From Candidatus Zixiibacteriota bacterium (GTDB lineage Bacteria > Zixibacteria > MSB-5A5 > GN15 > JAAZOE01), in assembly GCA_030668485.1 (NCBI GenBank), contig DAOUTW010000039.1, positions 1-41,046 of the forward strand: a stretch of DNA of 41,046 nucleotides, read 5' to 3'. Below the pieces are notes generated by a model. The model was not told where the DNA came from. It saw nothing but the letters and a program-made list of their open reading frames with translations, and made no database searches. This document shows, piece by piece, positions 1 to 41,046 of the stretch. Made by a program: the position numbers and the translations under genes. The stretch's first letter is position 1. The number at the start of each line of letters is the position of its first letter.

Positions 1-1
1 C

Positions 2-1075
2 ACTGGCTATGAACCAGGGTATGAAAGATCATCCTTCAAAGATGAAATCGAAAGTAAGGGAATCGTTTCCGGCTGGGAATCAGCCTGGATCAGAAAAGAC
101 GGGACAATCCTGTATGTCAACGAAAACGCGCGTGCGATCAGGGATAACGATGGTAATACCCTTTATTATGAAGGCACCGTCGAGGATATCACCGAACGTA
201 AACAGGCTGAAGAGGAAGTGGATAACGTCAACAAGGTCATCGAGCAGGAAAGAAATATGTTTGTCAGCGGCCCGGTGGTCGTTTTCAAATGGCAAAACCG
301 CCCCAAATGGCCGGTCGAATATGTTTCGCCCAATGTTCTCGAAGTTCTGGGGTATAAAGTGGATGAATTCGAATCGGGCAAAATCCCCTATGCCGATTTA
401 ATCCCGGAAGAAGACCGGCAAGCGGTGTTCTACGAAGTTACCGCCTATTCTGAAAGCGGCGTCGACAGCTTCGCCCGCCAACCGTACCGGGTAGCCACCA
501 AAGATGGAAAACTAATATGGGTTTCCGATTACACCACCATTCTGAGAAATAAAGACGGAAAAATCACCCATTACCTCGGGTATGTCGTCGATATCACCGA
601 AAGAAAACTGGCCGAAGACATGCTCCGGAGAAGGACCGAGCAATTAAACATCGAGCGTAAGGCGTTGAAAAATAAAAACATAGCCCTAAATCAGATTCTT
701 GAACATATAGACAGCCAAAAGCAGGATTACCAGCAGCAGGTTTATCGCGAAGTTGAACAAGCCCTGACTCCATTCCTGCGAAAGCTGAAAGAAAAATCAG
801 GTCCGAAATTCGCCCATGATTACGAGGCGCTGATGGACAATTTCAATGCCGTACTGGCCAAAGATCTTGATGAATATGCGACCCGATACGCCAAATTAAC
901 TTCGCGAGAGTCGGAAATCTGCGATCTGATAAAAAAGGGTATGTCCTCCAAACAAATGGCGGATTCCCTTAATCTATCGGTACTTACCGTCCTTAAACAC
1001 CGGGAGCAAATTCGTAAAAAACTCGAAATTACTAATAAAAGCATAAATTTGGCGACATATTTAAGATCTCACTAA
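2..1075 (+). CDS. PAS-domain sensory regulator with LuxR-type C-terminal HTH (5' truncated by window edge)
   Basis: The reading frame is open from the first bases of the window, so the N-terminus is missing. About 357 residues are present. Residues 1-60 are the second half of a PAS domain ending in a PAC motif (GTVEDITERK). Residues ~75-205 are a complete second PAS/PAC domain ending in VVDITERK. A helical, charged linker follows (~205-290), and then a GerE/LuxR-type DNA-binding domain (~295-357) with LTSRESEICDLIKKGMSSKQ and the recognition-helix region SVLTVLKHREQIRKKL. There is no histidine kinase or receiver domain in the visible part. It is probably a cytoplasmic one-component regulator that senses a small ligand or redox state through PAS and acts on DNA directly. 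The ligand and targets are unknown. The nearest downstream gene starts about 440 bases away, so co-transcription is unlikely. Confidence 0.85.
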   Translation, partial: TGYEPGYERSSFKDEIESKGIVSGWESAWIRKDGTILYVNENARAIRDNDGNTLYYEGTVEDITERKQAEEEVDNVNKVIEQERNMFVSGPVVVFKWQNRPKWPVEYVSPNVLEVLGYKVDEFESGKIPYADLIPEEDRQAVFYEVTAYSESGVDSFARQPYRVATKDGKLIWVSDYTTILRNKDGKITHYLGYVVDITERKLAEDMLRRRTEQLNIERKALKNKNIALNQILEHIDSQKQDYQQQVYREVEQALTPFLRKLKEKSGPKFAHDYEALMDNFNAVLAKDLDEYATRYAKLTSRESEICDLIKKGMSSKQMADSLNLSVLTVLKHREQIRKKLEITNKSINLATYLRSH

Positions 1076-1214
1076 AAAAACCTGTCATATACGCACCAAA
1101 ATACGTAATTACTCCTCGTTGACTATTCTAAAAAAAAGACGTTATTAATTGTGAATGTTGTGCAGTCGGTTCTCGACCGAAGAACCCACCCTCTTCGGTT
1201 GTTAACATAGGAAG

Positions 1215-1318
1215 ACCCGGCGGTGTTTGCGCGACAACTTGGAATGACACCACGCTTGACAGCTTTGACTGACATCTTGATTTGACACCCAGATTGACAT
1301 CCCGGAGCACCGCCGGGT
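1215..1318. repeat. 104-nt element bounded by a perfect 11-bp inverted repeat
   Basis: The arms ACCCGGCGGTG (1215-1225) and CACCGCCGGGT (1308-1318) are perfect complements. The interior carries several TTGAC-type words (about 1254, 1264, 1281 and 1293), giving a quasi-repetitive core. It could be a structured RNA in the leader of the ArsC-like/sigma unit, or a small mobile-element relic. No T-tract follows the second arm, so it is not an ordinary terminator. The left arm plus the following GCG..CGACAAC resembles sequence at 2551-2577 and 17473-17488. Confidence 0.45.
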
Positions 1319-1422
1319 ATTCGAAACCTTGACTCCGTCTTACATAGGTTTAACACCGTGTTTCGAACGACGTTTGGGACAATCGTTTGAAGATAAGTTT
1401 ATAGGAAATCAAAAAATGAAAT

Positions 1423-1438
1423 TGGAAATAGATTTGCA
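1423..1438 (+). promoter_or_regulatory. possible sigma-54-type promoter
   Basis: TGGAAAT-agat-TTGCA keeps the invariant GG and GC ten bases apart, and the -12 half TTGCA is good. The -24 half departs from TGGCACG. It lies about 85 bases before the ArsC-like gene. Chance occurrence is quite possible. Confidence 0.22.
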
Positions 1439-1519
1439 GGCAAATGGAAAAATTGACAGGTTCCGGTTTACACAGATTCGGTTTGTCGAATACAGACCTG
1501 CTCTCATGGAGGATAAGTT

Positions 1520-1915
1520 ATGAAAAAAGTCACCTTGTATATTGACCCTAAGGACCCATATTGCACCGAGATAGAGAAATTCCTTAGAGGATTCCGCATT
1601 GTTTTGGAGATCCATGATATCCGCTCCAAACCCCTGAATGCACGCCAATTATCCAGACTGCTGGGTTATGGCGATCTCTGCCATTTCCTCAACTCCAACG
1701 GGAAATCGAGCAAATTGAAAGATCTCGACACCTCGATCGCCAATCGTGATCAAATCCTGGAAATGATCGCCGGAGACAATGCTCTCCTGCAGAAACCAAT
1801 CATCGTTTCCGGAAGATTGATGACCTTCGGCTATGACCGACGCACTATCATGAATATGCTGCAGCTAACGATGGATGATTCCCAGCGGGAGTGCCGAACC
1901 GAATCGGCCGCGTAG
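1520..1915 (+). CDS. ArsC/Spx-like thioredoxin-fold protein
   Basis: 131 residues, preceded by GGAGG seven bases before the ATG. The N-terminal strand and Cys loop (LYIDPKDPYCTEIEKFL, Cys15), a helical middle containing LLGYGDLCHFLNSNG, and the late LLQKPIIVSGRLMTFGYD segment follow the plan of the ArsC/Spx/YffB family. That family normally has CxxC or a single Cys near the start and a conserved Arg-Pro (here Lys-Pro) before the last strand. Only one Cys is in the active loop, so classical arsenate reductase chemistry is doubtful. A thiol-redox or regulatory role is as likely. It sits 12 bases before an ECF-type sigma factor, and the pair is probably one transcript. No arsenic-resistance genes are nearby. 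Confidence 0.6.
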   Translation: MKKVTLYIDPKDPYCTEIEKFLRGFRIVLEIHDIRSKPLNARQLSRLLGYGDLCHFLNSNGKSSKLKDLDTSIANRDQILEMIAGDNALLQKPIIVSGRLMTFGYDRRTIMNMLQLTMDDSQRECRTESAA

Positions 1916-1927
1916 GAAGGATCAAAA

Positions 1928-2503
1928 ATGAGACTAAAACCTGATGCCATAAAAGATTGCTTCAAAGACGAGGCGCTCAAACACCTAAACTCCCTATTGC
2001 GAGTGGCCATGTACCTCTTTGGCGACGAATCGACCGCCAATGACCTTATCCAGGAAACATACCTTCGAGCTTATCGTCAGACTGGTTCCCTGGAGTGTAT
2101 GGCCGATTGCCGGGTATGGCTATTCAAAACTATGACCGGGCTTATCAATGAGCACCAGCTTGCCCGGAGTGAAATCACTGAGCCGCTCCCTGATCCGGAA
2201 ATCGAAACCAATGATCTTCGTCCCTTCCCGGCCTTTGAAAAAGCCATGTCTCAGGATATTTGCAATGACATTGATAATGAAATGATCAAGTCGGCCATCT
2301 GGGATTTACCTCTCGAACTACGCTATGTGGTGGTTTTATCATTTCTTGAAGGTTTCTCCCATAAAGAAATCGTTTCCATTTCCGATCTTGATATTGGGAC
2401 GGTAAAATCAAAATTATTAGCCGGAAGGCAGCTTTTACAGGAAATCCTCTGGAACCGGATGGTCAAGGAAGGGCTTTTGAAGCAATACCCGGCCTACTGT
2501 TAG
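1928..2503 (+). CDS. RNA polymerase sigma factor, sigma-70 family (ECF type)
   Basis: 191 residues with AGGAAGG before the ATG. Region 2 is at ~18-85 (LLRVAMYLFGDESTANDLIQ, ETYLRAYRQTG), and region 4 at ~122-180 has DLPLELRYVVVLSFLEGFSH followed by the HTH KEIVSISDLDIGTVKSKLLAGR. The linker between them is acidic and Pro-rich. It redirects RNA polymerase to a small regulon. No anti-sigma factor follows. The only partner in the transcript is the ArsC/Spx-like gene just upstream, which suggests control through thiol state, but that is inference. A T-tract terminator closes the unit. Confidence 0.85.
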   Translation: MRLKPDAIKDCFKDEALKHLNSLLRVAMYLFGDESTANDLIQETYLRAYRQTGSLECMADCRVWLFKTMTGLINEHQLARSEITEPLPDPEIETNDLRPFPAFEKAMSQDICNDIDNEMIKSAIWDLPLELRYVVVLSFLEGFSHKEIVSISDLDIGTVKSKLLAGRQLLQEILWNRMVKEGLLKQYPAYC

Positions 2504-2549
2504 AAAATGACAGTTGATCGGAAACGATCTTCTTCAGTATAAATTGTGC

Positions 2550-2611
2550 AACCCGGTGGTGCCAGCGAATCGACAACAGGTACGACAACGACGCTACCGG
2601 GTTATTTTTTT
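2550..2611 (+). terminator. rho-independent terminator of the sigma-factor unit
   Basis: AACCCGGT (2550-2557) pairs with ACCGGGTT (2596-2603), extended inside by AGCG/CGCT, and is followed by seven T residues (2605-2611). The loop is unusually long. Confidence 0.7.
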
Positions 2612-2649
2612 GCCCGCAATCCAGCATCCCGCCAACAATCTGAAATGAT

Positions 2650-3483
2650 TTACCGCAAGAACCACGAGACATCTTTTCTCTCAGGAACCTCTTTACCCGG
2701 CTTCTGTGGAAACCCCAGAGGAGTCACAGTGGCAACATAATGGTCCTCCGGGATATTCAATATCTCTTTGACCTCTTCCCTGTCCATGGCAGCGATCCAA
2801 CAGGTCCCCAAGCCGTATGTCCAAGACGCCAGCAGGAAATGATAGGCGGCAATACAACCATCCTGAATATGGCGGCGCGATAACTCGGAATCGGAACAGA
2901 TGGCAACCGCCAGTGGAGCATTACCGATCGGGGAACTGCTCTTGCCACGGACGCCGGCCAGTTTCTCGATCACCTTTTTGTCTTTGACGATTTTGAAATA
3001 ATAAGACTGAGTATTCATCGAAGTTGGCGCGAAACGACACAGTTCAAATACTTTATCGAGGATTTTCTGCGACACTTCAATCTCTTTGAATTTCCGGATA
3101 CTGCGGCGGGTCAATAACAGTTCATCAGCCATTAAATGGCTGTCGACCGGGTGGTCGAAGTATTGAAACTCCAGCATTCGGCCTTCCGGGTCGCGAGCGA
3201 AAAACTGGTAAATTTCATATTTCTCATTATGGGCTGGTTCCGAGACAGCGATATCCTTGAACTTTTCGTACATGCTGTCCACTTCTTCCCGGGTCTCGTA
3301 GAAGAATGTCAGCATCCCACCGGCATCGTGCTCGTCCCGCTGACAGAGGCCAAAGATAAAATTGCCGTGACGGAATAGGGCACAATCGGCCTGCTCCAGC
3401 CATATTTCGCATCCAATCTGATAGGTATAGAATTCCTTGAGTTGTTCCAGCATTTTGGTTTTGAAAAACACAATCCCGCTCAT
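2650..3483 (-). CDS. VOC-domain/nitroreductase fusion protein
   Basis: 277 residues. The start at 3483 is chosen because GGGAGG lies at ideal spacing before it. The frame could be read 20 codons further upstream but without such a site. Residues ~1-110 form a glyoxalase/VOC domain (IVFFKTKMLEQLKEFYTYQI, then QFFARDPEGRMLEFQYF). Residues ~115-277 form an FMN-dependent nitroreductase domain with RRSIRKF (phosphate-binding Arg), RFAPTSMNTQSYYF and GLGTCWIAAM. Nitroreductases use FMN and NAD(P)H to reduce nitro groups, quinones or enones, or act in cofactor metabolism. The VOC part may bind substrate or a metal. The natural substrate is unknown. It is monocistronic between a terminator and a divergent dockerin gene. 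Confidence 0.85.
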   Translation of the reverse strand: MSGIVFFKTKMLEQLKEFYTYQIGCEIWLEQADCALFRHGNFIFGLCQRDEHDAGGMLTFFYETREEVDSMYEKFKDIAVSEPAHNEKYEIYQFFARDPEGRMLEFQYFDHPVDSHLMADELLLTRRSIRKFKEIEVSQKILDKVFELCRFAPTSMNTQSYYFKIVKDKKVIEKLAGVRGKSSSPIGNAPLAVAICSDSELSRRHIQDGCIAAYHFLLASWTYGLGTCWIAAMDREEVKEILNIPEDHYVATVTPLGFPQKPGKEVPERKDVSWFLR

Positions 3484-3584
3484 GTATCCTCCCGGTTTGG
3501 AATAAATATGATCCCAATTTACGATTTTTCCCTCAGCAATCAAGAGGGCTGCATCCTATTCTGAAACCGAAATCTCGAAAAGTA

Positions 3585-3613
3585 TTGACAGCATCTTGTT
3601 CCAATATTATATT
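3585..3613 (+). promoter_or_regulatory. sigma-70-type promoter before the dockerin gene
   Basis: TTGACA (3585-3590), a 17-base spacer and TATATT (3608-3613). It lies about 85 bases before the ATG at 3698. Confidence 0.6.
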
Positions 3614-3697
3614 GTTTATACCCTTCAATCACGAAGATTATTGCCCTATAATACTGCAATTGCGAATAAACATTAACTAAAGCGCAAGGAGGTTAAA

Positions 3698-4612
3698 ATG
3701 AGGTTCAAAGTATGCATTATTGCGATTTTCGCAATTTGCGCGGCACTGGTATTTATCGATTTGGATTCCGGTTTGGTTGCCAACCAGAGTCTCGATGTGA
3801 AGGCTACGTGTGGTGATCTCAATGATGACGCCAATATCGACCTGGACGATTATGTGTGGTTGATCAACTATATGTTCCATGATGGCCCCGTACCAATTGG
3901 GGATGCCGACATGGACGAGTGCGGTTCTATAAACATTGGTGATGCCTGGTATTTGATTCAATACCTATGGGTGGCCGGTGACCCGCCTTGTGGGGGTTCT
4001 GTGACCTGCAACTCGCCCACGGGCGGCAATACCATAAGCCTTGGATGCCCGATTGTTGTGCAAGAGCTCAATGGCGACTCCGTTCCCATTCCCGTCTACA
4101 TGACAAATACCGATACTATCCGCTCCGCATCGCTTGGATTCAAACACAACTCACCGTATATCGACATCACTTCTGTCAGTTTTATCGGCTCCATGACAAG
4201 TACTGAAGTAGGTCGAGGCTATAGTGTTGATCCAGCAAATAATATAGTGGAGATTTACTGGAACAGTGCCTATGACCAAATTAGGCCGCAGTCGGGAGGC
4301 ATCCTCGCCACAATGTGGGCTCAGGTTCCCATAAGCACACCGGATCATATCGTGGATTTCGATTCGGTTTTTGTGGGACCGTCGACCGAATTCGTTCTCA
4401 GTCCAGTAACCGGTGGCGTGCTGACACCGGCCTACAATGATTGTGGCGAAACTGATTTGATGATTGTTACTTCTCATCCAGTATGCGGAGATGTGAATTG
4501 TGACGGTAACGCGAACGTCGGTGACGCGGTTTATCTAATCAATTGGGTGTTTAAAGGAGGTAATTCACCTTGCGATCCTGATGGTAATGGTGCGCCCGAA
4601 TGCCTGAAATAA
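3698..4612 (+). CDS. secreted protein with three dockerin-type repeats flanking a cohesin-like/unknown domain
   Basis: 304 residues after AAGGAGG. An N-terminal hydrophobic signal segment (~1-20) is followed by two calcium-binding dockerin-like units at ~38-60 (GDLNDDANIDLDDYVWLINY) and ~69-92 (GDADMDECGSINIGDAWYLI). A beta-rich domain of ~150 residues follows, with ISLGCPIVVQELNGDSVPIP and alternating hydrophobic strands. A third unit lies at ~264-290 (GDVNCDGNANVGDAVYLINW). Dockerin type I repeats bind Ca2+ through Asp/Asn loops and in cellulosomes dock on cohesins. In Zixibacteria-like genomes such modules are common tails on exported proteins without obvious cellulosomes. The middle domain could be cohesin-like, since its strand pattern is compatible, but I cannot prove that. 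Likely extracellular. Confidence 0.7.
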   Translation: MRFKVCIIAIFAICAALVFIDLDSGLVANQSLDVKATCGDLNDDANIDLDDYVWLINYMFHDGPVPIGDADMDECGSINIGDAWYLIQYLWVAGDPPCGGSVTCNSPTGGNTISLGCPIVVQELNGDSVPIPVYMTNTDTIRSASLGFKHNSPYIDITSVSFIGSMTSTEVGRGYSVDPANNIVEIYWNSAYDQIRPQSGGILATMWAQVPISTPDHIVDFDSVFVGPSTEFVLSPVTGGVLTPAYNDCGETDLMIVTSHPVCGDVNCDGNANVGDAVYLINWVFKGGNSPCDPDGNGAPECLK

Positions 4613-4652
4613 CCGCACCAACGCACAACAAATTACGTTAGTACTCATAGAT

Positions 4653-4700
4653 CAAAGGCCGGGTTGTGAGGCCCCGACCTTTGTGGATGTGCTCTTTTTT
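4653..4700. terminator. hairpin between convergent dockerin genes
   Basis: CAAAGG-c-CGGG pairs with CCCG-a-CCTTTG (4653-4683) with one mismatch. A six-T run follows on the plus strand at 4695-4700. It probably terminates the plus-strand gene. Confidence 0.45.
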
Positions 4701-4725
4701 ACTATCCGCTGTGGTTGATGGTGAT

Positions 4726-5352
4726 TTATTTCCGCAACGGCGGACCGCAGTTAATTAACCACAACGGGCATTCGCATGGTGCCGCACCGCCCTTGAAGAC
4801 ATAGCTAATAATATAAACGGCATCACCGACGTTGACCGTACAGTCGCAATTGGCATCGCCATTGCAAATCGGATACGGCACTGGCGGAGGACCTCCTTTA
4901 AAGATATATGCAATCAGGTAGACGGCGTCACCGACATTGACCTGGCCATCATTATTGGCGTCACCGGGAATGCAATCACATGGGACAACGCCTTCGGATT
5001 CCTGCCAGAAACCATGACCCAGGCCAAAATTGGTCGAACTACCTACTCCAACCGCCGTTTGCCCAACCGTCCCACTCAATTGGAAGTTGGTCGAACTGCC
5101 ATCAATATCACCGCCGCTGGAGATGACCTGCCAGTTTATTTCTTCACCAGTAGCAGTATTTATAGGAGCTGTCTGATTAACAGCTTCCCCAATTTCTGCT
5201 TTTTCAACTTGCGACCCAGCCACATTTTGTATTGCCGTGGCCGATTTCCCCCCCCCGACAGGTTTTACTTTCTTGCCATCGGCAGCGTACATGGCGGAAA
5301 CGGTAACCAATAGCACAAGCCCGACCGTAATGAGGAATATATGGCGTCTCAT
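4726..5352 (-). CDS. secreted protein with C-terminal dockerin-type repeats
   Basis: 208 residues. The start at 5352 is preceded by GGAGG, and a 12-codon upstream extension is less likely. Residues ~1-24 form a signal peptide (RRHIFLITVGLVLLVTVSAM, then AYA-type cleavage). A low-complexity region is followed by a short beta segment (INWQVISSGGDIDGSSTNFQ, TVGQTAVGVGSSTNFGLGHG) resembling the repeats found before T9SS or dockerin tails in FCB bacteria. Two dockerin units then appear at ~135-160 (PGDANNDGQVNVGDAVYLIA) and ~168-190 (GDANCDCTVNVGDAVYIISY). It starts 19 bases after the stop of the S74 protein and is probably its operon partner. The function is unknown, presumably surface or extracellular. 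Confidence 0.75.
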   Translation of the reverse strand: MRRHIFLITVGLVLLVTVSAMYAADGKKVKPVGGGKSATAIQNVAGSQVEKAEIGEAVNQTAPINTATGEEINWQVISSGGDIDGSSTNFQLSGTVGQTAVGVGSSTNFGLGHGFWQESEGVVPCDCIPGDANNDGQVNVGDAVYLIAYIFKGGPPPVPYPICNGDANCDCTVNVGDAVYIISYVFKGGAAPCECPLWLINCGPPLRK

Positions 5353-5371
5353 TTTTATTTCCTCCGCAGTT

Positions 5372-7054
5372 TTACTTGTTCTGATCAAGAAGCTGCTCTA
5401 CCATTGCCTTCAATTCAGCAACTTCGGTTTCAAGCTCTTGGTTTTTCTCATTCAGTGCCTGAATGGCCACCAGGGCGACACCTGCTTCATCCAGGGACGC
5501 TATCGATTTGTCGTCACCACCGAGGCCGAAAAGAGAGTAGAAGTCTTGCGCCACTGGCCCCATGTGAGTGATGTCGTCGTTTTCACTCTTGTAATTCCAC
5601 CGTGTGATCGATAGCCGTGCGATTTTATCGAGAACCTCTTTGCCATCCACGCGGCAGAAGTTTTCTTTGAGATTCCTGTCAGAGGCGTTGGTCCATACAC
5701 CACCAACGGTGAGATGAGCCCCCATTGAAGTTGTAATGACATCTACGCCGTCATCGTATATCTGGAGCCATCTTCCGTTGTTGATATCAAAACGGGCTCC
5801 GCCGTCGGCTCGTACACGGAACTGTTCAGTTCGCTGCGAACTGAAATCCGAGTTAGTATAACTACCCCAAACGAATGCACCGTTATGGATGGCTTTCGCT
5901 CTTCTGCCGCCAGCAAAGGAGAATTGCCCCGTTGCCTCGTTGGATCGGCCTCCACATACAATCGAGTAGTCTCCGCTGGCCGCATTGCCATAGCCGCCGG
6001 TCACCGTTGTTGCGTAACCGGAAGCAGTATTATCGTTCCCACCCCCAACTGCAGAAGCATCCCCGCTGGCTGTGTTGCCCCAACCGCCGCTAACTGTGGA
6101 CTGGTATTCGCTGGCGGTGTTATAACCACCGCCGCCAACTGTAGAATAATCCCCGCTGGCCGAATCCAGGTAACCTCCTCCAACTGTGGCTGCCCATTCA
6201 CTGGCCGAATTATAAACGCCGCCACCCACGAAGGCACCATACCCGCTGGCGGAATTGATGGTACCACCGGCCACAGTTGCTTCTTCACCTGAAGCTGAAT
6301 TTACGCTTCCGCCGCCAACTGTGGATCTCATGCCGCTGGCTGTGTTTTCAGCACCGCCGCCAACTGTGGAATACGAGCTGCTGGCCGTATGGAATGCGCC
6401 ACCTCCAATAGTGGAATTATAGCCACTGGCCACATTTCCCTCCGATGCAATATGACCGCCGCCTCCGCACACGACAGAGTAAGGACCCAGGGCTTCATTA
6501 TAACCGCCGCCACCAACTGCAGACCCATTCCCACTGGCTGTGTTATTCTCGCCAGCCACGAAGGCGTTCTCGCCACTGTTTGTATGTCCCGGGCCGATAG
6601 TCGCTTTGCCGGAGACAGAAAGGTCGCTTTGAATGCTTACGTCGCCTGAGATGATCCCTCCCGTTGAGCCATCCACCGTGCTTACACGAAACGCATATGG
6701 CACCGAAACAAAATGCGTTCGCGGAGAAATCTCAGGATCGCCGCCAACCGTAATGCCCAGCCAGCGATCAGCATTGACAAAAACGCTATCATCAATAGGC
6801 ATGAATTCGCCTAGTACGATGTTGAACATGCCACCGGTAACCATTACCGATGGATGTACTTCCGCCCACCATACCACTCCGCCGGTTGAATCATCATATA
6901 TGGCAAACTCCATCGACACCGTAGTGTCCAGAGCCACACCGGTGCCGTCGGTCAATTCCCCCTGATAATTGATCATCTGGGGCGCATCGGCGATGGCATT
7001 AGTTGCCCAAAACACCAATGCAATTAACGCTAATAAGAATGTTGCTTTTTTCAT
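5372..7054 (-). CDS. secreted repeat protein with S74 intramolecular-chaperone (endosialidase-type) C-terminal domain
   Basis: 560 residues. The start at 7054 has GGAGG upstream. A signal peptide (~1-22) is followed by a beta domain (APQMINYQGELTDGTGVALD) common in FCB surface proteins. Residues ~170-385 consist of a 15-residue repeat of the type NTASGxxSTVGGGxxx, a YadA-head-like left-handed beta-roll. A C-terminal S74 domain follows with SDRNLKENF (Ser458 and Lys463 being the expected self-cleavage pair), ITHMGPVAQDFYSLFG, and a final coiled coil of Glu/Leu heptads. S74 domains trimerise the upstream fibre and usually cut themselves off. The protein is therefore probably a trimeric surface fibre or adhesin. 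It is co-transcribed with the dockerin protein downstream. Confidence 0.85.
   Translation of the reverse strand: MKKATFLLALIALVFWATNAIADAPQMINYQGELTDGTGVALDTTVSMEFAIYDDSTGGVVWWAEVHPSVMVTGGMFNIVLGEFMPIDDSVFVNADRWLGITVGGDPEISPRTHFVSVPYAFRVSTVDGSTGGIISGDVSIQSDLSVSGKATIGPGHTNSGENAFVAGENNTASGNGSAVGGGGYNEALGPYSVVCGGGGHIASEGNVASGYNSTIGGGAFHTASSSYSTVGGGAENTASGMRSTVGGGSVNSASGEEATVAGGTINSASGYGAFVGGGVYNSASEWAATVGGGYLDSASGDYSTVGGGGYNTASEYQSTVSGGWGNTASGDASAVGGGNDNTASGYATTVTGGYGNAASGDYSIVCGGRSNEATGQFSFAGGRRAKAIHNGAFVWGSYTNSDFSSQRTEQFRVRADGGARFDINNGRWLQIYDDGVDVITTSMGAHLTVGGVWTNASDRNLKENFCRVDGKEVLDKIARLSITRWNYKSENDDITHMGPVAQDFYSLFGLGGDDKSIASLDEAGVALVAIQALNEKNQELETEVAELKAMVEQLLDQNK
5915..6544 (-). repeat. 45-bp coding tandem repeats (15-residue YadA-head-like units)
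   Basis: Within the S74 protein the A-S-G turn recurs at exact 15-residue steps over about twelve consecutive units, with one or two less regular copies before them. DNA of the units is diverged but alike (recurring CGCTGGC and CCGCCGCCAACTGT words on the plus strand). This is protein repeat structure, not a CRISPR array. Confidence 0.85.
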
Positions 7055-7219
7055 GATTCCCTCCTGCAAGAAACTTTGATATGTACGATTTGAACCCTGT
7101 TGTCAGTCAATGGAATGCGGTAACCTTCTGTTTGATTAATATAGGGGGAAATGGCACTTCCGTCAATGGCTTTCAGGCGGTGACTTTTCCAATATACTAA
7201 TTGCATTCTGCCGGGTCGT

Positions 7220-7248
7220 TTGCCTATTTTACAGGCGATTGATAAAAT
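7220..7248 (+). promoter_or_regulatory. sigma-70-type promoter before the MscS-like gene
   Basis: TTGCCT (7220-7225), 17 bases, then TAAAAT (7243-7248), 25 bases before the ATG at 7274. Confidence 0.5.
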
Positions 7249-7273
7249 CTGACAAGAGACGAGGGTATCCGGC

Positions 7274-8485
7274 ATGATAGATGCATTCGAAAATTGGTTG
7301 ATCGAACAGGGATTCAGTGAGCAACTGGCTGATTATACCAGTTGGGCGGGAGCGGCTCTGGCAGTTATTATCCTCGCCTTACTGGCCAATTACATTGCCA
7401 GAAAGTTTCTTCTGGTAGCTGTGTCAATTTTTGTAAGGAAAACCCGGACGACATGGGACGATGCCCTCCTGAAACGTAATGTCTTCACCCGCCTGTCGCA
7501 TATGGCCCCCGCGTTTGTTTTATACCTCTCAGCCTACCTGTTCCCGCCGATTCAGGATACGATCCAGCGGATGTCAATGATTTACATGATCCTGACCGGC
7601 CTGTTTGCCTTCAACGGTCTGCTCAATGCCGTCGTCGATATTTATAATACCTACGACGTCTCACGTCAGAAACCGATCAAGGGTTATGTTCAGATTGCGA
7701 TGATCATCATCTCGGTTTTCGTCGTCATCTTCGCCCTGGCAATGCTGTTGAATCGTTCCCCCTGGCCCCTGCTCAGCGGCCTCGGCGCCATGACGGCGGT
7801 TCTGCTGCTGATTTTCAAGGATACCATTCTGGGCCTGGTGGCCAGTATCCAGCTTTCCGCCAATGACATGGTGCGTATAGGCGACTGGATCGAAATGCCC
7901 AAATACGGAGCCGATGGCGACGTGATTGATGTCAGCCTGCATGTTATCAAAGTCCAGAACTGGGATAAAACAATCACGACCATTCCAGCCTACGCCCTGA
8001 TCTCCGATTCTTTCAAGAACTGGCGAGGAATGTCGGAATCGGGCGGGAGGCGTATTAAGCGAGCCATCAATTTCGACATGACCAGCGTCAAATTCTGCAC
8101 CCCTGAAATGCTGAAGCGATATGAGAAATTTCAGCTATTGGCCGATTATATCAAGTCGAAGCGGGATGACATCGCCGCCTATAATACCGAACACAATGTC
8201 GACACGTCCGAGTTGATCAACGGTCGCAACCTGACCAATATCGGCACCTTCCGCGCTTATCTGGTTGCCTATCTGCGGCATCACCCGATGATTCACCAGG
8301 AGATGACTTTCTTGATCAGACAATTGTCGCCCGGCGAGTACGGTCTGCCAATCGAAATTTATGTTTTCAGCAGCGATCAGAATTGGGTGAACTATGAGGC
8401 TATCCAGGCCGATATTTTCGATCATATCCTGGCGGTCCTGCCGATGTTCGATTTACAGATTTTCCAGCTAATCGACCGGGAATGA
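7274..8485 (+). CDS. MscS-family mechanosensitive ion channel (YbdG-like)
   Basis: 403 residues; GAGGG lies before the ATG. About five membrane segments are visible (roughly residues 22-45, 75-92, 100-122, 138-160 and 168-190). The last is the pore-lining helix, followed by the conserved MscS beta-domain (LVASIQLSANDMVRIGDWIE, then GDVIDVSLHVIKVQNWDKTI and TTIPAYALISDSFKNWRGM). The cytoplasmic C-terminus (~260-403) is long, with a segment NGRNLTNIGTFRAYLVAYLR and LPIEIYVFSSDQNW, as in the YbdG/MscM subfamily. Such channels open under membrane tension to release osmolytes during hypo-osmotic shock. It appears monocistronic. Confidence 0.9.
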   Translation: MIDAFENWLIEQGFSEQLADYTSWAGAALAVIILALLANYIARKFLLVAVSIFVRKTRTTWDDALLKRNVFTRLSHMAPAFVLYLSAYLFPPIQDTIQRMSMIYMILTGLFAFNGLLNAVVDIYNTYDVSRQKPIKGYVQIAMIIISVFVVIFALAMLLNRSPWPLLSGLGAMTAVLLLIFKDTILGLVASIQLSANDMVRIGDWIEMPKYGADGDVIDVSLHVIKVQNWDKTITTIPAYALISDSFKNWRGMSESGGRRIKRAINFDMTSVKFCTPEMLKRYEKFQLLADYIKSKRDDIAAYNTEHNVDTSELINGRNLTNIGTFRAYLVAYLRHHPMIHQEMTFLIRQLSPGEYGLPIEIYVFSSDQNWVNYEAIQADIFDHILAVLPMFDLQIFQLIDRE

Positions 8486-8651
8486 TTTTCGCACTCTCGG
8501 CATCTCATGAGCGATTTAATAGCGATGCATCTTCGCCGTCCCCAATATCGCCCCGCCCCGGACATACTGTTTGCATCATTCGACTATTTTGTTTATCATT
8601 ATGTAATAGCCAAGGGCATGCAGCTATTTTACATTAACAGGATTAACCGGC

Positions 8652-9182
8652 GTGAAAAAAAAGCGTATCAATAAGCAGGCATTGAAAACCATCGCCCGCC
8701 TTTACCTAACATTTGGCGGCATCCTGCTGATTTTTGTCATTCTGTTTAATATCGATGCGGTGCAGAAAAACGTCGTCGTGCCGTTCACCGCCATAGTGGC
8801 CGGTGCATCAATGATATTGATGAATATTTTCGGGGCCGGCGCGGGCGTCCATAATTGCATCCTCTCGACTTCCGCATACACCGTCAACATTGTCGATGGC
8901 TGCAACGGCATCTATGCTACGGCAATATTGATTTCCGGAGTGCTGGCCTATCCATCAAAGTGGTCGCACAAGCTATGGGGGATCGGGCTGGGAATTTCGG
9001 CCGTATTTATTCTCAATCTCGTTCGAGTAATCAGCCTGTTTTACCTGGGGCAATATTATCCTGATATCTTTGAAGAGGCACATGTCTATGCGTGGCAGCC
9101 GATCATCATCATCTGGGCAATCTTCGTCTGGGACTTCTGGGCCAGGCAAAGCGAAAAAAGGAAAAAGGTCAGTCCGGCTTAG
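8652..9182 (+). CDS. xrtH: exosortase H
   Basis: 176 residues, GTG start. It is a polytopic membrane protein with the exosortase catalytic triad: Cys84 in VDGCNGIYA, Arg125 in LNLVRVISLF and His144 in EEAHVYAWQP. Exosortases are transpeptidase-like membrane enzymes that recognise a C-terminal motif followed by a membrane helix and basic residues, and process the protein at the cell surface. Type H is the version paired with IPTLxxWG-CTERM targets. The assignment is supported by an exact IPTLGEWG protein about 0.65 kb downstream. The next gene overlaps its 3' end. Confidence 0.9.
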   Translation: MKKKRINKQALKTIARLYLTFGGILLIFVILFNIDAVQKNVVVPFTAIVAGASMILMNIFGAGAGVHNCILSTSAYTVNIVDGCNGIYATAILISGVLAYPSKWSHKLWGIGLGISAVFILNLVRVISLFYLGQYYPDIFEEAHVYAWQPIIIIWAIFVWDFWARQSEKRKKVSPA

Positions 9183-9732
9183 ATTCCTGGGCCGGCTGGC
9201 GGTCGCTTTCCCCCTGATTTTCCTAATCTGGATTCTGGCCGCACCGGCGATGAACTCTGTCGTCACTTTCTTCGCGGCTCCGCTAATCCACATCCTCGAC
9301 TGGCATGATGTGACCGGAGACATCCGTACTGATGGTGATAAGATTTACTTCTTCTATTCTCCCAGCGACGGCACGCCGGTGGTAGCCGATTATCGGCGGA
9401 TATCGTACAATTTCGTCTTTCTCGTGGCGCTGATTCTGGCCGTCCCCGATGTGAGACCAAAGCTTCGCTTCAAGATCCTCCTGATCGCATTGGCCATCTT
9501 ATTTCCGCTTCAGGTGCTTCGAGTTGCGGTGTTTATTCTCAATCACTACAGCCAGCATATCCGGGTCGGAGAAGAAACGCTTTACCCCTGGTTGTATCGA
9601 AAGTTTCTTTTTTATTCGTACCGATCGCAGCTATTGCTTGATGGTTACCTGACACCGATAGTCATCTGGGGCAGTTTGTTATTCTATTACAAATGGAGCC
9701 GGGATTATCTCAAGAAATTCAAGCAGGCCTGA
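9088..9732 (+). CDS. exosortase H-associated membrane protein
   Basis: About 214 residues. The start is uncertain. TTG at 9070, ATG at 9082 and ATG at 9088 are in frame, and GAAGAGG has the best spacing to 9088. In every case the gene overlaps the last ~95 bases of xrtH in another frame. This makes the first ~30 residues a Ser/Gly/Lys-rich tail (RGSRSSSSGQSSSGTSGPGK). Membrane segments follow at roughly 38-60, 105-122, 128-150 and 180-200. Between the first two is an external domain with HDVTGDIRTDGDKIYFFYSP. It matches the kind of protein regularly found next to exosortase H. It probably forms a complex with XrtH or assists substrate handling. No catalytic motif is evident. Confidence 0.75.
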   Translation: MRGSRSSSSGQSSSGTSGPGKAKKGKRSVRLRFLGRLAVAFPLIFLIWILAAPAMNSVVTFFAAPLIHILDWHDVTGDIRTDGDKIYFFYSPSDGTPVVADYRRISYNFVFLVALILAVPDVRPKLRFKILLIALAILFPLQVLRVAVFILNHYSQHIRVGEETLYPWLYRKFLFYSYRSQLLLDGYLTPIVIWGSLLFYYKWSRDYLKKFKQA

Positions 9733-9762
9733 TACTGAGGCGGGGCAAACAGCCAATACATA

Positions 9763-9795
9763 CAAATAGGGGCCGCAGGCTGCGGTCCCTATTTG
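9763..9795. terminator. bidirectional terminator-like hairpin
   Basis: A 15-bp stem with one G-T wobble: CAAATAGGGGCCGCA / TGCGGTCCCTATTTG. It lies between the convergent exosortase-partner and IPTL-protein genes. There is no long T-tract, so termination may be bidirectional and hairpin-driven. Confidence 0.6.
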
Positions 9796-9823
9796 AAGTA
9801 TCAATCATATTTGCTGCAGACCT

Positions 9824-10063
9824 TTAGAATCCTGCCGTAGCTCTACTCTTCCGCCGCATAACCATCCACCCCATCCATCCGGCAAGAAATACGCCGAGGA
9901 TAATCAAACCCCATTCGCCGAGGGTCGGAATGACTTCAGGCGCTTTTTCCTGTGCAACGGCGCCCTCCCCGGCCTGATTATTCGGCGGCGGCGCGTTCTG
10001 ATCCGTCGCCATGCTGAATGGCGCCATCACCAGAAGAAGAATGATAAGCACATTAACGAGTTT
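9824..10063 (-). CDS. small IPTLxxWG-CTERM sorting-signal protein, exosortase H target
   Basis: 79 residues. The start at 10063 is chosen for AGGAGG five bases upstream. A 15-codon extension exists but lacks a good site. Residues 1-20 form a signal peptide (KLVNVLIILLLVMAPFSMA). A short Asn/Pro/Gln/Glu-rich linker (~21-42) is followed by IPTLGEWG, a hydrophobic helix (LIILGVFLAGWMGWMV) and the basic end MRRKSR. This is the full tripartite C-terminal sorting signal recognised by exosortase H, encoded two genes upstream. The mature part is only about 20 residues, so the protein is almost nothing but signals. It may be a scaffold, a reporter-like minimal substrate, or carry a modified stub. Confidence 0.88.
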   Translation of the reverse strand, partial: KLVNVLIILLLVMAPFSMATDQNAPPPNNQAGEGAVAQEKAPEVIPTLGEWGLIILGVFLAGWMGWMVMRRKSRATAGF

Positions 10064-10346
10064 CATGGTAACCTCCTGATAATAATATGTAAATGACTCT
10101 GTTTTCATACGTGCTGGTATTAAATCTGTATTAGCTATAACCTGCAGGCAAAAACTGCATTATCTAATAAGTAATATTTTGCGAGTCATTCAAGATGAAT
10201 TATTTGGTAGTTACAATATAACCCGCTTCATAATGACTGTCAACCGCTATTTTGCATAAAGTACGTTAATCCGTATGCGGCGGGATAAAAACCATGAATC
10301 GATAGTGCAATACTGCAATTTTTATGGTATTGGTAGAAGTTAGTCC
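10064..10346. other. AT-rich intergenic region without gene
   Basis: No frame with a ribosome-binding site or family features is seen. The region contains the upstream sequence of the IPTL gene (minus strand) and leads into the promoter at 10347. Confidence 0.4.
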
Positions 10347-10375
10347 TTGACAATACGGTGTACTATGTCGATATT
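10347..10375 (+). promoter_or_regulatory. sigma-70-type promoter pointing into an apparently gene-free stretch
   Basis: TTGACA (10347-10352), 17 bases, then GATATT (10370-10375). The only thing downstream on this strand before the terminator at 10479 is a 22-codon frame at 10403-10471 without a usable ribosome-binding site. Confidence 0.45.
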
Positions 10376-10381
10376 AATAAC

Positions 10382-10509
10382 GTAAGATGCGTTGATCGGG
10401 GAATGAGTATGGATCACTCCCGCCGCGAAAAGTGGCATCTGACAACCGCCTTACACGACATACACAAATAGTTATATTCCCCCTGGCCACGAGTCAGGGG
10501 GACTTTTTT
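10382..10509 (+). ncRNA. candidate small RNA between a promoter and a strong terminator
   Basis: A predicted transcript of about 125-130 bases begins just after the -10 box at 10375 and ends at the T-tract 10504-10509. It carries no convincing coding sequence. Its 3' end meets the stop codon of phoU on the opposite strand, so it could also act antisense to the end of the phosphate operon. Evidence is limited to promoter plus terminator. Confidence 0.35.
10479..10509 (+). terminator. rho-independent terminator
   Basis: CCCCCTG (10479-10485), nine-base loop, CAGGGGG (10495-10501), then six T residues. The T-tract is on the plus strand only, so it does not terminate the phosphate operon, which runs the other way. 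Confidence 0.75.
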
Positions 10510-11212
10510 ATGCCTCCCCCACATTTCCCTCTTCCGAATTTCGGGTGCGCCGGGGGATAGATAATCCGTGGCGAATAATCTGCCCTTCAATCATATAAAT
10601 CACATCTTCGGCAATATTGGTTGCCAAATCTGCGATCCGCTCCAACTGGCGGGAAACATCGAGATGAAGCGAAGCACATTTCATTGACTCAAGATCATCC
10701 TCGATATGCCGATGCACCTTGGTATACATTTCACGCAGCAAATCATCAACCTCATCATCAGCATCGCATACGGCATGAGCCAGTTTAGTATCGGCATTGA
10801 CCAGGGCATCAAGGCTGTTAGCGAGCATATCCTTGGCCTTTTCGGCCATTTCCGGAATATGAAACAATTCACAACGATGGATTTCGGAAGCGACAAACAT
10901 GCCTCGTTGGGCGATATTGACAGCCAGGTCGGCGATCCGTTCCAAGTCGTTGTTTATTTTCAAGATAGCGACGATAAAACGCAAATCGACCGCCACCGGC
11001 TGATACAGGGCTAGAATTTTAAGACACTCTTCCTCGATGCGCACTTCGACACGATCGATCTCGACATCCGAATTTATAACTTCCTCCGCCAGTTCGGAGT
11101 TGCACTGAGTGACCGAAGCAACCGCCTTGCGAACCCGCTCCTCAACCGTGGCACCAAGAGTGAGAATTGATTTTTTAAGTTCGTTTATCTCTCTTTGCAA
11201 ATGGACTGACAT
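10508..11212 (-). CDS. phoU: phosphate transport system regulator PhoU
   Basis: 234 residues. The start at 11212 is preceded by GGAAGGG. Two three-helix PhoU domains occur, each with the metal-binding signature ERIADLA (ERIADLAVNIAQR at ~90-102 and ERIADLATNIAED at ~190-202). The C-terminus is short and basic. PhoU binds metal clusters, slows phosphate uptake by PstSCAB and relays phosphate sufficiency to PhoR. It is the last gene of the pst operon, 13 bases after pstB. Confidence 0.95.
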   Translation of the reverse strand: MSVHLQREINELKKSILTLGATVEERVRKAVASVTQCNSELAEEVINSDVEIDRVEVRIEEECLKILALYQPVAVDLRFIVAILKINNDLERIADLAVNIAQRGMFVASEIHRCELFHIPEMAEKAKDMLANSLDALVNADTKLAHAVCDADDEVDDLLREMYTKVHRHIEDDLESMKCASLHLDVSRQLERIADLATNIAEDVIYMIEGQIIRHGLSIPRRTRNSEEGNVGEA

Positions 11213-11225
11213 AATTAGCCCTTCC

Positions 11226-12011
11226 TTATCCGAATCTTCCGGTAATATAGTCTTCCGTTTTCTTTTCCCCGGGGTTGGTGAAAATCCGCTTCGTCGGACC
11301 GAATTCAATCTGGCGGCCTTCGTAAAAAAAACTGGTAAAATCGGAAATTCGACCGGCTTGTTGCATGTTGTGAGTAACTATTAAGATCGTCAAATCCTTG
11401 CGCAGCTCGGTTATTAATTCCTCCACCCGCGCGGTGGAGCGAGGGTCGAGCGCCGATGCCGGTTCATCCAGAAGTAGAACCTGCGGTTCCACCGCCAGAG
11501 CACGGGCAATACACATCCGCTGCTGCTGCCCGCCGGATAGATCAAGAGCGCTTTTATGGAGTCGATCCTTAACCTCATCCCACAGTGCAGCCCGGATCAG
11601 GCTTTTCTCCACAATGGCTGTCAATTCATCCTTATTGGTAATCCCGTGCAGACGAGGCCCATAAGCGATATTATCAAAAATCGACTTGGGAAATGGATTC
11701 GACTTCTGGAAAACCATGCCGACTTTTTTCCGCAGAGCGACGACATCGGTATTCTCATTATAAATATCCTCGCCGTCGATCATGACCTCACCCACCAAGC
11801 GGGTACCATCGATGATATCATTCATCCGATTAAGGGTGCGCAGGAACGTCGACTTGCCACACCCGGAAGGACCGATCAGAGCCGTCACCTGACGAGCCGG
11901 CACATCTATATTGATTCCGTATAAAGCCTGTTCGGAACCGTAATAAAAATCGGTATTCCGGACCCGAACTTTCGTTTCCACCTTAATCGCCTTCAATTCC
12001 GTCACTACCAT
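11226..12011 (-). CDS. pstB: phosphate ABC transporter ATP-binding protein PstB
   Basis: 261 residues. The frame stays open far upstream, but the real start is the ATG at 12011, which overlaps the end of pstA (ATGGTAG). Walker A is GPSGCGKST, the Q-loop is [20 protein letters not shown], the signature is LSGGQQQR, Walker B is [13 protein letters not shown] and the switch His is VTHNM. The FQKSNPFP context and length are typical of PstB. It energises high-affinity phosphate uptake through PstA/PstC. Confidence 0.96.
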
Positions 12012-12856
12012 CGGTATTTCTTTCTCATCCTCGACCTGATCAACACCGCCGCCAAGTTGACCGTCATCACCAAAATCATCAAAACCAGAGCCGTACCGTA
12101 TTGCATCGGACGGACCAGATCCGCCGATGGATGCTGCGTCGCCAGGACGTATAGGTGATATGGCAGAGCCATCACCTGATCGAAGATTGAATCTGGCAGG
12201 CCCGGAAGATAGAAGGCGGCTACCGTTAATAGAATCGGCGCCGTTTCCCCGGCTGCCCGGCCGATGCCAAGTATCGACCCGGTCATCATTCCCGGAATCG
12301 CATAAGGTAGTACATTTTTCCGAATTGTTTCCCATTTGGTTGCTCCCAAAGCGAGGCTGCCTTCTCGTAATGATTGCGGTACCCCTTGAAGCGCCTCCTC
12401 GCTGGAAACGATAATGGTTGGCAGGACCATGCACGCCAGCGTCAACGATCCGGCTATAATAGAAGCGCCGAAATTTAGAAATAGTACAAACAGACCGAGT
12501 CCGAATAATCCAAAAACGATGGACGGCACGCCGGCTAAAGTCAGAATCGCAAGCCGCAGCATTTCAGTGAACCGGCCTCTTTTGGCATATTCCGAAAGAT
12601 ATATGGCACTCGCCATCCCCAGCGGCAAAGCTGCTGCCATAGTTCCCAGAACCAGAAGCAGGGTACCGACAATCGCCGGGAGAATTCCCCCTTCGGCCCC
12701 GCTCTTGCGTGGCGATTCGGTCAGGAATTCCCAGCTCAATACCGGCATCCCATTCCGGATTATATCGAAGATGATATAGGCGATGACTATCAAAACAAAA
12801 TATGTGAAGGCTCGCATCAGCCAGTATATCATCGTCTGTGCCGACCGCGATCTCAT
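12005..12856 (-). CDS. pstA: phosphate ABC transporter permease PstA
   Basis: 283 residues with six predicted membrane helices (the first at ~12-34). The BPD permease loop includes [20 protein letters not shown] and [19 protein letters not shown], contacting PstB. The ending is basic ([10 protein letters not shown]). Start and stop overlap the neighbours by a few bases on both sides, indicating translational coupling in pstSCAB-phoU. Confidence 0.95.
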
Positions 12857-13728
12857 TGTTTGTCCTGATATTTTTTTAGTACCCGATGTGATACCAGGTT
12901 AAGCATAAAGGTCATTATCAAAAGTACGATACCGACCCAGAACAAGGCCCGATAATGATCGGATCCGAATGGTACTTCGCCCATCTCGGCGGCAATGGTT
13001 GCCGTCATCGTCCGAACCGACTCAAACGGCGATCCGGTAACGATAGCGGCGTTGCCGGTGACCATCATAACCACCATGGTTTCTCCGATAACGCGCCCCA
13101 TGCCCAGCATCACCGCCGCAATTATTCCGGAAAGAGCGGCCGGAACCGTCACCTTCCAGACGGTTTGCAACTCACTGGCGCCGAGTGCGGCCGAAGCTTC
13201 TTTGTATGATTTCGGAACATTGCTGATAGCATCCTCGGAAATCGTAATAATGGTCGGTATCGCCATCAGTGCCAGAAGCAATGCTCCAGTGAGCGCTGTC
13301 AAGCCGGAATAAAGCCCGAAGACATCCTTGACGATCGGTGTCAGCACTATCAGGCCGAAAAATCCGATGACAACCGAAGGGATTCCAGCCAGAAGTTCGA
13401 TAAAAGGTTTGAAAAGTTCTCGCTCAAAGCGAGAGGCGACCTCGGAAATATATACCGCTCCGCATACACCGAACGGTACGGCTATGATTGTCGCCAGAAA
13501 AGTCACCAAAAGCGATCCGGTAATCAACGGGAGAAGACCGAAAGATTCCTTTTCAAAAGATACCGGCATCCATTTCTGACCGAATAACTCTGATAGTCCC
13601 GGCACTTTCGCAAACGGAGCAGCTTCATTTCCCAAAAAAAGGAAAATCAGAGCGACAATCAATATCGCCGTCGATGCGGCGCTTGTGAAAACGAGCTTGA
13701 TCGCCTTTTCTTTCATCTTCGATTTCAT
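12853..13728 (-). CDS. pstC: phosphate ABC transporter permease PstC
   Basis: 291 residues with about six membrane helices (the first at ~12-34) and the coupling loop EDAISNVPKSYKEASAALGA followed by SELQTVWKVTVPAALSGI. The external loop after helix 1 (LSELFGQKWMPVSFEKESFG) is typical of PstC. It pairs with PstA to form the phosphate channel. It overlaps pstA by four bases and follows pstS after three bases. Confidence 0.95.
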   Translation of the reverse strand: MKSKMKEKAIKLVFTSAASTAILIVALIFLFLGNEAAPFAKVPGLSELFGQKWMPVSFEKESFGLLPLITGSLLVTFLATIIAVPFGVCGAVYISEVASRFERELFKPFIELLAGIPSVVIGFFGLIVLTPIVKDVFGLYSGLTALTGALLLALMAIPTIITISEDAISNVPKSYKEASAALGASELQTVWKVTVPAALSGIIAAVMLGMGRVIGETMVVMMVTGNAAIVTGSPFESVRTMTATIAAEMGEVPFGSDHYRALFWVGIVLLIMTFMLNLVSHRVLKKYQDKQ

Positions 13729-13731
13729 CGA

Positions 13732-14598
13732 TTACTGGACCGCAACGTACCCGGTTTCGATTACAATCTTCTGTCCCTCTTTCGACATACAAAAATCGAT
13801 GAATGACTTAATGGCGCCGGTTGGGGCGCCCTTGGTATAAAAATGCAGAGGACGAGCAATCGAATAGGCACCCGAACTGACCGTCTTTTCCGACGGATAG
13901 ACTGGATGTTCGTTTTCGTCCTTCTTGACACCCAACATTTTGACCTTGTCGCCGGCCTCGACTCCATAACCAAGACCGACATATCCGATAGCCCATTGAT
14001 CCGTAGAAACCGAATGGATGATGGTCGAGGTGGCCGGCATCAGGCGAGCTCTGGTGGTATAATCTCTTTTCTTGAGCACATGCTCCTGGAAGAATACATA
14101 TGTACCGGAACTCGACTCGCGGGATAGTACCAGAATCGGTTTATCGGGACCGCCGACTTGATTCCAGTTGGTGTAGGCGCCGGTATAGATTTTGCCAATC
14201 TGCTCGACCGACAAAGTCTCTATCGGGTTTCTCGGATTAACGACCACCGCAATACCGTCACGGGCCACTACATGTTCCATCACGTCCAGCCCTTTACTTT
14301 CCGCCAGCTTGTACTCTTTTTCTTTCATCTGACGTGAGGCGGCGCAAACATCGGTAGTGCCATTCAAAAGAGCCGCGATTCCGGTTCCGGAACCTCCGCC
14401 CGTTACTGAAACTTCCATGCCCTCATTATGATTCATGAAGGCTTCAGCCCAACTGGAAACCAGATGAACCATCGTATCCGAACCTTTAACTGTGACATAG
14501 CCGCCGGCCTGGGCTTCAAACGACTGGAAGACCGGGAAGGCGACCAGCATAGCCAGCGTTCCCAGAACTGCTGCAAGTAATTTAATCCTTTGTTTCAT
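13732..14598 (-). CDS. pstS: periplasmic phosphate-binding protein PstS
   Basis: 288 residues. GGGAGGAG lies before the ATG. A signal peptide of about 31 residues ends in SFEAQA|GG. The mature protein begins with VTVKGSDTMVHLVSSWAEAF, carries SVTGGGSGTGIAALLNGTTD (phosphate-contacting Gly/Ser/Thr loop) and LVLSRESSSGTYVFFQEHVL, all hallmarks of the PstS/PBP-like-2 family (shorter, about 290-residue type). It captures phosphate in the periplasm for PstCAB. It is the first gene of the operon, with 11-bp direct repeats about 60 bases upstream. Confidence 0.95.
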   Translation of the reverse strand: MKQRIKLLAAVLGTLAMLVAFPVFQSFEAQAGGYVTVKGSDTMVHLVSSWAEAFMNHNEGMEVSVTGGGSGTGIAALLNGTTDVCAASRQMKEKEYKLAESKGLDVMEHVVARDGIAVVVNPRNPIETLSVEQIGKIYTGAYTNWNQVGGPDKPILVLSRESSSGTYVFFQEHVLKKRDYTTRARLMPATSTIIHSVSTDQWAIGYVGLGYGVEAGDKVKMLGVKKDENEHPVYPSEKTVSSGAYSIARPLHFYTKGAPTGAIKSFIDFCMSKEGQKIVIETGYVAVQ

Positions 14599-14656
14599 TT
14601 TCCGAACTCCTCCCTGAATTATTGTATTAGGGTGACACTTACCGAAAAAACAGTTC

Positions 14657-14694
14657 TTATGTTAGGATTTTATTAGGATCCGGTTTTGTTAATG
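14657..14694 (-). promoter_or_regulatory. candidate PhoB-binding direct repeats upstream of pstS
   Basis: Read on the plus strand, TTATGTTAGGA (14657-14667) and TTTTATTAGGA (14668-14678) are adjacent 11-mers matching at 9 of 11 positions. A third related word, TTTTGTTAATG, is at 14684-14694. Eleven-base phasing is the spacing of PhoB half-sites in known Pho boxes. The sequence differs from the E. coli consensus. A TACAAT -10-like box lies nearer pstS. Confidence 0.45.
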
Positions 14695-14744
14695 TCAGAA
14701 TTATAAAAGTGATGCCATGTCCGAGGCTTGCACCGGATTATGAC

Positions 14745-16514
14745 TTAAGCAGGGAGATGAATTGAGAATCGGCTACCCTTGCCCGGGGTGCTTTCGACTG
14801 CGGGATATCCACCATGAATCTGCGCTATATGTTTGACTATCGCTAATCCCAGACCGGTACCGCCCAGTTGCCGACTGCGAGCCTTGTCGACGCGGTAAAA
14901 ACGCTCAAAGAGTCGCGGAAGATGCTCATTTGAGATACCGCATCCGTAATCTGTGACCGTAATAACCGTTCCGCCATCGGCTATTTCCGCCGAAACCTCG
15001 ACTCTACCTTTTTCATCGCTATACTTAATAGCATTATCAATCAGATTGATCACCGCCTGCTCCATCAGGGCCGAATTAATTTTGGCCTTAATATCTTCGC
15101 CACAGACTAATTCCACCGCGATATGTTTCTCGGTCGCCTTCAGATCGCAGGCCTGGGTAGCCGTTTCGAGGACCTCGCAGAGGGACTTTGATTCCAGTGT
15201 AACGGTCGACATGCCTTCGTCCTGTTCCAGTCTGGATAAACTTAAAAGATCCTCGATAATCGCCTGCAGGCGATCGGCGTGACGCGAAATAATCTCCAGG
15301 AACCGTTTGGCTGATACGGGATCGTCCATGGCGCCGTCAAGCAGCGTTTCCACGAAACCCTTGACCGATGTTACCGGTGTTTTTAACTCATGAGAAACAT
15401 TGGCGACAAAATCTCTTCGTATCGCCTCTAGTCGCCTGATTCTGGTTATGTCGTTGAGAACAAATAGAGCCCCTATCGTATTCCCCTGGGCGTCATGAAG
15501 AACCGTCCCGTGAACCTGAAGATAACGTTCCTCCCTGTCGAACATGGTTATTTCGGCTTCGTCCGATTCACTGGTGGCGAGAACCTTGTCGACAAATTCC
15601 AGCAGCGCCGGATGACGAACAATTTCGTGAAGAGTCCTCTCCTTAATCTTAGCCGGTTTTATACCGAACAAGCTTGCGGCCGCACGATTCATATTGATAA
15701 CATGAGCCTCAGTATCAACCGCAAAAACCCCCTCGACCATGCTCGACAACACCGCTTCCAGTTCATTCCGCTGGCGAACAATAGCCTCCATCCTTTCATA
15801 CAGTTGCTCCGCCATCTGGTTCATCGATATTGCAAGACTCCCGATTTCAGTAATGTTAGAGACCGGAAGTTTTTTGGTCAGTTCGCCGGCTGCAAATTGT
15901 TTCGCGGTGCGACGCATTTGTTCCAGAGGACGGCTGATCCGCCGTGAGACAAAGAAACTGATGGCGGCGGACAGAATTGCAATCGCCAGTCCGCCCAACG
16001 CGATCCGAGTGTACACCGTTTTCAACGCCTGCTCGATAGAGGTGATCGGGAGCGATATGCGCAGGACACCGAGGACGGCTCCGTTATCGGAAACCGGAAT
16101 CGCGACATACATCATATTTTGTCGTAAAGTATAACTGTGCCGGATCGCCTCACCCCGTCCTTCGCTCAAGGCAGCCATCACCTCTGGTCGATCGCAATGA
16201 TTGTCCATCGTCTGAGGATCATGTTCGGAGTCGCCGAGAACCTGCCCGTTCATGGCGATGACCGTAAACCGCGTTTGCGAAATACGGCTCAATTCAATGC
16301 AACTTAGCTGAATTTCGGACCGGTCCGCCGATTGGAGAAGATCGGAAAAAGATTGCAATTTGAGAATTCCCCGGGTTTCCAGATCATCGGCGGTTTGCTT
16401 TAATGAAGACCGACGAAAAGAGTCCGATGCGTACCAGGTTATGGCTACCAGGGAAATAATGATGATGATCAGGTAAGAAGGATATAACCGCCACAACAAA
16501 CGCTTGCGTTTCAT
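14745..16514 (-). CDS. phoR: phosphate regulon sensor histidine kinase PhoR
   Basis: 589 residues; the start at 16514 is two bases after the phoB stop, while the frame extends upstream as a spurious 56-codon lead. A membrane helix at ~10-32 is followed by a ~130-residue sensor region, a second helix at ~155-178 and a HAMP segment. A PAS domain follows (VEGVFAVDTEAHVINMNRAA), then HisKA with the phosphorylated His in NVSHELKTPVTSVKGF, and a HATPase domain with NLIDNAIKYSDEKGRVEV, VTDYGCGISNEHLPRLFERF and GGTGLGLAIVKHIA. It phosphorylates PhoB when phosphate is short. Unlike E. coli PhoR it has a sizeable periplasmic loop. The neighbouring phosphate genes support the identity. Confidence 0.92.
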   Translation of the reverse strand: MKRKRLLWRLYPSYLIIIIISLVAITWYASDSFRRSSLKQTADDLETRGILKLQSFSDLLQSADRSEIQLSCIELSRISQTRFTVIAMNGQVLGDSEHDPQTMDNHCDRPEVMAALSEGRGEAIRHSYTLRQNMMYVAIPVSDNGAVLGVLRISLPITSIEQALKTVYTRIALGGLAIAILSAAISFFVSRRISRPLEQMRRTAKQFAAGELTKKLPVSNITEIGSLAISMNQMAEQLYERMEAIVRQRNELEAVLSSMVEGVFAVDTEAHVINMNRAAASLFGIKPAKIKERTLHEIVRHPALLEFVDKVLATSESDEAEITMFDREERYLQVHGTVLHDAQGNTIGALFVLNDITRIRRLEAIRRDFVANVSHELKTPVTSVKGFVETLLDGAMDDPVSAKRFLEIISRHADRLQAIIEDLLSLSRLEQDEGMSTVTLESKSLCEVLETATQACDLKATEKHIAVELVCGEDIKAKINSALMEQAVINLIDNAIKYSDEKGRVEVSAEIADGGTVITVTDYGCGISNEHLPRLFERFYRVDKARSRQLGGTGLGLAIVKHIAQIHGGYPAVESTPGKGSRFSIHLPA

Positions 16515-16516
16515 GA

Positions 16517-17203
16517 TTATCCTTTGAAACGGTAGCCAACTCCGCGAACCGTCTCGATATAAGATCCAGCTCGGCCAAGTTTTTTTCGTAAACCGACTAT
16601 TTGCACATCGACCGATCTGTCTGTCACCGGATAATCGGTTCCATGGAGCGCATCCACTATCTGATAGCGAGTAAACACCCAACCGGGTCGCCGCGCCAGC
16701 AGATTTAAAAGACGGAACTCTGTAACCGTCAAATCAATTACCTTCCCATCGACCAGAACTTCATGACGGCCTGGGCGAATGGCGATCCCGCCGATTTTGA
16801 TCTCGGCATCATCCTCAGGAGGCGCGGACCGGAAGCGGCGTATGGCGGTTCGGATGCGAGCCACCAGGATATTGGGACTGAACGGCTTGGTGATATAATC
16901 TTCCGCCCCAAGTTCAAGCCCAACGACAACATCGGACTCCTCACCCTTGGCCGAAACCATGATAATGGGGATACCAGCGGTTTTAGAATCACTTTTTAAC
17001 TTGCGGCAAAGCTCAAGACCATCGACCCCGGGAAGCATAATATCAAGCAGGATCAAATCGGGCCTGCTTCTGTCAACTGCTGTCAGCGCCTCTTCCCCCG
17101 ATTTTACTCCAGAAACCAGATAACCCTCACGATTCAGGTTATAGGTAATTAATTCCAGAATATCTTCCTCATCCTCAACAACAAGGATGTTTTCGCCAGA
17201 CAT
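16517..17203 (-). CDS. phoB: phosphate regulon response regulator PhoB
   Basis: 228 residues. AAGGAG precedes the start at 17203, and the 39 upstream codons in frame have no site. The receiver domain has the acidic pair at ~10-12, phosphoacceptor Asp54 (LILLDIMLPG) and Lys106 (DYITKPF). The OmpR/PhoB winged-helix domain (~130-228) contains LTVTEFRLLNLLARRPGWVF and SVDVQIVGLRKKLGRAGSYI, then ETVRGVGYRFKG. It activates pst and its own genes under phosphate limitation. A second 11-bp-phased word pair resembling the pstS repeats is at 17250-17271 just upstream (weak). Confidence 0.93.
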   Translation of the reverse strand: MSGENILVVEDEEDILELITYNLNREGYLVSGVKSGEEALTAVDRSRPDLILLDIMLPGVDGLELCRKLKSDSKTAGIPIIMVSAKGEESDVVVGLELGAEDYITKPFSPNILVARIRTAIRRFRSAPPEDDAEIKIGGIAIRPGRHEVLVDGKVIDLTVTEFRLLNLLARRPGWVFTRYQIVDALHGTDYPVTDRSVDVQIVGLRKKLGRAGSYIETVRGVGYRFKG

Positions 17204-17420
17204 TAATAAGCTCCTTCGCTTTACCTGTTTGAAAAGATAATTCAAAACGTTTGTTAGAAAAACATTAAAGTTTGATGAGATCTTTATGGTTTTCGAATAC
17301 TTTTCAAGACGGCGCATCAACCATCCACCCAGAAAGTAAAACTATGACATCATATATTAGTACATCCACAATATTGGTGTGTGATATCAAAATTGAAGAA
17401 TAAATATAAGGGAATTGCCC

Positions 17421-17449
17421 TTGACAAGTGGCCTCAGGCTCCCTATTCT
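17421..17449 (+). promoter_or_regulatory. sigma-70-type promoter of the RiPP precursor region
   Basis: TTGACA (17421-17426), a 17-base spacer and TATTCT (17444-17449). The next strong ribosome-binding sites on this strand are at 17642 and 17826, so the leader would be about 190-380 bases. The 17204-17420 stretch before it holds the phoB upstream region and no gene. Confidence 0.6.
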
Positions 17450-17653
17450 TTGAACCAAAGAGCACATGTCAAACCCGGCGGGGACAACTGTTTTGTTATC
17501 GAAAGGGCATCAATCGGTTCTGCTTCTTAGATTCGTCAGGCATTTTCGATATCAACGTTTTTAGGGATTAGGTTGGGTTACTGCTTCATGTAGATCCGAG
17601 TCCGACGACTAAGTGGGACAAAAACACTTGTTTACCAATCGCAGGAGTTTCTC

Positions 17654-17749
17654 ATGAAATATGGCAATGGTCGTACGGGAAAATATCAGTGGGATAATCA
17701 TCTCAATCCTCATGAGATGACTGCTGGCCGGCAGAGGACAAAATCGTGA
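17654..17749 (+). CDS. 31-residue leader ORF of unknown role upstream of the RiPP precursors
   Basis: The ATG at 17654 has AGGAG seven bases upstream. The product starts MKYGNGRTGKYQW and ends GRQRTKS. It is basic and Cys-free and lacks the motifs of the three precursors that follow. It might be a leader peptide coupling translation to downstream expression, a decayed precursor, or a chance frame behind a purine-rich stretch. Confidence 0.3.
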   Translation: MKYGNGRTGKYQWDNHLNPHEMTAGRQRTKS

Positions 17750-17837
17750 GGTGTTCGACCGGACCGAAGCCTAGACCGAAGGCATCAACGGCATAAGACG
17801 CCGGTCCGCGACTTTTGCCAAACTCGGAGGTGAGATA

Positions 17838-17939
17838 ATGTATTATCTGGTGGACCCCAAAGATGTAGCTGAACTTTCGTGGTGTGTTTTCAAATGCAAG
17901 AACTTCGGGCCTGCGCCCTTGTATGGAGTCGAGCCGTAA
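17838..17939 (+). CDS. RiPP precursor peptide 1 (MxYLVDPK family)
   Basis: 33 residues; GGAGG seven bases before the ATG. It opens MYYLVDPKD, continues VAELSW, has the CX3C pair Cys16-VFK-Cys20, then KNFGPA and ends PLYGVEP. The opening nine residues and the closing P-L-Y-G-V-x-P are shared with two further small genes at 18132 and 18555. Middle sequences diverge, which is the pattern expected of a recognition segment, a variable modified core and a conserved follower. Two radical SAM/SPASM genes, a B12-type radical SAM gene and an ABC exporter follow on the same strand. I do not recognise the motif from any named RiPP class. The role as precursor is inferred from size, conservation, Cys pattern and neighbours. 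Confidence 0.75.
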   Translation: MYYLVDPKDVAELSWCVFKCKNFGPAPLYGVEP

Positions 17940-17951
17940 TCGTTCTTTCTT

Positions 17952-18037
17952 AGATATGACAATATCTGACCGGTTCGTTTCCACCGGATTCGTCCCGGTC
18001 AGCGATAACCCGATAACTCCGGCATAAGAGGAGTTAT
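17952..18037 (+). other. hairpins between precursor genes 1 and 2
   Basis: AGATAT-gaca-ATATCT (17952-17967) and a perfect 8-bp stem ATAACTCC / GGAGTTAT (18013-18037) whose loop is GGCATAAGA. The same nine-base word also occurs at 17790-17798 ahead of precursor 1. No T-tract follows. These may stabilise or process the precursor mRNA. Confidence 0.45.
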
Positions 18038-18131
18038 TCGATTTGTAATCGGTCGGCGGATCAGGAATCCATGAGCAGGCATCATCGATTAATCCGTCGA
18101 CTGGAACCCACTCACACATGGAGGTACCCAC

Positions 18132-18254
18132 ATGCTCTATCTGATCGACCCTAAGGATCTGTGCGGTGCGAAATGCTGGCCGTTCTTCATCACATGCCGG
18201 CCCGACAATCATCCGATGTACGGAATTGATCCGTGCGGTCGTATTGATTCATAG
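18132..18254 (+). CDS. RiPP precursor peptide 2 (MxYLIDPK family)
   Basis: 40 residues; GGAGG seven bases before the ATG. It opens MLYLIDPKDL, has the CX3C pair Cys11-GAK-Cys15, continues WPFFIT with Cys22, then RPDNH and PMYGIDP, and carries an extra tail CGRIDS with Cys35. It has four Cys against two and three in its siblings. The conserved P-M-Y-G-I-x-P is not at the very end here, so the tail after it seems tolerated, as also in peptide 3. The wobble positions differ from precursor 1 while the protein motif holds (YLVDPK versus YLIDPK), which argues for selection on the peptide rather than recent duplication. Confidence 0.78.
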   Translation: MLYLIDPKDLCGAKCWPFFITCRPDNHPMYGIDPCGRIDS

Positions 18255-18339
18255 TTCGGACGCATAATCCTCAGGCCGGCTTTTAACGTAAGAAAACGCA
18301 AATCCCTTATGTGACAGAGCCGGCTGAATCATGAGTATT

Positions 18340-18378
18340 GGAGGGAGCGGTGCATGGTTACACCATATACCGCTCTCC
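18340..18378 (+). other. long strong hairpin between precursor genes 2 and 3
   Basis: GGAG-gg-AGCGGTgcATGGT pairs with ACCATataCCGCTCTCC around a three-base loop, giving about 17 pairs with one two-base bulge and one mismatch. There is no T-tract. It lies in a 300-base gap without another supported gene. It may be an RNA-processing or attenuation element setting the dose of peptides 2 and 3. Confidence 0.6.
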
Positions 18379-18554
18379 ATTCAAACGATTTGAACAGGCG
18401 AATGTGGAACCTCTATGATTGAGTATGTCTTTTGCCCGATAAGTTGCCAGGCATCCATTCGATCACGATTCATTCCCGTCAAGGGAATCGCAATCGGGCA
18501 TGGAAACCACATATGGCGGAACCTCGCAAGGTTTCGCATCCAAGGAGGTGTCAA

Positions 18555-18665
18555 ATGATTTATTTGGTTGATCCCAGGGAAAACATCAGCCTAAAGTGCA
18601 GATTCTACTGCGGAATCAAACCGCTTTACGGTGTGCCGCCGATTTTATGCAATATCGTGCAATAA
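18555..18665 (+). CDS. RiPP precursor peptide 3 (MxYLVDPR family)
   Basis: 36 residues; AAGGAGG six bases before the ATG, the best site of the three. It opens MIYLVDPRENISLK, has the CX3C pair Cys15-RFY-Cys19, then GIKPLYGVPP and the tail ILCNIVQ with Cys32. Lys8-Asp9 of the siblings is replaced conservatively by Arg8-Glu9. The distance between the opening motif and the first Cys is close to that of peptide 1 (Cys15 versus Cys16), and the aromatic residue inside or beside the CX3C (F/Y/W) recurs in all three. It is the last precursor before the enzyme promoter at 18720. Confidence 0.78.
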   Translation: MIYLVDPRENISLKCRFYCGIKPLYGVPPILCNIVQ

Positions 18666-18719
18666 TATTCGGCAAATTGATCCCGGTCTGCCGCATGCGA
18701 AAATGGTTTGTTTCATCTC

Positions 18720-18747
18720 TTGACAATATCACATTTTCGATTAAAAT
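18720..18747 (+). promoter_or_regulatory. sigma-70-type promoter of the radical SAM/exporter genes
   Basis: TTGACA (18720-18725), 16 bases, TAAAAT (18742-18747). It lies about 85 bases before the first enzyme. It separates transcription of the enzymes from that of the precursors. Confidence 0.6.
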
Positions 18748-18774
18748 ACGGTAGGCCATCAGACAATTGAAACG

Positions 18775-18802
18775 ATATGGGGCGGGGCCCTCCCCGTTCC
18801 AT
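18775..18802 (+). other. leader hairpin upstream of the first radical SAM gene
   Basis: TATGGGGCGGGG pairs with CCCCGTTCCATA (two G-T wobbles) around CCCT. It lies between the promoter at 18720 and the start at 18833, and could damp enzyme expression relative to the precursors. Confidence 0.5.
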
Positions 18803-18832
18803 ACGTAAATATCTTAAAAGCGAGTGCTAAAC

Positions 18833-20191
18833 ATGTCGAAGTTATCTCGATTCAACCATTTTCAACCATGGCGCGACGGCTATTACATCGCCTATAATGC
18901 GATGAGCGGAGCTGTGGCTCTTATGACCAATGAGAATTACGAGGTATACAAGAAAATACCCGAAATACTTGCTTCCAATAACCAACCCGACCTTTCCGAT
19001 GAGGAAAAGGAGCTGTTCAAACAGCTCGAATATGGCCGCTTCCTCTGCGATGATGACCTGGATGAAGTGGAAGCGCTCCAATTCCGTCAGAATATGGACC
19101 GTTATGGTCAAGCCTCGATGGGATTAATCCTCGCCCCTACTCTGGCCTGCAATATGGCCTGTGAATATTGCTACGAGGCCAACAAGAAGGGCCGGCTGTC
19201 ATCGCAATTAGTCGAAAAGATCGTGGAATTCGTCGAGGAGCGAGCCCCACACCTCGCAGGCCTCGATGTCAGTTGGTACGGCGGGGAACCTCTTCTGGCG
19301 ATGGATATCATCGATGACCTCACCGCGACCTTCCTCGATCTGGCCGAGGAATACAAATTCAAATACGGCTCCTCAATGATTTCCAACGGGTATCTCATGA
19401 CACCCGAAGTTACCGACCGTCTCGTCAAAAACCAGGTGAAAACGATTCAGCTCACTCTCGACGGACCGGGACGCATTCATAATAAGAAACGCCCCTTGAA
19501 AAACGGCAAGCCGAGTTTCGAAACCATTCTAAAAAACATTCAGTACGCCGCGGATAAAATAGGGGTCGGTATCCGGGTCAACGTCGATAAGAGTTTTACC
19601 AATGACATCATCAAGGAACTGTTGCAGGAATTGATCGATGCCGGAGTGCATGATAAAGTAGGAGTCTACTTCGGACAATTGGAAGCCTCAACCCAGGTTT
19701 GTTCCAACATATCCGAATCATGCTATGAAACGGCCGACTTCTCCAAAATCGAAATAGATTATTATCGTCTGCTGCTGGAATATGGCTTCCGGATCGACCG
19801 CCTGCCGCAGCCGATGAGTACCTTCTGCATGGCGCAGGTTATCAGTTCTTTTTTAATCGATCCCGATGGTGATCTTTATAAATGTTTCAACCATGTTGGG
19901 GATAAGGACAAAATTGTGGGTAATATCGGGGCGGAAATAAACTACCAGAATCCCAATTTTAAACACCTGTTCAATTTCAGTCCCTTCCAGGATGAAACCT
20001 GCAGCTCATGCAATTTCCTTCCCATCTGTATGGGCGGCTGCCCTTCCCGCCGCGCCGACCGCGGCCTGACCGGCGAACAGCTCTGTGACAGTTGGCGTCA
20101 TAATCTCGAACCGATGCTGGAGATTATCGCCCTGTCCCGTCAACAAGAAATGCAACGGCAGAAAGAGGCGGCCGTGGCCGCAAAGGAGTAG
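18833..20191 (+). CDS. radical SAM/SPASM peptide maturase 1
   Basis: 452 residues from the ATG at 18833; a GTG nine bases earlier is possible. Residues ~1-90 form an N-terminal region (SRFNHFQPWRDGYYIAYNAM, SGAVALMTNENYEVYKKI) resembling the PqqD-like/RRE regions of peptide maturases, which bind leaders. The radical SAM barrel has CX3CX2C at Cys106, 110 and 113 (CNMACEYCYE) and the SAM-contact strand WYGGEPLL. The SPASM domain has the full seven-Cys layout: Cys332, Cys351, then CX2CX5CX3C (390, 393, 399, 403) and Cys418, binding two extra iron-sulfur clusters. SPASM enzymes typically form thioether, C-C or other crosslinks in ribosomal peptides. Its position after three small Cys-bearing genes makes them the likely substrates. 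The next gene starts six bases after the stop. Confidence 0.88.
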   Translation: MSKLSRFNHFQPWRDGYYIAYNAMSGAVALMTNENYEVYKKIPEILASNNQPDLSDEEKELFKQLEYGRFLCDDDLDEVEALQFRQNMDRYGQASMGLILAPTLACNMACEYCYEANKKGRLSSQLVEKIVEFVEERAPHLAGLDVSWYGGEPLLAMDIIDDLTATFLDLAEEYKFKYGSSMISNGYLMTPEVTDRLVKNQVKTIQLTLDGPGRIHNKKRPLKNGKPSFETILKNIQYAADKIGVGIRVNVDKSFTNDIIKELLQELIDAGVHDKVGVYFGQLEASTQVCSNISESCYETADFSKIEIDYYRLLLEYGFRIDRLPQPMSTFCMAQVISSFLIDPDGDLYKCFNHVGDKDKIVGNIGAEINYQNPNFKHLFNFSPFQDETCSSCNFLPICMGGCPSRRADRGLTGEQLCDSWRHNLEPMLEIIALSRQQEMQRQKEAAVAAKE

Positions 20192-20197
20192 ACTACA

Positions 20198-21316
20198 ATG
20201 GAAGAGTTTAATTTTTTTCCACAAAGCACTGTCTGGGAAATAACCTTTGCCTGTAATATGCGCTGCCTTCATTGCGGCACCGCTGCCGGCAATATCCGCC
20301 CGGACGAATTGACCGACGATGAAACCTACAAAGTCATCGACGAACTGGGCGAACTGGGCTGTGAAGTGCTTACCCTCTCCGGAGGCGAACCGCTGCTGCG
20401 AAAAAATTGGCAGGAAATGGCCCGGCGCCTGAAGAAACACGGCGTCAAAACATGCATCATCTCCAACGGCTATATGGTCAACCAGAAAATCGTCGATGAT
20501 TTCGCGGAAATCGGGATAAATAATGTCGGGATCAGCTTCGACGGCATCGAAAAAACTCACAATCATATCCGTCAACGCCCCGACAGCTTCCAACGGGCCT
20601 ACAACGCCATGAAATTGATGTCGGAGACAAAAATTCGCTATTGCGCCGTCAGTCAGATTTCAAATATAAACATCAATGAACTGGATCAGATCAGGAAACT
20701 CCTGGTCGATGTCGGATGTCCCCAATGGCGAATTCAGATGACTACTGATACCGGGCGCATGTCCAAAGATCTCGTTATGCCGCTCGAGAGATATGCGGAG
20801 TTTATCGACAAGGTATTGGAATTCAAGAAAAACGATGCCGAATTAGATATCGATATCGGCGAAAATATCGGCTATTATGGCTGCCGCGGAATGGATATCC
20901 GGCAGGGCTTCCCCTATCTGGGATGCTACGCAGGCACACGAGTCCTCGGTATTGAATCGGATGGAAAAATAAAAGGCTGTCTGTCGATGCCGGAAGAATT
21001 CGTCGAAGGAAATCTCCGTGACAGTTCCTTAATCGAGCTCTGGAACAACCCGGAGGGCTTCGCATACAACCGAAAATTCACCCGCGAGACCGCATCGGGC
21101 GCATGCTATGAATGCAAGTATCTGCCCCTTTGCCGCGGCGGTTGCGCCACAACATCATACTCTGCCACCGGTGAAAGGGCCAATAACCCCTTCTGCATCT
21201 ATCAAATAGAAAAGGCCCAGGGAATTGAGCCGCCCCCCGATACCGAGTTGATCACTGATTTGCTTGGCCGATTCAAAGAGCCGGCTGAAAAACCGGTGGC
21301 AATCGAGGAGGACTGA
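20198..21316 (+). CDS. radical SAM/SPASM protein 2
   Basis: 372 residues. It has no N-terminal RRE-like part. The barrel begins at once with VWEITFACNMRCLHCGTAAG (Cys19, 23 and 26), followed by LTLSGGEPLL and IISNGYMV. The SPASM layout is complete (Cys243, Cys261, CX2CX5CX3C at 303, 306, 312 and 316, and Cys333). The C-terminus is a Glu/Pro-rich tail. Sequence differences from maturase 1 are large, so it is not a recent duplicate. A second SPASM enzyme could install a second kind of modification or work as a partner in one reaction, as paired SPASM proteins do in some known cassettes. Lacking its own leader-binding part, it may rely on maturase 1 for substrate presentation (inference). Confidence 0.88.
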   Translation: MEEFNFFPQSTVWEITFACNMRCLHCGTAAGNIRPDELTDDETYKVIDELGELGCEVLTLSGGEPLLRKNWQEMARRLKKHGVKTCIISNGYMVNQKIVDDFAEIGINNVGISFDGIEKTHNHIRQRPDSFQRAYNAMKLMSETKIRYCAVSQISNININELDQIRKLLVDVGCPQWRIQMTTDTGRMSKDLVMPLERYAEFIDKVLEFKKNDAELDIDIGENIGYYGCRGMDIRQGFPYLGCYAGTRVLGIESDGKIKGCLSMPEEFVEGNLRDSSLIELWNNPEGFAYNRKFTRETASGACYECKYLPLCRGGCATTSYSATGERANNPFCIYQIEKAQGIEPPPDTELITDLLGRFKEPAEKPVAIEED

Positions 21317-21321
21317 GGCGT

Positions 21322-22755
21322 TTGACAAAAAAACGTTTACCCTCAATTCTCCTGGTTTACCCCTCCTGCTTCTATTATCCGACTCATTTGGAGCGGGTGG
21401 AAATAAAAACATCCCAGTTGTGGCTGGCTTCGTATCTGAATCAGTTCTACCCGGTGACTTATGCCGATTTCGAGTATGATATCGGCCGTCCCAATACCCC
21501 GACTCAGATCAAGCGCTTCAAGCGAAAGGTCCGCCAGTACCTGGAGGAGCAGGCTTTCGATATCCTGGCTATCTCCTGCTGGACCAGCCTGTCGTACCAG
21601 GCCACTCTTGCCATCGCCCGAATATGCCGCGACCTCTATCCGGATAAGGTTATAGTTGTCGGGGGGTATCACCCTATGGCACGTCCGGAAGAGTTTATCA
21701 CCGACGATAAGGTGATCGATTATATCGTCACCCGCGAGGGAGAACTGGCCCTCAAGGCGATAGCCGATGAATTCCACAATACCGGCCGCCCCGCCGAACC
21801 TCAAATTGTCACCGGCCCTTTGGTTACCGAGGATAATTTTGTCGACTACGACTGGAACCTGGTTGAATCGTTTTACCGCCGCAATTTCCCCGAGGGGATT
21901 ACCAATAACTGCATCTACCTCTCCCGGGGTTGCCCCTTCGGATGCTCCTTCTGCATGGAACCTTTGAAAGAAAGGCGATGGCGCGTATTTTCGCCAAAGG
22001 AATCGGTTGATCATGTTATGGAAGTAGCTGAACGTTTCGATCTGTACTCGGTCGCAATCGCCGACGCCTGTTTCGGCATGCGCCCGAGTTGGAGAAAGGA
22101 GTTTCTTCGGCTGATGGTCGAACGGCAACCGAAGTTTTGGGTGGTATTCGAAACCAGGGCGGAATACCTGGACGAGGAGGATATCAAACTCCTGGCGAAT
22201 ATAAAACTCGAAATCCAGTTCGGCCTCGAAAGCGGTTCGCCGGATATGCTGCGATTGATGAAAAAAACCCGCCAGCCGGAAAAATACCTCCGGCGCTTTT
22301 CCGAAATCAGCCATCTGTTGAGTGATCACAAAATCCTGCACCGCGCCAATATGATTTTCAACCATCCCGGCGAAACACCCAAAACCTTGAATGAGACGTT
22401 TGCTTTCATCGACCGCGAACTCGAAACCGAAAATTCGTACCTGATGTGGGCCAATTGCGGATTCATGCATTTCCCCGGTTGCGAAATCGACCGCAATAGC
22501 CAATATTACGAACAAACCTTCGGCAGCCGTTTTATCAGCGGCGACTGGTGGAAAGATGAAAAGAACCAGCATGAACAATGCAAGAAATTTATCCCCTCGC
22601 GTGAACTCGATGGCGACAACTTGAAAATGTGGGAAACGATGCAGGCTGAGCGGGATGCTCGGATGCGCGATACCCTGGCCCCAAGGGCTTTTGAATTCGC
22701 TGCCCGAAAATATTTCTACGATTGGAAGGATGATTATCGATACCCGAATCGCTAA
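21322..22755 (+). CDS. B12-binding-type radical SAM protein
   Basis: 477 residues with TTG start five bases after the previous stop; GAGGAGG and TGAGG lie upstream. Residues ~1-170 have the cobalamin-binding-like Rossmann domain of this class (SILLVYPSCFYYP, DILAISCWTSLSYQATLAIA, VIVVGGYHPMARPEEF). The radical SAM core carries CX3CX2C at Cys204, 208 and 211 (RGCPFGCSFC), with the later strand IQFGLESGSPDML and NMIFNHPGETPKT typical of B12-rSAM proteins. Members methylate unactivated carbons or rearrange rings, and several act on peptides. Here it may C-methylate or otherwise tailor the modified peptides. No MTase-specific motif identifies the reaction. Confidence 0.85.
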   Translation: MTKKRLPSILLVYPSCFYYPTHLERVEIKTSQLWLASYLNQFYPVTYADFEYDIGRPNTPTQIKRFKRKVRQYLEEQAFDILAISCWTSLSYQATLAIARICRDLYPDKVIVVGGYHPMARPEEFITDDKVIDYIVTREGELALKAIADEFHNTGRPAEPQIVTGPLVTEDNFVDYDWNLVESFYRRNFPEGITNNCIYLSRGCPFGCSFCMEPLKERRWRVFSPKESVDHVMEVAERFDLYSVAIADACFGMRPSWRKEFLRLMVERQPKFWVVFETRAEYLDEEDIKLLANIKLEIQFGLESGSPDMLRLMKKTRQPEKYLRRFSEISHLLSDHKILHRANMIFNHPGETPKTLNETFAFIDRELETENSYLMWANCGFMHFPGCEIDRNSQYYEQTFGSRFISGDWWKDEKNQHEQCKKFIPSRELDGDNLKMWETMQAERDARMRDTLAPRAFEFAARKYFYDWKDDYRYPNR

Positions 22756-24487
22756 ACGGCTCTGGCAATATCTGAAGCCATATTGGAAGCTCGAAGTTCT
22801 CACCTTTTTCGTGATGTCGGTTATTGCCGTCCTCACTCTGGCGCTTCCAATAGCCATTCAGTACATGATCGATGACCTCATCCCCTGGCTCATCGAAACC
22901 GAAGACAGCAGCCTCAAACTGATGCGCGTCAGCATTTTCGGCGGCGCTCTGATGGGCCTCTACCTGGCCAATGTCCTTTTCTCATGGTGGCGCGATTATC
23001 TCGCCAGTAAAATCGGAGCTAATATTATCGCCGATATGCGTTCGGAACTGTTCTATCACCTTCAGCAGGTTTCATTACGCTTCCATCAAACTCACCAGGT
23101 CGGCGAAATGATGTCGCGACAACTATCCGACATCAACCGCATTCAAAGCCTGATGACCACTACCCTGCTGATGTTCCTGGCCAACATCCTGATGCTGACT
23201 GCCATTATGATCTACCTTCTCAATGTTAACTGGTTTTTGACCGTGATCGCCCTTATCCCGGTTCCGTTGACGATTCTCCTGTCCAACAAATTCGGGCACA
23301 GATTGCATGATATCAATCGCGGCCTGCAGGAATCGATAGCCCGTTTCTCCGCCCGAATGCAGGAAGCTTTCGTCGGTACGCGTATAATAAGGGCTTTCGG
23401 TCAGGAAAAAGCGGAAAAGGCTAAAATCGATTCTGAACTGAAAACTCTGACTGGGTACTACATCAAAAACAGCGTCACCACCTCGCTGGCCTTTAATTTC
23501 ATGCATTTCATAAATATGATCGGCCCGATTGTAGTCCTTGCCTGGGGAACCTACCTCATCGCCGGAGGATCAATGAAACTCGGCGCCCTGATGGCCTTCT
23601 ATATTCTGCTCAGTTATCTCTATTCCCCAATCAAAGACCTCGCCGCCATCAATATCGAGGTCCAGGCCTCTATGGCCTCGGTCAACCGCATTTTTGAATA
23701 TCTTGACGTTCCACCGGCCATCAAGGAATCGCCGAACCCGGTGTTGTTACCTCAAATATCAGGTGCTATCAAGCTCGAGAATGTCTGCTATTCTTATGAA
23801 GACAGCGGTTTCAGTATCGAAAATCTGAATCTCGATATCAAACCCCATCAAAAAATAGCCATCGTCGGGCCCTCCGGATCGGGCAAAACGACTCTGATCA
23901 ACCTCATTATGCGTTTCTTTGATCCCAACTCCGGCAAAATCAGCATCGACGGCGCCGATCTGCGTGATCTTCCGATTAAAACCCTGCGCGACAATATCGG
24001 CCTGGTCGATCAGGATCCGTTATTATTCAAATCGACCATTTTCAACAATATCGCTTATGCCCGGCCCGATATCGGACTTGATGATGTCATCCGGGCCACA
24101 AAAATTGCCAACATCCATGATTTTATCGACAGCCTTAAGAAAGGTTACCAAAGCGAAGTCGGCGAGCGAGGCGTCACTCTCTCCGGTGGCGAGAAGCAGC
24201 GTATGTGCCTGGCCCGAGCAATCCTCATCGATCCTCCCATCCTCATCCTCGACGAGGCTACCTCATCACTCGATTCCAACTCGGAGCAACTGATTCAGGA
24301 AGCGCTCAAAAGGGTATTGGCCGACAAAACCGCCATTATCATCGCTCACCGTCTCTCCACGGTTAAGCATGCCGACCGGATCATAGTCATGGACAACGGT
24401 AAAATCGTGGCCGAAGGGACCCATGCCGAATTACTGGAAAAATCGCCTCTCTACCGCGCCCTCGCCAGCAAACAGCTCATGCTCTGA
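22730..24487 (+). CDS. ABC exporter, fused membrane and ATPase domains
   Basis: 585 residues. The start at 22730 overlaps the end of the B12 enzyme gene by 26 bases; an earlier in-frame ATG (22655) lies deep inside that gene. The membrane domain (~1-320) has six helices, the first at ~25-45. The ATPase domain has Walker A GPSGSGKTT (380-388), Q-loop GLVDQDPLLF, signature LSGGEKQ (484-490), Walker B ILILDE and the switch IIIAHRLST. It is a type IV half-transporter acting as a homodimer, of the lipid-A/multidrug/peptide exporter kind. There is no N-terminal C39 peptidase, so it would export but not cut the peptide. Gene overlap ties it to the three enzymes, making the peptide product its likely cargo. 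Confidence 0.9.
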   Translation: MIIDTRIAKRLWQYLKPYWKLEVLTFFVMSVIAVLTLALPIAIQYMIDDLIPWLIETEDSSLKLMRVSIFGGALMGLYLANVLFSWWRDYLASKIGANIIADMRSELFYHLQQVSLRFHQTHQVGEMMSRQLSDINRIQSLMTTTLLMFLANILMLTAIMIYLLNVNWFLTVIALIPVPLTILLSNKFGHRLHDINRGLQESIARFSARMQEAFVGTRIIRAFGQEKAEKAKIDSELKTLTGYYIKNSVTTSLAFNFMHFINMIGPIVVLAWGTYLIAGGSMKLGALMAFYILLSYLYSPIKDLAAINIEVQASMASVNRIFEYLDVPPAIKESPNPVLLPQISGAIKLENVCYSYEDSGFSIENLNLDIKPHQKIAIVGPSGSGKTTLINLIMRFFDPNSGKISIDGADLRDLPIKTLRDNIGLVDQDPLLFKSTIFNNIAYARPDIGLDDVIRATKIANIHDFIDSLKKGYQSEVGERGVTLSGGEKQRMCLARAILIDPPILILDEATSSLDSNSEQLIQEALKRVLADKTAIIIAHRLSTVKHADRIIVMDNGKIVAEGTHAELLEKSPLYRALASKQLML

Positions 24488-24540
24488 GGGACTCTTCGGT
24501 TAAAATTTAAATCGGATTAATGATCGGTCTGATCGACCGG

Positions 24541-25332
24541 CTATGTTGCCAAATGCTTCTTCACCACCGCTTCGATCGCTTCCAGATCAACCTGGGTATC
24601 TTTGCAGGGGCCCAAAGGACGATAATTGGGAAAACCGATAACCGGAATATGCGGATTGACATCGATAAAACCGGACAATAGGTCACGCTCGCAGGCAATA
24701 GCGATAATCAGTGACGGGCGAATTTCACGAATTTTGCGCCGCGCTTCAGTCCCGCCGCCGGCGGTCGCAAGTTCAAACCCATAGGTCTCACGCATTTTGC
24801 GCAGGGCGGCATTATTATCTTTGGTCAGGCAACGCGGCGTCATCATCAACATTTTCTCCGGGGCAACCTTCCGGGGAGCGCTGCTGATAAACAAATTATG
24901 CAGTTTGAGGAACGAATTGATCAAATGATCGCGGGAAATACCGAAAATGCTGCCGACCCGGGTCGATATTTCCAATAGCAGGTTGACCAGTTTCGGAACG
25001 ACGATCAGCGTCGATAAAAACGGCCTCTTGGTAACCGCCCCCCAAAGGAAAAGTGCCAGCCACAAAATCAGGATTGACGACAGAGTAAAGTAGAAGATAT
25101 TGAATACTTTGCCGAGGAAATGCCCTATTTGATCAAGACGGGGATAAATCAGCCATCCAAACAACGCTGTAATACCAAGGATAGCGGTAATAGTCGCTAT
25201 CGCCACACCGACAAAAACGCGCGGGTCGGTATCTGACGAAGCCTCCGCCACTCGGCCATCCCAATCGGCCCACTCGTCACCCAGTTTCCGTTTAGGTAAC
25301 GGGCTTTCCTTATCAATCCCTTTATCAGCCAT
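24541..25332 (-). CDS. DUF116 family membrane protein
   Basis: 263 residues from ATG 25332; ATG 25362 is possible and neither has a clear ribosome-binding site. A hydrophilic lead is followed by two membrane helices (~40-62 and ~75-100). The cytoplasmic DUF116 domain (~145-263) has conserved Cys-bearing motifs: LMMTPRCLTKDNN, then IIAIACERDLLSGF, and IGFPNYRPLGPCKDTQVDL. The Cys spacing suggests metal or iron-sulfur binding, but no reaction is established for the family. It is convergent with the exporter gene, so it is not in the RiPP transcript. It starts just after the first giant dockerin paralog, on the same strand and about 55 bases away. Confidence 0.8.
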   Translation of the reverse strand: MADKGIDKESPLPKRKLGDEWADWDGRVAEASSDTDPRVFVGVAIATITAILGITALFGWLIYPRLDQIGHFLGKVFNIFYFTLSSILILWLALFLWGAVTKRPFLSTLIVVPKLVNLLLEISTRVGSIFGISRDHLINSFLKLHNLFISSAPRKVAPEKMLMMTPRCLTKDNNAALRKMRETYGFELATAGGGTEARRKIREIRPSLIIAIACERDLLSGFIDVNPHIPVIGFPNYRPLGPCKDTQVDLEAIEAVVKKHLAT

Positions 25333-25388
25333 TTTAATGAATATACGCTGCAAACAGGCCAATGCCAGAACTTTTTATGCCGACGAGC

Positions 25389-28292
25389 TTATTCCTGGGG
25401 ACAGCAATGAAGCCCGCCACTTTTAAAGAATATCGTATTTATCATCATCTGTACATCCCCAAGGTTGACATCACCGTCGCAATTGACATCGGCCCGGTCT
25501 ATGTCCGGCGGCTCCGGTCCATCGCGGAACAGAAAAGCTACAAGGCTGACCACATCGCCGATTTCAAGCATCTGATTGTCATTGATGTCCCCACAGGATA
25601 AATTAAAACCGAGATCTGTCAACGCCTGACGAAAGGCTATCAGATTATTGGGTGCCTCCATCAAAGACAACTGAAAGTTAAAAAAGACAAAACTGCCAGT
25701 GTCGGCAAGATACCTGATACCGTTGATCTGATTGTGAAAGACACTGTCAGGATACATAGACTGGTAGCTGTACAGGTATTCTACTCCCTCTCTGGGGTAA
25801 AGAAAACCAGCCAGCGGAATATATCCCTCCACCGGGATCGGAGACGATGTCGACGCTATCTTCTCGGAATCTGCCGCCAGCGGCGGATACTCCGGGGTCA
25901 GGGACAGACATCCCATCAGGTCACCACGGATTGAACCATCCAGTAAAACGATTCCGTTGGTCATGGCGCTGTCGAGAAAAAGATAATCGTGAAATAAACT
26001 CCCTTCGCCATACACTGAGACATTCGTTTTTATCATACCCAGAGCGTTGGTCGAGGCATTCGAGATTATAAACAATGCCTTGCCGCCAAAATGAAGGTAA
26101 TTCCGAATTGAATCTATCGCGGCTAACCGGAATTCCCCGCCGCGCATCTCGGAATCGAAAACAATCAACGAATAATCGCTCATTGTTTTAAACGGCAGAA
26201 ATCCATCCTCGATATCATAATAATCCATGGAAATCAACGGCTGCACGGCATCGACCAGGCGGTCGACATGACGCCGATGATAAGGATCGACGTGCACGGA
26301 ATAATCATAATTCATATCATAAAAGAGGACGCCCTTATCCAGCGCCATCGGCAGTACGGTAACCGGGCCGGTCGGATCCGATTCCAACTGCAAATCGTTT
26401 TTGGCCGCAACTTTATAATTATACCATACCCCCGACTCGGCGCCGTAATCGCGGTATTCCAGAGCTGAAACGGAGTCATATAACTCATACGCCTCTTTCC
26501 AGGCGGCGCGGTAAATCATATAGCCGGTCAAGCTGGTATCATTGTATGGGCGCCAGGTCAATACCGGCGTCAGATAATCGAGTTCTGCGGCCAGATCGCA
26601 CGGCGGATGAGGCGTGGCGGGAGTGAAAGGCAATTCAAAGGAAAATCCGGACTCCCGCCCCATGGTATCGACGACGGAAACGGCAAACAGATGTTCATGC
26701 CCCGGATTCGAAGCGAAGAAGGTAAAAATTGTATCGGTGATAGGCTCAATATGAGCCCGCCGCCAAACGTCATCGTAAATCGTGTCCTTAACATTTACAT
26801 AATAACCCGCAAGCATGCCGTTACGGCTCTGGTTCCAGGTCAGGACAACCTCGTTATCATTGTAATCCACAACCTGCAGGCCGACCGGAGGTCCCGGCGC
26901 TGGAAGCTGAAGGCCGGAACGATAGACCGAATCAGCCCGGCGATGATTGATCATCAATTCGCTGAAATTCAGACGGCTTTGGAATTCCTGCGGCAACGCC
27001 GGATCAAAATAATCCCGGAAATCGGACGGATTGACATGAAAACCCTCGGACCCAACCACGGCAAACGCGATTGTCACCGAATCATGAGGCGGCAGGTCAA
27101 AAGGTCCGTAGGAGATAAAGAACTTAGTATCGTTGACGGAATTGAGCAAGCTTCGACTCGACGGTATCCATCCGTCGGTCGAGTCATGTACGTCCATCTC
27201 AATCTGATTGTAATCCAACTCCGGATGCGACATCAGATAGTATTTGTCTTCCTGGCGATGAGCCGTCCCGAGATAATCTCCGGCGAATGGCCGGAAGGGA
27301 TCTTCGACCGTTCCCACCCGGCGAGGTCCGAAATCTCGGTCTACATTATCGTCGGAAAGCCACCAGTTGAAATTAAATGCCGGATCGGCCCCGGGAACGG
27401 ATAAGGCTGCGATAGAAATCACTCCGGGAACGGAGTTATGATCCCATTCGCCCTCCAATCCGGGATCGCCATCCATATCGAAAGCGTACGGAATAACCAC
27501 ACGGCTGGTATTGTCACCGTCATAAAGCAGCGTATCCAGAACACCCGAGGCGTCATCGGCCCAGCCATTGGCGCTATAAGCGCCGCCATAAACGTAAATA
27601 TCGGGATCGGCGATTATCCCAAACCAGCCCTCATCTATATAATCGTCATATAAGTTTTCGATAACGATTTCAATAATCACAAAATCGTCATACAGCGTAT
27701 CCTGCCAACTGTAGCTTCGCTGAGTCAGCTTTACTCCCAGTGGTATATGGCTGGTATCGTCAAACGGATTAAACCAGGTCACATACGGCGCTGTTACCGT
27801 GTCGGTGTATATGGCGACGAATTCATCATCGGCAAAATTACCGCTGCGATATACTCCCCCCTGCTCCGGATCGGGCGGCCAGAATTCATATATGCCACCC
27901 CACCAGCTATCGTATGAGCTGGAAACCAGGGTGTCGCCATTGACTATCCCCCCGACCCAGATGCCGCTTGAAAAAAGATATTGGTTATTGGTCCCGACCG
28001 GGAATACGGCATTCCCTATCCGCAAATCGGTTTCGGGATCGTTGAATGAACCGGTATAATTTCCGTAAGCCGGAAATCCACCACAGGTAATCGGCAAAGA
28101 CCAGACTCCGGCATCGTGCCGGGCAAGTCTTCGAAGCTGCGAGGCGGGAATGAGGGGAATCAGGTCGGGATCGGGCGCCACTGGCTTATAGCTCATCGGC
28201 CTTTCCGTCGGCCCCGATGGCGGCGCCGCCTGATTTGGCGAAACGAGTACAAATAGAGACAGCAACAAGCAACAGACGAAGCTCTTCATCAT
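25389..28292 (-). CDS. giant secreted protein A: FN3-like domains, amidotransferase-like fold, C-terminal dockerin
   Basis: 967 residues; two adjacent ATGs, the second (28289) better spaced from AAGGA. A signal peptide at ~1-22 is followed by a large conserved region (~40-460) with ITCGGFPAYGNYTGSFNDPE, SSGIWVGGIVNGDTLVS, YSWQDTLYDDFVIIEIVIEN and FGPRRVGTVEDPFRPFAG, which I cannot assign. Two fibronectin-type-III-like domains (~465-560 and ~565-650) follow. A Rossmann-like, glutamine-amidotransferase/ThuA-resembling region (~655-780; GVLFYDMNYDYSVHVDPYHR, YSLIVFDSEMRGGEFRLAAI) comes next. Two dockerin units end the protein (CGDINDNQMLEIGDVVSLVA and DVNCDGDVNLGDVQMMINTI). It is an extracellular protein of unknown function and the first of three paralogs. 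Confidence 0.75.
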   Translation of the reverse strand: MMKSFVCCLLLSLFVLVSPNQAAPPSGPTERPMSYKPVAPDPDLIPLIPASQLRRLARHDAGVWSLPITCGGFPAYGNYTGSFNDPETDLRIGNAVFPVGTNNQYLFSSGIWVGGIVNGDTLVSSSYDSWWGGIYEFWPPDPEQGGVYRSGNFADDEFVAIYTDTVTAPYVTWFNPFDDTSHIPLGVKLTQRSYSWQDTLYDDFVIIEIVIENLYDDYIDEGWFGIIADPDIYVYGGAYSANGWADDASGVLDTLLYDGDNTSRVVIPYAFDMDGDPGLEGEWDHNSVPGVISIAALSVPGADPAFNFNWWLSDDNVDRDFGPRRVGTVEDPFRPFAGDYLGTAHRQEDKYYLMSHPELDYNQIEMDVHDSTDGWIPSSRSLLNSVNDTKFFISYGPFDLPPHDSVTIAFAVVGSEGFHVNPSDFRDYFDPALPQEFQSRLNFSELMINHRRADSVYRSGLQLPAPGPPVGLQVVDYNDNEVVLTWNQSRNGMLAGYYVNVKDTIYDDVWRRAHIEPITDTIFTFFASNPGHEHLFAVSVVDTMGRESGFSFELPFTPATPHPPCDLAAELDYLTPVLTWRPYNDTSLTGYMIYRAAWKEAYELYDSVSALEYRDYGAESGVWYNYKVAAKNDLQLESDPTGPVTVLPMALDKGVLFYDMNYDYSVHVDPYHRRHVDRLVDAVQPLISMDYYDIEDGFLPFKTMSDYSLIVFDSEMRGGEFRLAAIDSIRNYLHFGGKALFIISNASTNALGMIKTNVSVYGEGSLFHDYLFLDSAMTNGIVLLDGSIRGDLMGCLSLTPEYPPLAADSEKIASTSSPIPVEGYIPLAGFLYPREGVEYLYSYQSMYPDSVFHNQINGIRYLADTGSFVFFNFQLSLMEAPNNLIAFRQALTDLGFNLSCGDINDNQMLEIGDVVSLVAFLFRDGPEPPDIDRADVNCDGDVNLGDVQMMINTIFFKSGGLHCCPQE

Positions 28293-28437
28293 GAATCCTT
28301 CACAGTTGCGCTTCGGACTATATAGGACAACTCAGGCGGTTAATATAATATACGCAATTTCGACCGGCAGGATACAACTTTCCTCACCGCCGGACAGGAA
28401 TTAGACTATTTCAAATCTTCTCCCTTTCAGGTCGCAA

Positions 28438-31338
28438 TTACCGGCAACAATTCAGCCCGGCGGCGTCACGAAAGATGACATTGATTATTTCCAGGGCGTC
28501 ACCGACATCGACCTCAATATCGCAATTGACATCGGCGCGGCTCATTTCGGACGGCGCTGTACCGCCGCGGAACAAATAACCAATCAATAGTACCGCATCG
28601 CCGACATCCAGCAGCTCGTCATCATTGACATCACCGCAGGTCAAATCGACGCCGAGAAATTCCAACGCCTCTCGCAACGCTCTAATATTAGACGGTTGAC
28701 CCATAAGGGAAAGTTGAAAATTAAATAAAACAAATTTGTAGCTATCGCCGGCATACGCGATGCCATTGACCTGCTCATGCAGAATACTGTCGGTGTACAT
28801 CGACTGGTAACGATAAAGGATTTCCACATCATCCTGCGGATAAATACAGCCGGCCAGTGGAATATAACCGTGGATTTCTATCGGCACATCAATTAGTTTG
28901 GCCGAATCGGCTTCGAGAACCGGGTAATCGGCGGCAATCGGGCGGCAGCCGGTCAGATCGCCCCACAGTTTACTTTCCAACAAAGCAATCCCATTGGTGA
29001 TGGCGCTGTCGAGGTGAAGGATATCATAAAAGAAATCTCCGGAAGCATATTGCCTGACTCGCGGCGGTCCAACCATCAGATCGGTGATCGAGGCATTCGG
29101 TACAATAAACAGCGCCCGCCCTCCGGACGATAAATAAAGACTGATGGAATCTAGGCCATTATACCGAAACTTTCCACCCCGCCGCTCGCAATCAAAAAGA
29201 ATGACTTCATATCGACTCATCTTTCTAAATGATAACTCATTCTCCTCGATATCATGATAGTCCATCGAAATGACCGGCTGAACAGCATAAACCATCCGGT
29301 CGACATAACGACGATGATAAGGATCGAAAGACATGGAATTATCGTAATTCATGTCATAAAAAAGGACCCCCTCATTCAATGCCATCGGCATCGCCGAAAC
29401 CGGCCCGATCAAAGACGACTCCAGTTGCATTGAGTTCTGGGCGGAAATCTTGTAATTATATTGCACCCCCGATTCGGCGCCGTAATCGTAGTATTGAAGA
29501 GCCGAAACCGAATCGTACCGTTCCAATGCCCCTGCCCAGAGCGAGCGATAAATTATATAAACCATCAAACTGGTATCGCAATATGGCCGCCAGCTTAGCA
29601 CCGGCGTCAGGCTGTCCAGCGCCACCGTCAGGCTGCACGGCGGGTGCGGCCGTCCGGGAATGACCGAAGCCGGAATTGATACATCCGATTCCCGCCCCGC
29701 CGAATCGACCAGGCTGACCGCAAAGAAATACTCATGCGAAGGCAGGAGAACTTGAAAGGAGTAAACCGTATCACTTATGGGATCGGCAAAAGCATGCCGC
29801 CAAATATCATCATAAGCGGTATCCTTGACATTCACATAATACATTACCGGCTCCGGACGACCGCTTGGCTGCCAGGCCAGATCGACATAAGCATCATTAT
29901 ATTCGGTAATGTGCAAACCCTGCGGCGGGCCCGGATGAGGCACCGTATATCCCGATTTATAAACCGAATCGGCGCGGCGCAAATCGATCATCATTTCGGT
30001 GAAATCGAGGTGACTTTGAAATATCTCAGGATGCTCCGGATCAAAATACTGATCAAAATCTCCGGGGTTGACATGGAAATCGTCAACTCCGATCATTGCC
30101 ACCGTAAACGTCACCGAATCTCCCGGAAAAAGATCAAACGGACCGAAGGAGTACAGAAACCGGGTATCATGATATCCATCAACAAATGTAGACGGTGACG
30201 GAATCCATCCATCCGTCGAATCATGAATATCCATCTCCAGTTCATTATAGTCGATCTCCGGGTACGACATGAGATAGTATTTATCCTCCTGAGTGATCGC
30301 CCGTCCCAAACCGCTTTCATAGAAGGGTCGAAATGGATTTTCAGGAGTACCCACTCTCCGGGGACCGAAGTCGATAGCGGGGTATAATCCGGGAATCCAC
30401 CAATTGAAATTGATAGTTGGGTTAACAATACTCGCTCCCAGCAGGGCGAAGGCAATAGCGCCACGAGAAGAGGTATTGGGATCCCAAGTGAAGTTGTCGA
30501 GCGGATCTCCATCCCAGTCAAAAGCGTAGGGCACCAGAAAGCGGCTCTCCGGATCATTTTCATATAGCAGAGTATCAAGTATCCCCGATGCATCATCCTC
30601 GCTACGAGGATAATAGAGATAGGATAAACTGGTATCATATATATCGGTATCGGTATGTAATCCAACCCAGCCGCTCCGGATCAAATTATTGCCGATATTC
30701 TCAATCGCAAATTCGATGATGATAAAATCATCATAGAGCGTATCCTGCCAGCTATAACTCGTCTGAGTAATTTCAATCCCGAGCGGAGTATGGATGGAGT
30801 CGATGTAATTGTAATTGCTGGTGACATAGGCCGAATCGGTCACGGTATCGGTATAAACCGCCATAAACTCATCATCCGCATACCCGCCGGTACGAACCAC
30901 TCCTCCCGCTTCCGGATCAGGGGGCCATAGTTCATTTGATGCCAACGGACTATAGATATCGAACGCCTGCGAGACAAGCGTATCTTCCCCGACGATACCT
31001 CCCACCCATAGGGACGTGGCAAAAATGCAGCTCTGTCCCTTATCTTTTGGGAATAATCCGTTAGATATAATTGAGTCTGTTTCCGGATCACGATAATACC
31101 CTACGAAGTTCAGCCAGCCGGGAAACCCTCCGCAATTGATAGGGAGATAAATCCGGCCAGCATTGTGAACCGCCAGTTGCCGCAGTTCAAAGGCAAGGGG
31201 CGATGGGTTATCGGTAGTCTCCGAGGGTGAGACCGCAAAACGGTCGGTATGCAGTATATCTTCCGGCGACGGTAGCGACATCAATGATGACCCCATCGCC
31301 ACAAGGAATAATAGAATATAAATGGATCTTCGCGTCAT
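28438..31338 (-). CDS. giant secreted protein B, paralog of A
   Basis: 966 residues, the same order of parts as protein A throughout: signal peptide, INCGGFPGWLNFVGYYRDPE, SLWVGGIVGEDTLVSQAFD, YSWQDTLYDDFIIIEFAIEN, FGPRRVGTPENPFRPF, two FN3-like domains and a Rossmann-like region (GVLFYDMNYDNSMSFDPYHR, YEVILFDCERRGGKFRYNGL). It ends in two dockerin units (CGDVNDDELLDVGDAVLLIG and DVNCDIEVDVGDALEIINVI). A and B are clearly closer to each other than to C. It lies 145 bases upstream of A. Parts of the Rossmann-like region lack any amidotransferase Cys-His pair I can point to, so a structural or binding role is likely. Confidence 0.75.
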   Translation of the reverse strand: MTRRSIYILLFLVAMGSSLMSLPSPEDILHTDRFAVSPSETTDNPSPLAFELRQLAVHNAGRIYLPINCGGFPGWLNFVGYYRDPETDSIISNGLFPKDKGQSCIFATSLWVGGIVGEDTLVSQAFDIYSPLASNELWPPDPEAGGVVRTGGYADDEFMAVYTDTVTDSAYVTSNYNYIDSIHTPLGIEITQTSYSWQDTLYDDFIIIEFAIENIGNNLIRSGWVGLHTDTDIYDTSLSYLYYPRSEDDASGILDTLLYENDPESRFLVPYAFDWDGDPLDNFTWDPNTSSRGAIAFALLGASIVNPTINFNWWIPGLYPAIDFGPRRVGTPENPFRPFYESGLGRAITQEDKYYLMSYPEIDYNELEMDIHDSTDGWIPSPSTFVDGYHDTRFLYSFGPFDLFPGDSVTFTVAMIGVDDFHVNPGDFDQYFDPEHPEIFQSHLDFTEMMIDLRRADSVYKSGYTVPHPGPPQGLHITEYNDAYVDLAWQPSGRPEPVMYYVNVKDTAYDDIWRHAFADPISDTVYSFQVLLPSHEYFFAVSLVDSAGRESDVSIPASVIPGRPHPPCSLTVALDSLTPVLSWRPYCDTSLMVYIIYRSLWAGALERYDSVSALQYYDYGAESGVQYNYKISAQNSMQLESSLIGPVSAMPMALNEGVLFYDMNYDNSMSFDPYHRRYVDRMVYAVQPVISMDYHDIEENELSFRKMSRYEVILFDCERRGGKFRYNGLDSISLYLSSGGRALFIVPNASITDLMVGPPRVRQYASGDFFYDILHLDSAITNGIALLESKLWGDLTGCRPIAADYPVLEADSAKLIDVPIEIHGYIPLAGCIYPQDDVEILYRYQSMYTDSILHEQVNGIAYAGDSYKFVLFNFQLSLMGQPSNIRALREALEFLGVDLTCGDVNDDELLDVGDAVLLIGYLFRGGTAPSEMSRADVNCDIEVDVGDALEIINVIFRDAAGLNCCR

Positions 31339-31391
31339 GTCCCCGTCCCTCCCGCGAATCGCGACCCAGCCCGATTTACGGTCTCATGAAC

Positions 31392-31419
31392 AATATAATT
31401 ACTTAGGTCTATGATGCAA
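31392..31419 (-). promoter_or_regulatory. sigma-70-type promoter before protein B
   Basis: On the minus strand TTGCAT (31419-31414), 16 bases, TATATT (31397-31392), about 55 bases before the start at 31338. Confidence 0.42.
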
Positions 31420-31456
31420 TGTTAAAATAATGTGGAACGACCACACCTGCCGATGT

Positions 31457-34306
31457 TCACCGGCAACATCCGGGCGCCAGGCCCTTGTTACAATAGAAAT
31501 TGACGAGCACAAGGACATCGGCCAGATCATATAGGCCGTTGCAATCGACATCGCCTGAATTCATCCAGTTAATCGGTTCCACATCATCAAACAGCCAACG
31601 CATGTAGGCGACAATATCACCGATATCAAAACGCAAATCGCCGTTGATGTCGCCACAAATAAATTCCTCGTTCAAATCGATCACCGCCGCTCGCAACAGC
31701 GCCGCCGCCGAATCGGATTCCATCAACGACAAGGGGAAATTGAGCAAATAAAACTGATAGTCGTCACCTTTATATCGTATCCCGCTCACTTGTCCATGCG
31801 TCGAACTGTCAGGATCGCCGGCTCTGTAATTATAAATAGTCTCAGCCGTCTCTTTCGGCCAGAAATATCCGCAATAAGGCAGACCACGAAAGACATTATA
31901 GCCAAACTGATTCACCCGGGTGCTGTCCCAATTCAAAGCCGGCAACAGACTATCGCCGGCTGTCGCGCCGACCAGATCGCCCACCAGTTCATATCCCGGC
32001 TCGATAATTAGCGGTCCGATATAACTGCTGTCGACCATCAGGTATTTGGAGAAAAACGAATTCTGACTAAAAGTGATTATTTGCGGAGCAACGGTGGGAT
32101 ACTTTTCGACTGCTGCATGGCGGACGATCAATATTACCTTGCCCCCATTGGCCAGATATATCGGAAGAATTTCCTCGATGTTATCCGACAAAGCGCCGCT
32201 CCGATTTTCGGCGATAATAATCACCAGTGAATAGGGAGCCAGATCGTAAATCGTCAACGGCTGTTCGCTATCAACGCGGCGCAAAGTATATCCCAGACCG
32301 TTCAGGCTGCGGGCGAAAAGCGAATCGGCGAAGTCGGGATCATAAACAAGGTTGGCCGTTATGTTTCCGGGATTGGCATTGAGCGCCAGAATCCCCGAGG
32401 TCAATGTCAACGGCACCAGGGTCACACTCGGCGACGGTATCGACTCTTCTCCCGATATCGAAACCGCGGTCACATAATATTCGTACTCCCGAGCCGACAC
32501 CACGGATAAATCGACATAAACGGTATCATCGACTTCGGCCAGTAGAACAGCCTCCTCCATAGATTCTTCGATTCTATACAGGCGATAATGATCGATATGG
32601 GAATCGATCGACGGGGACCATTCCAGCACCGGATAAGTCTGGTAGCTTGTCCCCTTCAAGATCGCCGGAGGATGAGGCAGCCCGGGTTGTAATACGAATG
32701 CAGTTGTCAATTTTCCCACTGCCCCGGCGGTATCGACCGCAGCAATGGCGAACGAATATGTCGTTTCGGGATCAAGATCGACAAAGGTGCCGGTCGTATC
32801 GTCGGCATCGTTAATCGACATAATCTCCCAGTCGCCGTCCCCGACTTTCTGCAGCATATGATACCCGGCCATATCATAAGCATATTTACGCGACCATACA
32901 AAACCGGCAAAGTTGTCGTCGTATTCGACCAGCCTGAAATCGGTTGGCGGTCCCGGAGGGGGGAGATGATATCCGTTTCTAAAAACCGATTCTGCGGCTA
33001 AACCGGACGCCGCCAGTTTATCCAGTCTTAAAAGTTCATAATAATCGGATACCGACATCGGATCGGTCGGATCAAACCACATATCGACAAATGGATTATT
33101 GACCACATTATCGCCGGCTACGAAAGCAACCGTGAAAGTGATCTCTTCTGATGGAGCCAGGTTAAACGGCCCGGCCGAAATAAGAAAACGGGTATCATGA
33201 CCGAATGTCACCGAAGCGCCATCCTCCCCCGGCGCCTGCCAGCCGGGATGTTTCAGTCCTGCTTCGATCTGATTGTAATCGATCTCCGGATGCGACATCA
33301 CATAATACTTGTTACTGTCACCATAAGCGGTGGCAAATGATCCGCCGAGGTCTCGGACTACCGGCTCATCCTGGCGCGGCGCCCATTCAAACCCGACCGC
33401 CGGCTCAGTCACCCACCAGTTATAATTGACACGGTAATCCGCCTCCGAAAGCCCAAGTACCTGCACCCCGAAAGCGCCCCTGGTGGAATATTGGTCATAA
33501 CTGAAATCGTTCGGATCCCCGTTCATATCGAGCGAATAACCGAGGTTGAGATCGACCCAACCGCCGGCGCTGTCGAAAGCCCCATCGAGGAAGCCGGAAA
33601 TATCATCGGCATGAGCATCCGGCCAGTATCCGATATCGCAGTCAGCATAAATACCGGCCCAGCCTGACTCAATCGCAATAGAATCGATATTTTCAATGGT
33701 ATATTCGACAATCACCATGCGATCAAAGGGGGGCGACTCCCACGTATAACTGTGCGATGTCACCTTGATTCCCAAAGGATACCAGTCATGGCAATCCCCT
33801 ACCTGGCAGCGGAAAAGGGTATCGCCCAGGATAATTGTATCGTAGGCGACAGCAACATACTCCATATCCGCCAAACCATAGCCGCTCACGAAAGCACCCT
33901 CGGGACAGGCAGGCGGATTCAACTCCGGTACCGGGGCGACATAATCGAAAGCATGGGAGACCAGGGTATCGTCTCCCTTGATCCCTCCGACCCACAATCC
34001 GGCGCCATATAAATACTCACCGTTCGAACCACCGGGGAAATTGGCATTGAATTCAAAAGGAAGATTTTCCGTTTGTTCTTCATCATCAGGATATGGCGAC
34101 TCGACCCGAAAAGGTTTACCGAAAGCCATCCGATTGGAGTGCGCCAGCCATAGCCGGGAAGTGGTATCGCTTATTCTTTGAAAACAATAATCGGCTGCGA
34201 CATCTGTATAATCGCGCGATTGCCCCTCCCAGAGCGACTCGGCTATACCGGGAAGTGGAAACAGAAATATAATTATAACAATGGCAATATATCTCATGTC
34301 TGTCAA
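31457..34306 (-). CDS. giant secreted protein C, diverged paralog of A and B
   Basis: 949 residues. A signal peptide (RYIAIVIIIFLFPLPGIA) is followed by FNANFPGGSNGEYLYGAGLW, VGGIKGDDTLVSHAFDYVAP, SYTWESPPFDRMVIVEYTIE and FEWAPRQDEPVV, matching the A/B landmarks at lower similarity. Two FN3-like domains (~455-630; the second near LEWSPSIDSHIDHYRLYRIE), a Rossmann-like region (~645-770) and two dockerin units (CGDINGDLRFDIGDIVAYMR and DVDCNGLYDLADVLVLVNFY) follow. The N-terminal lead before the first landmark differs from A/B. Probably the older copy of a tandem family. Extracellular; function unknown. Confidence 0.72.
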   Translation of the reverse strand: MTDMRYIAIVIIIFLFPLPGIAESLWEGQSRDYTDVAADYCFQRISDTTSRLWLAHSNRMAFGKPFRVESPYPDDEEQTENLPFEFNANFPGGSNGEYLYGAGLWVGGIKGDDTLVSHAFDYVAPVPELNPPACPEGAFVSGYGLADMEYVAVAYDTIILGDTLFRCQVGDCHDWYPLGIKVTSHSYTWESPPFDRMVIVEYTIENIDSIAIESGWAGIYADCDIGYWPDAHADDISGFLDGAFDSAGGWVDLNLGYSLDMNGDPNDFSYDQYSTRGAFGVQVLGLSEADYRVNYNWWVTEPAVGFEWAPRQDEPVVRDLGGSFATAYGDSNKYYVMSHPEIDYNQIEAGLKHPGWQAPGEDGASVTFGHDTRFLISAGPFNLAPSEEITFTVAFVAGDNVVNNPFVDMWFDPTDPMSVSDYYELLRLDKLAASGLAAESVFRNGYHLPPPGPPTDFRLVEYDDNFAGFVWSRKYAYDMAGYHMLQKVGDGDWEIMSINDADDTTGTFVDLDPETTYSFAIAAVDTAGAVGKLTTAFVLQPGLPHPPAILKGTSYQTYPVLEWSPSIDSHIDHYRLYRIEESMEEAVLLAEVDDTVYVDLSVVSAREYEYYVTAVSISGEESIPSPSVTLVPLTLTSGILALNANPGNITANLVYDPDFADSLFARSLNGLGYTLRRVDSEQPLTIYDLAPYSLVIIIAENRSGALSDNIEEILPIYLANGGKVILIVRHAAVEKYPTVAPQIITFSQNSFFSKYLMVDSSYIGPLIIEPGYELVGDLVGATAGDSLLPALNWDSTRVNQFGYNVFRGLPYCGYFWPKETAETIYNYRAGDPDSSTHGQVSGIRYKGDDYQFYLLNFPLSLMESDSAAALLRAAVIDLNEEFICGDINGDLRFDIGDIVAYMRWLFDDVEPINWMNSGDVDCNGLYDLADVLVLVNFYCNKGLAPGCCR

Positions 34307-34404
34307 AGCTCGATTTTGCAGGATGGCAATACCCTGTCCTTAATAGTATAACGAATAAGTAAGAATTCCGTGAAAGAAAAAAATCCGAAGCGTTTAAAAG
34401 AACA

Positions 34405-34435
34405 GAGGAGTTCCTCCCTCACAAAGGAACTCCTC
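34405..34435 (-). terminator. terminator of the small minus-strand ORF
   Basis: A perfect 10-bp stem GAGGAGTTCC / GGAACTCCTC with an 11-base loop. On the minus strand it is followed by TGTTCTTTT. It lies 48 bases after the stop of the 44-residue ORF at 34483-34617 and before giant protein C. Confidence 0.6.
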
Positions 34436-34482
34436 ATCCCCACCTCATTAGTACCCTTCACCGCCATACAGAGTAACTAACT

Positions 34483-34617
34483 TCACCCGATAGTAGTATC
34501 AAATGGTATGCCGTCAGGAATAAAAGGCTCAAAATAAATATAATATCCACCGTGGCAACATCTTACATCCCCGCTATGCCACCCAATCGGCAAACATGGA
34601 AAATCGACCATTCGCAT
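34483..34617 (-). CDS. possible small Cys-containing peptide of 44 residues
   Basis: ATG at 34617, with a second ATG two codons on. The product reads MRMVDFPCLPIGWHSGDVRC, then CHGGYYIYFEPF and IPDGIPFDTTIG. It has three Cys and two His, is rich in Gly, Pro and aromatic residues, and is unlike random translation. A perfect TATAAT (34685-34680) lies about 60 bases upstream, and a terminator follows. Against it: no ribosome-binding site is visible, and the frame stays open 16 codons upstream without another start. It could be a genuine small protein, the stub of a decayed gene, or a second peptide of the RiPP type without nearby enzymes. Confidence 0.38.
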   Translation of the reverse strand: MRMVDFPCLPIGWHSGDVRCCHGGYYIYFEPFIPDGIPFDTTIG

Positions 34618-34679
34618 ATACTGCGGGTATATGATGACGAATCTCCATCTGTATTTTATAAGCGATTACATATCAAGAG

Positions 34680-34685
34680 ATTATA
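34680..34685 (-). promoter_or_regulatory. consensus -10 box upstream of the small ORF
   Basis: Exact TATAAT on the minus strand. The best -35 (TTGGCG) is at a poor 20-base spacing, so the promoter call is weak. Confidence 0.3.
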
Positions 34686-34726
34686 GTAATTTCGCATAAT
34701 TCGCGCGCCAATTCCGCCCCCATAAG

Positions 34727-34761
34727 AAAAGGCGCAGAAAATGCGATATTTCCTGCGCCTT
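34727..34761 (-). terminator. rho-independent terminator of the dihydrolipoamide dehydrogenase gene
   Basis: On the minus strand AAGGCGCAG pairs with CTGCGCCTT (arms 34761-34753 and 34737-34729), then CTTTTCTT. It lies 15 bases after the stop. Confidence 0.7.
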
Positions 34762-34775
34762 CGCAATTATCACCT

Positions 34776-36179
34776 CTATTTCTTGAGCTGGCCCGGCAAA
34801 TGAACCGACATTTTATGAAGATTATGGCATGCCTCCATGACCGATTCCGAAATTACCGGATGCCCGAATACCATCGAACCGAGATCGGCGACGGTCATAC
34901 CCTGCTTTATTGCCAGAGCCGGAGTATGAATCACTTCGGTGGCATGCGGGCCGACAATGTGAACTCCCAGTAATTTGTCGGTTTTCTTGTCACCGATAAC
35001 TTTAACCTCACCGGCGATTTCCCCTTCGGCATGAGCCTTACCCAGCGCTCTCATCGGGAACGACCCAGTGGCAACATCATGCTTCTCCGCGGCCTGTGCT
35101 TCGGTCATTCCGACTGAAGCGACCTCCGGCTGAGTAAAAATCACCGACGGCACACTCAGGTAATCCATTTTTTTGCTCTGCCCGAGACAATTATCGACCG
35201 CCACCGCTCCCTCGGCCACAGCCGTATATGCCAGAAGCGAATTTCCGGCCACGTCCCCGATAGCGTAGACATTTTTAAGGTTGCTACGCATTTGCCCGTT
35301 AACCTTGATCGAACCGTTTTTATTGAATTTGATTCCGGCCTTCTCCAGCCCCATGTCGGCGGTATTAAAGGCCCGGCCAATCGAAACCAGGACCTGCTCC
35401 GCCTCAAGTTTGACACCGTCACCGAGAACGGCATGGACCTGACCGGATGGCGAAGATTCCAGCCCTTCTACCTTGATATCGGTATGTAGTTTGATTTTCA
35501 TTTTCTTCAGTTCGCGTTCGATCAACCGGGATGACATTTCATCTTCCATCGGCAATGCCCGCGGCATCATTTCAACCATTTCAACTTTTACCCCGAGCCG
35601 CCCGAGCATAAAAGCCCATTCGCACCCGATAACGCCGGCGCCGATAATCAGCATTGTTTCCGGCAGATATTCCAATTCCAACAGATGGTCGGAGGATAGC
35701 ACCTTGACTCCATCGAGAGGAAAAGCGGGAATATTGGCCGGCCGCGATCCGGTAGCAACGATTATATTTTTGGCCTCAATGTCAATTTCACTCTCGTCGC
35801 TCAACTCGATATGGATTTTTTTGGGTGAGGCGAGGCTGGCAAAACCGGAATACTGTTTTACTCCGTAACTTTTAAATAACTGCCCGATACCTTTTACAAG
35901 ACCGCCGACGATTTTATCTTTGCGAGCCTTCATCGCCGGCCAGTCGACTTCTGGAGGCGCTGCCAGCTTGATTCCGAAATCGGCCGCATGCTGCATGGTA
36001 TGGTACAGGTTGGCCCCGGCTATTAACGACTTTGAGGGGATACATCCCCGGTTGAGGCAAACACCGCCCACTTTGTCTTCTTCAATTACGGCCACACTGG
36101 CCCCCTTCAATGCCGCCCGGATGGCCGCCGTATATCCTCCGGGGCCGGCGCCGATTATGGCAATATCGTACTTTTCGAT
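34776..36179 (-). CDS. lpdA: dihydrolipoamide dehydrogenase with a non-canonical (ATC) start
   Basis: 467 residues if started at the ATC at 36179. The FAD-binding GxGxxG (YDIAIIGAGPGGYTAAIRAA) lies before the first in-frame conventional start (TTG at 36110), so the gene must begin earlier. Between an in-frame stop and this motif there is no ATG, GTG or TTG. AAGGAG sits seven bases before the ATC. The redox disulfide is GGVCLNRGCIPSK. The NAD domain has MLIIGAGVIGCEWAFMLGRL, and the C-terminal interface has ...IHTPALAIKQG and GHPVISESVMEACHNLH with the catalytic His-Glu region. E3 reoxidises dihydrolipoyl groups of 2-oxoacid dehydrogenase or glycine cleavage complexes. None of those partners is in the window. 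Confidence 0.88.
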   Translation of the reverse strand: MEKYDIAIIGAGPGGYTAAIRAALKGASVAVIEEDKVGGVCLNRGCIPSKSLIAGANLYHTMQHAADFGIKLAAPPEVDWPAMKARKDKIVGGLVKGIGQLFKSYGVKQYSGFASLASPKKIHIELSDESEIDIEAKNIIVATGSRPANIPAFPLDGVKVLSSDHLLELEYLPETMLIIGAGVIGCEWAFMLGRLGVKVEMVEMMPRALPMEDEMSSRLIERELKKMKIKLHTDIKVEGLESSPSGQVHAVLGDGVKLEAEQVLVSIGRAFNTADMGLEKAGIKFNKNGSIKVNGQMRSNLKNVYAIGDVAGNSLLAYTAVAEGAVAVDNCLGQSKKMDYLSVPSVIFTQPEVASVGMTEAQAAEKHDVATGSFPMRALGKAHAEGEIAGEVKVIGDKKTDKLLGVHIVGPHATEVIHTPALAIKQGMTVADLGSMVFGHPVISESVMEACHNLHKMSVHLPGQLKK

Positions 36180-36303
36180 GACACTTCTCCTTTGTTACCA
36201 GCGATTATGCAGTTGATAATCATACGCCTCGCCCCTTTTTAATGCGAACAAATTTACTCTCCCCGGAATGATCCGATGTGCCAGAGAATCGTTCCGGTGC
36301 CTC

Positions 36304-36867
36304 TTATTTCTTGCCGGTCAGGGTAACGATCACCACCAGCGAATCGATCGTAAAATTGAAATTCTCGCGGTCCAGGGAAGCGGGATAAAGACTAAAAACG
36401 CCACCCTCAAGAACCTCTTTATATTTATCGAGATTGGTCACATACTCCATCGATTCGTTCCAGTCAATCGTAACCGACTCACCACCCGGAATAACCAGAC
36501 CGGTCAGGATCAAATCAGCCGGGGAAACGAGGATTGCCCAGACACTGTCAAAATTCTTGGCTGTGTCAGGCTCCAAAAAAAGCTGGAAGGTCGTATCTGT
36601 AACTTCATGATTGGTAGCCTTCAAGAAAAATCCGATATTCTCGATATTCCGGATATCATCCCGGTATTCCTTGAACGTGGCATCATTGGTAAGATCGACT
36701 TCTATCTCCGCGCCGGAATAATTCAGATCGGATATCGTCACCGTCTCGCCGTCGGCATTGGGTACCGGGCTGGCTGTTATAACCACGGTTCCCGTCATAA
36801 TACAACCGGCTATTACTGCGGCAATGATGATAAGGAATGCAGCCGGAATCAGATATATTTTTTTCAT
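36304..36867 (-). CDS. lipoprotein of unknown function
   Basis: 187 residues; AAGGAG before the ATG. The signal sequence KKIYLIPAAFLIIIAAVIAG ends in a lipobox with Cys22. The mature part is beta-rich (VVITASPVPNADGETVTISD, YSGAEIEVDLTNDATFKEYR, IGFFLKATNHEVTDTTFQLF) and resembles LEA14/WHy-like beta-sandwiches only in general character. It follows the outer-membrane barrel gene by 13 bases, so the two are probably co-expressed envelope proteins. I do not recognise a family with confidence. Confidence 0.7.
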   Translation of the reverse strand: MKKIYLIPAAFLIIIAAVIAGCIMTGTVVITASPVPNADGETVTISDLNYSGAEIEVDLTNDATFKEYRDDIRNIENIGFFLKATNHEVTDTTFQLFLEPDTAKNFDSVWAILVSPADLILTGLVIPGGESVTIDWNESMEYVTNLDKYKEVLEGGVFSLYPASLDRENFNFTIDSLVVIVTLTGKK

Positions 36868-36880
36868 CGTTATGCTCCTT

Positions 36881-37417
36881 CTAATTCTGGCTCACGTAAT
36901 AGGTGAAACCTAGGGTAACTCCGACCGATTTCCGGGAAGTGCTGTTTTCGGCGCCGGTGATATTAAACCGACCGCGAATATCTATATCAAAATCGGACCT
37001 TATTCCGAGCGCCAGTCCTGTACCGAACGACCACCCCGACTTGTTGGTCGTGACATCGCCGTCACGCTTGGTATTATAAACCCCACCCCCGACAAAAAGG
37101 TATGGCTTAAGGCCGGTTTTGGCGATGCCGCCGCCAAGGGTGAGATCGATGCCGTAATGCTTGAGAGACGAACCGTCGCGATTACCGACCCCCTCCACCT
37201 CGACACCCCCGAAGTTCCCAAAACTCAAATTCGGCTCCAGGGTGAACAAACCGGACAACCGGGCGCGGATTTTGACCCCGAAAACCGACCCGTTGGCCTG
37301 ATCTTCCTGAGCCACCGGCGCCAGAATGCCGCCTGAGATCCCCAGTCCAACCGGGCCAGCCATCACCACCGCCGGAATCGAAACCATCAATAACAGTATC
37401 CATACAAGTATTTTCAC
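36881..37417 (-). CDS. small outer-membrane beta-barrel protein
   Basis: 178 residues; GTG start after GGAGG. A signal peptide (~1-20, ending VVMAG) is followed by alternating amphipathic strands, glycine-rich turns and an aromatic C-terminus (GVTLGFTYYVSQN). This is the layout of OmpA/OmpW-like eight-stranded barrels. Loops are charged. It is first in a two-gene unit with the lipoprotein, under the promoter at 37455-37483. Function beyond outer-membrane location is unknown. Confidence 0.72.
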   Translation of the reverse strand: MKILVWILLLMVSIPAVVMAGPVGLGISGGILAPVAQEDQANGSVFGVKIRARLSGLFTLEPNLSFGNFGGVEVEGVGNRDGSSLKHYGIDLTLGGGIAKTGLKPYLFVGGGVYNTKRDGDVTTNKSGWSFGTGLALGIRSDFDIDIRGRFNITGAENSTSRKSVGVTLGFTYYVSQN

Positions 37418-37454
37418 CGTCTTACCTCCGGGTAGTTTTCAATATCAGTCCATA

Positions 37455-37483
37455 ATAATAAGCGAGCAATTCCCCACGGTCAA
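37455..37483 (-). promoter_or_regulatory. sigma-70-type promoter of the barrel/lipoprotein unit
   Basis: On the minus strand TTGACC (37483-37478), 17 bases, TATTAT (37460-37455), about 38 bases before the GTG at 37417. Confidence 0.6.
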
Positions 37484-37618
37484 CCCTTATTGTATACAAC
37501 AAAACAATTTCATGGTTTCCTGCCGCCCGCGGCAATTTTACATGGGCCAATCTCAATACCGCATTTTATGCAATTTCGACATTTCCGGTCAACAGCCGAC
37601 CGCCTTCCGCGGTTTTAT

Positions 37619-37630
37619 AAAGTGAACTTT
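37619..37630. promoter_or_regulatory. palindromic operator candidate 1
   Basis: AAAGT-GA-ACTTT, an inverted repeat of the same form as the one at 37797. It lies about 180 bases upstream of it, within the divergent intergenic region (37418-37838), which holds no gene. Confidence 0.4.
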
Positions 37631-37768
37631 CAAATAATTCTTTATAAAACCGGCCTCAACCCCCTATTGTAAATATAACTTCATATAAGATAATCACTTA
37701 CGCCAATCAGGGTGATTTCCCCCTCCCAAAAAACTTTATTATTTTAAAAAATGAGTGCTCTCTTCGAC

Positions 37769-37797
37769 TTGACAATCAAATTCCGGCGTATTATATA
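37769..37797 (+). promoter_or_regulatory. sigma-70-type promoter of the polyamine operon
   Basis: TTGACA (37769-37774), 17 bases, TATATA (37792-37797), about 40 bases before the regulator ATG at 37839. Confidence 0.65.
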
Positions 37798-37806
37798 AGT
37801 GCACTT
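37797..37806. promoter_or_regulatory. palindromic operator candidate 2 at the transcription start
   Basis: AAGTGCACTT is a perfect 10-bp palindrome touching the -10 box. An XRE-family regulator is encoded 33 bases downstream, so autorepression through this site is a natural guess. Confidence 0.5.
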
Positions 37807-37838
37807 TATTAAACTTTTTGAGACGTTATCATAAACTT

Positions 37839-38384
37839 ATGAGACTTGAAATAGGAAAGAAAGTCAAAGACCTGCGGCTGGCCGCAGAGTTAACCCAGGA
37901 AGAACTCGCCACTCGAGCGCAGTTGACCAAGGGGTTTATTTCGCAGATCGAAAACGACCAGACCTCCATCTCCCTCGATTCCCTGATCGATATCCTCGAC
38001 GCTCTCGGGATTTCAATCAGCGATTTCTTCGCCGATGACGATTACTCCGAACGGATTACTTTCAGCCGCACCGACCGCCTGTCACTCCCGGATCGCGGCG
38101 CGAAATCATTCGAACTCCTGGTACCCGGTTCGACCAATATGCTCATGGATCCGATCCTGGTTACCCTTGAGCCCGGAGAATCGTTGCAACTGGAAGAACC
38201 GCATAACGGCGAGGAATTCGGATATCTCCTTTCGGGTCAGATGGTCATCAAGTACGGCAAAAAAAGCCATCACCTGCGAAAGGACGACTGCTTTTATTTC
38301 GAGGCTTACAAGTCACATCAGTTTGTGAACAAGGGAAAGAACAAAACTACTTTCCTCTGGGTCATGACTCCGCCCCAGATGTGA
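37839..38384 (+). CDS. XRE-family transcriptional regulator with cupin domain
   Basis: 181 residues from the ATG at 37839; a TTG at 37818 is less likely. The N-terminal HTH (~5-60) has LRLAAELTQEELATRAQLTK and GFISQIENDQTSISLDSLID. The C-terminal cupin-2 domain (~105-178) has VTLEPGESLQLEEPHNGEEF, GYLLSGQMVIKYGKKSHHLR and the late strand YFEAYKSHQFVNKG. The family includes PuuR-like regulators of polyamine metabolism in which the cupin senses a small ligand. It is the first gene of an operon with speD, ornithine decarboxylase and speE, so the ligand is plausibly a polyamine or S-adenosylmethionine derivative. Confidence 0.88.
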   Translation: MRLEIGKKVKDLRLAAELTQEELATRAQLTKGFISQIENDQTSISLDSLIDILDALGISISDFFADDDYSERITFSRTDRLSLPDRGAKSFELLVPGSTNMLMDPILVTLEPGESLQLEEPHNGEEFGYLLSGQMVIKYGKKSHHLRKDDCFYFEAYKSHQFVNKGKNKTTFLWVMTPPQM

Positions 38385-38414
38385 GCGGTGCCCGGAGCAT
38401 GGGAGGAATACATT

Positions 38415-38828
38415 ATGAAGAGACTTGGACAACATATTCTCGTCGAGTTCAGTGACTGCGACCGGGATCTTCTTAATGATCTTGCATCTATCGAATCGAT
38501 CCTGACCGAAGCCGCCCGACAGGCACGGGCGACCATCGTTGATACAGTGTTTCATCACTACAACCCCCACGGCCTCTCCGGAGTGGTGGTAATCGCCGAA
38601 TCTCATATTTCGATCCATACCTGGCCCGAATACGGGTATGCCGCCGCCGATGTCTTCACCTGCGGTGACCAGGTCGATCCCTGGAAGGCTTGCAAATATC
38701 TGAAGGACAAACTGCGCTGCGGAAATATGTCAACCCGGGAAATCCCCCGCGGTATTCCCGGCCACAAAGATGAGGTTCTCCCCCACAAGCCGCTGGACGA
38801 TCAAATGACCAGCGGTCAATTGGCATAA
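38415..38828 (+). CDS. speD: S-adenosylmethionine decarboxylase proenzyme
   Basis: 137 residues; GGGAGG eight bases before ATG 38415. It is the prokaryotic class 1B enzyme. The self-cleavage site is Glu62-Ser63 in [20 protein letters not shown], which creates the pyruvoyl cofactor on Ser63. His68 and Cys83 (DVFTCGD) are the processing/catalytic residues and occupy the same positions as in the Thermotoga maritima enzyme. It supplies decarboxylated S-adenosylmethionine, the aminopropyl donor for SpeE two genes downstream. The C-terminus has an extra tail ending in [10 protein letters not shown]. Confidence 0.96.
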
Positions 38829-38841
38829 GTCGGGGGTCGTC

Positions 38842-39999
38842 ATGAAAGCGATCAATATTAATAACAGGATGTCCGCAGGACATCTGCGTGGAGTTGACCC
38901 CGGTCGCATCAATGAGCTCACGCGGACCCTGCCGACACCATTTATGATCCTCCGCACCGATCGGATCAGAGAAAATCTGCGCCGCCTGCGGCAGACCCTT
39001 CCGCGCGTCGAGGTGTTTTACGCCGTTAAGTCAAATAATCACCCCGACATTATCCGCACCCTCGCCGAAGAAAACTGCTCCTTCGATATCTCATCAGTGC
39101 GCGAACTGGAAGAAACGCTGGATTGCGGCGTCCGGGTCGAAAACACCATCCACACCAATCCGATCAAGAGCCCCCCGGAATTCGACGGCGCGGTAAAATT
39201 GGGCGCACCGATCTTTGTCGCCGACAATATCAGCGAAATCGAAAAATTCAGCGCCTACGGCGACAAAACCGGACTGTTACTTCGCTTCCGTACCGAACAT
39301 GGAAGCGCAGCAGTTGACCTGTCCTATAAATTCGGAGCCGAAATCGACGACATCCCGGCCATGCTCGACCGCATCATCGAACTCGGCATACCGTTCCGCG
39401 GTTTCTGCTTCCATGTCGGCTCCCAATGCACCAGCACCCATCAATATGTAGCCTCCATCAAAATCGCGGCAAAATTGATTAAGCTGGCAGAAAGCAAAGG
39501 ACTTCGCGTCGAAATTCTCGATATCGGCGGCGGCTTCCCGATCAAATACACCCGCGAGATTCCTCCCATCGAAAAATTCGGAACCGCCATATCAAAGGCT
39601 CTCGATGAGAAAATCGATCCCGCGATCAGAATCATCTGCGAACCGGGGCGATTTATCTGCGGCGAGGCAGTCACCCTGTTTTCGTCGGTCATCGGCAAAT
39701 CGGTGCGCGACGGCCTCAAATGGTATTACCTCGACGATGGGCTGTACGGTTCTTTTTCCGGACGCCTCTTTGATGGCTGCATCTATCAGGTTCTGACCAA
39801 TCGCAACACCAAATGGGAAAAGGCGGTCCTCGCCGGCCCGACTTGCGATTCCTTCGATGTCATTTACCGCGACTGCCTGATGCCGCCCCTCGATATCGGC
39901 GATGTCCTGATGTTTCCGGCGATGGGCGCCTATTGTTCGGTCTCGGCCTCCGGTTTCAATGGCCTGGGGCGCACTCAAGTCGTTACCGTCGACTGGTAG
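38842..39999 (+). CDS. speC: ornithine/lysine decarboxylase (alanine-racemase-fold, PLP)
   Basis: 385 residues, 13 bases after speD. The PLP lysine is Lys63 in VFYAVKSNNHPDI. His191 (FCFHVGSQC), the Gly-rich phosphate loop LDIGGGFPIKY, CEPGRFICGEA (Glu-Pro-Gly-Arg at 267-270) and the active-site Cys335 of the partner subunit (GPTCDSFDVI) match the eukaryotic-type ODC family. It converts ornithine (possibly lysine too) to putrescine (or cadaverine). With SpeD and SpeE it completes spermidine synthesis. The symbol is by function: the E. coli speC product has an unrelated fold. Substrate preference cannot be read reliably. Confidence 0.9.
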   Translation: MKAININNRMSAGHLRGVDPGRINELTRTLPTPFMILRTDRIRENLRRLRQTLPRVEVFYAVKSNNHPDIIRTLAEENCSFDISSVRELEETLDCGVRVENTIHTNPIKSPPEFDGAVKLGAPIFVADNISEIEKFSAYGDKTGLLLRFRTEHGSAAVDLSYKFGAEIDDIPAMLDRIIELGIPFRGFCFHVGSQCTSTHQYVASIKIAAKLIKLAESKGLRVEILDIGGGFPIKYTREIPPIEKFGTAISKALDEKIDPAIRIICEPGRFICGEAVTLFSSVIGKSVRDGLKWYYLDDGLYGSFSGRLFDGCIYQVLTNRNTKWEKAVLAGPTCDSFDVIYRDCLMPPLDIGDVLMFPAMGAYCSVSASGFNGLGRTQVVTVDW

Positions 40000-40023
40000 G
40001 CAAAATAAAACGAGGAAGTTGTC

Positions 40024-40914
40024 ATGTCTCAAGCCAATGATGAATATATCCGCGAAGAATCGATGGATGATCTCTGGAATGTTTGGTATACCGAATTGCA
40101 TCAGGGCAAATCCGGCCTGACCTTCAAAATCGACCGCGTCCTGGAATCGACCAAATCGGAATTTCAACGGATCGAAGTCGTCGAGACATTGGAGTTTGGC
40201 AAAGCCCTCGTATTGTATGGCTCGCTGATGGTCGCCGAAGGTGATACCGGGGCATACAACGAAATGATCTCGCATGTTCCGCTTTTCTCGCATCCGAAGC
40301 CTGACGAAATACTGATCATAGGCGGCGGCGATTGCGGATGCCTGACCAATGTTCTGATGCATCCTGAAGTTAAACGCTGCACCATGTGCGAAATCGACAA
40401 AATGGTAGTCGAGGTATCCAAAAAACATTTCCCGAAACTGACCGCCGGTCTTGCCGATCCCCGTGCTAATCTCTTATTCGAAGACGGCAAAAAGTTTATC
40501 GAAACCACCGATAAGAAGTTTGATATTGTCCTTCTCGATCTCTCCGATCCGATCGGCCCGGCCGCCGACCTTTTTCAAAAAACTTTTCACGAGTCGGTTT
40601 ATGATCGCCTCAATGACGATGGTATCATGGTCGCGCAATCGGAATCGCCGTTGTTCAATCCTCATACGATTAAGGCGATGTACGCCAATCTTAAGAAAAT
40701 CTTTCCCATCGTGCGGATGTACACCTGCCTGATGCCGATCTATCCCTCATGCTACTGGTCATTCGCTTTCTGCTCTAAAAAATACGATCCGATTGATGAT
40801 TTTGACGCTTCACGCTGCGAAGCAACCGATCTTTCGGCTTGCGAGTATTACAACAAAGACATCCACCTCAGCGCCTTCGCCCTCCCCCAATACGTCAAAA
40901 AACTGGTCGAGTAG
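40024..40914 (+). CDS. speE: spermidine synthase
   Basis: 296 residues; GAGGAAG before the ATG. The N-terminal beta domain (DLWNVWYTELHQGKSGLTFK, VETLEFGKALVLYGSLMVAE) contains the gatekeeping region. The Rossmann core has GDTGAYNEMISHVPLF, the SAM-binding ILIIGGGDCGCLTNVLMHPE, the acidic ribose-binding CEIDKMVVEVSKKHFP, and LLDLSDPIGPA where family members usually have D-SSDPxGPA. It transfers the aminopropyl group from decarboxylated SAM to putrescine. It is the last gene of the operon. The SpeE-type Cys cluster near the binding motif (GDCGC, RCTMCE) is unusually Cys-rich. Confidence 0.93.
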   Translation: MSQANDEYIREESMDDLWNVWYTELHQGKSGLTFKIDRVLESTKSEFQRIEVVETLEFGKALVLYGSLMVAEGDTGAYNEMISHVPLFSHPKPDEILIIGGGDCGCLTNVLMHPEVKRCTMCEIDKMVVEVSKKHFPKLTAGLADPRANLLFEDGKKFIETTDKKFDIVLLDLSDPIGPAADLFQKTFHESVYDRLNDDGIMVAQSESPLFNPHTIKAMYANLKKIFPIVRMYTCLMPIYPSCYWSFAFCSKKYDPIDDFDASRCEATDLSACEYYNKDIHLSAFALPQYVKKLVE

Positions 40915-41046
40915 ATACCGTCTTTCAAGTCAAGTGTTGATATTTGGGGTTGAAGGTGGTTTTGTGTATAAGCATGCTTCTGCTGATAAGTAGTAGTTTT
41001 TTCATACATGCCACCAAGGCGACCTTTTTTAGTTTTTGATTTTCAA
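40915..41046. other. gene-free end of window
   Basis: AT-rich, with T-runs near 41000 and 41026 and no clear hairpin or start. The terminator of the polyamine operon may lie here or beyond the edge. Confidence 0.4.

Follow-up and report, generated by a model that had tools for sequence, protein, structure and literature searches.

Short cysteine-rich precursor peptides of a radical-SAM-modified RiPP family in Zixibacteria

We identified three small open reading frames that are, to practical certainty, precursors of a radical-SAM-modified RiPP family, encoded with their maturases and an exporter. They lie in the window, by which we mean the whole stretch of 41,046 nucleotides that was analyzed, a contig (G000:C128) of a Zixibacteria genome. 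What generally marks a RiPP system is found here: conserved short precursors stand beside peptide-modifying enzymes and an exporter, and they are under purifying selection. The precursor family is large, was previously unlabelled, and occurs in the uncultured phylum Zixibacteria; our search of the open-access literature found no paper joining Zixibacteria, RiPP and radical SAM.

Each of the three genes is on the plus strand and is preceded by a GGAGGT-type ribosome-binding site. Precursor 1 (MYYLVDPKDVAELSWCVFKCKNFGPAPLYGVEP, 17838-17939) has 33 amino acids and two cysteines, carries PLYG at 17916-17927, and matches the family HMM with 49.5 bits (E 9.8e-12). Precursor 2 (MLYLIDPKDLCGAKCWPFFITCRPDNHPMYGIDPCGRIDS, 18132-18254) has 40 amino acids, four cysteines and PMYG at 18213-18224 (E 4.1e-11), and precursor 3 (MIYLVDPRENISLKCRFYCGIKPLYGVPPILCNIVQ, 18555-18665) has 36 amino acids, three cysteines and PLYG at 18621-18632 (E 4.3e-11). 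The sequence-only reading of this DNA had described a middle that changes in length and holds 2, 4 and 3 cysteines, and these peptides bear it out. Searched singly against Pfam and NCBIfam, they had no match. Downstream on the same strand are the radical SAM/SPASM enzymes M1 (18833-20191), a peptide maturase, and M2 (20198-21316), the B12-binding radical SAM enzyme M3 (21322-22755; PF02310 and PF04055), and an MsbA-like ABC exporter with transmembrane and ATPase domains (22727-24487), in which PF00664 and PF00005 are the only strong domains. Past the exporter, on the opposite strand, a DUF116 protein is encoded at 24541-25362; a homologue stands beside the cluster of locus L064 (discussed below), and most loci have none.

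The space between precursor 3 and M1 holds a sigma-70-like promoter on the plus strand (TTGACA-16-TAAAAT, 18720-18747; a consensus match only, 11/12) and a strong GC hairpin (18773-18804, plus strand) that is a possible attenuator or processing site. The segment 18666-18832, which contains the hairpin, has an RNA fold z of -4.1. Good promoter-like sites were found upstream of precursors at 23%, versus 3% in shuffled DNA. A shared RNA structure element upstream of the precursors was rejected as weak (mean z -1.2), an Rfam search of 17100-19000 gave no match, and the DNA repeats were only short, chance-like ones. Upstream of precursor 1 there is also a 31-amino-acid ORF (MKYGNGRTGKYQWDNHLNPHEMTAGRQRTKS, 17654-17749) with GGAG 5' of its ATG, which has no family match.

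Of 132 Zixibacteria genomes, 37 contain the precursor family according to a profile built from 50 members. The 85 family genes read encode 83 distinct peptides, of which MIYLIDPTAASKDVCLRLCGTYCGIKPCYGVPPEEI is an example; they are 31-48 residues long with 1-7 cysteines each, and an SD-type site precedes 69 of the first 70 precursors examined. The consensus is M-I-Y-L-[IV]-D-P, followed by a Cys-rich middle and then by P-[L/M/C]-Y-G-[V/I]-P. Across the family, position 7 of the opening is always Pro, position 3 is Tyr or Phe, position 4 is Leu or Ile, and position 6 is mostly Asp or Glu. Successive cysteines are mostly spaced as CxxxC (104/185). P-x-Y-[GS] is present in 78 of the 83 precursors, 76 of them with Gly, and five precursors are without PxYG. 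The residue x is Leu in 53, Met in 12, Cys in 12 and Ile in one, the next residue after the motif is Val or Ile, and the tail beyond has no set length (3-13 residues). M1 orthologues (50-64% identity) lie directly downstream of precursors in about 30 Zixibacteria loci, with one to seven small family ORFs directly upstream of them, and the order precursors-M1-M2-(M3)-ABC is kept in some 30 loci. M3 occurs in roughly half of the loci and the exporter in most.

Precursors need not adjoin the enzymes. Five more of them stand alone on four other contigs of the window genome (G000), each preceded by an SD site, surrounded by unrelated genes and remote from any maturase: on C75 (L100, 6652-6759, minus strand), C1 (L101, 7014-7130, plus strand), C54 (L102, two genes at about 6470-6574 and 7753-7890, plus strand) and C56 (L103, 6814-6939, minus strand). 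Run against 245 genomes of the G134 phylum (L049, titled Neomarinimicrobiota) and 297 of the G136 phylum (L053, titled Desulfobacula), the precursor profile gave no hit. Against Pfam and NCBIfam, the 50 precursors gave only sub-threshold Clo7bot matches and one huazacin match, with no match to a leader (Nif11/NHLP) or to DUF1843.

We propose that M1 recognizes its substrates by their very short opening, M-x-[YF]-[LI]-[IV]-[DE]-P, probably via the RRE-like N-terminal domain of that enzyme. M1 would link cysteines in the middle, which is variable, and would most likely do so through thioether bonds; M2 would cut a tyrosine-derived piece out of the backbone at X-Y-G (tyramine excision), leaving an alpha-keto-beta-amino acid. 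Where M3 is present, it might make one more modification, probably a methylation, and the product would leave through the ABC protein. Both chemistries, the order of the steps, the removal of the leader and the role of the product are what we infer. The cluster has no protease gene, and the exporter is without a peptidase domain. A protease inhibitor is a plausible product by analogy, because ketoamides are used as protease-inhibiting groups (PMC11002830).

The RRE-like domain of M1 covers about residues 1-92. The best NCBIfam profile for M1 is that of the Clo7bot maturase, TIGR04334, at 352 bits against a cut-off of 600; PapB scores 143 bits. Among PDB entries, M1 matches CteB (5wgg) by sequence and 5why/TigE by fold. 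CteB is its best solved relative by both measures, and the matches to CteB and TigE cover nearly the full length, including the N-terminal strand-helix domain, which in CteB is the peptide-binding RRE. The predicted structure has a mean pLDDT of 79. Sequence and modelled fold suggest that M1 is probably a Cys thioether former, and the domains of M3 make it a possible methyltransferase. Cys precedes Tyr in 10/34 with M3 and in 3/24 without (kinship ignored), and no connection with M3 was drawn from this.

M2 has no RRE domain; its radical SAM core stands at the very start of the protein. Its best curated profiles, TIGR03913 (237 bits, cut-off 592) and TIGR04103 (221 bits, cut-off 725), are both below cut-off, and it is 31-35% identical to members of these families; TIGR04103 is presumably the same as IPR026482. 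Among annotated plasmids, M2 is closest to enzymes of Aureibacter, Agathobacter, Azospirillum (GDL family) and Nostoc (C057), after which identity is about 30% or less. The Nostoc C057 enzyme is a true TIGR04103 member, with 853 bits over the cut-off of 725. The peptides encoded beside these relatives carry IALYGLPPELF (Nostoc), PVMYGTGVRM (Agathobacter), IKPYGVAI and RMLYGGAM (Azospirillum) and IIQPYGAGI (Aureibacter), two Aureibacter GDL peptides read MYA/LYA, and no XYG peptide was found for a related enzyme in Tropicibacter. PlpX, which excises tyramine at Xaa-Tyr-Gly, belongs to IPR026482 (PMC11002830). The PlpX tag, PIRPLYGLPI, with LYG and MYG as natural sites (PMC10533398), nearly equals the Zixibacteria ending KPLYGVPP.

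M2 likely acts at PxYG, and the likeness of its sequence and sites to those of PlpX makes it reasonably probable that M2 is a splicease excising tyramine at X-Y-G. A different chemistry at the same target, such as a Tyr crosslink, a decarboxylation of Tyr or C-C bond as in MftC, or a dehydrogenation, is the strongest competitor, and we consider it rather unlikely. In its favor, M2 is by profile a general PqqE/MftC/AhbD-type SPASM enzyme that matches many families, and it is only about 33% identical to PlpX-type enzymes. The MftC substrate, however, ends in CGVY and has no XYG, whereas the PLYG[LVI]P context is close to the PlpX tag. The motif GxNIGYYG, present in 25/25 Zixibacteria M2 and in TIGR04103/TIGR03913 relatives (weaker in Agathobacter), is absent from MftC, NirJ, TIGR04133 and the M2-like enzymes that other clusters of Zixibacteria encode. 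A tree likewise put M2 with the TIGR04103/TIGR03913 enzymes, away from MftC, NirJ and the M2-like enzymes (97/87), although the long branch of TIGR04133 also fell on that side; an AU test for one clade of M2 and the XYG-associated enzymes gave a borderline p of 0.07.

Zixibacteria have 21 other M1-family loci (about 30-38% identity) without a true M2 neighbor, many of which carry a distant M2-like enzyme (25-29%). Most precursor candidates in these loci retain an opening of the type M-x-[FWIY]-[LI]-x-x-P and have no PxYG, and because of this the opening is seen to follow the M1 family in Zixibacteria and PxYG to follow M2. Among these candidates are the MNWLVxP and MDFLIQP peptide families and peptides of the form MKFIEKPQ...KPCPCYK...LPP. 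The last belong to a second, separate short-precursor system (L094, 8292-12159 on G000:C109; L130-L149), in which they are accompanied by one or two M1-like enzymes and by a distant M2-like radical SAM enzyme. The rule is not strict, because the second M1 copy of L064 (14222-16157, G003:C20) has LYA-type precursors, with CYLYAFPC or CYLYAWPW instead of PxYG. This copy was rejected as a clean natural experiment, since its precursors read LYA and a true M2 lies on the same contig. At about 14000-14100, on the minus strand, L064 also has an ORF that resembles a precursor and is interrupted by an in-frame stop.

These M2-less loci also bear on whether PxYG is a follower, that is, a tag for recognition or for export and cleavage, with M2 modifying the Cys-rich middle together with M1. 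A short, fixed motif near the C-terminus and a middle that varies most in sequence would suit such a tag, but M1-family clusters with other partners have Cys middles without PxYG. The limitation of the residue before Tyr to Leu, Met, Cys and Ile is typical of a substrate site, and the tail past the motif varies freely. We judge the tag improbable.

The precursor family and M2 are both present in 34 genomes, and only one of the two is present in 3 and 2 genomes (Fisher p ~1e-25, kinship ignored); most exceptions are at contig ends or, in G122, beside a masked stretch. This near-perfect co-occurrence, together with the adjacency to M1, largely refutes the idea that the peptides have nothing to do with the radical SAM enzymes and are small Cys proteins with a metal-binding or structural role. 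Their cysteine content at so short a length and the five solitary copies in the window genome could be cited for this idea, but it is a very remote prospect.

Selection acts on the peptide. The sequence-only reading had claimed as much for the three window genes, and had proposed a dN/dS-style analysis of homologues as a check, with equal divergence at all codon positions as the contrary result. In 14 orthologue pairs, pS is 0.41, pN is 0.064 and dN/dS is 0.11, with regional values of 0.024 for PxYG, 0.048 for the opening and 0.15 for both the middle and the tail. The differences at codon positions 1, 2 and 3 number 36, 29 and 144 in 490 codons, far from equal. Two pairs have identical proteins with a pS of about 0.3. 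Mean identity between orthologues is 86% in the ORF, 66% in the 100 bases upstream and 71% downstream, with random DNA at 48%. The same reading had spoken of diversified cores. This fits the strong differences in length and cysteine number between paralogues, but not hypervariability, as orthologous middles are conserved. Because of the purifying selection between orthologues, the middles are to be seen as a set of distinct, maintained paralogous peptides and not as one hypervariable core.

Within the window, the motifs are kept while the codons differ, as had been noted: genes 1 and 3 have the same codon at only 5 of 16 shared residues, with differences of 2/0/10 by codon position, and genes 1 and 2 at 8 of 12. 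In YLVDP, genes 1 and 3 differ in the codons for Leu (CTG/TTG), Val (GTG/GTT) and Asp (GAC/GAT). The Leu, Val and Pro codons had all been said to differ, which is right for Leu and Val but for Pro only in comparison with gene 2 (CCT), because genes 1 and 3 both have CCC. An alignment of the three genes with their flanks had also been suggested, in the expectation that similarity would stop at the ORF ends. The ORFs resemble one another with z = 3.2, 5.6 and 3.2, and the flanks are at background, except upstream of genes 1 and 2 (56%, z = 3.6). Since pS between the paralogues is 0.71-0.85 and the flanks are otherwise unlike, recent DNA duplication is excluded; the view that the three genes are recently duplicated DNA, similar for reasons other than protein selection, can point to their tandem arrangement and to that weak upstream match, but it is refuted by these values and by the orthologue dN/dS, and has next to no chance of being right.

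The Zixibacteria system resembles the spliceotides (PlpA/PlpXY of Pleurocapsa; Nostoc C057) in its X-Y-G with Leu or Met as X, in the context of that site (IALYGLPPE versus KPLYGVPP), and in a related SPASM enzyme with the common GxNIGYYG. Unlike the spliceotides, it has precursors of only 31-48 amino acids with a seven-residue opening and a Cys-rich middle, no Nif11/NHLP leader, a second radical SAM maturase, and no separate RRE protein PlpY beside M2, which is itself about 33% identical and below the TIGR04103 cut-off. No small gene that could be a PlpY-type RRE partner was found between or beside M1, M2, M3 and the ABC gene in the window. Of the marks of a spliceotide, the X-Y-G in the precursor is present, and the TIGR04103/IPR026482 profile score, the RRE partner and the Nif11/NHLP leader are lacking; for these three reasons we do not place the system in that family, although its working would be similar. 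A splicease survey of 2022, by Scott et al. in Chem, reportedly contains 939 predicted systems.

Three other known systems share single features. The Clo7bot system (TIGR04333 peptides, TIGR04334 maturase) has short Cys-rich precursors and supplies the best profile for M1, but M1 is at 352 of the 600 bits required, and the best of our peptides reaches 18 against 31 bits, with 2/50 matching. The opening lies within the partial match of these two, which starts at profile position 1. To our knowledge, Clo7bot has no PxYG enzyme. The ranthipeptide maturases CteB (SCIFF) and PapB are distantly related to M1, which has the RRE, radical SAM, SPASM order of CteB; the identity by fold is only 17%, the precursors are unlike SCIFF and freyrasin, and the thioether is a prediction for M1. 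The GDL (DUF1843) peptides carry [P/L]YG, and their enzyme family, TIGR03913, is the top profile for M2, but identity is about 33% (237 versus 592 bits), and GDL peptides lack a Cys-rich middle and an MxYLxDP opening.

It is an even call whether all of this amounts to a phylum-specific RiPP class, in which a thioether maturase would act via the seven-residue opening and a splicease via the C-terminal P-x-Y-G, without Nif11 or PlpY, with one enzyme set serving both clustered and stand-alone precursors and Cys-Tyr-Gly sites included. If so, the Cys-Tyr-Gly sites would yield a thiol-bearing alpha-keto-beta-amino acid, and radical SAM backbone splicing, joined with Cys crosslinking, would reach very short precursors that lack a classical leader. 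Modular tags as small as these, of about seven residues at each end, would then be convenient for engineering ketoamide peptides.

Homologues of M2 (36-38%) also occur without M1 or a recognizable precursor nearby, at G000:C60:43415-44422 (L151) and on G026:C21 (L152). The Azospirillum and Aureibacter GDL peptides from the DUF1843 genes of L123, L126 and L121 mostly have [P/L/M]Y[GA] near their start, which suggests that TIGR03913 enzymes may be spliceases too. Agathobacter rectalis, a human gut bacterium, has an unannotated small ORF (L122, 4698-4904) that ends in GPVMYGTGVRM, lies directly upstream of a radical SAM gene and is a candidate for a splicease substrate.
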